Below the pieces are notes generated by a model, which did not search any database, was not told where the DNA came from, and saw only the letters and a list, made by a program, of their open reading frames with translations. Source: Bacteroidia bacterium (GTDB lineage Bacteria > Bacteroidota > Bacteroidia > B-17B0 > Aurantibacillaceae). From it: a stretch of DNA of 49,469 bases. The translations under genes and the position numbers were made by a program. How positions within the stretch are numbered: position 1 is the first letter of the stretch; each line of letters starts with the position of its first letter. The stretch lies in contig JANYIQ010000170.1 in the NCBI GenBank assembly GCA_025362575.1, positions 1 through 49,469 on the forward strand, written 5' to 3'. Below are positions 1-49,469 of this stretch, piece by piece.

Positions 1-891
1 CCTGAAATAGCAAGTATTGAGAGTCAGGATAGAGTAAGTGCACGTGGTTTTGCTTTGGGGTATATCGGTAGCAGCATCTTACTTATTTTTAATATTGTAA
101 TGATCACTTTGGGGAGTAAAGCAAAAGCTGCAGGCGGTGAGAATTTTTATCCGGCTTATTATGCTTTCGTATCTGTGGCTATCTGGTGGTTCGGTTTTGC
201 GCAATACACACTTCGGTACTTACCAAAAGGACACCCAAGCGGAAAAACATCGGAAGGAAATCCCTTAACCAAAGGCTTTAAAGAATTACTGCATGTGTTC
301 AAGGAATTAAAGACACAGATCCCTTTAAAACGATTTTTGCGTTCTTATTTTTTTTACAACATGGGTGTGCAAACCGTAATGTACATGGCTACTCTTTTTG
401 CGGCAAAAGAAATTGATTGGCCTAACCCTGATTATAAAAAAACAGCTTTGATCGTAAGTATACTTTTGATTCAGTTCCTTGGAGTAGCCGGTTCGTTCTT
501 ATTCTCGTTTATCTCAAGTAAGATAGGTAACATTAAAGCCTTGTTGATCGCTATCTTTATTTGGATCATAATATGTGGCTGTGTGTTTTTATTGGTGCAT
601 TCTCCTTTTCATTTTTATTGTGTTGCTGCAAGTGTTGGTTTGGTAATGGGCGGAATACAGGCTTTATCACGCAGTACCTATTCTAAATTATTACCGGAGA
701 CAAATGATCATGCCAGTTACTTCAGCTTTTTCGACGTAGCCGAAAAGTTTGGAATTGTTATCGGTACTTTCAGCTTTGGTTTAATTGAAGGGATTACCGG
801 AAGCATGCGCCAATCTGTTTTGGCATTGATCTCATTTTTTGTGATCGGATTTGTGTTGTTGTTCTTTGTACCTCGACCCAAAAGCGCATAG
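1..891 (+). CDS. MFS transporter, UMF1 / Atg22-like family (5' truncated)
   Basis: The frame is open from the first base of the window, so this is the C-terminal 296 residues or so of an integral membrane permease whose start lies upstream. The visible N-terminus carries the phrase DRVSARGFALGYIGSS, which is typical of the UMF1 branch of the major facilitator superfamily (relatives of yeast vacuolar Atg22). About six hydrophobic segments follow, with the motif GGIQALSRSTYSKLLPE between the late helices, also typical of the family. Family members are usually about 420-450 residues, so roughly a third is missing. The substrate cannot be read from the sequence. The TTG at position 55 is not a credible start, because conserved sequence precedes it. 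Confidence 0.85.
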   Translation, partial: PEIASIESQDRVSARGFALGYIGSSILLIFNIVMITLGSKAKAAGGENFYPAYYAFVSVAIWWFGFAQYTLRYLPKGHPSGKTSEGNPLTKGFKELLHVFKELKTQIPLKRFLRSYFFYNMGVQTVMYMATLFAAKEIDWPNPDYKKTALIVSILLIQFLGVAGSFLFSFISSKIGNIKALLIAIFIWIIICGCVFLLVHSPFHFYCVAASVGLVMGGIQALSRSTYSKLLPETNDHASYFSFFDVAEKFGIVIGTFSFGLIEGITGSMRQSVLALISFFVIGFVLLFFVPRPKSA

Positions 892-1016
892 TTTTTGTTT
901 TTACATTTCGAGCTGATCCATGATATGGTTGCCTAAATAAAAATAAGGCTTCATTCACTCAAGGGCGTGTTTGCTGCATTTGCAAAAGAGCAAAAAATTA
1001 TTACCTTTAAAAAAGA

Positions 1017-2099
1017 ATGGACGAGCATAGGGATTTTATACGCAACATTAGTTTTGGTTTACGCTTTCAATATGGCGTGTATCAATTCTTCGATCATTTC
1101 TTCGGAAGAAAAACTTTTTTCAAGGATCGCAAAAACTTTTACAAGAAACTTGAAAAGAGTATGGCTAAACACGGCCCCGGAAGGATCATGCCGATAGAAA
1201 GAAGAAAGGAACTGAGTTTGAAGGAATTTAAAGAACATTATGTAAAAAAAGGAATCCCTGTTGTTATAGAAGGCGGTGCAAAAGAATGGGATTGTGTAAA
1301 AAAATGGTCATTGGAGTATTTTAAAAAACTGCACGGAACAGATGAAATTTATTTAGTAGATCAGGGCAAAGCCAATCTGCCATACGAACTTACGACATTA
1401 GCCGATGTTATTGATAACATCAGAAGTGGTGGTGGTATGTATTATCGTTTCTATCCTTTATTAGTTCGTCATCCTGAGCATATAAATGATTTCGATTATA
1501 AGTGGCTCAAAGAAAGAAATCAGAGTTTAACCTGGTTCGATGCTTTTCAGATTTTTATTGGTGGAAAAGATTCTTACACGGCTTTGCATAACGCAAACCA
1601 AAGTAATTTATTTGTGCAGTGTTATGGCGAAAAAAAATGGGTATTGTATTCCCATTATTATAGTTCTGTTTTAGATCCTAATCCCGTGAGAAATGTTTAT
1701 CGTAACGGTTCACCTAAATTAGAGGAAGGTCCGTTCGATCCGTTTAAATTGGATTTTTCACCGCCTTATAATTTATTTAAATACATTGATGGTTATGCTG
1801 TGCATTTGAAACCCGGAGACATTTTATGGAATCCTCCTTACTACTGGCATGCTGTGAAAAATGTGGATGATTCAATTGGAGTGGGTTACCGCTGGTTGTC
1901 TCCGTTTTATTCTTTTAAAATTTCACCTTTATACATGCTCTTGGATATGTTTGCTACGAAGCCGCCCATCTGGAAAGCATATAGTCTTTATAAAAAAGAT
2001 ATTAATGAATTGCATTTGGCTGAGGTAAAAAATTTAGAAAATGCCCGCCGCAAAATGGCAGAGCAAGAGGCAAAGAAAAAAGCGAAAGCTTCTGCCTGA
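1017..2099 (+). CDS. Cupin-like (Cupin_8 / JmjC-fold) protein
   Basis: This 360-residue soluble protein resembles the Cupin_8 group of JmjC-fold Fe(II)/2-oxoglutarate oxygenases. The N-terminal half includes a conserved stretch IPVVIEGGAKEWDCVKKWS (residues 80-98). The core double-stranded beta-helix includes LHNANQSNLFVQCYGEKKW (190-208) and PGDILWNPPYYWHAVKN (266-282). His191 and His278 match the two metal-binding histidines. The usual Asp two residues after the first His is Ala193 here, so metal binding may be altered. The first ATG of the frame is used. It stands alone between the permease and a small secreted protein on the same strand. Substrate unknown. Confidence 0.8.
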   Translation: MDEHRDFIRNISFGLRFQYGVYQFFDHFFGRKTFFKDRKNFYKKLEKSMAKHGPGRIMPIERRKELSLKEFKEHYVKKGIPVVIEGGAKEWDCVKKWSLEYFKKLHGTDEIYLVDQGKANLPYELTTLADVIDNIRSGGGMYYRFYPLLVRHPEHINDFDYKWLKERNQSLTWFDAFQIFIGGKDSYTALHNANQSNLFVQCYGEKKWVLYSHYYSSVLDPNPVRNVYRNGSPKLEEGPFDPFKLDFSPPYNLFKYIDGYAVHLKPGDILWNPPYYWHAVKNVDDSIGVGYRWLSPFYSFKISPLYMLLDMFATKPPIWKAYSLYKKDINELHLAEVKNLENARRKMAEQEAKKKAKASA

Positions 2100-2151
2100 A
2101 AATTCAGCATTCTTGTTTAATAGAACATAATTGCATTTTTACGAAGACTTT

Positions 2152-2646
2152 ATGAGAGCAATTATTTTGATATTCCTGATCTTTATTTTTGGTTCCGAGC
2201 TGTCTGCTCAGAGATATTTGGCAGTTGATCTTTACCGCCTTGGTACATTTAAGAGATTCAGCATTTATGAAGGAAGCATGATGAAATTTAAATTGAAGGA
2301 AAACCACAGAATGCAAAAAAATAAACTTGTAGCATTAAAAGACAGCACACTCTTTTTTGAAGATGGAACCATGGTTCCGGTTTCTGATATTAAATGTGTT
2401 GTTGTAAATCGCTCGCATGTTTTACTTCAGGTATTAAGGCGCGTTCTTGTTATAGCCGGTGTTGGTTTCATTGGCCTTGATACCTTTAACAATGCGATAA
2501 ACGGCGAGTCTCCTGTATTCAAAGAACAGGTTCTGACGATAGGTGGTTCCTTGTTTTTGGCAGGACAGCTTTTAAAGCTCACCGAGACAAAACGTGTAAG
2601 GCCCGGAAGAAATAAGCGGATACACATCATTGATAACACGATGTAA
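2152..2646 (+). CDS. Hypothetical secreted or membrane protein
   Basis: I do not recognise this 164-residue protein. The ATG at 2152 is preferred to an upstream TTG (2131) because it starts directly with a signal peptide, MRAIILIFLIFIFGSELSAQ, cleaved after the Ala-Gln typical of Bacteroidota exported proteins. The middle (about residues 40-85) looks like a small beta-rich domain containing KDSTLFFEDGTMVPVSDI. A hydrophobic region at about 97-110 and a second weak one near 135 could be membrane segments, and the tail is basic. It converges with the glycosyltransferase on the other strand. Confidence 0.6.
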   Translation: MRAIILIFLIFIFGSELSAQRYLAVDLYRLGTFKRFSIYEGSMMKFKLKENHRMQKNKLVALKDSTLFFEDGTMVPVSDIKCVVVNRSHVLLQVLRRVLVIAGVGFIGLDTFNNAINGESPVFKEQVLTIGGSLFLAGQLLKLTETKRVRPGRNKRIHIIDNTM

Positions 2647-2698
2647 AGTGTTATAGATGCAAAATCCAAATGATCTAAAAAAGAATTGATGATAAGCT

Positions 2699-3574
2699 CT
2701 ATTTGAGGAGAACGTAGTTTTTGTACTCTCCAATGCGCCAACCACTTGCTTTCTCTATCAATAAAAGCACTTTGTCTTTTACAGATAATTTAATTTTGGA
2801 AGCGTCAAAATTGAATTCCCAATTCTGTGTAGCCACTCTGTTTAGCATGGGTTTTGGGTGTGTGTCTTTGAATTTTTCCAAACTATCAATGTTAGAATAA
2901 TCGAATTCATCAACGACTGCAATATTTTTTTTCATCCAGGCATCATCGTGCCACATTTTGTGAAAATTTTCCTGCTTGGCCTGCTGTGCCTTTGGTGGCT
3001 TAGCCCAGCCATAATGATATACGGCAGCATCAATTGCTTTTACGTTTAATTTAGAGTCGTCACTTTTTCTAAAGCCTTGCGCATCTTTATACGAACGAAT
3101 GCTTTTATTGTTTTTTATGATGCGGATCTCGTTTCTGTACCAACGGCGTGAATTTCCAACATAATTGTAATTCCCATAAAAATGAACGTAGTTAAATAAA
3201 AGTCCGTCTACAGCTTTATCATCGTTAAAGTCTTTCATGCCTTTTAAAATGGCAGTATGATATTTTTCATGAACCACTTCATCGCTCTGAATATAAAAAC
3301 ACCAGTCACTTGATGAATCAATGGCATCAAAAGCTTTATTGGTCTCTATAGATAATAATTTACCGCCTTCACGTAACGAATCATCCCAAACCGATTCCAT
3401 TATCCTTATTTTGGGAGAATTTATGCTTTTGATAAGATCCAATGTACCATCTTCAGAATTACCAACACTCACTAAAAATTCGTCGCAGATAGGAAGAATG
3501 GATGTGATAGCTTCTACCACAGGATAGTCGTATTTAATGGCGTTTCGTATGATGGTGAATCCTGTAACTTTCAT
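2699..3574 (-). CDS. Glycosyltransferase family 2 protein
   Basis: A 291-residue GT-A fold glycosyltransferase. It begins MKVTGFTIIRNAIKYDYPVVEAI, the usual nucleotide-binding start of GT2 enzymes. The segment around WCFYIQSDEV (about 92-101) holds the acidic DxD-equivalent that binds the metal and sugar nucleotide. There is no membrane segment, so it should act in the cytoplasm or at the inner face of the membrane. The acceptor and sugar are unknown, and there is no surrounding polysaccharide cluster to suggest them. It lies 20 bases downstream of tamL on the same strand, so co-transcription is possible. Confidence 0.8.
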   Translation of the reverse strand: MKVTGFTIIRNAIKYDYPVVEAITSILPICDEFLVSVGNSEDGTLDLIKSINSPKIRIMESVWDDSLREGGKLLSIETNKAFDAIDSSSDWCFYIQSDEVVHEKYHTAILKGMKDFNDDKAVDGLLFNYVHFYGNYNYVGNSRRWYRNEIRIIKNNKSIRSYKDAQGFRKSDDSKLNVKAIDAAVYHYGWAKPPKAQQAKQENFHKMWHDDAWMKKNIAVVDEFDYSNIDSLEKFKDTHPKPMLNRVATQNWEFNFDASKIKLSVKDKVLLLIEKASGWRIGEYKNYVLLK

Positions 3575-3594
3575 TTCGTTTAGGCAAATATAAA

Positions 3595-6102
3595 TTAAAA
3601 TGGATAACCGATTCCGAAATTCAGAATGGTTTGTTTCAGTTGTTTTGGTTTGTCAAATGTCCAGCGCGCCGCTTCAGGATATTTCGGATCTCTTAAAGGA
3701 CACGCTGCATCCAATCGCACAATTAAGAATTTAAGATCCCAGCGAATACCTAATCCTCCACCCAAACCAATTTCCTTATAAAATTCATCTACCTTAAACG
3801 TTCCGTTAGGTTTTAAAGGATCATTACGTAATAACCAAACGTTTCCTGCATCAGCAAAAAGCGCCCCGTAGAAATCCCTGAAAATATGAAAGCGGTATTC
3901 AATATTACCTTCAAGCAAAAGATCTCCGATCTTATCGTAACGTGATAGTACGCTGTCGGGCTGACTATAACCTCCCGGACCAAGAGTTCGCGCACGCCAG
4001 GCTCTAACGCCGTTCGGACCGCCACTAAAAAAACTTTGTTCGTACGGCAATACATTTAAATTAGCTAAAGGTTTTCCAATGCCGGCAGCTAAACGGTAAA
4101 CTACCTTACTTTTTTTATAAAGAGGAATGTAAATTCTGTAGTCAATATCTAATTTTAAGAATTGAGCAAAGGGCACATTTAAGATCCGGTAGCGGCCAAG
4201 CGTATCTTTTGGCTGATCGGTTATGTTAAACAGGGCCCGTAAGATGCTTCCCGAAGAAGCAGCGTTAACTTTAAAGTAGTGCAAAGCTTTTTTAGAATTG
4301 CTGTTAGAACTTTGCTGATTGTTGAACGTGAGCGAATACTTGGAGAGTGTGGTAATGTGATCAATGAAAGAATTCAATAAAAAGTAATTATTGGTAGCAA
4401 GCAACTCATCTTTATATCCACCCAATAATTTTGCTTTTACACTATATACTTCAAGAGGTATGATATCATGTTTTAAGAGGCCTTTTTTTGATCGGAAACT
4501 AAAACCATAATCGATGCTAACAATAACCCTGTTATATTTTGGTTGCGACTGATAATTGAGTGATGTGTTTATAAAGGTGCGCGGAAAGGCATCTTTTTTA
4601 AATGGTAAAAGTGAAAAGGGAAACATGGCTCTTGGAACTGAAAATTTAAGTTCTGGCCCAAATTGCAGAGTATTAAATGTACTTGGTACGTTATTAATGC
4701 TTGTTTGATCTGTTGAGTTAAGTGCTTTCTGGGCAGAGATAGATCCGTTCAATTTTAATTCCAGTAATTCAGCACTTCTGAATAAATTCTTATTTTGAAA
4801 CAGTAAGTTTCCGGCAATACCATAGTTGCCGTTTGTTGTGGTTCCTTCAGTTTCAAGAGTAAGTGATTCTTTGATAAGCGGAACACAAATGATGTAACAA
4901 TCCAACTGATCTGAAAAACCTTGTTTTTTTACGAACTGAATGGAGACACTTCTGAATAATCCTAAGTTGATCAATCGTTTGTATGTTTTTTCAGCCAGAT
5001 TTCTTTGGTAAACCTGATTTTTAAAGAACTCAATGTTAGTGGCAAGTAAACCATAACGGTATTTGCTGGGTCTGTTCAATAAAAATTCATAATCGTTATA
5101 TACCGTCGTGTCTTTGAAGTATTCGTCTTTATAGGACCTGTTTAATTTTTCAGTTATGATGTAAATTCGATTCACGAAATAACGCGTGTGATTAACAAAA
5201 ACTGTAGAGTCCTTTTCTTCATTTACAAAAACGGGAAATTGCTTGGTGCAAACCTCAAGATTTACTTTCTGGTTGTGGGCACTCGAATCGACATTAAAAT
5301 AAATGAAGTCTGGTTCAAAAAAATAATATCCGTTGTTTAAAAGATTAGTTGTAATTCGGAGGCGCTCACTTTGAATTACATCTGCATCAAAGGGATCGTT
5401 TCTTTTAAGTAAAGTATGAATGGTATCGTAGTATATGTAGTAGGCCAGTTGTTCGTCAGGTAAATTATAGCCAATTTTATCGATAGTGTATAGTTTACCC
5501 GGCATCAGATAATATTTTACAATGGCTTTGTGAGCCCGTTTGTTATAAGAAACACTGTCTCTTACTTTGGCATAAAAATATCCTTTGTTAAATAAATATT
5601 TGGCGATCTGTCTTGAACTCTGGTGAGCGATAAGAGAGTCGTATATAACAGGAGCTTCAGCGATCTCCAATAAACTTTCTCTTACAGTGGGTTTGTCTTT
5701 ATTTTTTAATCGTGGTTCTTTAGGCGCTTTACCTTTCTTTAAACGCTTTTCATTCTTGCGGTCATTTTTTTCGATCCGGTTAACATTGATCCTTGCAAAA
5801 CGCAGGTCTCTTTTTTCTTTATGCTTTAATAATTTATCTTTATTAATGTGGTTATAAAGCCAAAGGTTAAAAGGAAAGATATTTGCAATTCTACGGTTCG
5901 GTTTCTGTTTAATGAAAGCTTCTATGTTGTCTTTTGGGATCTTGGTTTTACCCAGATCAACAATTTTATTTTTTTCAACCAGGTATTCGGTGTCTTTTAA
6001 TCGCTTTGTAATATTACAGGAACTGAAAAAAAGCACGAGGCAGATCAGGGTACATTGCACCGGCACCGATATTTTACCTTTTATGTTTATTTTTATGTGC
6101 AA
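3595..6102 (-). CDS. tamL: TamL-like outer membrane lipoprotein of the BamA/TamA (Omp85) superfamily
   Basis: This 835-residue protein has a lipoprotein signal peptide ending in LVLFFSSC, with Cys29 as the probable lipidated residue. POTRA-like domains follow (roughly residues 165-400, including NKGYFYAKV and NNGYYFFEPDF). The C-terminal half is a 16-strand-type barrel with FFSGGPNGVRAWRARTLGPG (near 690-710), the conserved loop-6 VRGW-like region, and ends in an aromatic residue. A basic, charged stretch at 60-120 is unusual. TamL is the Bacteroidota lipoprotein version of TamA and is thought to work with TamB in envelope assembly. A divergent SpoU methyltransferase next to tamL is a common arrangement in this phylum. 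No tamB is in the window. Confidence 0.85.
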   Translation of the reverse strand: MHIKINIKGKISVPVQCTLICLVLFFSSCNITKRLKDTEYLVEKNKIVDLGKTKIPKDNIEAFIKQKPNRRIANIFPFNLWLYNHINKDKLLKHKEKRDLRFARINVNRIEKNDRKNEKRLKKGKAPKEPRLKNKDKPTVRESLLEIAEAPVIYDSLIAHQSSRQIAKYLFNKGYFYAKVRDSVSYNKRAHKAIVKYYLMPGKLYTIDKIGYNLPDEQLAYYIYYDTIHTLLKRNDPFDADVIQSERLRITTNLLNNGYYFFEPDFIYFNVDSSAHNQKVNLEVCTKQFPVFVNEEKDSTVFVNHTRYFVNRIYIITEKLNRSYKDEYFKDTTVYNDYEFLLNRPSKYRYGLLATNIEFFKNQVYQRNLAEKTYKRLINLGLFRSVSIQFVKKQGFSDQLDCYIICVPLIKESLTLETEGTTTNGNYGIAGNLLFQNKNLFRSAELLELKLNGSISAQKALNSTDQTSINNVPSTFNTLQFGPELKFSVPRAMFPFSLLPFKKDAFPRTFINTSLNYQSQPKYNRVIVSIDYGFSFRSKKGLLKHDIIPLEVYSVKAKLLGGYKDELLATNNYFLLNSFIDHITTLSKYSLTFNNQQSSNSNSKKALHYFKVNAASSGSILRALFNITDQPKDTLGRYRILNVPFAQFLKLDIDYRIYIPLYKKSKVVYRLAAGIGKPLANLNVLPYEQSFFSGGPNGVRAWRARTLGPGGYSQPDSVLSRYDKIGDLLLEGNIEYRFHIFRDFYGALFADAGNVWLLRNDPLKPNGTFKVDEFYKEIGLGGGLGIRWDLKFLIVRLDAACPLRDPKYPEAARWTFDKPKQLKQTILNFGIGYPF

Positions 6103-6141
6103 TATTGCTTAGATTTAATCCCACGAATTTAGCCTTAAATA

Positions 6142-6897
6142 ATGATTAGTAAAAACCAAATTAAGCACATTAACGCTCTGCATCTGAAGAAGTTCAGAGA
6201 TGAGGAGCAATGCTTCATTGCAGAGGGTATAAAAGTGGTTGATGAGATCTTAAAGAACCGATCAGGCATCATTAAAGAACTATTTATTACAGAAGAATAT
6301 TATCAGAAGAATAAAGAGCTCATAAAACAGAATGAAATTGCCTTTTCACGTATAAATGATGAGGAATTAAAAAAAATAAGCACGCAAAACAATCCAAATC
6401 AGGCACTCGCTGTATGTAATTATTTTAAGGAAAATAAAAGCAGTTTCGACCTTTCTAAGAATTTCAGTTTTTATCTCGATGATATACGAGACCCGGGAAA
6501 CTTAGGCACCATTTTAAGAATAGCAAATTGGTTCGGTATCAACGAGGTCTTTTGTTCTCCTCAAAGTACCGACATTTATAATCCAAAAAGCATACAGGCA
6601 GCCATGGGAGCATTTTTAAGGGTTAGAGTAAATTACATGGAGCTAAAAGATGTTATCGGAGGCAAAAAAATTCCCGTGTACGGAGCAGTTTTGAACGGAA
6701 AAAATATTTACAAAGAGGAACTTAAAAAAGGTTTAATAATTATTGGCAACGAAGCCAACGGGATCAGCAAAACAAATCTTGCTTTGATCAGCGATCCAAT
6801 TACAATTCCAGCGCATGGCAATAATCAAACCGAATCTTTAAACGCTGCCATGGCTACAGCAATTATTTGCGGGGAATTTTTCAGGCAATTAAATTAA
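6142..6897 (+). CDS. TrmH/SpoU-family RNA 2'-O-methyltransferase
   Basis: This 251-residue SPOUT-class enzyme is predicted to methylate a ribose 2'-OH in rRNA or tRNA using S-adenosylmethionine. An N-terminal substrate-binding domain (about 1-95) precedes the knotted catalytic domain. All three SpoU motifs are present: motif 1 DDIRDPGNLGTILR at 113-126 with the catalytic Arg126, motif 2 IIGNEANGI at 200-208, and motif 3 ESLNAAMATA at 231-240. It is divergent from tamL with 39 bases between the starts. The target nucleotide cannot be told from the sequence. Confidence 0.9.
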   Translation: MISKNQIKHINALHLKKFRDEEQCFIAEGIKVVDEILKNRSGIIKELFITEEYYQKNKELIKQNEIAFSRINDEELKKISTQNNPNQALAVCNYFKENKSSFDLSKNFSFYLDDIRDPGNLGTILRIANWFGINEVFCSPQSTDIYNPKSIQAAMGAFLRVRVNYMELKDVIGGKKIPVYGAVLNGKNIYKEELKKGLIIIGNEANGISKTNLALISDPITIPAHGNNQTESLNAAMATAIICGEFFRQLN

Positions 6898-6910
6898 ATA
6901 ACCTTTAACT

Positions 6911-6933
6911 GTGACTTAGCCGGGCTAAGTCAC
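6911..6933. repeat. Perfect palindrome downstream of the SpoU methyltransferase
   Basis: GTGACTTAGC and GCTAAGTCAC form a perfect 10-bp stem with a 3-base loop (CGG). There is no following T-run on the plus strand, so it is not a classical intrinsic terminator, although it sits where one would be expected. It is followed at about 6955 by a GGTTGAGCTTGTCGAAAAC segment that resembles half of another dispersed hairpin. Confidence 0.7.
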
Positions 6934-6983
6934 CTGCAAACAATTTGAATAGGCGGTGGTTGAGCTTGTCGAAAACAATTTTT

Positions 6984-7415
6984 TCATTTCTTTAGCACAT
7001 TTCCCTTAAAGCGAATTTTAGTCGGAGAGTTTTTCGCGTTAGAAATAATTTCCACAATCCTGTCCTGCCACTCATAAACCGTTTTCGTATCAAATTTTAC
7101 AGTTACTTTTCCGCCTTGTCCGGGAGCAATGGGTTGTTTTGGAAACTCGGCACTTGTACAAGAGCATTCCACTTTGTAATCGCTTATTATTAAAGGTTCA
7201 TTTCCGGCGTTTGTAAAAGCATATTCTAAAACAACAAGCTCTCCTTTTTTTACTTCTTCAAATTTTTTCTTACTCTCAATAAACTTTAATTGAGCCTGTG
7301 AAAAGCCTTCAAAATTTAAACAACATAATACCAATGTAAAAGCAAATGCCTTTAAATAAAAAATCCCCCGTTTTATCGGAGGATCTTTATGAGACTTTAT
7401 TTTTTTATTTTCCAT
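6984..7415 (-). CDS. DUF1573 domain protein, third of three tandem paralogues
   Basis: A 143-residue exported protein with one DUF1573 domain, an immunoglobulin-like beta-sandwich of unknown function common in Bacteroidota. The ATG at 7415 is chosen over one 30 bases upstream because it gives a basic N-terminus followed by a signal segment ending in GFSQ. The domain includes KKGELVVLEYAFTNAGNEPL and the VECSCTSAEFPKQPIAPG core, with the paired cysteines of CSC shared by its neighbours. Its start overlaps the end of the upstream paralogue by 11 bases, which suggests translational coupling. Confidence 0.8.
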   Translation of the reverse strand: MENKKIKSHKDPPIKRGIFYLKAFAFTLVLCCLNFEGFSQAQLKFIESKKKFEEVKKGELVVLEYAFTNAGNEPLIISDYKVECSCTSAEFPKQPIAPGQGGKVTVKFDTKTVYEWQDRIVEIISNAKNSPTKIRFKGNVLKK

Positions 7416-7866
7416 CAGGACTAGCTGTTGGCGTTGCCGGAGCAACAGGAGCGGCTTTTATCTCGCCTTTGATTTTTACTTTAATGCTCGATAATTTACT
7501 GTTACTGGTTATAGTAACGTTCTTCTCGAAACGACCCGGACGCTTTGTGTCATATTTTACTCTGATCACACCGCTTTTGCCCGGTAAAATTGGTTCTTGC
7601 GGCCAGCCCGGTTTACCATCAATGGTAGTTGAAGTACAACCGCACTCACCCTGAACGCTGGTAATGGTTAAGGGAGATTTTCCGATGTTCTTGAATTTGA
7701 ATTCACGAATACCATTCGCATCGTAATCAATGGTCCCATAATCCAATACTTCGTTCTCCACCTTAATTTCCGGTGCATTCGGGTCAATTGTCGGAACAAC
7801 TGATTCCTGTGATCTGCCTGTAAATGCCATCACAGCAAACAAAGCAACTGCTAAGATCTTTTTCAT
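7405..7866 (-). CDS. DUF1573 domain protein, second of three tandem paralogues
   Basis: A 153-residue exported protein with signal peptide MKKILAVALFAVMAFTGRSQ. The single DUF1573 domain includes DYGTIDYDANGIREFKFKN, the CGCT motif in QGECGCTSTTIDGKPGWPQ, the PILPGKSGVIRVKYDTKRPG loop and a final KVKIKGE strand. A short Ala/Pro/Thr-rich tail follows (APVAPATPTASPDGK). It lies about 107 bases after the first paralogue and overlaps the third. Function unknown; probably periplasmic or surface exposed. Confidence 0.85.
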   Translation of the reverse strand: MKKILAVALFAVMAFTGRSQESVVPTIDPNAPEIKVENEVLDYGTIDYDANGIREFKFKNIGKSPLTITSVQGECGCTSTTIDGKPGWPQEPILPGKSGVIRVKYDTKRPGRFEKNVTITSNSKLSSIKVKIKGEIKAAPVAPATPTASPDGK

Positions 7867-7973
7867 ATCGTTTTAATTTTTATTAATTGTGATATGGAAT
7901 TCGCCAAAACAAAATTGTTTCTATTACGCAAACAGCGTAATGGCGCATTTCATAGTTAGTTTAGGTTAAAAAC

Positions 7974-8477
7974 TTATTTCTTTTCTACAGGAGCACCTTG
8001 CGATGGTTTATTCTCCGGAAAAGCAGGCTCAACCGGAACGGCGTCAACTGTACCTTTAATTTGTAAAGTTACTGTTCCTGATTTTGCGTTAGAGTTTACT
8101 GTAACAGTCTTGTAAATTGGTCCAACGCGTTGAGTATCGTATTTTACCTTCATTACGCCACTTTTACCCGGTAAAATTGGTTCTTTTGGACAAGTTGGAA
8201 CGGTACAACCGCAGCTTCCCTGGCAATTTGTGATAACCAATGGCTCTTTACCGTTGTTAATGAACTTAAACTCACACTCCCCATTACCACCTTGCTTAAT
8301 AGTTCCGTAATCGTGAACCGCTTTGTCGAATTTAATATCCGCCAAACTGGCAGGAGTTTCTGTAGCTGTTGCTGCAGCACCGTGATTGTGCCCGTCTCCG
8401 GCGCTATGTCCGTCTTGAGCAAATGAAACCATGCTAAAAGTAGCAATCAGTCCTAGAGTTAAAATTATCTTTTTCAT
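7974..8477 (-). CDS. DUF1573 domain protein, first of three tandem paralogues
   Basis: A 167-residue exported protein. The ATG at 8477 gives the signal peptide MKKIILTLGLIATFSMVSFAQ; the 48 codons upstream have no such character. A His-rich segment DGHSAGDGHNHG directly follows the cleavage site and could bind metal (inference). The DUF1573 domain contains DYGTIKQGGNGECEFKF, GSCGCTVPTCPKEPILPG and YDTQRVGPIYKTVTVNSNA. It is divergent from valS across 116 bases. On its own strand a TATCTTTG (-7-like) element lies at 8522-8529, about 45 bases upstream. Confidence 0.85.
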   Translation of the reverse strand: MKKIILTLGLIATFSMVSFAQDGHSAGDGHNHGAAATATETPASLADIKFDKAVHDYGTIKQGGNGECEFKFINNGKEPLVITNCQGSCGCTVPTCPKEPILPGKSGVMKVKYDTQRVGPIYKTVTVNSNAKSGTVTLQIKGTVDAVPVEPAFPENKPSQGAPVEKK

Positions 8478-8593
8478 TGTATTTAGGTTTTTATTTAATA
8501 CTTGTTCTACTAAAATCATACCAAAGATACGGCAGACTTGCCATAGTTTGAGTATTTTTGCGAAATTTAACAAAAATTTCAATATCCTCTGCA

Positions 8594-11239
8594 ATGGAAA
8601 TAACAAAACCATATAATCCAACAGAAACCGAAAACAAATGGTATCAGTACTGGTTGGACAAAAAGTTTTTTAAATCAACCCCGGATGGCCGTAAGCCCTA
8701 TACAATTGTAATACCACCGCCTAATGTTACAGGTGTTTTGCACATGGGGCACATGCTTAATAACACCATTCAGGATGTTTTGATCCGTCGCGCCCGAATG
8801 TTAGGTTTTAATGCCTGTTGGGTTCCGGGAACAGACCATGCAAGTATTGCCACTGAAGCTAAGGTTGTAAAATTACTCGCAGATAAAGGCATTAAAAAAA
8901 GTGATCTCACCCGTGAAGAATTTTTGTCACACGCCTGGGACTGGAAAGATAAATACGGTGGAATTATTTTAGAGCAATTAAAAAAATTAGGTGCCTCCTG
9001 CGATTGGGATCGTACTCGTTTTACGATGGAAACTGATCTGAGTGAAGCGGTAATTGATGTGTTCATCGATCTTCATAAAAAAAAACAGATCTATCGTGGT
9101 GTGAGAATGGTGAACTGGGATCCGCAAGGCTTAACTGCGGTGAGTGATGAAGAAGTAATTCACAAAGAAGTAAATTCAAAATTATTTTTTGTAAAATATA
9201 AGATTGATGAGATAGCAGATGAGTGGATCACCATTGCAACAACTCGTCCGGAAACCATTTTAGGAGATACTGCTGTTTGTGTTCACCCAGAAGATGAACG
9301 TTACAAACATTTAAAAGGTAAGCATGCCGTCATTCCGATGGTGAATAGAAAAGTGCCAATTATTTTTGATGATTACATTACCATGGAATTTGGTACCGGT
9401 GCGCTGAAAGTAACTCCCGCACACGATATCAATGACTATAACCTTGGTGTAAAGCATAAGCTGGAAGTAATTGATACGATTGCACCAAACGGGAAAATGA
9501 GTGAAGCTGCAAAATTCTATGTTGGTGAAGACAGATTCACTGTTCGTAAAAAAATTGCAAAAGATCTTGAAGAATTGGGTCATGTTGTAAAGATAGAAGA
9601 CATAAAAAATAAAGTTGGATACAGCGAAAGAACCGATGCGGTAATTGAACCAAAATTATCGATGCAGTGGTTCTTAAAAATGGATGGGGTAAGCAAACCT
9701 GCTTTAGAAAACGTACTGAATAATAACATTAAATTAATTCCTGAAAAATTCGTTAATACCTACAAACACTGGATGGAAAATGTGCACGATTGGTGCATTT
9801 CTCGTCAGTTGTGGTGGGGACAGCGTATTCCTGCATGGTATGATAACAAAGGAAACACAGTGGTTTGCAAAACGCTCGCTGAAGCAGAACAGCAACTACG
9901 AACTACGAACCCCGAACTACGAACTGAAGACATTCGTCAGGATGAAGATGTTCTCGACACCTGGTTCTCATCGTGGTTGTGGCCAATAACTGTTTTTGAT
10001 CCTAAAGCCATTCAAACCGGATTTAAAAATGCGAATGCCGATCTTAAATATTATTATCCTACTAACGATCTGGTAACTGCTCCCGAAATTTTATTTTTCT
10101 GGGTAGCGCGAATGATCATTGCCGGTTACGAATATTGCGGAGAAAAACCATTCACTAACGTTTACCTGACCGGTATCGTTCGTGATAAACAAGGCCGTAA
10201 AATGAGTAAAAGTTTAGGGAATAGTCCTGAACCATTAGAGTTAATTACCAAATACGGAGCTGATGGAGTAAGAGTAGGGATGTTGTTGTGTTCTCCTGCA
10301 GGTAACGACTTAATGTTTGACGAATCGCATTGTGAACAAGGAAGAAATTTTTGGAATAAAGTTTGGAATGCTTCTAAACTGATAAAAGGTTTTGAAGTTG
10401 TTGTAAAAGAGCAACCGGCAGCCAGTAAAGTTGCCATTACCTGGTTCGAGAATAAACTGGCCGAACAATTGGAAGTGATCAATGATCATTACAGCAAATA
10501 CAGAATGAGTGATGCCCTGATGGCCACTTATAAACTGGTATGGGATGATTTTTGTGCCTGGTATTTAGAAATAATAAAACCTGAATTCATTGATGGGAAA
10601 GCCCAGCCGATCGATAAAACAACTTATGATGCAACTGTTGGTTTTTTGGAAAACTTGCTGAAAATAATGCACCCATGGATGCCGTTTGTTACAGAAGAGA
10701 TATGGCATTTGATCAAAGAACGTAACGAAAAAGACTGCATCATTGTTGCCGAGTGGCCTAAGAATGAAGTTAAGGATAGATCGATATTACAAATGTTTGA
10801 CATTGTTGCTGAAACGATCGCGCAGGTAAGGAGCATTCGTAATTCAAAGAATATTTCTCCAAAACAAAAATTGTCTTTGTATTTAAAAGCAGAAAAAGAA
10901 AATGTGAGCACTCTTTTTCATGATGTGATCATTAAGCTTTCCAATCTTGATAAATTTGAATTAACAGGAGCAAAAGTTGAGAATTCAGTGAGCTTTATTG
11001 TGAAGCAATTTGAATTTTTTGTTCCGCTTGAAGGGAGCATCAATAAAGAAGAGGAAAAGGAACGATTAACAAAGGAGATCGAATACAACAAAGGCTTCTT
11101 AAAGAGTGTTCAGATAAAACTCTCTAACGAAAATTTTGTAGCCAAAGCCAAACCAGAGCTGATCGCGCTTGAGCGGAAAAAAGCATCAGATGCCGAAGCA
11201 AAAATAAAAACATTGCAGGAGCAGTTAACAAGTTTATAA
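8594..11239 (+). CDS. valS: Valine--tRNA ligase (ValRS)
   Basis: This 881-residue class I synthetase charges tRNA-Val. It has the HIGH-type motif [13 protein letters not shown] at 41-53, editing (CP1) domain sequence [13 protein letters not shown], the tRNA-binding region FSSWLWP, a KMSKS motif near residue 536, an anticodon-binding domain (about 620-780) and the C-terminal coiled-coil arm rich in Glu and Lys (about 815-881). The ATG at 8594 fits the family's usual start ([20 protein letters not shown]) better than an upstream one at 8558. Odd: about 12 residues (near 434-446) are encoded by a 7-bp tandem repeat. A TATTTTTG -7-like element is at 8553-8560. Confidence 0.97.
9894..9925 (+). repeat. 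In-frame 7-bp tandem repeat inside valS
   Basis: The unit AACTACG occurs as AACTACG, AACTACG, AACCCCG, AACTACG and a partial AACT. Three units are exact and one differs by two bases. Because 7 is not a multiple of 3, successive copies are read in different frames, giving the residues around [13 protein letters not shown]. The repeat sits between the editing-domain return strand and the QDEDVLDTW motif, where ValRS proteins vary in length. Confidence 0.85.
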
Positions 11240-11246
11240 ATGTGAA

Positions 11247-12296
11247 TTGAAAAATACAAAAGTCTCCATATTTGTCATCATTCTTAGTCTGGTCAATTCT
11301 TTTTTGTGTTCAGCGGCCTTATCGGTATGGCAATATTTTACTTCTTCTCAAATTGATCTGGCTTTGGTGCTTATCATGTTCTTTGTGTTCTTCATCATTT
11401 CATTTGTGATGTTCTATTTTGTTTACAATCCTTTTATTTTTAACAGGATCAACGAAGTGCATAAAGAATTGAATCAGATCCTGCCTCAGCACGAAATTCC
11501 TGATACTAAATTTCAATTAGATGAGATCGATCCCATTACACAACTCGAAGTAGACGTAAAAAAAATTGCCACCGAACGACAGAAAGAAGTGGAACACTTG
11601 AAAAACTTAGAAAGTTATCGAAAAGAATATTTGGGTAATGTTTCTCATGAGTTAAAAACACCGGTATTCAACATTCAAGGTTACATTTCAACTTTGATCG
11701 ATGGAGGTTTAAGCGACTCAAGCATTAACCTCGATTATTTAAAACGGGCTGATAAAAGTGTGGAACGCATCATTCACATTATCGATGATCTGGAAACGAT
11801 CACGCAATTGGAAACCGGTTCTCTGGAACTTGAATTGGATAAATATGACATTGCTGCTCAATGCCGCGATATTTTCGATGCGCTTGACATTCAGGCTCGT
11901 AAACGTAACATTAAACTTCAACTGGTCAAAAAGTTTGATAAACCCCTTTTTGTACATGCAGATAAATACAGGATACGTCAGGTAATTGTTAATTTACTTA
12001 CCAATAGCATCAAATACGGTAAAGAAGGCGGGAAAACCGAGATTAATTTCAGCTTGTATAACGATGAAGTTATTGTAGAGATAAAAGACAACGGCATTGG
12101 TATTTCAGAACAACATTTACCTCGCTTATTTGAGCGGTTTTACAGGGTTGACAAGGGGCGCAGTCGGGAGCAAGGTGGCACCGGACTGGGCTTAGCCATT
12201 GTAAAACATATCATTGAGGCGCATCAAAAAAGCATTACGGTTAGCAGTACTGTAGATGTGGGCACAACCTTCACCTTTACCCTAGACAGGGTGTGA
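11247..12296 (+). CDS. Two-transmembrane sensor histidine kinase (PhoR-like)
   Basis: This 349-residue kinase has two membrane helices (about 7-29 and 38-60) with almost no loop between them, so it lacks a periplasmic sensor domain. The DHp domain has the H-box VSHELKTPV with phospho-acceptor His134. The ATPase domain has N-box NLLTNSIKYGKEGG, G1 DNGIGI, the FYRVDKGRSREQGG F-box and G2 TGLGLAIVKHI. The start is a TTG seven bases after the valS stop; no in-frame ATG is near, so translation probably depends on valS. No response regulator is adjacent, so its partner is elsewhere or the gene is an orphan. Confidence 0.85.
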   Translation: MKNTKVSIFVIILSLVNSFLCSAALSVWQYFTSSQIDLALVLIMFFVFFIISFVMFYFVYNPFIFNRINEVHKELNQILPQHEIPDTKFQLDEIDPITQLEVDVKKIATERQKEVEHLKNLESYRKEYLGNVSHELKTPVFNIQGYISTLIDGGLSDSSINLDYLKRADKSVERIIHIIDDLETITQLETGSLELELDKYDIAAQCRDIFDALDIQARKRNIKLQLVKKFDKPLFVHADKYRIRQVIVNLLTNSIKYGKEGGKTEINFSLYNDEVIVEIKDNGIGISEQHLPRLFERFYRVDKGRSREQGGTGLGLAIVKHIIEAHQKSITVSSTVDVGTTFTFTLDRV

Positions 12297-12332
12297 TTTA
12301 TTAACAAAATTAAGGATTTATTGAAAAATTAA

Positions 12333-12365
12333 TTTTGTGTATAAACCCTAATATCGTTAAACTTG
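12333..12365 (+). promoter_or_regulatory. Putative Bacteroidota-type promoter for the acidic hypothetical protein
   Basis: A TTTTG (-33 type) at 12333-12337 is followed after 20 bases by TAAACTTG at 12358-12365, one base from the TAnnTTTG -7 consensus. It lies 21 bases before the ATG at 12387. Called from the consensus only. Confidence 0.4.
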
Positions 12366-12386
12366 CACAATTAAATTAATACAAAA

Positions 12387-12737
12387 ATGGCTGAAATTCA
12401 TATTACCGGAATAAAATACATTGAAATTAACACTCAAAGCGATCTTGAGTTCAAATACAAACCCGAAGTTCCTAAACTGAAAATGGTAGGCAGCATTTTA
12501 ATTGCTGAAGACGAAGAGGAAGAAGATCAAGGTGTTATCTTTTTAACACAAAAGCAATTAAATCAGGTTCTTAGTAATAAAGACGTTGAATTAAAATTAG
12601 TTGAAGATCGCTGGTATCCTGCAAAACCGATGAGCAAAGAGCAAGTCAAAAAAGTAGGATTGGTTGATATTGATGCCGAATACTTAGGCGCCGCCGGCGA
12701 AATAAAGTGTTACGAAGCAGTAAAAATTTCCGAATAA
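12387..12737 (+). CDS. Hypothetical acidic cytoplasmic protein
   Basis: This 116-residue soluble protein has no recognisable domain. It has no signal or membrane segment. An acidic patch EDEEEEDQG lies near residue 45 and is followed by GVIFLTQKQLNQVLSNKDVELKLVEDRWYP, which looks like a small alpha/beta fold. It has its own putative promoter and a strong terminator directly after it, so it appears to be a single-gene transcription unit. It is probably a conserved protein of the phylum, but I cannot assign a role. Confidence 0.75.
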   Translation: MAEIHITGIKYIEINTQSDLEFKYKPEVPKLKMVGSILIAEDEEEEDQGVIFLTQKQLNQVLSNKDVELKLVEDRWYPAKPMSKEQVKKVGLVDIDAEYLGAAGEIKCYEAVKISE

Positions 12738-12741
12738 AATT

Positions 12742-12770
12742 AACCCCGAGTGCAAACCTCGGGGTTTTTT
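12742..12770 (+). terminator. Intrinsic terminator between the acidic protein and cdsA
   Basis: AACCCCGAG pairs perfectly with CTCGGGGTT across a 7-base loop, and the right arm runs into six Ts. The cdsA ATG lies only eight bases after the T-run, so cdsA is either transcribed by read-through or from a promoter inside the preceding gene. Confidence 0.9.
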
Positions 12771-12778
12771 AGTTTATA

Positions 12779-13648
12779 ATGGCTTTAAATCTCAAAACTC
12801 TTACTACACGTGCTTTAACAGCTGCAGTTTTTGTTGTTGTTCTGCTGAGCTGTATTAATTACAATTACATTTCGTTCTCGCTTTTGTTCTTTGTAGTTTC
12901 TATTTGGGGATTAATTGAGTTTTATCAGATCGCTGAAAAATTAGGGGCTAAGCCTTTTAAAGCAATTGGTGTTGCGGCTGCAATTGTTTTTTATGCAACT
13001 ACTGCGCTAACAAATCCTGATTACGGATTGTCTTCTTTTATTTTTATTATTCCGGTTTTCCTTTTTTTAATTTTTGTTGCTGCATTGTTTTCTAACCAAG
13101 AAAATACGGTTCTTAATTTGGTTTACACAATTACAGGCTTGATCTATGTTGTGTTGCCTTTTACGTTGCTCAATAAAATTGCTTACATGCGTTTACCGGA
13201 ATGCGCACCTACAGATGCAGTTTGCATTAACGGCCAGCTTTATTATAATTCCCATATTATTTTGGGAATAATGTTTCTGATCTGGGGGAGTGATACTTTC
13301 GCTTATTTGGTAGGAAGTTTGATCGGAAAAAATAAACTCTATGAAAAGATCTCTCCCGGCAAAACCTGGGAAGGTTCCATTGGTGGTGGACTTTTAACCT
13401 TAGCCTCTACTTTTTTAATTTCAAAATGGTTTCCTGAATTGCAAATGCATCAATGGTTAATTGTAGCATCAATAATTGTAGTGTTTGGAACCTGCGGCGA
13501 TCTTGTGGAATCAATGCTGAAACGTCAGGCGAATATTAAAGATTCAGGCAAGATAATGCCGGGCCATGGTGGCATTTTAGATCGATTTGATAGTCTCTTG
13601 TTTGTGAGCCCTTTCTTGTACGCTTATTTGAGCTGGGTATTCGCTTAA
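12779..13648 (+). CDS. cdsA: Phosphatidate cytidylyltransferase (CDP-diglyceride synthase)
   Basis: A 289-residue polytopic membrane enzyme that makes CDP-diacylglycerol from phosphatidate and CTP, feeding all phospholipid synthesis. There are about eight hydrophobic helices. The family signature is intact: SPGKTWEGSIGGG (near 196-208) and, near the C-terminus, KIMPGHGGILDRFDSLLFVSP with the metal-binding Asp residues. It stands immediately after a terminator and converges with a small hypothetical gene one base after its stop. Confidence 0.95.
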   Translation: MALNLKTLTTRALTAAVFVVVLLSCINYNYISFSLLFFVVSIWGLIEFYQIAEKLGAKPFKAIGVAAAIVFYATTALTNPDYGLSSFIFIIPVFLFLIFVAALFSNQENTVLNLVYTITGLIYVVLPFTLLNKIAYMRLPECAPTDAVCINGQLYYNSHIILGIMFLIWGSDTFAYLVGSLIGKNKLYEKISPGKTWEGSIGGGLLTLASTFLISKWFPELQMHQWLIVASIIVVFGTCGDLVESMLKRQANIKDSGKIMPGHGGILDRFDSLLFVSPFLYAYLSWVFA

Positions 13649-13649
13649 G

Positions 13650-13934
13650 CTACATTGTTATGGAGTGTACTCTGTTTATTGGAATTACAACTCCTTGTTT
13701 TAAGATCACACGTTTATCGGTAATGCCCCAAACAGTGGTTTCTACTAGGCGACAAGTAGTGTCATCTTCAAAATAGATTTTTATTTTCGATTTTTCTAAA
13801 TTACCCAATGATAAGGCGCGGGTCAAATCCTTAAGCCTTTCATTAATTTTTTCATCGTCTAGTAGCACTTCTTTATCAGGAAATTTTAATCCTACAATCT
13901 TTTCCTTTTCAATTTTTTCAAAAGTTGCTGTCAT
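13650..13934 (-). CDS. Hypothetical small soluble protein
   Basis: A 94-residue protein of unknown function with no signal or membrane segment. The N-terminal half is charged (EKIEKEKIVGLKFPDKEVLLDDEKINERLKDL would be mostly helical). The C-terminal half looks beta-rich, with CRLVETTVWGITDKRVILK and VVIPINRVHSI. It converges with cdsA, with a single base between the stops. About 90 bases separate it from the membrane protein gene upstream on its strand. Confidence 0.65.
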   Translation of the reverse strand: MTATFEKIEKEKIVGLKFPDKEVLLDDEKINERLKDLTRALSLGNLEKSKIKIYFEDDTTCRLVETTVWGITDKRVILKQGVVIPINRVHSITM

Positions 13935-14024
13935 GGGATTTTGGGTTTAATAATTAGTATGATAAGTATACGAAAAAAACTTGGATCGGTTACACAAAGT
14001 TTTCAACCTTTAAACTAAATCCTT

Positions 14025-14564
14025 TTACCCGCCTTTAAGTTGGGGCTGAATGAGGGAGAATATCTCAGCAGAACGCTGACTTCCGATTCGATAGGTAAAG
14101 CCGGTATTGTCTTTAAGTTCAATAAATTCTTCGCCACTGGTATAAAAGCGTATTATGCCTTGTGAATGCAGGTTGTATGTTGCCCTCCTAAAAATATTCC
14201 TCTTATAACGACCTTTCCTAATGTAGTTAACGGAGTTAAAGTCGATCTTCACCCTGCGGGCAGTCCAGAACCCGTCGATGACCATATAGCCCCTGTAAAT
14301 ACGCATGTTGGTGTGTAAAATGTAGGTTAAAACTGCCGACAATATCAATACCAGAAGTCCAAGTAAAAAGAATACTTTACCCGAGTTGGGAATATCCTGA
14401 ACGGGATAGGAGCCGATATGAAAAACGGCTACCTGAACCGGCTTGGGGTTCTCGCTCCAGTAATAACCGATAAAGCAAAACAAAGCCAGGATCATTCGCC
14501 AGATAATGCTGAGGCGATTATGACCAAGGTATTGTTTTTCTTCAAATAATAATTCTGATTCCAC
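14025..14564 (-). CDS. Hypothetical membrane protein with a PH-like C-terminal domain
   Basis: A 179-residue protein with two membrane helices (about 20-40 and 64-86) separated by a short loop containing GSYPVQDIPNSG. The C-terminal cytoplasmic part (about 90-179) has the strand pattern of bacterial PH-like domains: RIYRGYMVIDGFWTARRVKI, NYIRKGRYKRN, IIRFYTSGEEFIELKDNTG and FTYRIGSQRSAEIFSLI. The resemblance is by pattern only. Neighbours give no functional link. Confidence 0.65.
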   Translation of the reverse strand: MESELLFEEKQYLGHNRLSIIWRMILALFCFIGYYWSENPKPVQVAVFHIGSYPVQDIPNSGKVFFLLGLLVLILSAVLTYILHTNMRIYRGYMVIDGFWTARRVKIDFNSVNYIRKGRYKRNIFRRATYNLHSQGIIRFYTSGEEFIELKDNTGFTYRIGSQRSAEIFSLIQPQLKGG

Positions 14565-14664
14565 TTTAACCCGTTCGATTTTTATGTTTAATTCTAATTA
14601 TCATTTATTTTCCTGAATTAGCTGATCAAATATAAAAATATATTGATTCCAAAATCCTTCGGGT

Positions 14665-15993
14665 TTAATTTTCTAATTTTAATTTTAAGATCTTTTTTGT
14701 TTGTTCATTTATTTTGTAACGATCATCAATGCGATAACCTATTACCCAAACAATATCATTTTTGTTTAACAGTAACCAAACATCTTCTTTCTCAAATTGA
14801 TTTAATTTTTGATCTGTAAAAAAATCGCTTAACTTTTTAAAACCATTTACACCTAAAGGTTTGAACTTGTCGCCGGTCTGCCACTTTCTTACTATTAACG
14901 GAAATTCAAGTTTATTGAGATCGAGCTGAGCGATTTTTTTATTGGATTCAATTTCAAAATTGCTGATCAATTCCGTCGAGAGATCAAAAGGAAGATCCTG
15001 AAATGCTTTACGATCCTTTATTTGAAATTCTTTTTGTTGTTCTGAATTTTTAATTGCCTCGATAATAAGATAAGAACGGTCAATTAAGATCTTATGTGAA
15101 TCTGAAAAGAATAATTTACCCGGTAATTTGGTGCTCACGCTTTTAAGCATGGTGCCTGTTTGCGAAGCATTGAATCCATAGGGATGAATGAATTCAAAGA
15201 GTAATAATTCTTTATGTCTTTCTTTCTCTAATTTTTTAATGTCGATCTTAACCTGAGCATTTTTTTCACTTACGATCTCTTCTTTTTTTGAATCAGTAAA
15301 TTGCTTTACAATGTCGGCCGATTCTTTGAATAATTTAATGTTCTGTTCAAAGGTGCGCTCCAGGGCAGGATTCAATTCTTTTAGTTTCGGAATAACATTA
15401 TGACGTAAAAAATTACGCTTGTATTTTACTTCGTCGTTGCTGCTATCTTCTCTGTATTTCAGTTTGTTTGTTTTCGCGTAAGCAATGATCTCATCTTTGC
15501 TTGCAAATAACAGAGGTCTTACCAGGTGATCTTGTTTTTCGGGAATGCCTTTTAGTCCGTTAATGCCGGTACCGCGAATCAAATTGATCAAAAGTGTTTC
15601 TACATTATCATTGGCGTGATGCGCTGTTAGGACATACTTGTATTTATTTTTTTGGACCAGACTTTTGAACCAATCGTAACGCAATTGTCTTGCCGCCATC
15701 TGAATGGACAGATCATTTTCGGCAGCGAATTTTTTTGTTTCGAATTGTTGAGATAAAAAATTAAGCTTTGCCTTTTTTGCGAGATCGGCGCAGAATTTCT
15801 CATCGCCTTTTGATTCTTTTCCTCTTAAATTGAAATTGCAGTGTGCAAGATCGAATTTGTAGCCTAATGCAAGTAATAAATGACTCAATACCACAGAATC
15901 AACCCCGCCGCTAAAGGCGAGCAATAGCTTATCGTTTTTCGAAAAAAGTTCGTTTTGTTCTATATGTTTGCTTAAACGCTCAAGCATAAACAA
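14665..15993 (-). CDS. tilS: tRNA(Ile)-lysidine synthase
   Basis: This 442-residue enzyme makes lysidine at C34 of tRNA-Ile(CAU), which lets it read AUA instead of AUG. The PP-loop SGGVDS is at 28-33 in LLLAFSGGVDSVVLSHLL, and the ATP-pyrophosphatase domain continues with AHCNFNLRGKES, LTAHHANDNVETLLINLIRGTG and RPLLFASKDEII. The TilS-specific C-terminal domain includes WQTGDKFKPLGVNGFKKLSDFF (near 375-396). A second ATG two codons inside is an equally likely start. Essential in bacteria with this tRNA. Confidence 0.95.
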   Translation of the reverse strand: MFMLERLSKHIEQNELFSKNDKLLLAFSGGVDSVVLSHLLLALGYKFDLAHCNFNLRGKESKGDEKFCADLAKKAKLNFLSQQFETKKFAAENDLSIQMAARQLRYDWFKSLVQKNKYKYVLTAHHANDNVETLLINLIRGTGINGLKGIPEKQDHLVRPLLFASKDEIIAYAKTNKLKYREDSSNDEVKYKRNFLRHNVIPKLKELNPALERTFEQNIKLFKESADIVKQFTDSKKEEIVSEKNAQVKIDIKKLEKERHKELLLFEFIHPYGFNASQTGTMLKSVSTKLPGKLFFSDSHKILIDRSYLIIEAIKNSEQQKEFQIKDRKAFQDLPFDLSTELISNFEIESNKKIAQLDLNKLEFPLIVRKWQTGDKFKPLGVNGFKKLSDFFTDQKLNQFEKEDVWLLLNKNDIVWVIGYRIDDRYKINEQTKKILKLKLEN

Positions 15994-16092
15994 AGATAAC
16001 AGGAATTTTTGAGGATTGTTGGGAAGGTATGATTCATGATGAATGCAATAATTACCGCGGTTCTGGGCTAATAACGTGGTATTAACTACCGA

Positions 16093-16136
16093 AAAATAAA
16101 AAACCCTCAGCCTGAATTAAATAAATTTAAAACTGT
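16093..16136. repeat. 44-bp direct repeat, left copy (partial duplicate of the tRNA-Arg terminator)
   Basis: This segment is identical to 16510-16553 over 44 bases. It contains one arm of the terminator hairpin (AAACCCTCA) and the AT-rich loop, but lacks the second arm. It sits between the bulged hairpin doublet and tilS. The pair brackets the GIY-YIG gene. Confidence 0.9.
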
Positions 16137-16185
16137 CCCGAGGTGGCAAAGCCACTCGGGATGGCGAGTCCTTTGGACCTCGCCA
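16136..16185. repeat. Doublet of mirror-image bulged hairpins (REP/BIME-like)
   Basis: Hairpin 1 (16136-16161) has stem TCCCGAG-TGGC / GCCA-CTCGGGA, one bulged G at 16143 and an AAA loop. Hairpin 2 (16162-16185) has stem TGGCGAG-TCC / GGA-CTCGCCA, one bulged C at 16178 and a TTT loop. Read on the other strand, hairpin 2 has the same architecture as hairpin 1: NNNCGAG, bulged G, inner stem, AAA, inner stem, CTCGNNN. They are therefore two inverted copies of one hairpin design, as in REP doublets. They lie just downstream (minus strand) of the GIY-YIG gene. Confidence 0.85.
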
Positions 16186-16199
16186 TGAGGTTCAGTCAA

Positions 16200-16481
16200 C
16201 TAAACAGCAAGGTATTTGTTAATAAACCTATTAAGGTCTTTTCGATTAAGGTTTTTTAGTTTTTTCTCAAGAATCATAGCCTCAGACCTGGTTTCCTTTT
16301 CGATAAAGCCAATAATTATCCAAGGAGCAAAGAGTTTGGTTGATCTTACGTGCCCTGAATTATGAAAATTAAGTCTATTTGTAAGGTTTTCTGTTTGACC
16401 AATATAAAATCTATCATGAGCTTCAGAATATAGAATGTAGGTATAGAACCGATTATTTTGTTTTAACTCCGACATAACCAA
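16200..16481 (-). CDS. Free-standing GIY-YIG nuclease domain protein
   Basis: A 93-residue protein that is almost only a GIY-YIG endonuclease domain (UPF0213/YhbQ-like, also related to the UvrC N-terminus). The two motif halves are YTYILY (GIY position) and FYIGQTENLTNRLNFHN, including the YIG, the catalytic-type Arg and a conserved His-Asn. The metal-binding Glu lies in SEAMILEKKLK, with a basic tail RKDLNRFINK. The active site looks intact. The first ATG is used; a second start two codons in is possible. The gene is bracketed by a 44-bp direct repeat and abuts a hairpin doublet, between tRNA-Arg and tilS, suggesting it arrived as a unit. Confidence 0.85.
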   Translation of the reverse strand: MVMSELKQNNRFYTYILYSEAHDRFYIGQTENLTNRLNFHNSGHVRSTKLFAPWIIIGFIEKETRSEAMILEKKLKNLNRKDLNRFINKYLAV

Positions 16482-16509
16482 AATTAAAAGTTTTTTCTGA
16501 TGAAGTTTT

Positions 16510-16553
16510 AAAATAAAAAACCCTCAGCCTGAATTAAATAAATTTAAAACTGT
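16510..16553. repeat. 44-bp direct repeat, right copy (inside the intact tRNA terminator)
   Basis: It is identical to 16093-16136. Here the hairpin is complete, because the right arm TGAGGGTTT continues to 16561. This copy is therefore likely to be the original and the left one the duplicate. Confidence 0.9.
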
Positions 16554-16561
16554 GAGGGTTT
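16512..16561 (-). terminator. Terminator of tRNA-Arg
   Basis: Read on the minus strand, AAACCCTCA (16561-16553) pairs with TGAGGGTTT (16526-16518) over nine bases and runs into a T-rich tract (TTTTTTATTT). The 26-base loop holds a small internal TTAAAT/ATTTAA stem. It begins 43 bases after the tRNA 3' end. Confidence 0.8.
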
Positions 16562-16603
16562 ATTGGTGTTTGGCACCTTCTTTTGAAGTATGAAACTTCA
16601 TTG

Positions 16604-16677
16604 TGATCCTGTCGCGGCTCGAACGCGAAACCTATAGCTTAGAAGGCTATTGCTCTATCCAGTTGAGCTACAGGACC
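16604..16677 (-). tRNA. tRNA-Arg (anticodon TCT)
   Basis: The minus strand folds as a complete 74-base cloverleaf. The acceptor arm GGTCCTG pairs with CAGGATC (one G-T). The D arm is AGCTCAACTGGATAGAGC. The anticodon stem ATAGC/GCTAT encloses the loop CTTCTAA with anticodon TCT, which reads AGA and AGG. The T arm is TCGCG-TTCGAGC-CGCGA and the discriminator is A. CCA is not encoded. A terminator follows 43 bases downstream. Confidence 0.97.
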
Positions 16678-16797
16678 AGTAATTTCAAGGGCACAAATTT
16701 AACAAAAGAATTTAAACCTTCTATTTATAAAGACCCTAAACTTTCAGTAAAACTTCCTATCTACAGCTTAATTTGGTATTTTAGAGGCTTTTATCGC

Positions 16798-18753
16798 GTG
16801 TACGATCTGTCGGTCATCATAGTTAATTATAATGTTAAACACTTCGTAGAGCAGTGTTTGCACTCGGTTTTTAATTCGTGCAAGCAGCTTAAGGTCGAGG
16901 TTTTTCTGGTAGATAACAATTCCGTGGATGGCTCTGTAGCCTTTGTGAAGCAAAAATTCCCACAGGTTAAAATAATCGAGAACAAAACCAATACAGGCTT
17001 TTCGGTAGCTAATAACCAGGCCATTAAGCAAAGTTCGGGTAAGTATGTGTTGCTTTTAAATCCCGACACTGTGGTTCAGGAAGATACTTTCGAGAAAGTG
17101 GTAAAATTCATGGAGGAGCACCCGGATGCAGGCGGACTCGGCATTAAAATGGTGGATGGTAAAGGAAATTTTTTACCCGAGTCAAAGCGTGGATTACCAA
17201 CGCCAAGCGTGGCATTTTACAAGATCTTCGGATTATCAAAATTGTTTTCCGGCTCAAAAAAGTTCGGACAATATCATTTAACCTATTTAGATAAGGATAA
17301 AAATCATCAGATCGATGTTCTGAGTGGTGCATTTATGCTACTCAGAAAAGAAGCCTTAAATAAAGTGGGTTTACTTGATGAAACATTTTTTATGTATGGT
17401 GAGGATATCGACCTCTCGTATCGCATTACTTTAGGGGGATACAAGAATTATTATTTCGCAGAATCCAGCATCATACATTACAAAGGAGAAAGTACAAAAA
17501 AAAGCAGCGTTAATTATGTGATCGTGTTTTACAAGGCCATGGCAATTTTCGCGAAAAAGCATTTCAGTACCGGAAATGCCAAACTGTTTACCTTTTTAAT
17601 TTACCTCGCCATTTATCTCAGAGCTGCGGTTGCAATTGTAGCGCGCTTTTTAAAACAGGCTTTTTTCCCGGCCATCGATTTTGTTTTGATCTTGATAGGA
17701 TTATATTTCATAAAGGATATTTACGAATCTGAATTTAAATTCGTGGAAGGGTTTTATGAAAAAAAACTGATCAATGTCGCTTTTCCTGCTTACACCTTGA
17801 TATGGATGTTCTTTAATTTTTTAAGCGGGGGTTACGACCGACCTCTTAAGATCATGAAAATGGTTCGCGGTGTTCTGGTTGGAACAGGATTTATTTTAAT
17901 TGTTTACTCCTTGCTTCCGGAAATGTATCGTTTCTCCAGAGCCCTGATCTTATTGGGAACAGCTTATGTGATCCTAATTTACATCATCACAAGACTCATA
18001 TACCATTTCGCAGGATTGAAACGTTTTGCATTTAAAGTTGAAGAAAAAAGCAAACGTATAGTTATTATAGGTAGCGAAGAAGAATTTGATCGCGTTTACG
18101 GTTTATTAAAAGAAACCCGTATAAAGGCAGGTTTTGTAGGATTTGTGAGCAATAACGATAATGGTGTAAAACATCCGCAATACATTGGCAATTTCAATCA
18201 GGTAAATGAGATCGTTGACATTCATAATATCAATGAGATCATTTTTTGTGCCAAGAATGTTTCATCACAGGATATCATTGAGCGAATGCTAACGCTGGTA
18301 ACAAAAGGTGTTGATTTTAAAATCGCACCTCCCGAAAGCCTTTCCATTATTGGAAGTAACAGCATTGATACAGCCGGTGATCTTTACGTTATAGATGTGA
18401 ACAATGTAGGTAAGCCCGAAAATAAACGTAAAAAACGTTTGTTCGATCTGGCTTCTGCTTCAGTACTTTTGTTGTTCTCTCCGGTTTTAATTTTAGTTCA
18501 AAAAAATAAAATTGACTTCTTGGGAAATTGCTTCCGTGTATTCTTCGGATTGTATTCCTGGGTGGGATATGGAAAAGCGCCTAGAAAAGATCTGCCTGAA
18601 TTAAAACCTTCTGTTCTAACTCCGGCCAATGCTTCGGATATGGTTTTACCGGATGATAAAATAAATCTATTGCTTTTATCTTATTCCAAAGATTACAAAG
18701 TAGAAAATGACATCAGAATCATTTTAAAAGCAATCAAGTTGTTGGGGAATTAA
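16798..18753 (+). CDS. Composite glycosyltransferase: GT2 plus Rossmann domain plus remnant of a sugar-1-phosphate transferase
   Basis: This 651-residue protein has three parts. Residues 1-240 are a GT2 domain (VYDLSVIIVNYNVKHFVEQC, LLLNPDT at 86-91 as the DxD equivalent, and GEDIDLSYR). Membrane helices lie at about 265-285, 288-304, 330-342, 358-373 and 383-400. Residues 419-500 form a Rossmann domain (RIVIIGSEEEFDRVYGLL) like the CoA_binding_3 domain that precedes WbaP/WcaJ phosphoglycosyl transferases. Residues 543-651 start like such an enzyme (KRKKRLFDLASASVLLLFSP) but lack most of the catalytic core. The GTG at 16798 is chosen as start; longer versions would run back through the tRNA gene. 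Probably makes a surface glycan. Confidence 0.8.
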   Translation: MYDLSVIIVNYNVKHFVEQCLHSVFNSCKQLKVEVFLVDNNSVDGSVAFVKQKFPQVKIIENKTNTGFSVANNQAIKQSSGKYVLLLNPDTVVQEDTFEKVVKFMEEHPDAGGLGIKMVDGKGNFLPESKRGLPTPSVAFYKIFGLSKLFSGSKKFGQYHLTYLDKDKNHQIDVLSGAFMLLRKEALNKVGLLDETFFMYGEDIDLSYRITLGGYKNYYFAESSIIHYKGESTKKSSVNYVIVFYKAMAIFAKKHFSTGNAKLFTFLIYLAIYLRAAVAIVARFLKQAFFPAIDFVLILIGLYFIKDIYESEFKFVEGFYEKKLINVAFPAYTLIWMFFNFLSGGYDRPLKIMKMVRGVLVGTGFILIVYSLLPEMYRFSRALILLGTAYVILIYIITRLIYHFAGLKRFAFKVEEKSKRIVIIGSEEEFDRVYGLLKETRIKAGFVGFVSNNDNGVKHPQYIGNFNQVNEIVDIHNINEIIFCAKNVSSQDIIERMLTLVTKGVDFKIAPPESLSIIGSNSIDTAGDLYVIDVNNVGKPENKRKKRLFDLASASVLLLFSPVLILVQKNKIDFLGNCFRVFFGLYSWVGYGKAPRKDLPELKPSVLTPANASDMVLPDDKINLLLLSYSKDYKVENDIRIILKAIKLLGN

Positions 18754-18772
18754 ATTTCAAGATTTTTTCGTG

Positions 18773-18821
18773 CACCTGCCTGCCGGCAAGGCAGGGATCA
18801 CCGTTGATGAACACGCAGGTG
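18773..18821. repeat. Nested inverted repeat between converging genes
   Basis: An outer pair, CACCTGC (18773-18779) and GCAGGTG (18815-18821), encloses an inner near-palindrome CCTGCCTGCCGGCAAGGCAG that begins at 18776. It is GC-rich against an AT-rich background and lies between two converging genes, so it may act as a bidirectional terminator or be a dispersed repeat. Confidence 0.6.
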
Positions 18822-18852
18822 AGCGAAGATAAAATCAGCGCGAAATATTTTC

Positions 18853-20238
18853 CTAAAATTCTTCGTTGCTAAGAATTCTAAAGTTTTTCGGAAGATAATT
18901 ATTGATTCTTTTATCCAGTATTTTTGCCCAGCCTAAGCCTTGGTTCTTGTAGGTCATTAAACAAATTCCTTTAACAGCGTTATCAATGACAAGATTCTCT
19001 TTTTTCAAAAAAGTGATCGCTTCAGTTTTGCTTAGGTTAAATTTGCCCACCGCACTATTCAGATAAATACTTTGTGCTAATTCGTGATCGGGCAAAAAAT
19101 CGGCATGCTTAAATTCTCCTAATACGGTCCCCAGTTTTTTAAAATAAAGGTCTTTATTGAACTGACCGTAAAACTCAAGGAGAGGATGACTTAATAATTT
19201 GAATTCGTTTTTAAATTGAGCGATCGTTTTGCCGTGATCGGATTTCAAAAGTTTATTGATCGTTTCGGCCTGACTTGCACTTGGTTTATCTAAAATGTTT
19301 TTTCGGGGTTTTGAATGATGATTGTATTCCTGTCCCGAATTCTTTTTAAGCACTGCACAAAAGAAACCTTCGCTCCTGGTTAAGTTAGGATAAAAACGAT
19401 AACCCAAACCTGTATCCGTAATTCCCCATTTGCTTTCAAAGGGTATTGGAACTAATTCCATTTCAAAATCATTCATCAGCCATTGTACGATCTGTTCATT
19501 TTCTTCCTCTGAGTAAGAGCAGGTAGAATAAATTAACACACCATCTTTTTTCAGACAATTCATTACATCTCCAAGAATTCTTTTCTGACGGATGTTGCAA
19601 TGATTCACATTTTCAATACTCCATTCTTTAATAGCATCTTCCTGTTTTCTGAAGAGTCCAGATCCACTGCAAGGCACATCGGCAACAATAACATCGAACA
19701 CCGCGGGTAATTTCGAGAATACCGATGGGTCGGAGTTGGTGACTGCAGTATTACAGGTACCCCACTTCACAAGGTTATGGCATAAAATGTCGGCACGGTG
19801 TTTTATAACCTCATTACTTATTAAAATGCTGTTCTCGGTTATGTTGTCGTTTATCAAAGTCGATTTTCCTCCCGGCGCCGCACACAGATCCAGAACTTTA
19901 ATGTCGTTTTTAAGATCAACACTATGTTGTAAAGCCTGCTGCAAGAACATGGAACCTGCTTCCTGAACATAATAGCAACCTGCATGAAACAAGGGGTCGA
20001 ACGTGAAGGAAGGACGTTCTTTTAAATAATATCCGTTGCTGCACCAAGCTGTTTTTTCACCAACTTCGAAATCTAATTCGCAGGGTTTAAAAGGGTTCAA
20101 TCTCAGCGAAGTAATTTTTTCTTCGTTATTGTGTACATTTACAAAAGCTTGTTCGTTAAAACCTTTTGCTGTTTTGAGACTATTTAAAAGTTGTTCGGGT
20201 AGTTTCACTTTGTGTTTTAGGTTTACAAGTGTAATCAA
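18853..20238 (-). CDS. RsmB/RsmF (NOL1/NOP2/Sun) family rRNA cytosine-C5 methyltransferase
   Basis: A 461-residue SAM-dependent enzyme predicted to form 5-methylcytosine in rRNA. The methyltransferase domain (about 75-310) has motif I VLDLCAAPGGKSTLI, motif IV DVIVADVPCSGSGLFRK with a family Cys, and motif VI LIYSTCSYSEEENEQIV with the catalytic Cys. The C-terminal 150 residues, including NNAVGKF-like and KGICLMTYKNQGLGWAK sequence, resemble the RsmF-type extension with a PUA-like end. It diverges from recX, with only 12 bases between the starts. Confidence 0.9.
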   Translation of the reverse strand: MITLVNLKHKVKLPEQLLNSLKTAKGFNEQAFVNVHNNEEKITSLRLNPFKPCELDFEVGEKTAWCSNGYYLKERPSFTFDPLFHAGCYYVQEAGSMFLQQALQHSVDLKNDIKVLDLCAAPGGKSTLINDNITENSILISNEVIKHRADILCHNLVKWGTCNTAVTNSDPSVFSKLPAVFDVIVADVPCSGSGLFRKQEDAIKEWSIENVNHCNIRQKRILGDVMNCLKKDGVLIYSTCSYSEEENEQIVQWLMNDFEMELVPIPFESKWGITDTGLGYRFYPNLTRSEGFFCAVLKKNSGQEYNHHSKPRKNILDKPSASQAETINKLLKSDHGKTIAQFKNEFKLLSHPLLEFYGQFNKDLYFKKLGTVLGEFKHADFLPDHELAQSIYLNSAVGKFNLSKTEAITFLKKENLVIDNAVKGICLMTYKNQGLGWAKILDKRINNYLPKNFRILSNEEF

Positions 20239-20250
20239 TATTTTAGCAGC

Positions 20251-20742
20251 GTGGAATCAGATATACCTAAATTCTCCAAAAAAAAGCTAACACCGCTTGT
20301 TGCTGAAGAAAAAATAAAGAGCTGGTGCGCCTATCAGGAGCGGTCTCAGCAGGAAACGCGCAATAAACTCTACGAATACGGCTTGCACGAAAAAGAAGTG
20401 GAACTGATCATCTCGAACCTTATTGAAAGCAATTTTTTGAATGAAGAGCGATTTGCCATTGCTTTTGCCGGTGGAAGATTCAGAATAAAAAAATGGGGAA
20501 GGATAAAAATAAAATTGGAACTGAGAGCCCGAAAAGTGAATGATTATTGTATAAATAAAGCCCTAAAGCAAATTAACGAAAACGATTATTTTGTTACTTT
20601 GGAAAAATTAATTCAGCAAAAATTCGATCAGACAAAAGAGCCTAATGCGATAAAAAAATATTACAAAGTGTTACAATATGCAACCTCTCGTGGTTACGAG
20701 AAAGATATTATCGCTGATATTTTAAAGGAAATAAAAAAATAA
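20251..20742 (+). CDS. recX: Regulatory protein RecX
   Basis: A 163-residue, highly basic, all-helical protein. RecX binds RecA filaments and limits their activity. The repeated three-helix units are visible: YQERSQQETRNKLYEYGLHEKEVELIISNLIESNFLNEERFA, then FRIKKWGRIKIKLELRARKVND. The start is a GTG at 20251, since the frame has no ATG nearby. It is followed four bases later by the SDR gene, so they are probably co-transcribed. No recA is in the window. Confidence 0.88.
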   Translation: MESDIPKFSKKKLTPLVAEEKIKSWCAYQERSQQETRNKLYEYGLHEKEVELIISNLIESNFLNEERFAIAFAGGRFRIKKWGRIKIKLELRARKVNDYCINKALKQINENDYFVTLEKLIQQKFDQTKEPNAIKKYYKVLQYATSRGYEKDIIADILKEIKK

Positions 20743-20746
20743 CAAT

Positions 20747-21535
20747 ATGAATTTAGATCTTAAAAATAAAAAAGCATTAGTGTGCGGAAGCACCCAAGGC
20801 ATTGGTAAAGCTGTGGCCATTGAACTCGCTAACATGGGTGCATCTGTAACATTGGTGGCACGAAATGAGCAATCCTTAAAGCAAACTAAATCTGAACTAA
20901 GCACTGATCTCGGACAAACTCACTCTTATTTGTGTGCAGATTTCAGTCAGCCCGATAAATTAAAAGAATTGCTCGATGCTTTCATGCAGCGTTATTCTCC
21001 CATTCATATTTTGGTCAATAACACCGGCGGCCCTGCATCAGGACCAATTGTTAACGCCAAGCCCGAAGAGTTTTTATTAGCCTTTAACAATCATTTGATA
21101 TGTAATCATATTTTAGCACAGGCTTGTATTGAGGGAATGAAAAACGCAAGCTATGGACGCATCATCAATATTATTTCTACATCAGTAAAACAACCTTTAC
21201 CGAATTTAGGAGTGTCAAATACCATTAGAGCAGCCGTTGCCAATTGGTCGAAAACATTAGCAAACGAGTTAGGTAAATTTAACATCACGGTAAATAATGT
21301 TTTGCCGGGTGCAACAAATACTCAACGTTTGGCAACCATCATTGAGAATAAGGCCGCAAAAACTTCTACCGAGATCAATGCCGTAAAGAAAGAAATGCTT
21401 CATGAAATTCCCATGGGTCGTTTTGCCGAAGCAGCCGAAATTGCAAATGCTGTAGCTTTTTTAGCCTCTCCTGCAGCCTCTTACATTAATGGCATAAACA
21501 TCCCTGTTGACGGGGGTCGCACAGGTAATCTGTAG
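20747..21535 (+). CDS. SDR-family protein lacking the usual catalytic Tyr and Lys
   Basis: A 262-residue classical-type short-chain dehydrogenase fold. The NAD(P)-binding GSTQGIGKA is at 14-22, NNTGGPASGP at 91-100 replaces the usual NNAG, and the Ser of the active site is near 144-146. Where YxxxK is expected the sequence is S157xxxR161 (in LGVSNTIRAAVANW), so the normal proton relay is missing. A divergent FabG-like group with this signature is widespread, so the gene is not decayed. The C-terminus PVDGGRTGNL is typical. Substrate unknown. It follows recX by four bases. Confidence 0.82.
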   Translation: MNLDLKNKKALVCGSTQGIGKAVAIELANMGASVTLVARNEQSLKQTKSELSTDLGQTHSYLCADFSQPDKLKELLDAFMQRYSPIHILVNNTGGPASGPIVNAKPEEFLLAFNNHLICNHILAQACIEGMKNASYGRIINIISTSVKQPLPNLGVSNTIRAAVANWSKTLANELGKFNITVNNVLPGATNTQRLATIIENKAAKTSTEINAVKKEMLHEIPMGRFAEAAEIANAVAFLASPAASYINGINIPVDGGRTGNL

Positions 21536-21592
21536 GCCGTTTTGTAATCCGGAAATTTTGTTTTATCTTAACTCTTTGAAATTTTTTAAAGG

Positions 21593-22639
21593 ATGAAACG
21601 ATCATTATTCATATTCGGTATTTTATTTTTTGTTTTAACTGCAAATGCGCAGTTAGGTATCAACGTTGGCTTAAGTGAATTGAAATTTACCGGCGATGTT
21701 GGAAAGAACGGCAACAGCAATTTTTTAAACGATGCGCGTTCAGGTTTTAATGGCGGATTAGAATACCGCACCGGAAAAGTTCTTGGGTTTGGTTTAAGCG
21801 GTGTATATGGAAAATTAGTTGGAACTGATAATAATGCAGCTTCACATAAAAATTTCGCAACCAATATTATGGGTGGTGAGTTCAATGTTTTTTTATTTTT
21901 CGACAGATTGAAAGATACTGCAAAGATCGTTTCTCCTTTTATTTCGGCAGGTATTGGTTATTTAAAGTTCGATCCCAAAGGCGATCTGCGCGATGTTAAT
22001 GGAACGGCATACAACTACTGGTCAGATGGATCTATTCGCAACTTAGTCGAGTCAACAAGCAACGAACCCATCGCTCAAAAAATGAAACGCGATTACAATT
22101 ACGAAACAACATTAACCGATTCAGCAGTAAATTATAAACGCAGTTGTCTTTACCTACCCATAAATGTCGGCGCAAAATTTCAGATCGGTTACAGAACCAG
22201 CATTCGCCTGAGTCTGAATTACAACATTGCTTTTACCGATTACATTGATAATTACAAAAGCGGCGGTAACGACAGTTGGCTTGGAATGAACACTTGCCTC
22301 AGCATTAACTTAGGAAAAAAACCGCATGATGTTTATTCTAATGTAGATTTTTCGATCATTGATCAAAGTGACTGGGATGGAGATGGAGTGATAGATCTTC
22401 ATGATTATTGCCAGGGTACTCCAAAAGGCATAGCCGTTGATTCTCATGGTTGTCCCCCCGACGCTGATGGCGACGATGTTCCGGATTATTTGGACAAAGA
22501 AGTAAATAGTAAAAGAGGTGCGAAGGTAGATGGACACGGAGTTACGATCAATGAAGAAGAGCTGGCACGTTTGCAAATGGAGTTAGATGCTTTATTTGGC
22601 GGACGTGAAGAAGCAGAGCAAAAGTCACAACCAAAATAG
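21593..22639 (+). CDS. Outer membrane beta-barrel protein with thrombospondin type 3 repeats (paralogue 1)
   Basis: A 348-residue exported protein with signal MKRSLFIFGILFFVLTANAQ. Residues 22-245 are a beta-barrel with alternating aromatic strands (GLEYRTGKVLGFGLSGVYGKL, FISAGIGYLKFD). It contains the signature YNYWSDGSIRN shared by its two neighbours. Residues 255-305 are calcium-binding thrombospondin type 3-like repeats (DWDGDGVIDLHDYCQGTP, DADGDDVPDYLDKE), as in OmpA-type proteins, but no OmpA peptidoglycan domain follows. First gene of the envelope cluster; its 5' leader resembles that of paralogue 2. Confidence 0.8.
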   Translation: MKRSLFIFGILFFVLTANAQLGINVGLSELKFTGDVGKNGNSNFLNDARSGFNGGLEYRTGKVLGFGLSGVYGKLVGTDNNAASHKNFATNIMGGEFNVFLFFDRLKDTAKIVSPFISAGIGYLKFDPKGDLRDVNGTAYNYWSDGSIRNLVESTSNEPIAQKMKRDYNYETTLTDSAVNYKRSCLYLPINVGAKFQIGYRTSIRLSLNYNIAFTDYIDNYKSGGNDSWLGMNTCLSINLGKKPHDVYSNVDFSIIDQSDWDGDGVIDLHDYCQGTPKGIAVDSHGCPPDADGDDVPDYLDKEVNSKRGAKVDGHGVTINEEELARLQMELDALFGGREEAEQKSQPK

Positions 22640-22993
22640 CCTTATTTTGTAAACCAAAACGTTTATTCAATTGTGAATAAACTCATTTCAGAGCTTAAAA
22701 ATCCCAATTTCAAAAACCATTTAGAAAAATAGTAAGCAATTGCTTCCGGCTTTGCTATTCACGTAACTTCAGGGGGCCACTTCTATTTACAGGTATAGTT
22801 TTTTCAATGTTTCCGGCCATTTCGGGGCTTTAGGTTTTAAAAAACGCACTTCATTTAAATTCCAAGATCATCTAAAGGGTTTTAACAAATGCCTGTTTAC
22901 AAGTTAGTTCCATCATTTTTACAAGCTTTCTTTTTTAACATAGTTTTGCTAAGACCGAATTTACAATTAGCTTAACTCTTTAAATTTTTAAAG
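22640..22993 (+). other. 354-bp spacer between barrel paralogues 1 and 2
   Basis: No convincing gene is seen here. It holds a 9-bp perfect hairpin GTTTATTCA / TGAATAAAC (22661-22682, 4-base loop) just after paralogue 1, possibly an attenuator or terminator without a clear T-run. A TAGTTTTG -7-like box is at 22941-22948. A leader at 22971-22993 (CTTAACTCTTTAAATTTTTA...) nearly matches the leader of paralogue 1 at 21567-21592. Confidence 0.6.
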
Positions 22994-24256
22994 ATGAAAA
23001 GAATAATATTATTAATGAGCATCATACAGTTTGCTGTAACAGCAAGTGCTCAATTCGGCGTAAACGTTGGTGTAAGCGGTTTAAAATTTACAGGCGATGT
23101 TGGTAAAAAAAGGAACGCAACCGCTTCAGGCGATTTCAAAATGGGATATAATCTCGGTGTAGATTACCGTTACGGTAAGTACCTGGGTGTAGGCTTAAAC
23201 GGGGTTTATGGTAAACTTCAGGGCAACGACAACGATCTGAGTTCGCATAGAAACTTTACAAGTACCATATTTGGCGGCGAACTCAATGTGTTCGCTTTCT
23301 TCGACAAAATGGGCGATACAGCTAAAGCTGCAGCACCTTTTGTGTCGCTGGGCTTAGGCTATTTGAAGTTCGATCCAAAGGGCGACCTTGTGGATAAGAA
23401 CGGTACTTCCTATAATTATTGGTCAGATGGATCAATTAGAAACTTGGCAGAATCAACCGCCAATGATCCCAATTCAGTGATCATGAAAAGAGATTATAAG
23501 TACGAAACTACTTTGAAAGATTCGGCTGTCAGCTACAAACGCAGTTGCATGTATTTACCGATAAATGTTGGAGCAAAATTTCAAATCGGAGATCGTGCGA
23601 GCATTCGTGTGGCAATTAACTATAATATTGCTTTCAGCGATTATATTGATAATTATAAAAGTGGCGGAAACGACAGCTGGATGGGCGCAAACGCAAGTTT
23701 TAATTTTCTTCTAATACCGAAGCCAAAAGATATTTACTCAAACATTGACTTTACAGCAATTGAAAATGGTGATTATGATGGCGATGGTGTTAGCGATTTC
23801 AATGATCGTTGCCAGTGCACACCAAAAGGTGCAAAGGTTGATGGACATGGTTGTCCTTTAGATGGTGACAATGACAATGTGCCGGATTACATGGATAAGG
23901 AACCAAATTCCAAAAATCATGCTAATGTTGATGCAAATGGTGTAACTATCAATGAAGAAGACGTAGCCCGCAGACAGTTAGAGTGGGATTCTCTTGCAAC
24001 CGAAAGAAGTGATGAATTTAATGCAGCTCCAAGCGCACAATATTTACAGAAGATTGAAGCGCAATCAAAAGAAATTAAGCAGAAATCAGGTAAAACAAGT
24101 ACCATACCTGATGAGTTGAAGTCGGCCGATTATGACCATGATGGTTATATATCTGCTGCAGAAATAACAAAAACCATAGATGGGTTCTTTGATGGAGCTT
24201 CCGACTTTACTGTCGAAAGGCTCAATCGGCTCATCGACTACTTTTTCGAACAATAA
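22994..24256 (+). CDS. Outer membrane beta-barrel protein with thrombospondin type 3 repeats and EF-hand-like tail (paralogue 2)
   Basis: A 420-residue close paralogue of the preceding barrel, with signal MKRIILLMSIIQFAVTASAQ. The barrel (about 22-250) repeats FTGDVGKK, YLGVGLNGVYGKLQG and the YNYWSDGSIRN signature. Calcium-binding repeats follow (DYDGDGVSDFNDRCQCTP, DGDNDNVPDYMDKE). It has an extra C-terminal 70 residues containing SADYDHDGYISAAEITKTI, an EF-hand-like loop. The conserved tail VTINEE is found in both paralogues. It ends nine bases before the next gene, so it is probably an operon with the two SPOR-like genes. Confidence 0.8.
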   Translation: MKRIILLMSIIQFAVTASAQFGVNVGVSGLKFTGDVGKKRNATASGDFKMGYNLGVDYRYGKYLGVGLNGVYGKLQGNDNDLSSHRNFTSTIFGGELNVFAFFDKMGDTAKAAAPFVSLGLGYLKFDPKGDLVDKNGTSYNYWSDGSIRNLAESTANDPNSVIMKRDYKYETTLKDSAVSYKRSCMYLPINVGAKFQIGDRASIRVAINYNIAFSDYIDNYKSGGNDSWMGANASFNFLLIPKPKDIYSNIDFTAIENGDYDGDGVSDFNDRCQCTPKGAKVDGHGCPLDGDNDNVPDYMDKEPNSKNHANVDANGVTINEEDVARRQLEWDSLATERSDEFNAAPSAQYLQKIEAQSKEIKQKSGKTSTIPDELKSADYDHDGYISAAEITKTIDGFFDGASDFTVERLNRLIDYFFEQ

Positions 24257-24265
24257 CCTAAACCT

Positions 24266-25747
24266 ATGATAAAATACCTCTTCGTAACGATCAATTCATT
24301 AATACTGTTTTTATACAGTTTATTTTTAGACGGAGGGGCAGTCACTGTAAGTGGCAACTTCCCTGCAAACATGAAACCGGGAACGGAAGTAGTAGTTGAT
24401 CTGGTTGTTAAAAAAGGGGGGATGGGCGGCTTTGCGAAGCTTCAGGTAGAGGTTCCTGCAGGCTTTACAGTAGCTGAGGTTGAAAGTAAAGGTGGTACTT
24501 TTTCGTTTGCCTCAGGAATGGCAAAATGGATCTGGACAGGCGTTCCAAGTGATCCCGAATTCACAGTAAAATTCAAATTACAGGTAGATGCTTCAACAAA
24601 TGGAGCTAAAACAATTGCTGCTAAATATTCTTACATCGAAAACAATAATAAACAGGTTTCCGAAATGCCGCCTGTTGAGATCATGGTTGGCGACGGAAGC
24701 GCAGTTGCTGCAACCTCACCAACAACAACTGAAACAAAACCGGCTGAGACTCCAACCATCGCAGCAGTTACTCCTACCGAAACACCAACGGTAGCCGCTA
24801 CTCCAACTCCAACTGAGCCTGCAAACACAAATACAGTTTCGTCAAATGCTGAACCAAATAGTATTGTGTCGGGAGTTAGAACTGTAACTAAAGGAACAAA
24901 CGAAAACGACTGGAATATAAACATTGTGATAAAAAAACCTGGCATCAAAGGATTTGCAAGATACAGCGATAACCTGCCGGAAGGCTATAGTGCTAAACAA
25001 GGAAAAACCAATGGAAGTTCTTTTTCAGTAGCAGATAATAAAATTAAATTCGTTTGGGTAAATGTTCCTACAAACGACGAAGTGGATATTTCCTATACTA
25101 TGTCCGGTTCATCAAATACAGATACTTATTTGAATGGTGAGTTTTCTTATCTTGAAAATAATCAGTCTAAAGCCTATAAATTACCTCAGGAAAAGTTCGG
25201 TGCGCCAATGGCAGGTAACATAAAGCATACGCCTACTGAAACTGTTGCAGTAACACCAACTGAAACTAAACCTGTTGAAACACCAACTGTAGCTGCGGTA
25301 AATGAAACCAAGCCTGTTGAAACACCAACTGTAGCGGCCGTAACTGAAACTAAGCCTTTAGAAACACCAACTGTTGCAGCCGTTAATGAAACAAAACCGG
25401 TTGAAAACACAACTGCTTCTACGCAAACAGCCTTAGAGAACAATACGGCTCGTAAGGATGGTAATGTTTCGTATTGCGTACAGATAGGAGCTTATACCAA
25501 TTCAGCGGTAACGGCTTCTATGCTAACCGGAAAATATGGCTTTTCTGAGACCGTTCGCAGCGAAATGGCTGAAGGTTTCAATAAATTTTTAATAGGAAAA
25601 CATGAGGAATATAAGCCTGCCCGCGATCACCGCGAAACCGCTAGAGGTAAAGGCGTAAGAGGCGCTTTCGTAGCAGCATATAATGGTCCTAAACGTATTA
25701 CGGTTCAAGAAGCATTAATGTTATCGAACCAAAAATGGTATAAATAA
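24266..25747 (+). CDS. Secreted protein with a duplicated beta-sandwich-like domain, Thr/Pro repeats and a C-terminal SPOR-like domain
   Basis: A 493-residue exported protein (signal about 1-25). An approximately 95-residue domain of unknown family occurs twice, at about 44-140 and 217-312. The two copies share KKxGxxGFA, a P-G-F/Y step, FS, K-W or VW, VP and YxEN in the same order. Between and after them are Thr/Pro/Val-rich linkers (152-190 and 320-385) built from TETKPVETPTVAAV-type repeats. The last 95 residues (VSYCVQIGAYTNSAVTASML ... GAFVAAYNG) look like a SPOR domain, which in other proteins binds peptidoglycan stripped of stem peptides. It lies between barrel paralogues 2 and 3. Confidence 0.72.
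   Translation: MIKYLFVTINSLILFLYSLFLDGGAVTVSGNFPANMKPGTEVVVDLVVKKGGMGGFAKLQVEVPAGFTVAEVESKGGTFSFASGMAKWIWTGVPSDPEFTVKFKLQVDASTNGAKTIAAKYSYIENNNKQVSEMPPVEIMVGDGSAVAATSPTTTETKPAETPTIAAVTPTETPTVAATPTPTEPANTNTVSSNAEPNSIVSGVRTVTKGTNENDWNINIVIKKPGIKGFARYSDNLPEGYSAKQGKTNGSSFSVADNKIKFVWVNVPTNDEVDISYTMSGSSNTDTYLNGEFSYLENNQSKAYKLPQEKFGAPMAGNIKHTPTETVAVTPTETKPVETPTVAAVNETKPVETPTVAAVTETKPLETPTVAAVNETKPVENTTASTQTALENNTARKDGNVSYCVQIGAYTNSAVTASMLTGKYGFSETVRSEMAEGFNKFLIGKHEEYKPARDHRETARGKGVRGAFVAAYNGPKRITVQEALMLSNQKWYK
24720..24830 (+). repeat. Low-complexity Thr/Pro coding repeat, first block
   Basis: Imperfect tandem repeats of ACTGAAACAAAACC / ACTCCAACC-type units encode a TETKPAETPTIAAVTPTET-like linker. 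It is a likely site of copy-number change. Confidence 0.6.
25225..25425 (+). repeat. Thr/Pro/Val coding tandem repeat, second block
   Basis: Four imperfect copies of an approximately 45-base unit encode ETKPVETPTVAAVN-like repeats just before the SPOR-like domain. The copies differ at synonymous and a few nonsynonymous sites. Confidence 0.75.
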
Positions 25748-25780
25748 AAACCATTTAGTAACTTTACGTAAAAACTCACT

Positions 25781-28252
25781 ATGAGGTGGCTGTACTACTT
25801 CTCAATATTCATCTTTTGTGCGAATCTAAGCTCTGCACAAGGTGATGTTGATTTTCATAGTATCGATGAAAAAGGCGCCGATAAAAAAAAGCCTTATAAA
25901 GAACCTGAACCTCCATTACTTGGAGAGGTATTCAAACCAAAGATCGCTTTAGGAACCGGAATGCTTTCTTATTTCGGTGATCTGTACTCAAAACATTATC
26001 AGGCACCTTGGACCGCAAGAGTAGGGGCTGACTTAAACATTTCTCACCGCTTAAATCGTTACCTGCAAATAAATTTTAATGTGATGTTTGGAAAGTTAGG
26101 AGCGTTTGAAAACACCCTGAACCGTCACGAAAATTTTCAATCAGAGATTCGTGCAGGTGGTTTGAACCTGATGTATGATTTTGGAAATTTCATTCCTGAT
26201 CAATATAAAATTCGGCCATGGATCAGTGCAGGCGTTACAGGTTTCGAATTTTTGTCAAAAACAGATCTTAAAGATAAAAATGGTGAAACGTATTATTACT
26301 GGACAGATGGCTCGATAAAGAACATGGCCGAAGGAAGCGCAGGTTCGCAAAACGCTAAAGATCTGGTTAAAGACTATGTTTACGAAACAGATATTCGTGA
26401 ACGCAATGCAGATGGTTTTGGAAAATATCAGGAGCGCGCCTGGGCATTTCCCGTGGGCTTTGGTGCCTTGATGCAGGTTACCGATCGCCTGGATTTTAAA
26501 ATTGGTGTTCAATATTATTTTACAACCACCGATTATATCGATGGTGTTACCAATAAAAGTGTTGGCAACAGAGCAGGTACAAAAGGTAAAGATAAATTCG
26601 TGTACAGTTCTTTTGCTTTGCAGTACGATCTTGTATTTAATGGTAAATCACCTAAAGATACTACACCGGATGGTTACTATGATGGTATCGATTGGTTAGC
26701 AATTGACAATGGAGATTACGATAAAGACGGGGTAAGAGATTTTGATGATAAGTGTCAGGGCACCCCTCCCGGTGTAAAAGTAGATGTTTTTGGTTGCCCG
26801 CTTGACACAGATGGTGATCTTGTTCCGGATTACATGGACGATGAGAACCCATCACCAAAAGGTTTTGAAGTGAACATGCATGGAGTTGCATTAACGGATG
26901 AGTTCTGGCAAAATTGGTACGATCGTTACATGGATGATTCAGTTGGCGTAGATAGAACAACAGAGATCATTGGTAATGGTTATGCGGTTGGTCCGAAGAA
27001 GATCAACATTAATACCGAAGACAGAACATACACCATTGAGCTTGCCAGATACAAAGGCGGCGTACCAAGTGATGAGATGGCTTTACTCTTAAGCATTGGC
27101 GATATCCGTTCAACAACTTTGGATGATGGAACAACTGTGGTTTATACGGCCGGAACTTATAATAGTATTCTTCAGGCTGTGTCGCGAAGGGATGAATTTA
27201 TTTCGGAAGGAAATAAGTCGGCAAAGGTTGGATATTTTAAAGGCGGAGAAAATAAATATTCAACCTTGAGTGATCAGGAACTTGCAACGCTGGTGAAAGA
27301 AGAAAAAGAAGGCGGACTAAAAGGTAATACTGCAATTACAAATAATTCAGGTACTAACATAAAAGGCAATATTAATATTTCGGGTAACGATAATGCAGGA
27401 AATAATACTGCCGGTAATAATAGTAACACCGGAAACAATACTTCAGGAAACAATAATAGCACTGGTAATAACAACACTTCAGGCAACAATAATAGCACTG
27501 GTAATAACAACACTGCAGGAAACAACACTTCAGGAAACAATAATAGCACTGGTAATAACGGCACTGCAGGCAACAACAACACTTCAGGAAATAATACTTC
27601 AGGAAATAACAATGCTACTAACGAAAATTCAGGAAATAATGCTTCAGCCGACAATACCTTTGTAAAAGGCGATGTTGTTTACCGTGTTCAATTGGGCGCA
27701 TATAAGAACAGAATTTCGGATAATGTATTTAAGAATGTTGGTGTTATCGAATTGAAAACAGAAGATAATTATTACCGCTATGTAACCAATGGTTCTAAAA
27801 CAATAGAAAAAGCAGCGGCTCTTCGTGCAGATCTGGTGTTGATGGGTTACACAGATGCCTTTGTTACTGCTTATAAAGGCGGTAAACGTGTTGCAATGAA
27901 TACAACAGGGGCTCACGTTGAAAACAAACAACACGTAGAAGATCTGAACGAAAATAAAGCCTTTAGCTCTGTAGATAAATCACTCGTGAGTTTCAAAATT
28001 CAGTTAGGCGCCCTTAAAAAACCGGGGAGTTCAAATGATATGGAAGACCGTATCAAAGATCTTCCGGGAGTTGAAAATCAAGGCACTTCTACCGGTATGA
28101 TCCGTTACTCTTATGGTAATTACAAGGAGTATCTGGCGGCTGAAAAAGCACGTAAAGAGCTGGAGGATAAAGGATTCCCAGAGGCCTTTATAATAGCCAC
28201 CTTTAAGAACGAGATCATCTCCATTCAGGAAGCAATGGAATTGTTGAAATAG
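25781..28252 (+). CDS. Large outer-membrane-type protein: barrel, thrombospondin type 3 repeats, Asn-rich linker and three SPOR-like domains (paralogue 3)
   Basis: An 823-residue protein with signal MRWLYYFSIFIFCANLSSAQ. The barrel part (about 50-290) is a distant paralogue of the two barrels upstream and keeps the signature YYYWTDGSIKN. Calcium-type repeats follow (GDYDKDGVRDFDDKCQGTPPG, DTDGDLVPDYMDDE, about 307-350). A first SPOR-like domain is at about 415-490 (YTIELARYKGG). A GNNTSGNNNSTGNN-type linker runs at about 538-615. Two more SPOR-like domains are at about 628-705 (VYRVQLGAYKN) and 736-815 (VSFKIQLGALKK). It is probably an outer membrane protein that reaches the peptidoglycan. 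Confidence 0.75.
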   Translation: MRWLYYFSIFIFCANLSSAQGDVDFHSIDEKGADKKKPYKEPEPPLLGEVFKPKIALGTGMLSYFGDLYSKHYQAPWTARVGADLNISHRLNRYLQINFNVMFGKLGAFENTLNRHENFQSEIRAGGLNLMYDFGNFIPDQYKIRPWISAGVTGFEFLSKTDLKDKNGETYYYWTDGSIKNMAEGSAGSQNAKDLVKDYVYETDIRERNADGFGKYQERAWAFPVGFGALMQVTDRLDFKIGVQYYFTTTDYIDGVTNKSVGNRAGTKGKDKFVYSSFALQYDLVFNGKSPKDTTPDGYYDGIDWLAIDNGDYDKDGVRDFDDKCQGTPPGVKVDVFGCPLDTDGDLVPDYMDDENPSPKGFEVNMHGVALTDEFWQNWYDRYMDDSVGVDRTTEIIGNGYAVGPKKININTEDRTYTIELARYKGGVPSDEMALLLSIGDIRSTTLDDGTTVVYTAGTYNSILQAVSRRDEFISEGNKSAKVGYFKGGENKYSTLSDQELATLVKEEKEGGLKGNTAITNNSGTNIKGNINISGNDNAGNNTAGNNSNTGNNTSGNNNSTGNNNTSGNNNSTGNNNTAGNNTSGNNNSTGNNGTAGNNNTSGNNTSGNNNATNENSGNNASADNTFVKGDVVYRVQLGAYKNRISDNVFKNVGVIELKTEDNYYRYVTNGSKTIEKAAALRADLVLMGYTDAFVTAYKGGKRVAMNTTGAHVENKQHVEDLNENKAFSSVDKSLVSFKIQLGALKKPGSSNDMEDRIKDLPGVENQGTSTGMIRYSYGNYKEYLAAEKARKELEDKGFPEAFIIATFKNEIISIQEAMELLK
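27394..27650 (+). repeat. Asn/Gly/Thr/Ser coding repeat (GGNNTSGNN type)
   Basis: Many imperfect copies of units such as GGAAACAATACTTCA and GGTAATAACAACACT encode an Asn-rich flexible linker of about 75 residues. Blocks of 30 to 60 bases are repeated almost exactly, so slippage or recombination could change its length. It is not a CRISPR array: the units are contiguous and coding. Confidence 0.85.
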
Positions 28253-28324
28253 CTTTAACAAAATTTTAAATATTTCTTATCTAATTTAGCTTACCTTTAA
28301 ATAAATTTATAAACCAAAAACAGT

Positions 28325-28582
28325 ATGAAAAAGTTAGTACTTGCATTATCAGTTGTGTTTTTAACTGCCTCTGTTTCTTTTGCACAGGATGGCGACAAAA
28401 AACAAGAGCCTAAAAAGGATAAACACGAGAAAAAAGAAGCAAAAGAAGCAAAAGAGGAAAAACCAACAGGTGGCACCAGAATGGCTATTAACGAAAAAGG
28501 CTTGCCTGCGACTAAAAAGAACACAAGCGGCACTTCAAAGTCTAGTGGTACTTCTACAACAACAGGTAACGAACAGAAGTAA
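28325..28582 (+). CDS. Small secreted Lys/Glu-rich protein
   Basis: An 85-residue exported protein with signal MKKLVLALSVVFLTASVSFAQ. The mature 64 residues are low complexity: a Lys/Glu segment (KKQEPKKDKHEKKEAKEAKE), a short ordered-looking piece TRMAINEKGLPATKK, and a Ser/Thr/Gly tail. No fold can be predicted. It follows the envelope cluster by 72 bases on the same strand and ends at a strong terminator. Similar short Lys-rich exported proteins are common in this phylum but have no known role. Confidence 0.65.
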   Translation: MKKLVLALSVVFLTASVSFAQDGDKKQEPKKDKHEKKEAKEAKEEKPTGGTRMAINEKGLPATKKNTSGTSKSSGTSTTTGNEQK

Positions 28583-28601
28583 TATATTTTGCACTTATAT
28601 T

Positions 28602-28633
28602 AAAGGCCTTTCTTAGTGGAAAGGCCTTTTTTT
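28602..28633 (+). terminator. Intrinsic terminator ending the envelope cluster
   Basis: AAAGGCCTTTC pairs with GAAAGGCCTTT over 11 bases around a 6-base loop and runs into a T7 tract. It marks the end of the cluster that begins near 21.6 kb. Confidence 0.92.
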
Positions 28634-28678
28634 GGACCTCTCAATAAAATTTGGTACATTTATTGGTATAGAGGCTTT

Positions 28679-30214
28679 ATGAAGATAAAACTATTGATCA
28701 TTATTTTATTTGGCTTCACTGAATTTTATTCTCAAAATTCAAAAAACGACTCTTTAACGGATTTTGATCTTGTACATTTCAATGAACAACTTTCTGAAAT
28801 AAAAAATCCTCAGATAAAAGCAGATTATATTTCAAAAGTTCAGAGAGAATTTTTAAAACGGAAATATGATCTTGATTCAGGAACATCTTTTTCAGCTTCC
28901 AAAACTTCAACCAGCTCATGCAGTAATCTGGATTTTGAAGATGGAAATGCCGGTGGGTGGACTGTGACAGGTGATTTCCAGATCACAAGTGGCAGCGCAC
29001 TTGATCCTTTTGGATTATTTCCTGTTGTATGTCCTGGTGGTAATTATTCTTTGAGATTAAATGATAATAATATAGTTGGTAAAACCAGTTTTAAATCCAA
29101 TGCAACTCAAACTATCTCTATATCTTCGGCTAATTCTATAATTAAAGTAAATTTTGCCGGGGCTCTTCTTAATTTTCCGCACGGGGCAGCTCAAACGAGT
29201 CTGTTTAAAGTTGATTTTTTTGATCAGTTTAATAATGTAATTCCAACTCAAACTGTTGCTGTTTACTATTCAAATCCACCAGGCGCCTTAACACCGACAA
29301 CTGTAACTTCCTTTACATCTTCCACTACCGGATATAATATTGGTATGCAACCCTACCCGGTACAATGTATTCCTTGGCAATCACAAAGCTTTAATTTGTC
29401 ACCCTTTATTGGCCAAAATGTTTCTATAAAATTATCGGCAAACTGGTGTATCTATAATTACGATTGGTTGTATGCTTATTTTGACGTGTGTTGTTCTTCG
29501 GCTTGTCCTGATCCTCCGTTTACAATGAGTGGAAATTACTGCGTCTCTTTCCCTTACAGTATGTGTGCTCCCGGTGGTCAGCAAAACTATTTATGGTCAA
29601 ATTCAAGCGGACCAATTGGAACTACTTCATGTATTACTGTAAGCTCAGCAGGCACTTATTCTCTGACTTATGTTGCCCCTTCAGTTACCACAACAGTAAA
29701 TAATTTTTATAATTTGAATGCCCCACCTGTAGTTAGCTTTTCAATGGCAAGTTTGTTTTGTTTATCGAGTTCGGTACCTGTTAATCTTGTTGGTTCACCG
29801 CCAGGCGGAGTTTTTTCAGGGCCCGGAGTCAGCGGTAATGTTTTTTATCCCGGCATGGCAAATATTGGTTTGAATACGATCATGTATGAATATAAAGATA
29901 CAACTACATCATGCAGTTCTGTTATCACACAAACCACAAATGTTTCACTTTGCACAGGCATCAATGCTATATCTCAAAATAATTCCTTGCAGATTTATCC
30001 TAATCCATTCAACAACAAAATCATGATAAGCGGAACTTTTCCTCAAGGTTGTGAGTTTATTTTATTCAACAACTCCGGCCAGGAAATTATCCGAAAAAAA
30101 TTGGATGTAAAAACAAGTTCAATTCAGGTCAATGAGCTATCTCAGGGTATTTATTTCTACACATTATCCGATGAAAATCAGCTAATTAAAAAGGGGAAAC
30201 TCATAAAGGAATAA
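28679..30214 (+). CDS. T9SS-exported cell-surface or secreted protein with type A sorting domain
   Basis: A 511-residue protein. The ATG at 28679 gives signal MKIKLLIIILFGFTEFYSQ; a longer frame would begin inside the terminator. Residues about 80-270 form a beta-sandwich starting SCSNLDFEDGNAGGWTVTG, like the carbohydrate-binding or MAM-like modules of surface proteins. Cys-rich and PKD-like segments follow (CVSFPYSMCAPGGQQNYLWS, GGVFSGPGVSGNVFYPG). The last 75 residues (LQIYPNPFNNKIMISG ... GIYFYTLSD) are a T9SS type A C-terminal sorting domain, so the protein crosses the outer membrane by type IX secretion. Ligand unknown. Confidence 0.82.
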   Translation: MKIKLLIIILFGFTEFYSQNSKNDSLTDFDLVHFNEQLSEIKNPQIKADYISKVQREFLKRKYDLDSGTSFSASKTSTSSCSNLDFEDGNAGGWTVTGDFQITSGSALDPFGLFPVVCPGGNYSLRLNDNNIVGKTSFKSNATQTISISSANSIIKVNFAGALLNFPHGAAQTSLFKVDFFDQFNNVIPTQTVAVYYSNPPGALTPTTVTSFTSSTTGYNIGMQPYPVQCIPWQSQSFNLSPFIGQNVSIKLSANWCIYNYDWLYAYFDVCCSSACPDPPFTMSGNYCVSFPYSMCAPGGQQNYLWSNSSGPIGTTSCITVSSAGTYSLTYVAPSVTTTVNNFYNLNAPPVVSFSMASLFCLSSSVPVNLVGSPPGGVFSGPGVSGNVFYPGMANIGLNTIMYEYKDTTTSCSSVITQTTNVSLCTGINAISQNNSLQIYPNPFNNKIMISGTFPQGCEFILFNNSGQEIIRKKLDVKTSSIQVNELSQGIYFYTLSDENQLIKKGKLIKE

Positions 30215-30273
30215 ACCTCTTTTTACATATCAACAAATACTTAACGGACTGGTTTAATTACAATTAATTCTTA

Positions 30274-30281
30274 TATATTTG
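30274..30281 (+). promoter_or_regulatory. Putative -7 element upstream of icd
   Basis: TATATTTG matches TAnnTTTG exactly and lies 42 bases before the icd ATG. No clear -33 TTG is seen at the usual distance, so the call is tentative. Confidence 0.35.
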
Positions 30282-30323
30282 GGCTTCATTTTAAAAAAAC
30301 GAAAACCCTAAATATAGCATACT

Positions 30324-31556
30324 ATGAGCAAAATTAAAGTAGCCAATCCCGTAGTTGAACTCGATGGCGATGAAATGACCCGTATTATCTGGAAATTCAT
30401 TAAAGACAAATTGATCCTTCCTTACCTTGAGTTGGATATTAAATATTATGATCTTGGTATCGAACACCGCGATGCTACAAACGATCAGGTTACAATTGAT
30501 TGCGCTGAAGCTATCAAAAAATATAATGTTGGTATTAAATGCGCTACCATTACGCCCGATGAAGAGCGCGTAAAAGAATTCAAATTAAAACAAATGTGGA
30601 AATCACCGAACGGAACCATCCGTAATATTTTAGATGGAACTGTTTTCCGTGAGCCCATTGTTTGTAAGAACGTTCCGCGTTTAGTTCCAAACTGGACTGC
30701 TCCAATTTGTATTGGTCGTCACGCTTTTGGTGATCAGTACCGCGCTACCGATTTCGTAACTAAAGGAAAAGGTAAATTAACGATCAGCTTTACTCCGGAA
30801 GATGGAAGCGCACCTCAATCATTCGAAGTATTTAACTTTAAAAGTGATGGTGTAGCAATGGCAATGTACAACACGGATGAATCTATCAAAGGATTTGCTC
30901 ATTCTTGTTTCAATACAGCTTTAGCAAAAGGTTGGCCATTATATTTATCTACTAAGAACACCATCTTAAAAAAATACGATGGTCGATTTAAAGACATTTT
31001 CGAAGAGATCTACCAAAAAGATTTCAAAGCTAAATTCACTGCTGCAGGTATAGTATACGAACACCGTTTAATTGACGACATGGTTGCTTCCGCTCTAAAA
31101 TGGCATGGTAACTTTGTTTGGGCTTGTAAGAACTACGATGGAGATGTTCAATCAGACACAGTTGCTCAGGGCTTTGGTTCATTAGGATTAATGACCTCTG
31201 TTCTGGTTACTCCGGATGGAAAGACCATGGAAGCAGAAGCTGCTCATGGCACTGTTACTCGTCACTATCGTGATCATCAAGCAGGCAAACCAACATCAAC
31301 CAACCCAATTGCAAGTATCTTTGCTTGGACCCGTGGATTGGAATTCCGTGGTAAATTAGATAACAATGCTGAATTAGTTAATTTCTGCCAGGCTTTAGAA
31401 AAAGTTTGTGTTGAAACTGTTGAAAGCGGTAAAATGACTAAAGATTTAGCGGTTTGTGCTCATGGAAATAATGTGAAGCATGGAGAACATTATGTATATA
31501 CTGAAGAGTTTTTGGAAGCAATTGACCAGAATTTGAAGAAAAAATTGGGTAAGTGA
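30324..31556 (+). CDS. icd: NADP-dependent isocitrate dehydrogenase (type II, eukaryote-like)
   Basis: A 410-residue cytoplasmic enzyme that oxidises isocitrate to 2-oxoglutarate with NADP in the TCA cycle. It belongs to the homodimeric type II group shared with mitochondrial enzymes, shown by [14 protein letters not shown] near the start, [19 protein letters not shown] (substrate loop), [14 protein letters not shown], and the metal-site region [12 protein letters not shown] with [12 protein letters not shown]-binding [14 protein letters not shown] follows. The length matches the family. It is a single-gene unit followed by a hairpin repeat and a terminator. Confidence 0.97.
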
Positions 31557-31560
31557 CGCA

Positions 31561-31586
31561 GTCATCCTGAACTTGTTTCAGGATCT
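31561..31586. repeat. 26-bp REP-like hairpin, copy 1
   Basis: It starts GTCATCCTGAACTTG and ends TTTCAGGATCT. The stem ATCCTGAA / TTCAGGAT is a perfect 8 bp around the loop CTTGT. It lies five bases after the icd stop. Two more copies, with compensating stem changes, are found after gldG. Confidence 0.85.
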
Positions 31587-31654
31587 GATCAGGTTTTCGC
31601 TAAAACCATAAAGATTTGGTGAAAATTTAAAATCTTATCATTTAAAAATAACGT

Positions 31655-31682
31655 AAAAAAGCCTCATTTTGAGGCTTTTTTT
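31655..31682. terminator. Bidirectional terminator after icd
   Basis: AAAAAAGCCTCA pairs with TGAGGCTTTTTT over 12 bases around a 3-base loop and continues into T residues. The A-run on the left allows function on both strands. Confidence 0.9.
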
Positions 31683-31740
31683 ATGATTTTCATCGAGTTT
31701 TAAGTATTTTTTGATGAAAAACGTTGAAAAACTTAATTTT

Positions 31741-31767
31741 TTGTATTCGAAATTAATTCTATTTTTG
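31741..31767 (+). promoter_or_regulatory. Putative promoter of accB-accC
   Basis: A TTG at 31741-31743, within a T-run, is followed after 16 bases by TATTTTTG (31760-31767), an exact match to TAnnTTTG. The spacing is slightly short. It would give a leader of about 70-80 bases before the accB ATG. Confidence 0.5.
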
Positions 31768-31845
31768 CCCCAACTAACTAAAAACTCAAAAGCATAAAAC
31801 AGGCCTAGAAGGTTTTGTGCTTTTAAAACCTAAAACTAAACACAC

Positions 31846-32343
31846 ATGAAATTAAACGAAATTCAAGATCTTATTAAATTCGTTTCTAAGAGTGGAGTAA
31901 ATGAAGTTGAATTAGAAACAAAAGAGATTAAAATCGTTATTAAAACAGGAAAATCAAATGCTCCGATTTACATGCAAGCTGCCCCAACTCCCACAGTTAT
32001 GGCTTCCCCTGCACATGTAAACACTGCGCCGGTTACTACCGCCCCTGTTAACGAAAACAAAGGAACTCCGGCTGTTACCTCAGGCGGTGCCGACGATTCT
32101 AAATACATTACCATTAAATCACCAATGATCGGTACTTTTTACCGCTCTTCCGGTCCTGACAAACCTGTTTTTGTTAATGTGGGTGATGAGGTGGATGCCG
32201 GCAAACCGGTTTGCATTATCGAAGCCATGAAACTATTTAACGAAATAGAAAGCGATATCAAAGGTAAGATCGTTAAGGTTTTGGTTAATGATGCTACTCC
32301 GGTAGAATACGACCAACCTTTATTTCTTGTTGATCCTAGTTAA
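31846..32343 (+). CDS. accB: Biotin carboxyl carrier protein of acetyl-CoA carboxylase
   Basis: A 165-residue carrier of biotin for the first step of fatty acid synthesis. An N-terminal helical segment (1-35), an Ala/Pro/Thr-rich flexible linker (about 40-82) and the biotinyl domain (86-165) are in the usual order. The biotinylation site is Lys129 in CIIEAMKLFNEIES. The biotinyl-domain thumb is present (SPMIGTFYRSSGPDKPVFV). It is followed by accC after 93 bases of low-complexity repeat, and the two are probably one transcript. The carboxyltransferase genes are not in the window. Confidence 0.96.
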   Translation: MKLNEIQDLIKFVSKSGVNEVELETKEIKIVIKTGKSNAPIYMQAAPTPTVMASPAHVNTAPVTTAPVNENKGTPAVTSGGADDSKYITIKSPMIGTFYRSSGPDKPVFVNVGDEVDAGKPVCIIEAMKLFNEIESDIKGKIVKVLVNDATPVEYDQPLFLVDPS

Positions 32344-32436
32344 GTTTAAAGTCAAAGTTGGAAAGTTCAAACTTTAGCTTTCTAATCAAACTTTCAAACC
32401 TTTAACTTTAAAACTTTAAAACTTTAAACTAAACAT
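32344..32436. repeat. AACTTTAAA-type low-complexity inverted repeat between accB and accC
   Basis: The left part carries AAGTTTAAAGT and AAAGTTCAAACTTT. The right part carries three tandem ACTTTAAA units. Left and right parts are partly complementary, so the accB-accC spacer can fold into a long, imperfect, AU-rich hairpin. It has no T-run terminator and would be transcribed. Confidence 0.7.
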
Positions 32437-33780
32437 ATGTTTAAAAAAATATTAATAGCCAACCGTGGCGAAATTGCTTTACGTGTTATTCGTACCTGCC
32501 GTGAGATGGGTATAAAGACCGTGGCAGTTTATTCAACCGCCGATAAAGAATCTTTGCACGTTAAATTTGCCGACGAGGCTGTATGCATTGGCCCGCCGCC
32601 AAGCAAAGATAGTTACTTAAGTATGGCCGCCATTATTGCAGCTGCCGAAATTACTAATGCAGATGCCATTCATCCGGGTTATGGTTTTTTAAGTGAGAAT
32701 GCAAAGTTCTCTGAGATCTGCCGTCAGAATAAAATAAAATTCATTGGCGCCTCTCCTGAAATGATCAATCAGATGGGAGATAAAAGCAACGCTAAATCTA
32801 CCATGATAAAAGCCGGTGTGCCTTGTGTTCCCGGTTCTGAAGGTTTATTGGAAAGCGTTGAGCAAGGAAAAAAAATTGCCAAAGAAATTAAATATCCTGT
32901 TATCATTAAAGCTACCGCAGGTGGTGGTGGTAAGGGTATGCGTATTATTTGGAAGGATGAAGATTTTCAAGCCCTATGGGATAGTGCTACGCAAGAAGCA
33001 ACTGCAGCCTTTGGAAATGGTGCCATGTATATTGAAAAATATATTGAAGAACCACGCCATATCGAAATTCAAATTGTGGGCGATCAATACGGCAAAGCCT
33101 GCCATTTAAGTGAACGTGATTGTTCAATTCAGCGCCGTCACCAGAAATTGGTTGAAGAAACGCCTTCTCCTTTCATGACACCTGAATTGCGTGAAGCTAT
33201 GGGCGATGCAGCTGTTAAAGCGGCTTTATCCATTGGATACGAAGGAGTGGGAACGATCGAATTCTTAGTTGACAAACACCGCAATTTCTATTTTATGGAA
33301 ATGAATACCCGTATTCAGGTGGAGCATCCTATTACTGAAGAAGTAATTAACTACGATCTTATTCGCGAACAAATATTAGTTGCTGCAGGCGTTCCTATTT
33401 CAGGAAAAAATTATTATCCGCAATTGCATGCCATCGAGTGTCGTATCAATGCAGAGAATCCATTTATGAATTTTGTGCCTTCTCCTGGTGTAATTACAAC
33501 ATTACACACGCCGGGCGGACATGGCATTCGCGTTGATTCGCATGTTTACAGCGGTTACAGAATTCCGCCGAATTACGACAGTATGATCGGAAAATTAATT
33601 ACGGTTGCGCAAACCCGCGAAGAAGCCATTGCGAAAATGCATCGCGCTTTAAGTGAGTATGTAATTGAAGGAGTAAAAACCACCATTCCGTTCCACTTAA
33701 AATTAATGCAGAACGAAGATTTCAAAAAAGGTAACTATACTACCAAGTTCTTAGAAACCTGGGATTTTAAAAACGCTTAG
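32437..33780 (+). CDS. accC: Biotin carboxylase subunit of acetyl-CoA carboxylase
   Basis: A 447-residue ATP-grasp enzyme that carboxylates biotin on AccB using bicarbonate and ATP. It has the start [19 protein letters not shown], the glycine-rich ATP loop [11 protein letters not shown] (near 165), the HIEIQIVGD segment, [12 protein letters not shown], and the catalytic [17 protein letters not shown] (near 290-305). The C-terminal domain includes [15 protein letters not shown]. Length is normal. It ends at a strong terminator, closing the accBC unit. Confidence 0.97.
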
Positions 33781-33791
33781 TGCTTATCACG

Positions 33792-33817
33792 GCCCCGCTT
33801 TAGCGGGGCTTTTTTTT
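33792..33817 (+). terminator. Intrinsic terminator of accBC
   Basis: GCCCCGC pairs with GCGGGGC around a TTTA loop and is followed by eight Ts. Confidence 0.93.
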
Positions 33818-33877
33818 GCCACAGATTACACAGATTTAATTTATTTCTTATCTGTGTGAATCAGTGAAATCTGTGGC
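33818..33877. repeat. 60-bp inverted-repeat element (GCCACAGATT type), copy A
   Basis: Outer arms GCCACAGATT / AATCTGTGGC are perfectly complementary over 10 bp. Inner arms ACACAGAT / ATCTGTGT are perfect over 8 bp. A related but longer element occurs at 40598-40708. It begins at the last base of the accBC terminator T-run. Confidence 0.85.
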
Positions 33878-33938
33878 TTTTTTCAAAAATACTTTATGGA
33901 ATTTATGGAAACCCTGCATCTAAATATAAAACTTCCAT

Positions 33939-34451
33939 ATGAGAATCTCCATAAACAAGCCCTGCCACGAAAACTGGGATGCAATGACACCCAACCAACA
34001 AGGTGCATTTTGTTTGTCATGCCAGAAGAATGTAGTTGATTTCAGTAAGAAAACAATTACCGAAATAAAAGAATTTTTCACCGCTGTTCCTAATACTGAA
34101 AAAGTATGTGGTCGCTTCGATGAAACACAACTTGATGAACTCAGCTTCGATGATTTTTTTCAACGTTTCAGATCATGGGGCTATGTAAAAAAAGCAGCGA
34201 TCGTATTGTTCTTTATTTTCGGATTCAGTTTGTTCAGTCAAGGGCAACCTAACCAGCAGCCTATAAAAATGGGGGCGGTAGCATACATTCCGCAAGATAC
34301 CGTAAAACCGATCTGTAAAAAAGACACCGTGCAGCACAAGCAACCTATAAAAGGTAAAGTAAAGGTCAATCCCGAAAGACCAAGAAAACAAAAACCGGAG
34401 GAGACGATGCATATGAAAGGCGATGTGATGAGAGAAGATGATAGGAAGTAG
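33939..34451 (+). CDS. Hypothetical membrane protein with an N-terminal CH...CxxC motif
   Basis: A 170-residue protein. The cytoplasmic N-terminus begins MRISINKPCHENWDAMTPNQ and continues FCLSCQKNVVDF, giving Cys9-His10 and Cys25-x2-Cys28, which together could bind a metal (inference). Another Cys lies at 57. One membrane helix follows (about 83-103). The C-terminal 65 residues are Lys/Pro-rich and low complexity. In other Bacteroidota the same N-terminal motif occurs in front of other extracellular domains; here little follows the helix, so this may be a short version. Function unknown. Confidence 0.7.
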   Translation: MRISINKPCHENWDAMTPNQQGAFCLSCQKNVVDFSKKTITEIKEFFTAVPNTEKVCGRFDETQLDELSFDDFFQRFRSWGYVKKAAIVLFFIFGFSLFSQGQPNQQPIKMGAVAYIPQDTVKPICKKDTVQHKQPIKGKVKVNPERPRKQKPEETMHMKGDVMREDDRK

Positions 34452-34545
34452 TTTTGAGAGATGAGCTATAAGTGATGAGTTATAAGCATAAGACACCAAA
34501 GACTTATCTCTTATCGTTTATATCTCATAACTCACAACAAACTCT
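34452..34545. repeat. Degenerate ATAAGTGATGAGTT-type inverted repeat
   Basis: The spacer between two converging genes consists of GAGATGAGCTATAAGTGATGAGT-like phrases followed, after about 20 bases, by the complementary ATATCTCATAACTCAC phrases. It is low complexity and can fold on itself. A fragment of the same kind, CTCTCATAACTTATC, occurs at about 40256-40270. Confidence 0.6.
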
Positions 34546-35020
34546 TCAGATGCTCCACCGTCGATGCATCATCCCAGGGAATGAATCCTAATTTTTCTTC
34601 AACTACTTCTAAATTTCCGTTTAAAAAATAAGTTACAGGAATGGAATAGATTCCGATAGAATTAAAATTCTGCTCCATTTTCAAGTAGGTAAATGGATAG
34701 TGTTTGTTTTGTGAAAAACCGATCACTTCTTCCATGGGTTCATCGCTAATGCAAAGAATATCGATGCCGTTCAGCTGACTTTCTCTTATTTTACTTACCG
34801 CTTCCTGCTCTTTACGGCACTCGCCGCACCAGCTGGCATACATGAACACGATCGTTTTCTTGCCTTTCAGAGACTTGAGATCAAAATCCTTTCCGTCTGT
34901 GGTTTTCAAACTCAGCGTTTCAAATTTAATGGATGGCGCAGCAACATAATGCTGATAATAATACAATCCGCCCAGGGCAATTAAAACAACGATCAATACC
35001 GGAAATAGCTTCTTTTGCAT
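34532..35020 (-). CDS. TlpA-like membrane-anchored thioredoxin
   Basis: A 162-residue protein with an N-terminal membrane anchor (about 5-21) and a periplasmic thioredoxin fold. The active site is WCGEC (Cys65 and Cys68) in FMYASWCGECRKE, and the cis-Pro is in GIYSIPVTYFL. It is likely to act as a periplasmic thiol reductase or in redox signalling; the substrate is unknown. It is divergent from mtgA. Its stop codon lies inside the degenerate repeat on the other side. Confidence 0.85.
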   Translation of the reverse strand: MQKKLFPVLIVVLIALGGLYYYQHYVAAPSIKFETLSLKTTDGKDFDLKSLKGKKTIVFMYASWCGECRKEQEAVSKIRESQLNGIDILCISDEPMEEVIGFSQNKHYPFTYLKMEQNFNSIGIYSIPVTYFLNGNLEVVEEKLGFIPWDDASTVEHLKSLL

Positions 35021-35098
35021 AGTAATTAAAAACGCATAGTTAATTGATTATTGGATTTGGGCGTTTATCGTACAAAATTACGAATAGATTTGCGTTCG

Positions 35099-35839
35099 AT
35101 GCGCTTACTGGCCACAATTTTTAGAATAATATGGAAAACCATTTTATGGTTCTGCATTATATCGATAGTATCGGTAATTGTCTATAGGTGGCTGCCGGTG
35201 CCCCTTACACCACTCATGTTAATAAGATGCGTGGAACAAAAAAGCGATGGAAAAGACATGCGCCTCAAACACGATTGGGTGCCTTTGGAAGAAATATCAC
35301 CAAGATTACAGCTGGCAGTGGTGTGCAGCGAAGATCAGAACTACCTGAAACACTTTGGTTTCGACTGGGGAGCCATTGAAAAAGCCATGAAACAGAATGA
35401 AAAAGGGGGAGCCGTAAGAGGGGCCAGTACCATTACCCAACAAACTGCTAAAAATGTATTTTTATGGCCCGGACGGAGTTATATAAGAAAGGCTTTTGAA
35501 GTTTGGTTTACATTATTAATTGAAGTATTTTGGAGCAAGCAAAGAATAATGGAGGTGTATTTAAATAGCATTGAAATGGGTGATGGCGTATACGGCGCCG
35601 AAGCTGCAGCTCAATACTGGTTTAAGAAACCCGCCATTAAATTAACCAAAGATGATGCTGCTGCAATTGCGTCGGTATTACCGAATCCCTTGAAATACAA
35701 GGCTAATCCTGCAACTAATTACATTAGCAAACGTAAAGAATGGGTAAAGCAGCAGATGAACTATTGGGGAAATAAACTGGATTACAATAAATACAAAGAT
35801 GATGACGAGCCTGAGAAGCCGGCATCTTCAAAGAACTAG
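35099..35839 (+). CDS. mtgA: Monofunctional biosynthetic peptidoglycan transglycosylase
   Basis: A 246-residue GT51 enzyme that polymerises lipid II into glycan strands. A membrane anchor lies at about 7-35. The catalytic domain has CSEDQNYLKHFGFDWGAI with the catalytic Glu, RGASTITQQTAKNVFLW, the second-Glu region SKQRIMEVYLNSIEMGDGVYGAEAAA and YFKK-type sequence, as expected. The ATG at 35099 is preferred; a TTG 48 bases upstream would add a short non-conserved leader. No penicillin-binding domain follows. It is four bases before the serine hydrolase gene. Confidence 0.92.
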   Translation: MRLLATIFRIIWKTILWFCIISIVSVIVYRWLPVPLTPLMLIRCVEQKSDGKDMRLKHDWVPLEEISPRLQLAVVCSEDQNYLKHFGFDWGAIEKAMKQNEKGGAVRGASTITQQTAKNVFLWPGRSYIRKAFEVWFTLLIEVFWSKQRIMEVYLNSIEMGDGVYGAEAAAQYWFKKPAIKLTKDDAAAIASVLPNPLKYKANPATNYISKRKEWVKQQMNYWGNKLDYNKYKDDDEPEKPASSKN

Positions 35840-35842
35840 AAC

Positions 35843-37009
35843 ATGATCAAAAGAATTGCGTTCATATTTTTCTGGCTTACTTGCTTAAGTTGTGGGCAAA
35901 GTACTGAAGGGTTCAGCGGATATCATTTTGCAAAACCCGAGGCACCGAAGGTGAGCAAGAAAGTTGCTTCAAAATATAAGGCTCAGGCGTTGAGGTTAGA
36001 TAGTTTGTTCACGGAGCTTTCTACATTCAGTCACTTTAACGGTTCGGTAATTGTTTCAAAAGATGGAGAAGTAGTTTACCAGAAAGCTTTCGGTTTTGCC
36101 GACAAAAAAAATAAAATTCCTTTAACCGATACTACCATGTTTCAGCTGGCATCGGTATCAAAAGTAATAACAGCCACATCGGTATTAATGTTGTATGAAA
36201 AAGGCCTGATCAAATTAGATGATGCTTACGCAAAATATTTCCCTGAATTTCCTTACACTAATGTTACCATTAAACAAATGCTCTCGCACCGTTCGGGATT
36301 ACCAAACTATCTTTATTTTTTAAATGATATTGTTTGCAGTCAAACCAAAGTATTAAAGAACGCTGACGTGCTGAGGTTAATGGTTGAACGCAAGCCGGAT
36401 ATTTATCAAAAACCAAATAAGAAATTCAATTACAGCAATACCAATTATGCTTTACTGGCTTTATTAGTAGAAAAAGTTTCTCAGAAAACGTTTTCGAATT
36501 TTATCCGCGAAGAAATATTTTTGCCTTTGGGAATGAATCATTCTGGAACAATTTTAAGTAATGATATTTTTGAGAAAGCAATTTCTAAACCATATGATGA
36601 AAGATGGAAAGCCATCGATTGCGAAGCATCGGATTATGTGGTGGGAGATAAAAGTATTTTCTCAACACCATACGATCTGTTCTTATTCAGCGAAGCATTG
36701 TATCAAAATAAAGTATTGAATGCCGAAACTCAGGAATTGGCCTTCACACCATTTAGCCGCGAAAAAGCAATGACCAATTACGGCTTCGGGTGGCGCATGC
36801 GTGATTTTAAAGATCCCGACAAAAAAGAAATTTATCATAATGGTTGGTGGCATGGCTACCGCACTTCCTTTCACCGCCGCTTGCACGATAAAGTTACTAT
36901 TGTGGTATTGAGCAATCAGCTTAACCGTACCGCATATCAAACCTATAAGATCTATCAGGCCATTGATTCTAAATCGGTGAATTTAGTAGGTGAACCCGAC
37001 GAAGAGTAG
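35843..37009 (+). CDS. Beta-lactamase-fold serine hydrolase, lipoprotein
   Basis: A 388-residue exported lipoprotein (signal ending CLSCG, lipid site Cys17). The class C beta-lactamase/esterase fold has SVSK (Ser104-x-x-Lys107), the YSN triad member (Tyr197) in FNYSNTNYALL, and a final HNGWWHG in place of KTG. Such proteins can be D-aminopeptidases, esterases or carboxypeptidases; this sequence does not say which. It is sandwiched tightly between mtgA (3 bases) and an alpha/beta hydrolase (3 bases), so the three are likely one operon and may act on cell wall or surface polymers. Confidence 0.85.
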   Translation: MIKRIAFIFFWLTCLSCGQSTEGFSGYHFAKPEAPKVSKKVASKYKAQALRLDSLFTELSTFSHFNGSVIVSKDGEVVYQKAFGFADKKNKIPLTDTTMFQLASVSKVITATSVLMLYEKGLIKLDDAYAKYFPEFPYTNVTIKQMLSHRSGLPNYLYFLNDIVCSQTKVLKNADVLRLMVERKPDIYQKPNKKFNYSNTNYALLALLVEKVSQKTFSNFIREEIFLPLGMNHSGTILSNDIFEKAISKPYDERWKAIDCEASDYVVGDKSIFSTPYDLFLFSEALYQNKVLNAETQELAFTPFSREKAMTNYGFGWRMRDFKDPDKKEIYHNGWWHGYRTSFHRRLHDKVTIVVLSNQLNRTAYQTYKIYQAIDSKSVNLVGEPDEE

Positions 37010-37012
37010 AGA

Positions 37013-37681
37013 ATGAGCAATTCCATCCATTATTTAAAAGTTGAAAAAACGGCAAGGGTTGTAACATCCGGAACAACAAACTCAAAACTAAAGCAGGTTT
37101 GGTTAATTGCACATGGTTACGGACATCTTGCGAGTTATTTCATTAATAAATTCGATGCACTGAACAGAGAAGAAAATTTTATCATTGTTCCCGAAGGTTT
37201 GCATCGTTATTATCTTAACAGCACAAATGGTAAAGTTGGAGCAAGCTGGATGACCAAAGAAGAGCGCGAAAAAGACATTGAAGATTATTGCAATTATTTG
37301 GATAAAGTTTACGAAACATTTATTGCTCCTTTACGAGAAAATATCATTATCAATGCCCTTGGCTTTTCGCAAGGCGGCGCCACTATTTGTCGCTGGGCAG
37401 CCAAAACAAAACTGCATATTGATAATCTGATCATTTGGGGAAGTGTTACTCCGCCAGACATGAATTTGAAAGACGACCTTCAAAAACTCAAATACTGCAA
37501 CTGGATCTACGTGGCCGGAAGCAATGATGAATATTTAAGCAAAGCGCAACAGCAAGAGCAACTTGAGCTTCTACATAAATACGGAATAAAACCCGAAACT
37601 GTTTTTTACGAGGGCGAACACGATATTCAGGTCGAAGCACTGCGTTTATTAACTCAAAAATGTGTTAAAGTAGGCTCATAA
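37013..37681 (+). CDS. Alpha/beta hydrolase, phospholipase/carboxylesterase-like
   Basis: A 222-residue cytoplasmic protein without a signal. The nucleophile is Ser119 in ALGFSQGGAT (G-x-S-x-G). Asp172 in VAGSNDEYL and His203 in YEGEHDIQ complete a plausible catalytic triad. An oxyanion-hole type segment LIAHGYGH is near 31. The fold and order match the phospholipase/carboxylesterase group. Its natural ester is unknown. It is the last gene of the mtgA-hydrolase unit and ends 39 bases before gldF. Confidence 0.85.
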   Translation: MSNSIHYLKVEKTARVVTSGTTNSKLKQVWLIAHGYGHLASYFINKFDALNREENFIIVPEGLHRYYLNSTNGKVGASWMTKEEREKDIEDYCNYLDKVYETFIAPLRENIIINALGFSQGGATICRWAAKTKLHIDNLIIWGSVTPPDMNLKDDLQKLKYCNWIYVAGSNDEYLSKAQQQEQLELLHKYGIKPETVFYEGEHDIQVEALRLLTQKCVKVGS

Positions 37682-37715
37682 TTTGCGCAGATTTGGTGCT
37701 TTAATGTTAATTTTG
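37682..37715 (+). promoter_or_regulatory. Putative gldFG promoter giving a very short leader
   Basis: TTTG at 37682-37685 and TAATTTTG at 37708-37715 are separated by 22 bases; the second exactly matches TAnnTTTG. The gldF ATG begins only five bases after it, so a transcript from here would start at or next to the start codon. Confidence 0.5.
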
Positions 37716-37720
37716 CATCA

Positions 37721-38461
37721 ATGTTTACCTTATACTTAAAGGAAATACGAAGCTTTTTAAGTTCTTTAATTGGCTATCTGGCAATAGGTGTTTTTATTTC
37801 ACTTATTGGTGTTTTTATGTGGCTTGTTCCTACCGAAAGCGCGGGAACAAATGTTCTTGAAAATGGTTTTGCTAATATCGACTCATTATTCATTCTTGGT
37901 CCTTGGGTATATTTATTTTTAATACCCGCCATTACCATGCGCATGTTCTCTGAAGAAAAAAAAACTGGAACACTCGAATTATTATTAACCCGGCCGCTAA
38001 CCGAATTTCAATTGGTGTTCTGTAAATACTGGGCCGGATTAACTTTAGTAATGATCTCATTACTTCCCACTTTAATTTATTTTTATTCGGTATATCAATT
38101 AGGTTATCCAAAAGGCAATATTGATACTGGTGGCATGTGGGGTTCTTATTTTGGTTTGCTTGCATTGGGCGCAGCTTTTGTTGCCATTGGAGTTTTTGCT
38201 TCTTCTATTTCCGAAAATCAGGTGATCGCTTTTATAGTGGCCGTTTTACTTTGCTTTTTTTGCTATACCGGCTTCGATTTTTTAGCAACCTCAGGTGTGT
38301 TCGGCAAATACGGCGTGTATGTAAAATCATTAAGCATTAACGAACACTATCGCGCCATGAGCCGCGGTGTTATTGATTCGCGTGACACCTTGTATTTCAC
38401 AACTGTTATCATATTAACGAATGCTGTTACCAAACTAGTTTTGCAAAGCCGTAAATGGTAA
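37721..38461 (+). CDS. gldF: Gliding motility ABC transporter permease GldF
   Basis: A 246-residue inner membrane protein with about six helices. It is the permease of the GldA-GldF-GldG ABC complex found in gliding Bacteroidota and many relatives. Family features include the start MFTLYLKEIRSFLSSLIGYL, the coupling-loop region AITMRMFSEEKKTGTLELLLTRPLTE and the late helices AVLLCFFCYTGFDFLA. It is directly abutted by gldG, with no bases between the stop and the next ATG. No ATPase (gldA) is in the window; it lies elsewhere in many genomes. Confidence 0.93.
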   Translation: MFTLYLKEIRSFLSSLIGYLAIGVFISLIGVFMWLVPTESAGTNVLENGFANIDSLFILGPWVYLFLIPAITMRMFSEEKKTGTLELLLTRPLTEFQLVFCKYWAGLTLVMISLLPTLIYFYSVYQLGYPKGNIDTGGMWGSYFGLLALGAAFVAIGVFASSISENQVIAFIVAVLLCFFCYTGFDFLATSGVFGKYGVYVKSLSINEHYRAMSRGVIDSRDTLYFTTVIILTNAVTKLVLQSRKW

Positions 38462-40168
38462 ATGAGTAAAGAGAAACAAAATATTCCTCAAAAACGAAAA
38501 GACATCACCGGTTTTTTTATGATCGTGGCTGTTTTCATGTTGCTGAACTTTGTGTTCTCATATACTTTTGTGCGCTTCGACTGGACCACCGAACGCCGTT
38601 ATACTTTATCCGAATCAACTGTTAAGCTTTTAAAAAACCTGGATGATGTAGTTTATCTGAAAGTGTATTTGCAAGGAGATCTTAGTCCGAGTTTTGCGCG
38701 TTTGCGAAACGAGACCAAGGAGATCCTGGATCAGTTCAGAGCATATTCCAATAATCAGGTTGAATACGAATTCATCAATCCCACCGAAAATCCTAACAAG
38801 GAGGAAACGGATAAAATTGAAAAACAGATCTACGAAAAAGGAATAATTTACGAACTCGATGTTCAGCGCAAAAAACAAAAAATGTCGGAGTCGCGTATAT
38901 GGCCCGGTGCCATTGCCTCCTATAAAGGCCGTGAAACTGTGTGGCAGATCTTTAACCGCCAGCAAGGAATTGAAAAAGAACAGTGCATCAATAATTCGGT
39001 GAATGAACTGGAGTACGGATTCATGAATACCGTTCGTAAACTTCAATCCAAGAAAAAACCGGAAGTAACATTTATTGAAGGACATGGCGAATTAGATACA
39101 TTGAAGTTGTATGACTTCATGAATTCTTTGGGTGAATATTATAATGTGAATCGTGTAAACATAGACGAAAAGATCGGAGCGCTTAAAGGTTCTGATGCCA
39201 TTGTTATTGTTCAGCCGGATAGTATTTTTTCGGAACGCGATAAATTCATCATTGATCAATACATCATGAAAGGCGGAAAAGTTTTATGGTTAATGGATCA
39301 GGTAAATGTGAACCGCGATACTCTGAACATCAAAAACTATTCCATTGGTTTAAATAACAATCTTAATCTGGAAGATATGTTGTTTAAATACGGTGTGCGT
39401 TTGAATCCGGTTCTTGTTCAGGATCTTCAGTGCGCGCCAATTGCCCTTACAGTGGGCTCTAACAGAGGTACACCAAACATTAAATTGTTTCAATGGTTGT
39501 ATAGTCCGCTGGTGATACCCGACGGAGATCACGCTATCGTAAAAAATCTGGATGGAGTGAAAATGGATTTTGTTGGAAATTTAGATACGATCACATCGGC
39601 AAGAGGGATTAAGAAAACCATTTTATTAAGAAGCTCAAGAGATTCAAAAGTTCAACCAACCCCTGCGCGTATTTTTCATTCCATGGTGCAGCTGGAACCT
39701 AAGAAAGAACAGTTCCATAACCCTTATCAATCACTTGCTGTATTATTGGAAGGGGAATTTGAATCCAATTACGTGAACAGAGCATCTGCACATGATTCTG
39801 TTTTAGCACAGATCGGTTTTAAACCGCATGGCGTAAAAACAAAAATGATAGTTGTTGCAGATGGTGACATTGCTTCGAACGATATGCAGTATAGCACGGG
39901 AGAGATCCTGCCAATGGGTTATGATAAATACGCGAAACGTACTTATGCCAACAAAACATTTTTACTGAATTGCCTGAATTATTTACTGGACGATGAAGGC
40001 TTACTGCAATTAAGGGCCCGCGAAGTGAAATTGCGTTTATTGGATTCAAAGAAAATTGCAAATCACCAGGCTAAATGGCAAATGATCAACATTGGCGTGC
40101 CGCTTGGCATCGTTATTATTTTAGGATTAATTCAATTTTATATCCGTAAGAAGAAGTACGCTAAATAG
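38462..40168 (+). CDS. gldG: Gliding motility-associated ABC transporter component GldG
   Basis: A 568-residue protein with one N-terminal membrane helix (about 16-35), a large periplasmic ABC-type DUF4350/GldG domain and a C-terminal helix (about 543-562) followed by Lys/Arg. The start of the soluble domain, FDWTTERRYTLSESTVKLLKNLDDVVYLKVYLQG, is diagnostic. Other family stretches are RLRNETKEILDQF, VTFIEGHGELDT and GGKVLWLMDQVN. It starts immediately after gldF and is probably translationally coupled. Together they form the membrane part of a Gld-type ABC exporter needed for gliding in Flavobacterium; the substrate is unknown. Confidence 0.93.
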   Translation: MSKEKQNIPQKRKDITGFFMIVAVFMLLNFVFSYTFVRFDWTTERRYTLSESTVKLLKNLDDVVYLKVYLQGDLSPSFARLRNETKEILDQFRAYSNNQVEYEFINPTENPNKEETDKIEKQIYEKGIIYELDVQRKKQKMSESRIWPGAIASYKGRETVWQIFNRQQGIEKEQCINNSVNELEYGFMNTVRKLQSKKKPEVTFIEGHGELDTLKLYDFMNSLGEYYNVNRVNIDEKIGALKGSDAIVIVQPDSIFSERDKFIIDQYIMKGGKVLWLMDQVNVNRDTLNIKNYSIGLNNNLNLEDMLFKYGVRLNPVLVQDLQCAPIALTVGSNRGTPNIKLFQWLYSPLVIPDGDHAIVKNLDGVKMDFVGNLDTITSARGIKKTILLRSSRDSKVQPTPARIFHSMVQLEPKKEQFHNPYQSLAVLLEGEFESNYVNRASAHDSVLAQIGFKPHGVKTKMIVVADGDIASNDMQYSTGEILPMGYDKYAKRTYANKTFLLNCLNYLLDDEGLLQLRAREVKLRLLDSKKIANHQAKWQMINIGVPLGIVIILGLIQFYIRKKKYAK

Positions 40169-40174
40169 GCACTC

Positions 40175-40200
40175 GTCATGCTGAACTTGTTTCAGCATCT
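40175..40200. repeat. 26-bp REP-like hairpin, copy 2
   Basis: It starts GTCATGCTGAACTTG. The stem is ATGCTGAA / TTCAGCAT around CTTGT. Compared with copy 1 the third stem pair changed from C-G to G-C, so pairing is kept. It lies six bases after the gldG stop. Confidence 0.85.
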
Positions 40201-40227
40201 TTATTCTATGAAGAGTTAGGGTGTGAA

Positions 40228-40253
40228 AGATTCCGAAACGAGTTCGGAATGAC
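40228..40253. repeat. 26-bp REP-like hairpin, copy 3 (inverted)
   Basis: On the minus strand it reads GTCATTCCGAACTCG and ends TTTCGGAATCT. Its stem ATTCCGAA / TTCGGAAT keeps eight pairs despite two pair changes. With copy 2 it forms an inverted doublet 27 bases apart. Confidence 0.85.
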
Positions 40254-40259
40254 CATCTC

Positions 40260-40583
40260 TCATAACTTATCATTCCTCTTATGCCGCTCACTATCTCTTT
40301 TCGTTTTCTTCTCTAAATTCTTTTGTAGAGCTTCTTCTAAATTAATGCCCGTTTGATTGGCAATGCACATGAGTACAAACATAACATCTGCCAGTTCATC
40401 TTCAAGTAACACTGCCTTATCGCTTTCTTTTTCCGATTGTTCGCCATATCTGCGCGCCATGATGCGGGCCACTTCGCCAACTTCTTCCATTAAAATGGCG
40501 GTATTGGTGAGTTCATTGAAATAGCGAACACCGTAGGTTTTTATCCAGGTATCGATCGTTTTTTGAGCTTCGGTTATGGTCAT
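40260..40583 (-). CDS. MazG-like nucleotide pyrophosphohydrolase
   Basis: A 107-residue all-helical protein of the MazG/iMazG type, which hydrolyses (d)NTPs or modified nucleotides to monophosphates. The metal-binding motif is split as usual: MEEVGEVARI (EExxE) and, about 30 residues later, EDELADVMFVL (ExxD). The tail is basic (KKTKRDSERHKRNDKL). It is a single domain of normal length for the short version. It is flanked by dispersed repeats on both sides (40175-40253 and 40598-40708). Confidence 0.88.
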   Translation of the reverse strand: MTITEAQKTIDTWIKTYGVRYFNELTNTAILMEEVGEVARIMARRYGEQSEKESDKAVLLEDELADVMFVLMCIANQTGINLEEALQKNLEKKTKRDSERHKRNDKL

Positions 40584-40597
40584 AGTATTTATTTTTA

Positions 40598-40708
40598 GCC
40601 ACGGATTTCACGAATACGCACAGATCGTATTTAGGTCTTGTTTACAATCCTGTTTAATCTATGTCTTATTGTGGTTTTATATCTGTGTTAATCCGTGAAA
40701 TCTGCGGC
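40598..40708. repeat. 111-bp inverted-repeat element (GCCACGGATT type), copy B
   Basis: Outer arms GCCACGGATTTCACG (40598-40612) and CGTGAAATCTGCGGC (40694-40708) pair except at two positions. Inner arms CACAGAT (40619-40625) and ATCTGTG (40681-40687) are perfect. The arms resemble those of the element at 33818-33877, but the central loop is longer and unrelated. Confidence 0.85.
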
Positions 40709-40761
40709 TTATTATGTAGGCTTAAATATAATTATTAAGTTTGATGTTATAATTGAAAATT

Positions 40762-42096
40762 ATGTTTTCGAAAAAGAATATTTTAATTACCAGCATTGTT
40801 ATTTCCATGATCATTGGAATAAGCATCGGTTTTTTGGTGAACAGATCTATCACCAGCAATAAAACCGATTATGCAAAAAAGTATACTGTTACATCAAAAC
40901 ACCCTGAAGTGCGAAAAGGAGTTGAGGCCGCCTTACATAAATTCAGCGAAAAACAATTCAAAGAACAGAAAAAACAGGTAGCCGCACGTTACTCCATTTT
41001 AAGCGATATTTTTTTACGACTCATCAAAATGATCATTGCTCCGCTCGTATTTGCTGTGCTGGTTCTGGGCGTTGCCAAGGTGGGCGATTTTAAATCGGTG
41101 GGACGAATAGGGGCAAAGACCTTGATCTATTTTACATGCGCAACTTTAATTGCTTTATGTTTGGGCCTCGTAATTGTAAATGTATTTGAACCCGGTAAAG
41201 TAATGCATCTCGATCTGCCGGATGTCAATGCCGAAACGGGTGTAAAAACAAATGCGCAGGACGCAAAGAATTTCATAGCACACGTTATTCCCGACAGTAT
41301 TATTAATGCCATGGCCAATAACGATATTTTACCCATTGTGGTGTTTGCTTTGTTTTTTGGAATAGCTGCTGCCAGTATTGGAAAGGCCGGCGAAGCTATT
41401 GTAAGGGCCTGCGACAGCCTTTCGCATGTGATGTTCAAGGTGACCAATTATGTCATGAATTTTGCGCCTGTAGGGATTTTTGGCGCGATAACTGCGGTCG
41501 TCATACAACAGGGTTTAGATGTTCTCAATGGTTACGTGTATTTAATTGCCTGCTTTTTCGGCGGACTATTATTCTTCGTATTTGTAATTCTTTGGTTGAT
41601 CGCCACCGTATTTAAAATTAAATTCTACAAACTGTTAGCGCATGTTAAGGAACCCATCCTCCTTGCCTTTAGTACTGCGAGTTCAGAGAGTGCCATGCCA
41701 AAAACCATTGAGGCTTTAGAGAATCATGGCATCAGTAATCGCATTGTGAGTTTTGTATTGCCATTAGGTTATTCATTTAATTTGGATGGTTCCATCATGT
41801 ACATGACCTTTGCCACTTTATTCATTGCGCAATCTTATGGTATTGAGATCACCATGGCCGATCAGATAAAAATGATGCTCATACTTTTGGTGACCAGTAA
41901 AGGTATGGCCGGTGTGCCGCGCGCATCGCTGGTTGTAATAGCCGGCATGCTCACCATGTTTAAAATTCCCGGCGAAGGTTTGTTATTATTACTCGCCGTT
42001 GATCAGATCTTGGATATGGGTCGCAGTGCCACTAATGTTGTTGGTAATGCTGTTGCATCGGCGGTTGTGGCAAGACTTGAAGGCGAAAAATTTTAA
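40762..42096 (+). CDS. Dicarboxylate/amino acid:cation symporter (DAACS family)
   Basis: A 444-residue sodium- or proton-coupled symporter of the GltP/DctA type that takes up dicarboxylates or acidic amino acids. It has about eight membrane helices plus two re-entrant hairpins. Signature pieces: AFSTASSESAMPKTIEAL (first serine-rich hairpin), YSFNLDGSIMYMTFATLFIA (TM7 NLDG), TSKGMAGVPRASLVV (second hairpin) and DQILDMGRSATNVVGNAVAS (TM8 with the substrate-binding Asp and Asn). The ATG at 40762 is preferred to a TTG nine bases upstream. It is followed by the TRIC gene after three bases. Confidence 0.93.
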   Translation: MFSKKNILITSIVISMIIGISIGFLVNRSITSNKTDYAKKYTVTSKHPEVRKGVEAALHKFSEKQFKEQKKQVAARYSILSDIFLRLIKMIIAPLVFAVLVLGVAKVGDFKSVGRIGAKTLIYFTCATLIALCLGLVIVNVFEPGKVMHLDLPDVNAETGVKTNAQDAKNFIAHVIPDSIINAMANNDILPIVVFALFFGIAAASIGKAGEAIVRACDSLSHVMFKVTNYVMNFAPVGIFGAITAVVIQQGLDVLNGYVYLIACFFGGLLFFVFVILWLIATVFKIKFYKLLAHVKEPILLAFSTASSESAMPKTIEALENHGISNRIVSFVLPLGYSFNLDGSIMYMTFATLFIAQSYGIEITMADQIKMMLILLVTSKGMAGVPRASLVVIAGMLTMFKIPGEGLLLLLAVDQILDMGRSATNVVGNAVASAVVARLEGEKF

Positions 42097-42099
42097 AAC

Positions 42100-42726
42100 A
42101 TGCTGTTTTACTATCTAAATTTAACCGGCATTTTCTTTTTTACTTTATCGGGTTCGCTTGCAGCCCGCGATAAAAAGTATTACCACGATTATTTCGGAGT
42201 GTTCTTCACAGGCTTTATTACTGCCATTGGCGGCGGAACGTTACGTGATATTATTTTGGGCGCTTATCCTATTTCGTGGATCGAAGATGGAAATATTTTA
42301 CTTTCTATAATCGGAGCGTTTGTGGTTACTATCTTTTTTAAGAATTACATCATTAAACTGCGCCGCACTTTATTTTTATTTGATACCGTTGGTATTGGCA
42401 TTTACACCATACTTGGCGTGCAAAAAAGTTTAGAGCATCATGTAAATCCTTTCGCGGCAATAATTTTAGGTTTGATCTCAGCAGTGTTTGGTGGCGTTAT
42501 TCGTGATATTTTAATAAACGAGATCCCATTGATCTTTGCCAAGGAAATTTATGCAACCGCCTGTATTGCCGGCGCAGTGGTTTATGTTACCATGCTTTAT
42601 TTTAATGTCGATAGTTCAGTAGCGGCTTCCGTAAGTATGGCCTTGATCATCATCATCCGAATTATTTCGGTGAAATATAAATTATCGTTGCCAAAGTTCG
42701 ATTTTGGTAATGAAACTAAAGATTAA
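42100..42726 (+). CDS. Trimeric intracellular cation (TRIC) channel family protein (UPF0126)
   Basis: A 208-residue protein with about seven membrane helices formed by an internal duplication: GGGTLRDIILGAYPISWI (near 46-63) and FGGVIRDILINEIPLIF (near 128-144). The GGG/GGxxRD motifs lie in the bent helices that form the pore in bacterial TRIC channels. Family members conduct monovalent cations; other relatives (YicG) have been proposed to carry glycine. It is probably co-transcribed with the symporter three bases upstream. The C-terminal tail is short and charged. Confidence 0.88.
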   Translation: MLFYYLNLTGIFFFTLSGSLAARDKKYYHDYFGVFFTGFITAIGGGTLRDIILGAYPISWIEDGNILLSIIGAFVVTIFFKNYIIKLRRTLFLFDTVGIGIYTILGVQKSLEHHVNPFAAIILGLISAVFGGVIRDILINEIPLIFAKEIYATACIAGAVVYVTMLYFNVDSSVAASVSMALIIIIRIISVKYKLSLPKFDFGNETKD

Positions 42727-42793
42727 TTTAAGGGCGTGCCCTCCCGAAAGCAGAGCTCGTACCTCGCACGCTTTAGGAGGTAGCGTTTGCAGT

Positions 42794-42967
42794 TTATCCT
42801 GAGCGAAGCCGAAGGGCTGCAAGTCCTCGTTCCGCTAACGCTTCACTGTGGGCTTTTCGCTGTAATCGCTCACGCATTTCTCCGAACCAACATTTTGCCG
42901 GATCTTCAAATCGTTTTTCCAACCATTCACCTTCTGGGCGCCACACTTTACCGCCTTTTATAACCAT
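42794..42967 (-). CDS. Possible 57-residue hypothetical protein or gene remnant
   Basis: The frame starts ATG at 42967 (MVIKGGKVWRPEGEWLEKRF), continues EDPAKCWFGEMRERLQRKAH and ends in a Leu/Arg-rich stretch that coincides with a repeat. The composition (Trp, Lys, Glu rich and amphipathic) looks protein-like for the first 45 residues, which is unusual for a shadow frame. I do not recognise it. It could be the tail of a gene that entered with the repeat. Confidence 0.3.
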   Translation of the reverse strand: MVIKGGKVWRPEGEWLEKRFEDPAKCWFGEMRERLQRKAHSEALAERGLAALRLRSG

Positions 42968-43014
42968 TTAACAGTTAAGAACTTATGCTGCTGTTTTATA
43001 TCCCCTAAAAATGC

Positions 43015-43022
43015 TAAATTTG
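43015..43022 (+). promoter_or_regulatory. Putative -7 element of yidC
   Basis: TAAATTTG exactly matches TAnnTTTG and is 21 bases before the GTG start of yidC. No clean -33 TTG is visible at the usual distance. Confidence 0.4.
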
Positions 43023-43043
43023 CCCTTCTAAATTTCAACATAA

Positions 43044-44960
43044 GTGGACAAAAATTCATTAATAGGCTTAGGCCTCATTGCATCAATACTCGGTATCTGG
43101 CTTTATTTTAGCGGCCCCAGCAAAGAACAAATTGCAAAGAACAAACACATTAAAGATTCTATTGAGGTGGCGCAAAAAAATGCTGCTATCGAAGATTCTA
43201 AAAAAATTGCTTCTGCAACAAAAACCGTTGAAGATACTTTAAAGGCTCCTGTAGCAATTAACGATTCAGTTAAAGCAGCGATCATCGACGATCGTTACAA
43301 AGATTTCTCTCCTGCCGCAAACGGCGCTGAAGAAGTAGTGACCATCGAGAACGAATTAATTAAAGCATACGTTTCTACAAAAGGCGCAAAAGTTTTTAAA
43401 GTTGAATTGAAAAAATATCACCGCTCAGGGCAAACCGAAAATTTGATCCTCTTTGATAAAGACTCTACTAACTTCTCACTAAAATTAGATGCATACGAAC
43501 GCTCTAAAATTTTATATACCGATAGTTTTTATTTTAAGCCCAGCGAAAAAGCAATTACTGTTTCAGGTGCTACCAACAAATCAATTACTTTTAAGTTAGA
43601 AACCTCTAAACCGGGTTCTTATATTGAATATGCCTACAGTCTTAAAGGCAACACATACCAGTTAGCTTGCGAGATCCGTTTTGTGGGCATGGATAAGATC
43701 TTGTCTTCAAACGTTGATCAGATGCAGCTTACATGGCAAATGCAAATGCCATCTCAGGAGAAACACATCTCTAAAGAGAAAGAAGCGGCAACTGCTTATT
43801 TTAAATTCACCATTGATGAACCGGATTACATTAACCCGCGTAAAACCGAAGATGAAGAAAAAAGTTTGAACGAAGCTCCGGTTAAGTGGGTGGCTTTCAA
43901 ACAGCAATTCTTTAACGCAACCTTGATCGCCGATAACGAATTTTTAAAGGATGGAAGTTTTGTAAGAGTTTCGCCTCGCGCTAAATCAGAAACGGTTGTA
44001 AAATATGTAACCGCCGATCTTGGTGTTCCTTTTAACCACAGTCCTAACGAAAAATTTGGAATGAAATTTTATTTCGGCCCAACACATTTTAATACTTTAA
44101 AAACGTATGGCGATGATCTTGAAAAAATGATCCCAATGGGTTGGAGTGTCTTCTCTTACATTAATAAAGGAATGGTTGTGCCATTGTTCAATTGGTTAAG
44201 CAGTATGAATTATGGTTTGGTAATTTTAATTTTAACACTCATTGTAAAAATTGTTCTGTTACCAATTGCTTACAAAACCTATATGAGTGGCGCCCGCATG
44301 CGCGTGTTGAAGCCCGAAACAGAGGCTATTAACAGCAAATATGCAAACGGTGGCGATCCAATGAAAAAACAGCAGGAGACCATGGCCTTGTATCGTAAAG
44401 CCGGAGTTAATCCGCTTTCAGGTTGTTTGCCGGTATTATTGCAGTTCCCTATTTTGATTGCTTTATTTGCCTTCATTCCTAACTCCATTGAGTTACGTCA
44501 GCAAGGATTTTTATGGGCTGATGATCTTTCAACCTATGATAGCATTTGGACATTCGGACACATATCTATCATCGACAGCATTTATGGTGATCACGTGAGT
44601 TTATTTGCGGCCTTGATGTTTGTGTCTACTATTATTTATACTTACATGAACAGCTCCATGATGGCGCCTCAGCAAGGAGCGCAAATGCCGGGCATGAAAT
44701 TCATGATGTACTTTATGCCGGTGATCTTCTTAGCGGTAATGAATAGTTACGCGGCAGGTTTAAGCTGGTATTATTTCTTAGCTAACATGTTTACTTTTTT
44801 ACAGAACTATATCATGAAATTGATAATCGCCGACAGCAAGATCCGTTCTCAATTAGAAGCAAATATGAAAAAACCTGCTAAGGTTTCTAACTTCCAAAAA
44901 CGTTTAGAAGAAATGACCAAACAACGCCAGCAACAGGTTGGAAGTGGGAAGAAGAAGTAA
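43044..44960 (+). CDS. yidC: Membrane protein insertase YidC
   Basis: A 638-residue insertase that folds inner membrane proteins alone or with SecYEG. The order is an N-terminal anchor (about 4-20), a charged Ala/Lys segment, a large periplasmic beta-domain (about 80-355), and the conserved C-terminal core with five helices in all: GLVILILTLIVKIVLLPIAY, the cytoplasmic hairpin MRVLKPETEAINSKYANGGD, NPLSGCLPVLLQFPILIALF, and MPVIFLAVMNSYAAGLSWYYF. A basic tail ends RQQQVGSGKKK. The start is GTG at 43044. It is a single transcription unit ending at a terminator 60 bases downstream. Confidence 0.96.
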   Translation: MDKNSLIGLGLIASILGIWLYFSGPSKEQIAKNKHIKDSIEVAQKNAAIEDSKKIASATKTVEDTLKAPVAINDSVKAAIIDDRYKDFSPAANGAEEVVTIENELIKAYVSTKGAKVFKVELKKYHRSGQTENLILFDKDSTNFSLKLDAYERSKILYTDSFYFKPSEKAITVSGATNKSITFKLETSKPGSYIEYAYSLKGNTYQLACEIRFVGMDKILSSNVDQMQLTWQMQMPSQEKHISKEKEAATAYFKFTIDEPDYINPRKTEDEEKSLNEAPVKWVAFKQQFFNATLIADNEFLKDGSFVRVSPRAKSETVVKYVTADLGVPFNHSPNEKFGMKFYFGPTHFNTLKTYGDDLEKMIPMGWSVFSYINKGMVVPLFNWLSSMNYGLVILILTLIVKIVLLPIAYKTYMSGARMRVLKPETEAINSKYANGGDPMKKQQETMALYRKAGVNPLSGCLPVLLQFPILIALFAFIPNSIELRQQGFLWADDLSTYDSIWTFGHISIIDSIYGDHVSLFAALMFVSTIIYTYMNSSMMAPQQGAQMPGMKFMMYFMPVIFLAVMNSYAAGLSWYYFLANMFTFLQNYIMKLIIADSKIRSQLEANMKKPAKVSNFQKRLEEMTKQRQQQVGSGKKK

Positions 44961-45021
44961 CTAAAGAAGTAAAAGGTACAAAGTTTAAGGTACAAGCTCC
45001 GCAATGTTACTCGGAAAATTC

Positions 45022-45053
45022 AAAGCCCTTTCTTTTAAGAAGGGGCTTTTTTT
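45022..45053 (+). terminator. Intrinsic terminator of yidC
   Basis: AAAGCCCTTTCTT pairs with AAGAAGGGGCTTT with one G-T wobble and a tight loop, and is followed by a T7 tract. Confidence 0.9.
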
Positions 45054-45061
45054 ATTTCTAA

Positions 45062-45526
45062 CTATCTCTGTTTTGCTATCTCCTCTAAGCCTGCTTTGAT
45101 CTTATCATAAAACTCATCACGTTTTAAGCCATCGTCAGTTCGGTCGCCGCTCCAGGCATTTTGCACAATGCCGTCTTTATTCAGAGTTAAGATCACCGGA
45201 AAGCTTGTGGCGTTCTTCTGATGCTCATTTTTATTCAGAATATATTCCTGTAACGATCTGAATTGATTTTTCGTAAATAATTCCTTGTATTTGTTTAACT
45301 CATCATCTTTAATGACAACGGGCGACACGTAATTTTTATATTCATTGGCCAGTTTATTTAGTGCCGTAATTTCAGCATCGTAAGGCGGTGATAATTTAAA
45401 ACAGAGGATCACGAATTTTAATTTTTCGTAAGGGATTTTTAAACTGTCGGAAATGATCTTATCAGAGGCATGAATGCTCAGGCCGGCATAAAAATTCAGA
45501 AATAGGAATATAAAAACCTTCTTCAC
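45062..45526 (-). CDS. Thioredoxin-fold exported protein without a CxxC motif
   Basis: A 154-residue exported protein (signal ending about residue 21). The layout resembles a periplasmic thioredoxin-like domain: a strand KLKFVILCFKLSPPYD where the active site should be, a long helical insert, and the cis-Pro loop SFPVILTLNKDGIVQNAWSG. The CxxC is missing; only one Cys (in LCFKLSPP) is near that position, so normal thiol-disulfide exchange is not expected. It converges with yidC. Function unknown. Confidence 0.65.
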   Translation of the reverse strand: MKKVFIFLFLNFYAGLSIHASDKIISDSLKIPYEKLKFVILCFKLSPPYDAEITALNKLANEYKNYVSPVVIKDDELNKYKELFTKNQFRSLQEYILNKNEHQKNATSFPVILTLNKDGIVQNAWSGDRTDDGLKRDEFYDKIKAGLEEIAKQR

Positions 45527-45763
45527 AGCACCAAGGTAAAGAATGTGGGTTAAACGAGAAACCGAATTATCCCAAGGATTGTTAAATGGCGAGGGCGACT
45601 AAAACCCCTGAGACTGCTTTCAGCGACGGAACTCAATGAAGAAAGGATCTGCGGTTGTAAACCTATTGATAGGGATAGGCGTTACAACTCTTCGATCTCC
45701 CATTGGGCCGACGGCAAGACCTTTACCGATTTTTCCGATCCGAATGCTAAACTATAATGTTTA

Positions 45764-46144
45764 TCAATTGGGATTGAAAGTATAAGTTTTATTGGCTTCG
45801 GGTTTTGCAATTCCGTTCTCGTAAAGCACTGAGTCGATGGTTTCGCCATTGTAGGAATATTTTTTCCAGTAACCGGTTTTTATGTTGTTTTTGTAATAGC
45901 CTTCAGAATCTACTGCGTTTATGTGAGTGGCACTTCGGCTATCGCCTTGTTTATAAACCTGCCATTTGCACTGTTTTAAATTATTGGAATCTGTTCTGTT
46001 AATGCCTTCTTGAATGGGCAGTTGGCGCCAGCCGCCGTTTGGGTCGAGCGAGGTATCGCGAAACTTTGTTTCTTTTTGAGGATCGCTGCAAGAGAGATTA
46101 AAGATAGTTAGTGCTAAAAGAAAATAGTTGCGGCTTGGTCTCAT
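45764..46144 (-). CDS. Hypothetical lipoprotein with a MORN-like repeat
   Basis: A 126-residue lipoprotein. The ATG at 46144 gives the signal MRPSRNYFLLALTIFNLSC with lipobox Cys19; a start 30 bases earlier would overlap the upstream gene. The mature part includes CKWQVYKQGD and a MORN-like stretch GYYKNNIKTGYWKKYSYNGE. It is 19 bases downstream of the YdeI-like gene on the same strand. After its stop a second frame stays open for about 30 codons (see findings). Confidence 0.6.
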   Translation of the reverse strand: MRPSRNYFLLALTIFNLSCSDPQKETKFRDTSLDPNGGWRQLPIQEGINRTDSNNLKQCKWQVYKQGDSRSATHINAVDSEGYYKNNIKTGYWKKYSYNGETIDSVLYENGIAKPEANKTYTFNPN

Positions 46145-46163
46145 TTTTTTGAGCGATGAAATT

Positions 46164-46745
46164 TTAGTTATCATCTAATCCTTTTCCTTTTAGGATCTGT
46201 TTTGTGTATTTTTTTATTCTCGACTCGCGTGTGGCGGCTTGTTTGGCCGAAGAAAAATAAAGAAGGTAGCCTCTTTGGCGGCCCGGTGTTAGGGCGTAGA
46301 AAGCAGTTTTAAGAGCCGGCATTTCATTTAATATGTTTTGAAACTCTTCGGGCATTTTAAATTCTTTTGTTTTTTTGAATTCTACTTTCAGGCCTTCTTT
46401 TTCAATTTTAATAGCTTCCTTAACGTAAGCTTTTATGGCGGTTTTTAGTTTTACAATTTGCGCCTCGCTTGTAAAGCGCATTTGGCGGGCAGCCTGCACG
46501 TTCTCGGTTTGTTGTACCAAAATGCCTTTTGGATCTTTCATTAATGCGCCTTTAAAAAATAAAAGCGCGCAGTAATCTTTAAAGCCATGCATTAAAACAA
46601 TGTTATTTTTATCTGACATGTAACAAGGATGGCCCCACTTTAGTTCTTCGCTTAAGCCGCTGTCGAGAATGAGCATTCTTAAAAGTTGAAATTCTTTTTG
46701 CCATTTTTGACCTTTAATGAAATAAAAATTAACTTTTGGATTCAT
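46164..46745 (-). CDS. YdeI/OmdA-like protein (DUF1801 plus bacteriocin-protection domain)
   Basis: A 193-residue cytoplasmic protein. The N-terminal about 115 residues are a DUF1801-type alpha/beta domain (LSEELKWGHPCYM, FKDYCALLFFKGALM). The C-terminal 70 residues carry the OmdA/YdeI signature LTPGRQRGYLLYFSSAKQAATRESRIKKY. Relatives are linked to stress or bacteriocin tolerance but the biochemical role is not known. It has its own spacer of 171 bases upstream containing a repeat shared with another spacer (48202-48249). Typical accessory-gene content. Confidence 0.85.
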   Translation of the reverse strand: MNPKVNFYFIKGQKWQKEFQLLRMLILDSGLSEELKWGHPCYMSDKNNIVLMHGFKDYCALLFFKGALMKDPKGILVQQTENVQAARQMRFTSEAQIVKLKTAIKAYVKEAIKIEKEGLKVEFKKTKEFKMPEEFQNILNEMPALKTAFYALTPGRQRGYLLYFSSAKQAATRESRIKKYTKQILKGKGLDDN

Positions 46746-46783
46746 GTGTTTGAATTATGAACGGGTTTGTTGTTAGGTATTCG

Positions 46784-46831
46784 TTTTTAGCTTGTACAAG
46801 TTAGGCATTTGAGTGTTAACGCACAAAAAAT
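46784..46831. repeat. 48-bp spacer repeat B, copy 1
   Basis: 39 of 48 positions match 48202-48249. The shared core is GCTTGxACAAGTTA followed by CATTTGAG and a final CAAAAAAT. The two copies lie in spacers upstream of different accessory genes. Confidence 0.8.
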
Positions 46832-46916
46832 TGGAAGTAGGAGCTGTTATAGGCAGTGCGCCACACAAAGTATATTTGGGTGTCCGCTTTTATTGGTCTG
46901 GCTTGATTTATGAAAA

Positions 46917-47231
46917 TTAATAATCGAAAGGTTCTCTACTTGTGTGTCTTACTCTAAGTACACGAATTTCTTTAGCTGATTGTTTAATTTGATAGGTCAC
47001 CCTATAACTGTAAACAACAAATGCACGAAAGTCCTTATTAGGATGATCTTTAAGTTTGTCTAGCTCGCAGATAAAAGGATTTGTTTTAATTACTTCAAGT
47101 CTGGAAACAATTGCGTCTTTGACGATTTTTGGCGCTTGGTCGCTTTGTTTTGATAAATAACTTAGGATTTCCTTAAAATGATCAAGAGCTTTTCTGTCCC
47201 AAACGATGTTAATGGAAGGAGATTTTACCAT
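46917..47231 (-). CDS. RelE/ParE-family toxin
   Basis: A 104-residue basic protein of the RelE/ParE superfamily. The pattern is typical: IVWDRKALDHFKEILSYLSKQS, DAIVSRLEVIKTNPFICELDK, FRAFVVYSYRVTYQI and the C-terminal RVLRVRHTSREP. Such toxins cut ribosome-bound mRNA (RelE) or block gyrase (ParE); this one cannot be placed firmly in either. Its ATG overlaps the end of the antitoxin gene by seven bases, the normal coupled arrangement. It lies in the accessory stretch at 45.7-49.2 kb. Confidence 0.85.
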   Translation of the reverse strand: MVKSPSINIVWDRKALDHFKEILSYLSKQSDQAPKIVKDAIVSRLEVIKTNPFICELDKLKDHPNKDFRAFVVYSYRVTYQIKQSAKEIRVLRVRHTSREPFDY

Positions 47232-47455
47232 TTAGATAATTCCTTGAGCGCGTTTTTATGTGAAACCGAATTACCTTTTTCAATTCTTGCAACAGCGTCA
47301 TTGATTTCCTTGTTATATTGTTTACGAGTAATTCGTTTCGTTCCTTGGTCTACATTTAGGAAACTTTTTATCATCTCAAGAAGTAAAGTCTGTTGTTTTG
47401 TCGATAACAAAGGAAGGTAATTGTCGAACTGTTTTTTTATTGCTGTAGCCGTCAT
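47225..47455 (-). CDS. Antitoxin of the RelE/ParE pair
   Basis: A 76-residue protein with the start MTATAIKKQFDNYLPLLSTK (ATG at 47455); 36 upstream codons are not protein-like and are left out. The C-terminal half (RITRKQYNKEINDAVARIEK) is amphipathic and probably wraps the toxin. It is first in the operon and overlaps the toxin by seven bases. The DNA-binding part, if any, is not a clear ribbon-helix-helix, so autoregulation is only inferred from family habit. Confidence 0.75.
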   Translation of the reverse strand: MTATAIKKQFDNYLPLLSTKQQTLLLEMIKSFLNVDQGTKRITRKQYNKEINDAVARIEKGNSVSHKNALKELSKW

Positions 47456-47591
47456 TGTGTCTGTGATTGGTAAAACAAATTTAAGAAAAAACCGAATAAA
47501 AAGCAAGGGGCTTGTTGGGCTGTTATTAAGAAAAGAGCTTAGTCTTGTCGGCGATCCACTCATTTGTCTAACGAATGCTTTTTCAAATGCG

Positions 47592-47618
47592 TCGTCCAGC
47601 GGCTTAGTTATAACGTTT
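47592..47618. repeat. 27-bp spacer repeat A, copy 1
   Basis: It begins TCGTCCAGCGG and ends TATAACGTTT. It matches 48158-48184 at 22 of 27 positions, in the same orientation relative to the genes. A GTCTAACG phrase lies beside it here (near 47568) and inside the other copy. Confidence 0.7.
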
Positions 47619-47671
47619 ATTTGCTGTTATCGGTTAGGCTGTTGCACGCAGTTTGTTTGTCGCTGTCTGCT

Positions 47672-48124
47672 TTAAATTTGTGTTAGGTCAATAATTTCAG
47701 CTTCAAATAGTGTCTGTAAGTCCTTTTTTGATTTATTAGTTTCTTTTTTAAAGAAGTAGATTGTCATAAAGACACCAAAAATAAGTAATACAAGAGGAAA
47801 AAGAGCCATAGGATTTGGCAAAAAGAGAAAACCCAAAAGTCCAACGCAACCAAACCAAATCCCAATAAATATTGTTAGTATTCTATTTGGCCGCATATCA
47901 ACGTCAATAATTGTTCCGTCAGATTCAGCACGGATGTTGCCGGTAATTTTTGGCAAGAGCGAATTACGGTAATTAATTATTCTTTTAATATCGAAAGTCA
48001 ATTTGTCTATTTGTCCTTCGTATGATTTTGTCGGGCCACTACTTATTTTTAGAAGTCGCTTTGTTATCACGTCTGGATTTAAGTTTGTTTTGTATTTAAT
48101 ATTTGTTTGTAGTGGAAAATTCAT
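47672..48124 (-). CDS. Hypothetical two-helix membrane protein
   Basis: A 150-residue protein. The ATG at 48124 (MNFPLQTNIKYKTNLNPDVI) is preferred to one 33 bases upstream, which would lie in repeat-like DNA. A charged N-terminal domain (about 1-85) is followed by two membrane helices (about 83-102 and 104-124) and a cytoplasmic Lys/Glu tail. No known family is recognised. The architecture is common among cassette-borne and accessory genes. It is flanked by spacers with repeats on both sides. Confidence 0.65.
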   Translation of the reverse strand: MNFPLQTNIKYKTNLNPDVITKRLLKISSGPTKSYEGQIDKLTFDIKRIINYRNSLLPKITGNIRAESDGTIIDVDMRPNRILTIFIGIWFGCVGLLGFLFLPNPMALFPLVLLIFGVFMTIYFFKKETNKSKKDLQTLFEAEIIDLTQI

Positions 48125-48157
48125 ATCTTTTTGTCCGCCGAAATGTTTTACGACCAC

Positions 48158-48184
48158 TCGTCTAACGTCTTACCTATAACGTTT
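48158..48184. repeat. 27-bp spacer repeat A, copy 2
   Basis: It begins TCGTCTAACGTCTTACC and ends TATAACGTTT, matching 47592-47618 at 22 of 27 positions. On the minus strand its end carries CGTTAGAC, which fits the GTTRRRY pattern seen at integron recombination sites. That fit alone is weak evidence. Confidence 0.7.
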
Positions 48185-48201
48185 TCCGACTACGCGTCCG
48201 T

Positions 48202-48249
48202 TTTTTTGCTTGGACAAGTTACACATTTGAGCGCTGACCCGCAAAAAAT
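48202..48249. repeat. 48-bp spacer repeat B, copy 2
   Basis: 39 of 48 positions match 46784-46831. It lies 17 bases from repeat A copy 2, so this spacer carries both repeats, while the other spacers carry one each. Confidence 0.8.
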
Positions 48250-48382
48250 AGATGTTGAACCGAAATGTAAATTGTGATACAAAATGATGGAGCGTTCAGT
48301 GTCTCGTCACAAGAAGCTACGGCAGCCGGTTGTTAGTGCCTTGTTACCGCCACATGGGTGAGTCTAGAATGTCCGCATGTAA

Positions 48383-49201
48383 TTATTTGTTGATTAATAT
48401 TTTTTTGCAAAATTCTTGATCGGAGGTTTTATACTTTATGTAATAGACTCCGTTAAGTAAGTCTAAGTTTTCAATTCTAGAAACGTCTAATAAAATTTCT
48501 TTTCGTTCCAATTGCCCTAAAGAATTAAAAATTTGAATTTCATATTTTATATTTTGTGTTTTATCAATGCAAAGAGTATTTTCGCCACAAATGAAAATAT
48601 TTGGAGAATTTGTTTGATGCTCAATGATTCCGGAAGCACTATTTGTGTAATAAACGGTAATAATAGGTCCGTATAGAATAGCACTGGCGAAAACCAAATA
48701 GCCGCTAAATCCACTTTTGCCTTTAAGATACAGGCAAAGACCAAAATTAGTACTGTTTATATCACTTGGAAATAAATTACTGATCCCCCAGAGATTTGTA
48801 TTTGAGCCATAAATAATTGGCGTCAAATAACCGGGACTAGTTACAGATCCGCCAAGATTATTCCCGGTTTCCACGCCACTGATCAATAATCTGGTAATGG
48901 TATCTTTACTAAAATTTGCAGAATAAGAAACCGATGCCTGTATTCCCACGATTGTAGCTGTTAAAGGAATACTAAAACCAAAATTGGTTAAGTTTAATCC
49001 TTGGGTTAGTGAACCTGTAGGAAGACTAGGGAATTGAGCAGTTGCAACAAAGAACCCCACATTACCAAAAAAATTTGACCACGGGGCCCCTGTTACAGTA
49101 TTATTTGCAGCAGATGTAACCACAGATGTTGATGTAAATACTTGAGAGTTTTGAATTTTGTAAAGTAAAAGAAAGGCTATAAGTATAAGAAATCTATTCA
49201 T
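48383..49201 (-). CDS. T9SS-exported surface protein with C-terminal sorting domain
   Basis: A 272-residue exported protein with signal MNRFLILIAFLLLYKIQNSQ (ATG at 49201). The mature part is Ser/Thr/Asn-rich and beta-stranded, with FSIPLTATIVGIQASVSYSA and TNFGLCLYLKGKSGFSGYLV; it may form a jelly-roll. The last 70 residues (IKYEIQIFNSLGQLERKEIL ... LLNGVYYIKYKT) form a T9SS type A-like sorting domain. Much of its body is low in charge, which fits a surface or adhesin-like role, but there is no known functional motif. It is the first gene of the accessory stretch on this strand. Confidence 0.75.
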   Translation of the reverse strand: MNRFLILIAFLLLYKIQNSQVFTSTSVVTSAANNTVTGAPWSNFFGNVGFFVATAQFPSLPTGSLTQGLNLTNFGFSIPLTATIVGIQASVSYSANFSKDTITRLLISGVETGNNLGGSVTSPGYLTPIIYGSNTNLWGISNLFPSDINSTNFGLCLYLKGKSGFSGYLVFASAILYGPIITVYYTNSASGIIEHQTNSPNIFICGENTLCIDKTQNIKYEIQIFNSLGQLERKEILLDVSRIENLDLLNGVYYIKYKTSDQEFCKKILINK

Positions 49202-49469
49202 GGCTTTTTTATTAAAAGTATAAATAGAAATGAAGAATTCCAAATAAAAAAGGTTTTGATGTTCTCAGTCGAAAACTTTGTCAGTGTTTAACAGGAAATG
49301 AAAATATTTTGTCAACCCGTAATGTTGACAAGGAGATTAGTCGCGGTAATTGGCGCTAACGGCAGTCTGTCTAAAAACTAACTGTTTAAACAAAAATACG
49401 AATTAAAACGAACTCTTTAGGAGGGTTTTAAGCGGCCTTGAAAAAATAACCGTGATTGTAATTTTCAAA
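49202..49469. other. Upstream spacer at the end of the window
   Basis: No gene is seen in these 268 bases. The part near the T9SS gene is AT-rich and could hold its promoter. On the minus strand a TTGACAAAATATT segment lies about 110 bases upstream. The right end contains TTAGCGCCAATTACCGCGACTA-like sequence in reverse complement, reminiscent of the spacers at 46.7-48.4 kb, but too short to compare. Confidence 0.4.

Follow-up and report, generated by a model that had tools for sequence, protein, structure and literature searches.

We found that a small GIY-YIG nuclease gene behind a tRNA-Arg gene in the window (the whole stretch of 49,469 nucleotides of Bacteroidia DNA that was analysed) belongs to a family of units that sit at tRNA genes of many isotypes. 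In its gene-bearing form the unit is made up of a bare GIY-YIG nuclease of 80-95 amino acids, a hairpin or an inverted doublet of bulged hairpins, and, with the hairpin lodged in it, a partial duplicate of the host tRNA or its terminator; the gene-free form is a hairpin-only copy. The units have this anatomy at sites that are empty in other genomes, are inserted at G^YT, are amplified in tandem and have a nuclease under purifying selection; the end of the tRNA is duplicated on insertion, one intact tRNA is left, and the gene is co-oriented with it. We interpret the units as a class of selfish mobile element of Bacteroidota, living in and around tRNA genes, in which the nuclease cuts the tRNA gene or its terminator and the unit is copied in by repair, and we give this reading a probability of about two in three. 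The further step, that the hairpin owes its mobility to the nuclease itself, we infer at about even odds.

Organisation of the unit in the window

The minus strand reads, in order, tRNA-Arg(TCT), terminator, 91-amino-acid GIY-YIG gene, a second terminator copy split by a 50-bp hairpin doublet, and tilS. The target locus is the intact tRNA-Arg gene (anticodon TCT) at 16603..16677 on the minus strand, which was identified by ARAGORN and scores 64.6 bits against Rfam RF00005; its intact rho-independent terminator spans 16510..16564 on the same strand (inverted repeat I7). The earlier note had described a free-standing GIY-YIG gene between two identical 44-bp direct repeats, the right one belonging to this tRNA terminator, and each of these points was borne out. 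The repeats lie at 16093-16136 and 16510-16553, 417 apart from start to start, and the gene between them (16200..16475, minus strand) encodes a full domain (Pfam PF01541, E 7e-15) in which the active-site residues are those invariant among 34 relatives. Its product has 91 amino acids when read from the ATG and 93 when read from a TTG at 16481 (open reading frame 16200-16481, minus strand).

The left repeat had been thought to lack the second arm of the terminator. It can be seen, however, that the arm is present beyond the doublet and is one base shorter, so that the terminator is interrupted and not truncated. This second copy (16093..16192, minus strand) was delimited by repeat comparison and by the empty site of genome G003 (L155), and consists of the left 44-bp repeat together with a remnant arm, TGAGGTT, at 16186-16192. 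On the gene strand the interrupted copy reads AACCTCA-[50-bp doublet]-CAGTTTTAAATTT...GGTTTTTTATTTT, or, with the doublet spelled out, AACCTCA-[TGGCGAGGTCCAAAGGACTCGCCA TCCCGAGTGGCTTTGCCACCTCGGGA]-CAGTTTT, and the intact copy reads AACCCTCA-CAGTTTT. It had also been proposed that a 417-bp unit entered the terminator; the insertion stands, but 417 is the spacing of the repeats, and the unit includes the doublet and the second terminator copy. In the closest relative (L006/L025) the second terminator copy is whole, and the same doublet lies in the other arm in opposite orientation.

The doublet (16136-16185) has the inverted, bulged architecture that had been claimed for it. Hairpin 1 (16136..16161), TCCCGAG-G-TGGC AAA GCCA-CTCGGGA, has an 11-bp stem with a bulged G, and hairpin 2 (16162..16185), inverted relative to it, TGGCGAG-TCC TTT GGA-C-CTCGCCA, has a 10-bp stem with a bulged C and belongs to a hairpin family of the genus. 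The two are mirror images, each with its bulged base beside CGAG and a 3-base loop. As single-stranded DNA the doublet folds at -19.9 kcal/mol, compared with -8.8 +/- 2.2 kcal/mol for shuffled sequences (z -5.05), and none of 200 shuffles was as low.

Group I introns of tRNA genes that carry GIY-YIG endonucleases likewise tie such a gene to the interruption of a tRNA. Here, however, there is no intron: the tRNA remains intact and was the sole Rfam match over 15900-16900, and a group I intron was therefore rejected.

The arrangement recurs at tRNA genes across Bacteroidota

Small GIY-YIG genes of this family in 60 close relatives and in a 148-genome sample of the phylum gave 106 distinct loci. 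An intact tRNA gene was found no more than 250 bp from the nuclease gene at 81 of these (45 of 60 loci from the relatives and 36 of 46 from the phylum sample), compared with a chance expectation of about 1% by our own estimate from some 40 tRNA genes per 4 Mb, and gene and tRNA are co-oriented in all 81. Seven of the ten phylum loci with no intact tRNA nearby hold tRNA fragments. The arrangement recurs at almost every tRNA type across Bacteroidota, and this wider class of target, tRNA genes in general, had been missed by the earlier note.

At 81 of 96 loci the tRNA was present again, in part, on the far side of the gene (alignment above the best of 50 shuffles), and in 81 of 81 cases the tRNA of the locus itself matched the partial copy better than did foreign isotypes. 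Two mirror-image layouts were seen. In type A (72/96) the intact tRNA and its terminator are followed by the gene, and this in turn by a hairpin-bearing 3' part of the tRNA and often a second terminator; type B (24/96) has the 5' part of the tRNA with the hairpin, the gene, whose stop codon is sometimes inside the tRNA, and the intact tRNA. In type B, 19 of 21 upstream copies start from the 5' end of the tRNA, and in type A, 46 of 60 downstream copies run to its 3' end. Interruptions of at least 10 nt were found in 56 partial copies, 21 of them in the T-arm, 19 in the D-arm and 9 in the anticodon region, and 40 of the 56 fold at z < -2.

In the nearest relatives (GTDB contigs, L005-L022) the gene mostly lies between an intact tRNA and a partial copy of it that one or more hairpins interrupt, the tRNAs hit being Arg, His, Asp, Gly, Lys and Pro. 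Some type B loci (L005, L007, L008 and L009) apparently have the promoter box of Bacteroidota (TAnnTTTG) twice, once ahead of the interrupted tRNA and once ahead of the intact one, and in these units the promoter may have been duplicated too. Units are frequently arrayed in tandem, from two to eight together, at periods of about 320-450 bp, and at L057 a single tRNA has one unit on either side.

Some individual loci deserve mention. Eight GIY-YIG units lie in tandem with tRNA-Met fragments at L201 (G109:C34:5700-11000), with a period of about 365 bp, and a GIY-YIG tandem array at tRNA-Met (L074, G029:C5:145450-151280) contains a gene that by eye resembles an IS30 transposase. A Candidatus Sumerlaeota contig (JAFGFK010000075.1, L024) carries a broken GIY-YIG gene 53 bp behind tRNA-Asn, a match outside Bacteroidota that hints at a wider spread.

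Empty and filled sites

The earlier note had looked to relatives for empty sites, and these were found (in G003 when compared with G001, and at two tRNA-Arg genes in G005 when compared with G007). The comparison was anchored on the tRNA side because the tilS side could not be used as a flank in six congeners, in which the tilS orthologues have no tRNA nearby. At tRNA-Arg(ACG) the site is empty in G005 and filled in G007, and the flanks to either side are nearly identical; the insert, of about 68 bp, has the form GGTTCTGTAG-[doublet]-CTCAAC-14 nt and lies just before the intact tRNA. A second empty and filled pair between the same two genomes, again with near-identical flanks, is provided by the 5' side of tRNA-Arg(TCT).

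The 3' side of tRNA-Arg(TCT) is the site occupied in the window. G003 has a single terminator there with no insert, and its upstream flank is common with that of G001, which has the gene, a second terminator and the doublet. The site is empty in G004, filled in the window and occupied by gene-free forms in G005 and G007, and G006 has three terminators with ATCCCGATAGCTATCGGGAC between them. As presence, kind and number differ among congeners at this one tRNA, we conclude that the unit is variable. The proposal of a mobile unit with a GIY-YIG gene and bulged inverted hairpins is thus upheld by the empty sites and the recurring hairpins, and neither of the findings named beforehand as contrary to it, an arrangement universal in relatives or hairpins present here only, was encountered.

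Gene-free hairpin copies and the insertion site

Hairpins were found both beside other GIY-YIG genes and as gene-free copies, the two places in which the earlier note would have them sought. The pattern of the window hairpins occurs in five of the eight genomes of the genus, in 2, 2, 4, 1 and 15 copies (control 0-1), and is absent from the other three (G002, G003 and G006); the 15 copies are those of G007, compared with 0-4 in the other congeners. The copies in the genus form the doublet [TCGCGAGG..CTCGCGA][TGGCGAG..CCTCGCCA], with variants. In G007, 12 of the 15 are at tRNA genes, nearly all with no GIY-YIG gene in the unit, and these tRNA-linked copies comprise a duplicated piece of tRNA with the hairpin in one of the two copies; L119 is a triple tandem array. 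The linkers of 14-40 nt in the gene-free forms are possibly remnants of the gene. Over 23 doublets, the insertion site has G at -1 in 21, a pyrimidine at +1 in 21 and T at +2 in 16 (G^YT), and within tRNAs this corresponds to GTAG^CTC in the D-loop and GGG^TTCGA in the T-loop.

A potential explanation that would give the hairpins no role is that the nuclease gene is a homing gene, and that unrelated REP-like insertions gather in the non-functional tRNA copy since they are tolerated only there. This is in keeping with the dispersal of some palindrome families, with weak matches of 20 of 34 nuclease members to a group I intron endonuclease model, and with the likeness to the phage nuclease SegB in tRNA association, nuclease family, tandem amplification and T-loop cleavage motif (PMC13096335). 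However, hairpin-only units show the same tRNA duplication with no nuclease gene, hairpins occur at sites with no tRNA homology, which are beyond the reach of homing, and the presence of the hairpin at one type of site (G^YT) in most tRNA copies is too regular for chance. We regard this explanation as unlikely, at something like one chance against four.

Hairpin copies away from tRNAs are mostly in short tandem repeats. Those at L112, L117, L118, L123, L126 and L225 lie in or beside such repeats, for example (tttgatg)n and (ggtgttc)n, and the L225 hairpin is within a tandem duplication of about 120 bp; it looks as if the insertion process itself perhaps made these duplications. In G043 the palindrome CCTGCCTGCCGGCAGGCAGG (CCTGCCTGC..) is present in 50 copies (control 0), REP-like and mostly off tRNAs. 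L223, L226 and L228 are examples of G043 loci with CCTGCCTGCCGGCAGGCAGG, and at least one copy lies inside a tRNA-Arg copy beside a GIY-YIG gene.

The tandem repeats around non-tRNA hairpins (for example, L225) could also be taken to mean that replication slippage duplicates the tRNA ends in tandem and fold-back copying makes the palindromes, the nuclease, with its SLX1/UPF0213-like fold, being a host repair enzyme kept by tRNAs. Against this, the outer hairpin arms (TCGCGAGG/TGGCGAGG) are conserved across copies, genomes and genera, from which it follows that the hairpins are copied and not newly made, and the nuclease genes are patchy and multi-copy, unlike a housekeeping repair gene. We therefore hold such an origin to be very improbable.

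The nuclease and its association with the hairpin

The AlphaFold2 model of the protein (pLDDT 91.7) shows a bare GIY-YIG domain with a helix at its C terminus, and Y15, Y26, G28, R36, H40 and E72 are invariant in 34 members. The nearest solved structures by sequence are UPF0213 (1zg2, 2e-15) and SLX1 (1e-8), in agreement with the fold search. SLX1 is a branched-DNA nuclease, and UPF0213 (YhbQ/YazA-like) and SLX1 proteins are single-copy cellular proteins or repair subunits; the nuclease described here, nearest to them in sequence and fold, differs in being multi-copy, linked to tRNAs and accompanied by hairpins. Close pairs have dN/dS of about 0.11-0.16, which indicates that the protein is kept functional by purifying selection. 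No relative was found in the phage and plasmid collections, which were searched by tblastn, or in the viral contigs scanned, and a phage or plasmid vehicle is thus unsupported.

When hairpin class was mapped onto a tree of 141 domains, 24 changes were required; free shuffles never needed fewer than 58, and 300 shuffles confined to taxonomic families never fewer than 50. The clade of the window nuclease (support 99/86) takes in all eight sampled loci whose own unit has the TGGCGAG hairpin, and these are at four kinds of site: the Arg(TCT) terminator, the Arg(CCG) D-loop, the Arg(TCG) D-loop and the His T-loop. Several nuclease subfamilies with different hairpins are found within one genome, G000 (L001, L002 and L003). 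The target tRNA likewise follows the nuclease tree (10 changes over the 27 loci of the family), and shared descent at one locus may therefore explain part of the pairing between hairpin and nuclease. G004, which is 75% complete, and G005 have these hairpins, and a search of the two genomes found no nuclease closely related to that of the window.

A second GIY-YIG subgroup, which forms its own starred clade, is off tRNAs and lies between or inside long inverted-repeat elements that are MITE-like (G000:C64:11226-11724, that is L003/L088 and L219-L220, together with L050, L059, L060 and L086). The inverted repeats are TTTAGCCCGTAGGAT..ATCCAACGGGCTAAA and GTTGGACTTTCC..GGAAAGTCCAACGTCA, and the 106-nt repeat has only two copies in its own genome, both flanking the GIY-YIG gene.

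Relationship to known mobile systems

SegB of phages T4 and T6 is a free-standing GIY-YIG homing endonuclease (PMC13096335, Nat Commun 2026). The T6 enzyme cuts within tRNA genes, at the motif RAWTSGAAC, and causes tRNA and segB to be amplified in tandem (PMC13096335); we read this motif as the antisense strand of the T-loop. SegB is the strongest outside support for the mechanism proposed below. The units share with SegB a free-standing GIY-YIG gene by tRNA genes, outside any intron or intein and beside its target, and the tandem amplification of tRNA and nuclease; as with homing genes of this type, alleles with and without the gene occur at orthologous sites (G001 and the window against G003 and G004). 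They differ in being chromosomal in Bacteroidota, in having a bare catalytic domain of about 90 amino acids, and in having hairpin-interrupted partial tRNA copies and gene-free hairpin forms. To our knowledge, homing genes have no hairpins of this kind, do not re-make a tRNA and lack gene-free forms.

The earlier note had likened the unit to REP sequences and their RAYT transposases. The likeness is one of doublet form (two bulged hairpins in an inverted pair, inserted precisely and also found as hairpin-only copies) and does not extend to the enzyme. REP/BIME elements (PMC3733652) share with the units a short inverted pair of bulged hairpins, precise insertion, dispersed gene-free copies and a small partner nuclease gene, but the partner here is GIY-YIG and not Y1/HUH, and the targets are tRNA loops with duplication of the tRNA end. 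It might still be argued that the doublets are REPs moved by RAYT (Y1/HUH) transposases, with the GIY-YIG genes as passengers, as a precisely inserted inverted pair of bulged hairpins is REP/BIME-like and all eight genomes of the genus have Y1 transposases. GTAG REPs, however, usually flank their RAYT (PMC3733652), whereas this hairpin family was found within 1.5 kb of none of the 25 Y1 loci in the genus. In addition, G002, G003 and G006 have Y1 genes and no hairpins, and the 23 doublets have no fixed unpaired GTAG or CGTC tag, a GTAG, where one precedes the hairpin, being that of the tRNA D-loop. RAYT mobilisation was rejected on the Y1 loci, and we leave the passenger explanation only a slight probability.

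In classical IS and MITE elements, by comparison, the duplication is a short target duplication and terminal inverted repeats bound the element, whereas here a long, isotype-specific piece of tRNA is duplicated and the inverted hairpins are inside one copy and not at the two ends of the gene. On the features tested, the unit belongs neither to the SegB type nor to REP/BIME, and it lacks what defines RAYT/REP and IS/MITE elements.

A possible mechanism

Our preferred reading, a selfish element inserted by cutting and repair, would operate as follows. The nuclease would be expressed from the tRNA promoter and would cut the tRNA gene in the D-, anticodon or T-loop, or the terminator hairpin, perhaps acting on folded single strands. 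Repair would then copy the unit in and duplicate the end of the tRNA, to give one intact tRNA and one copy interrupted by the hairpin at the cut and thereby protected from being cut there again. The hairpin would mark the cut and is probably the structure recognised by the SLX1/UPF0213-like nuclease. Several observations count against this reading. The presumed cut site is still present in the intact tRNA copy, the second copy being the one interrupted by the hairpin; the target tRNA follows the nuclease tree as the hairpin class does; G004 and G005 have the hairpins with no close nuclease relative found; some palindromes, such as that of G043, are dispersed mostly off tRNAs; and a related GIY-YIG subgroup sits in long inverted repeats. 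We know of no GIY-YIG nuclease that drives transposition in bacteria. That the enzyme here is the mobiliser of hairpin-marked, tRNA-targeting elements in parallel with RAYT and REP, the essential gene being spared by duplication of the tRNA end and hairpin-only forms being moved in trans, is a proposal whose chances we judge to be evenly balanced.

Significance

No account of chromosomal units of GIY-YIG gene, tRNA and hairpin was found in the open-access literature, and a description in a subscription journal is possible; the enzyme family itself is known. If our interpretation is correct, Bacteroidota would harbour a class of bacterial mobile DNA with a novel type of driver nuclease, and a parasite would have a route into essential tRNA genes that does not kill the host. 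The units would be chromosomal parallels to phage SegB, and they may offer a mechanism for orphan palindromic repeats that have no transposase, such as the CGTC REPs (PMC3733652). They would also account for the abundance of small GIY-YIG genes and of broken copies of tRNAs in genomes of Bacteroidota.
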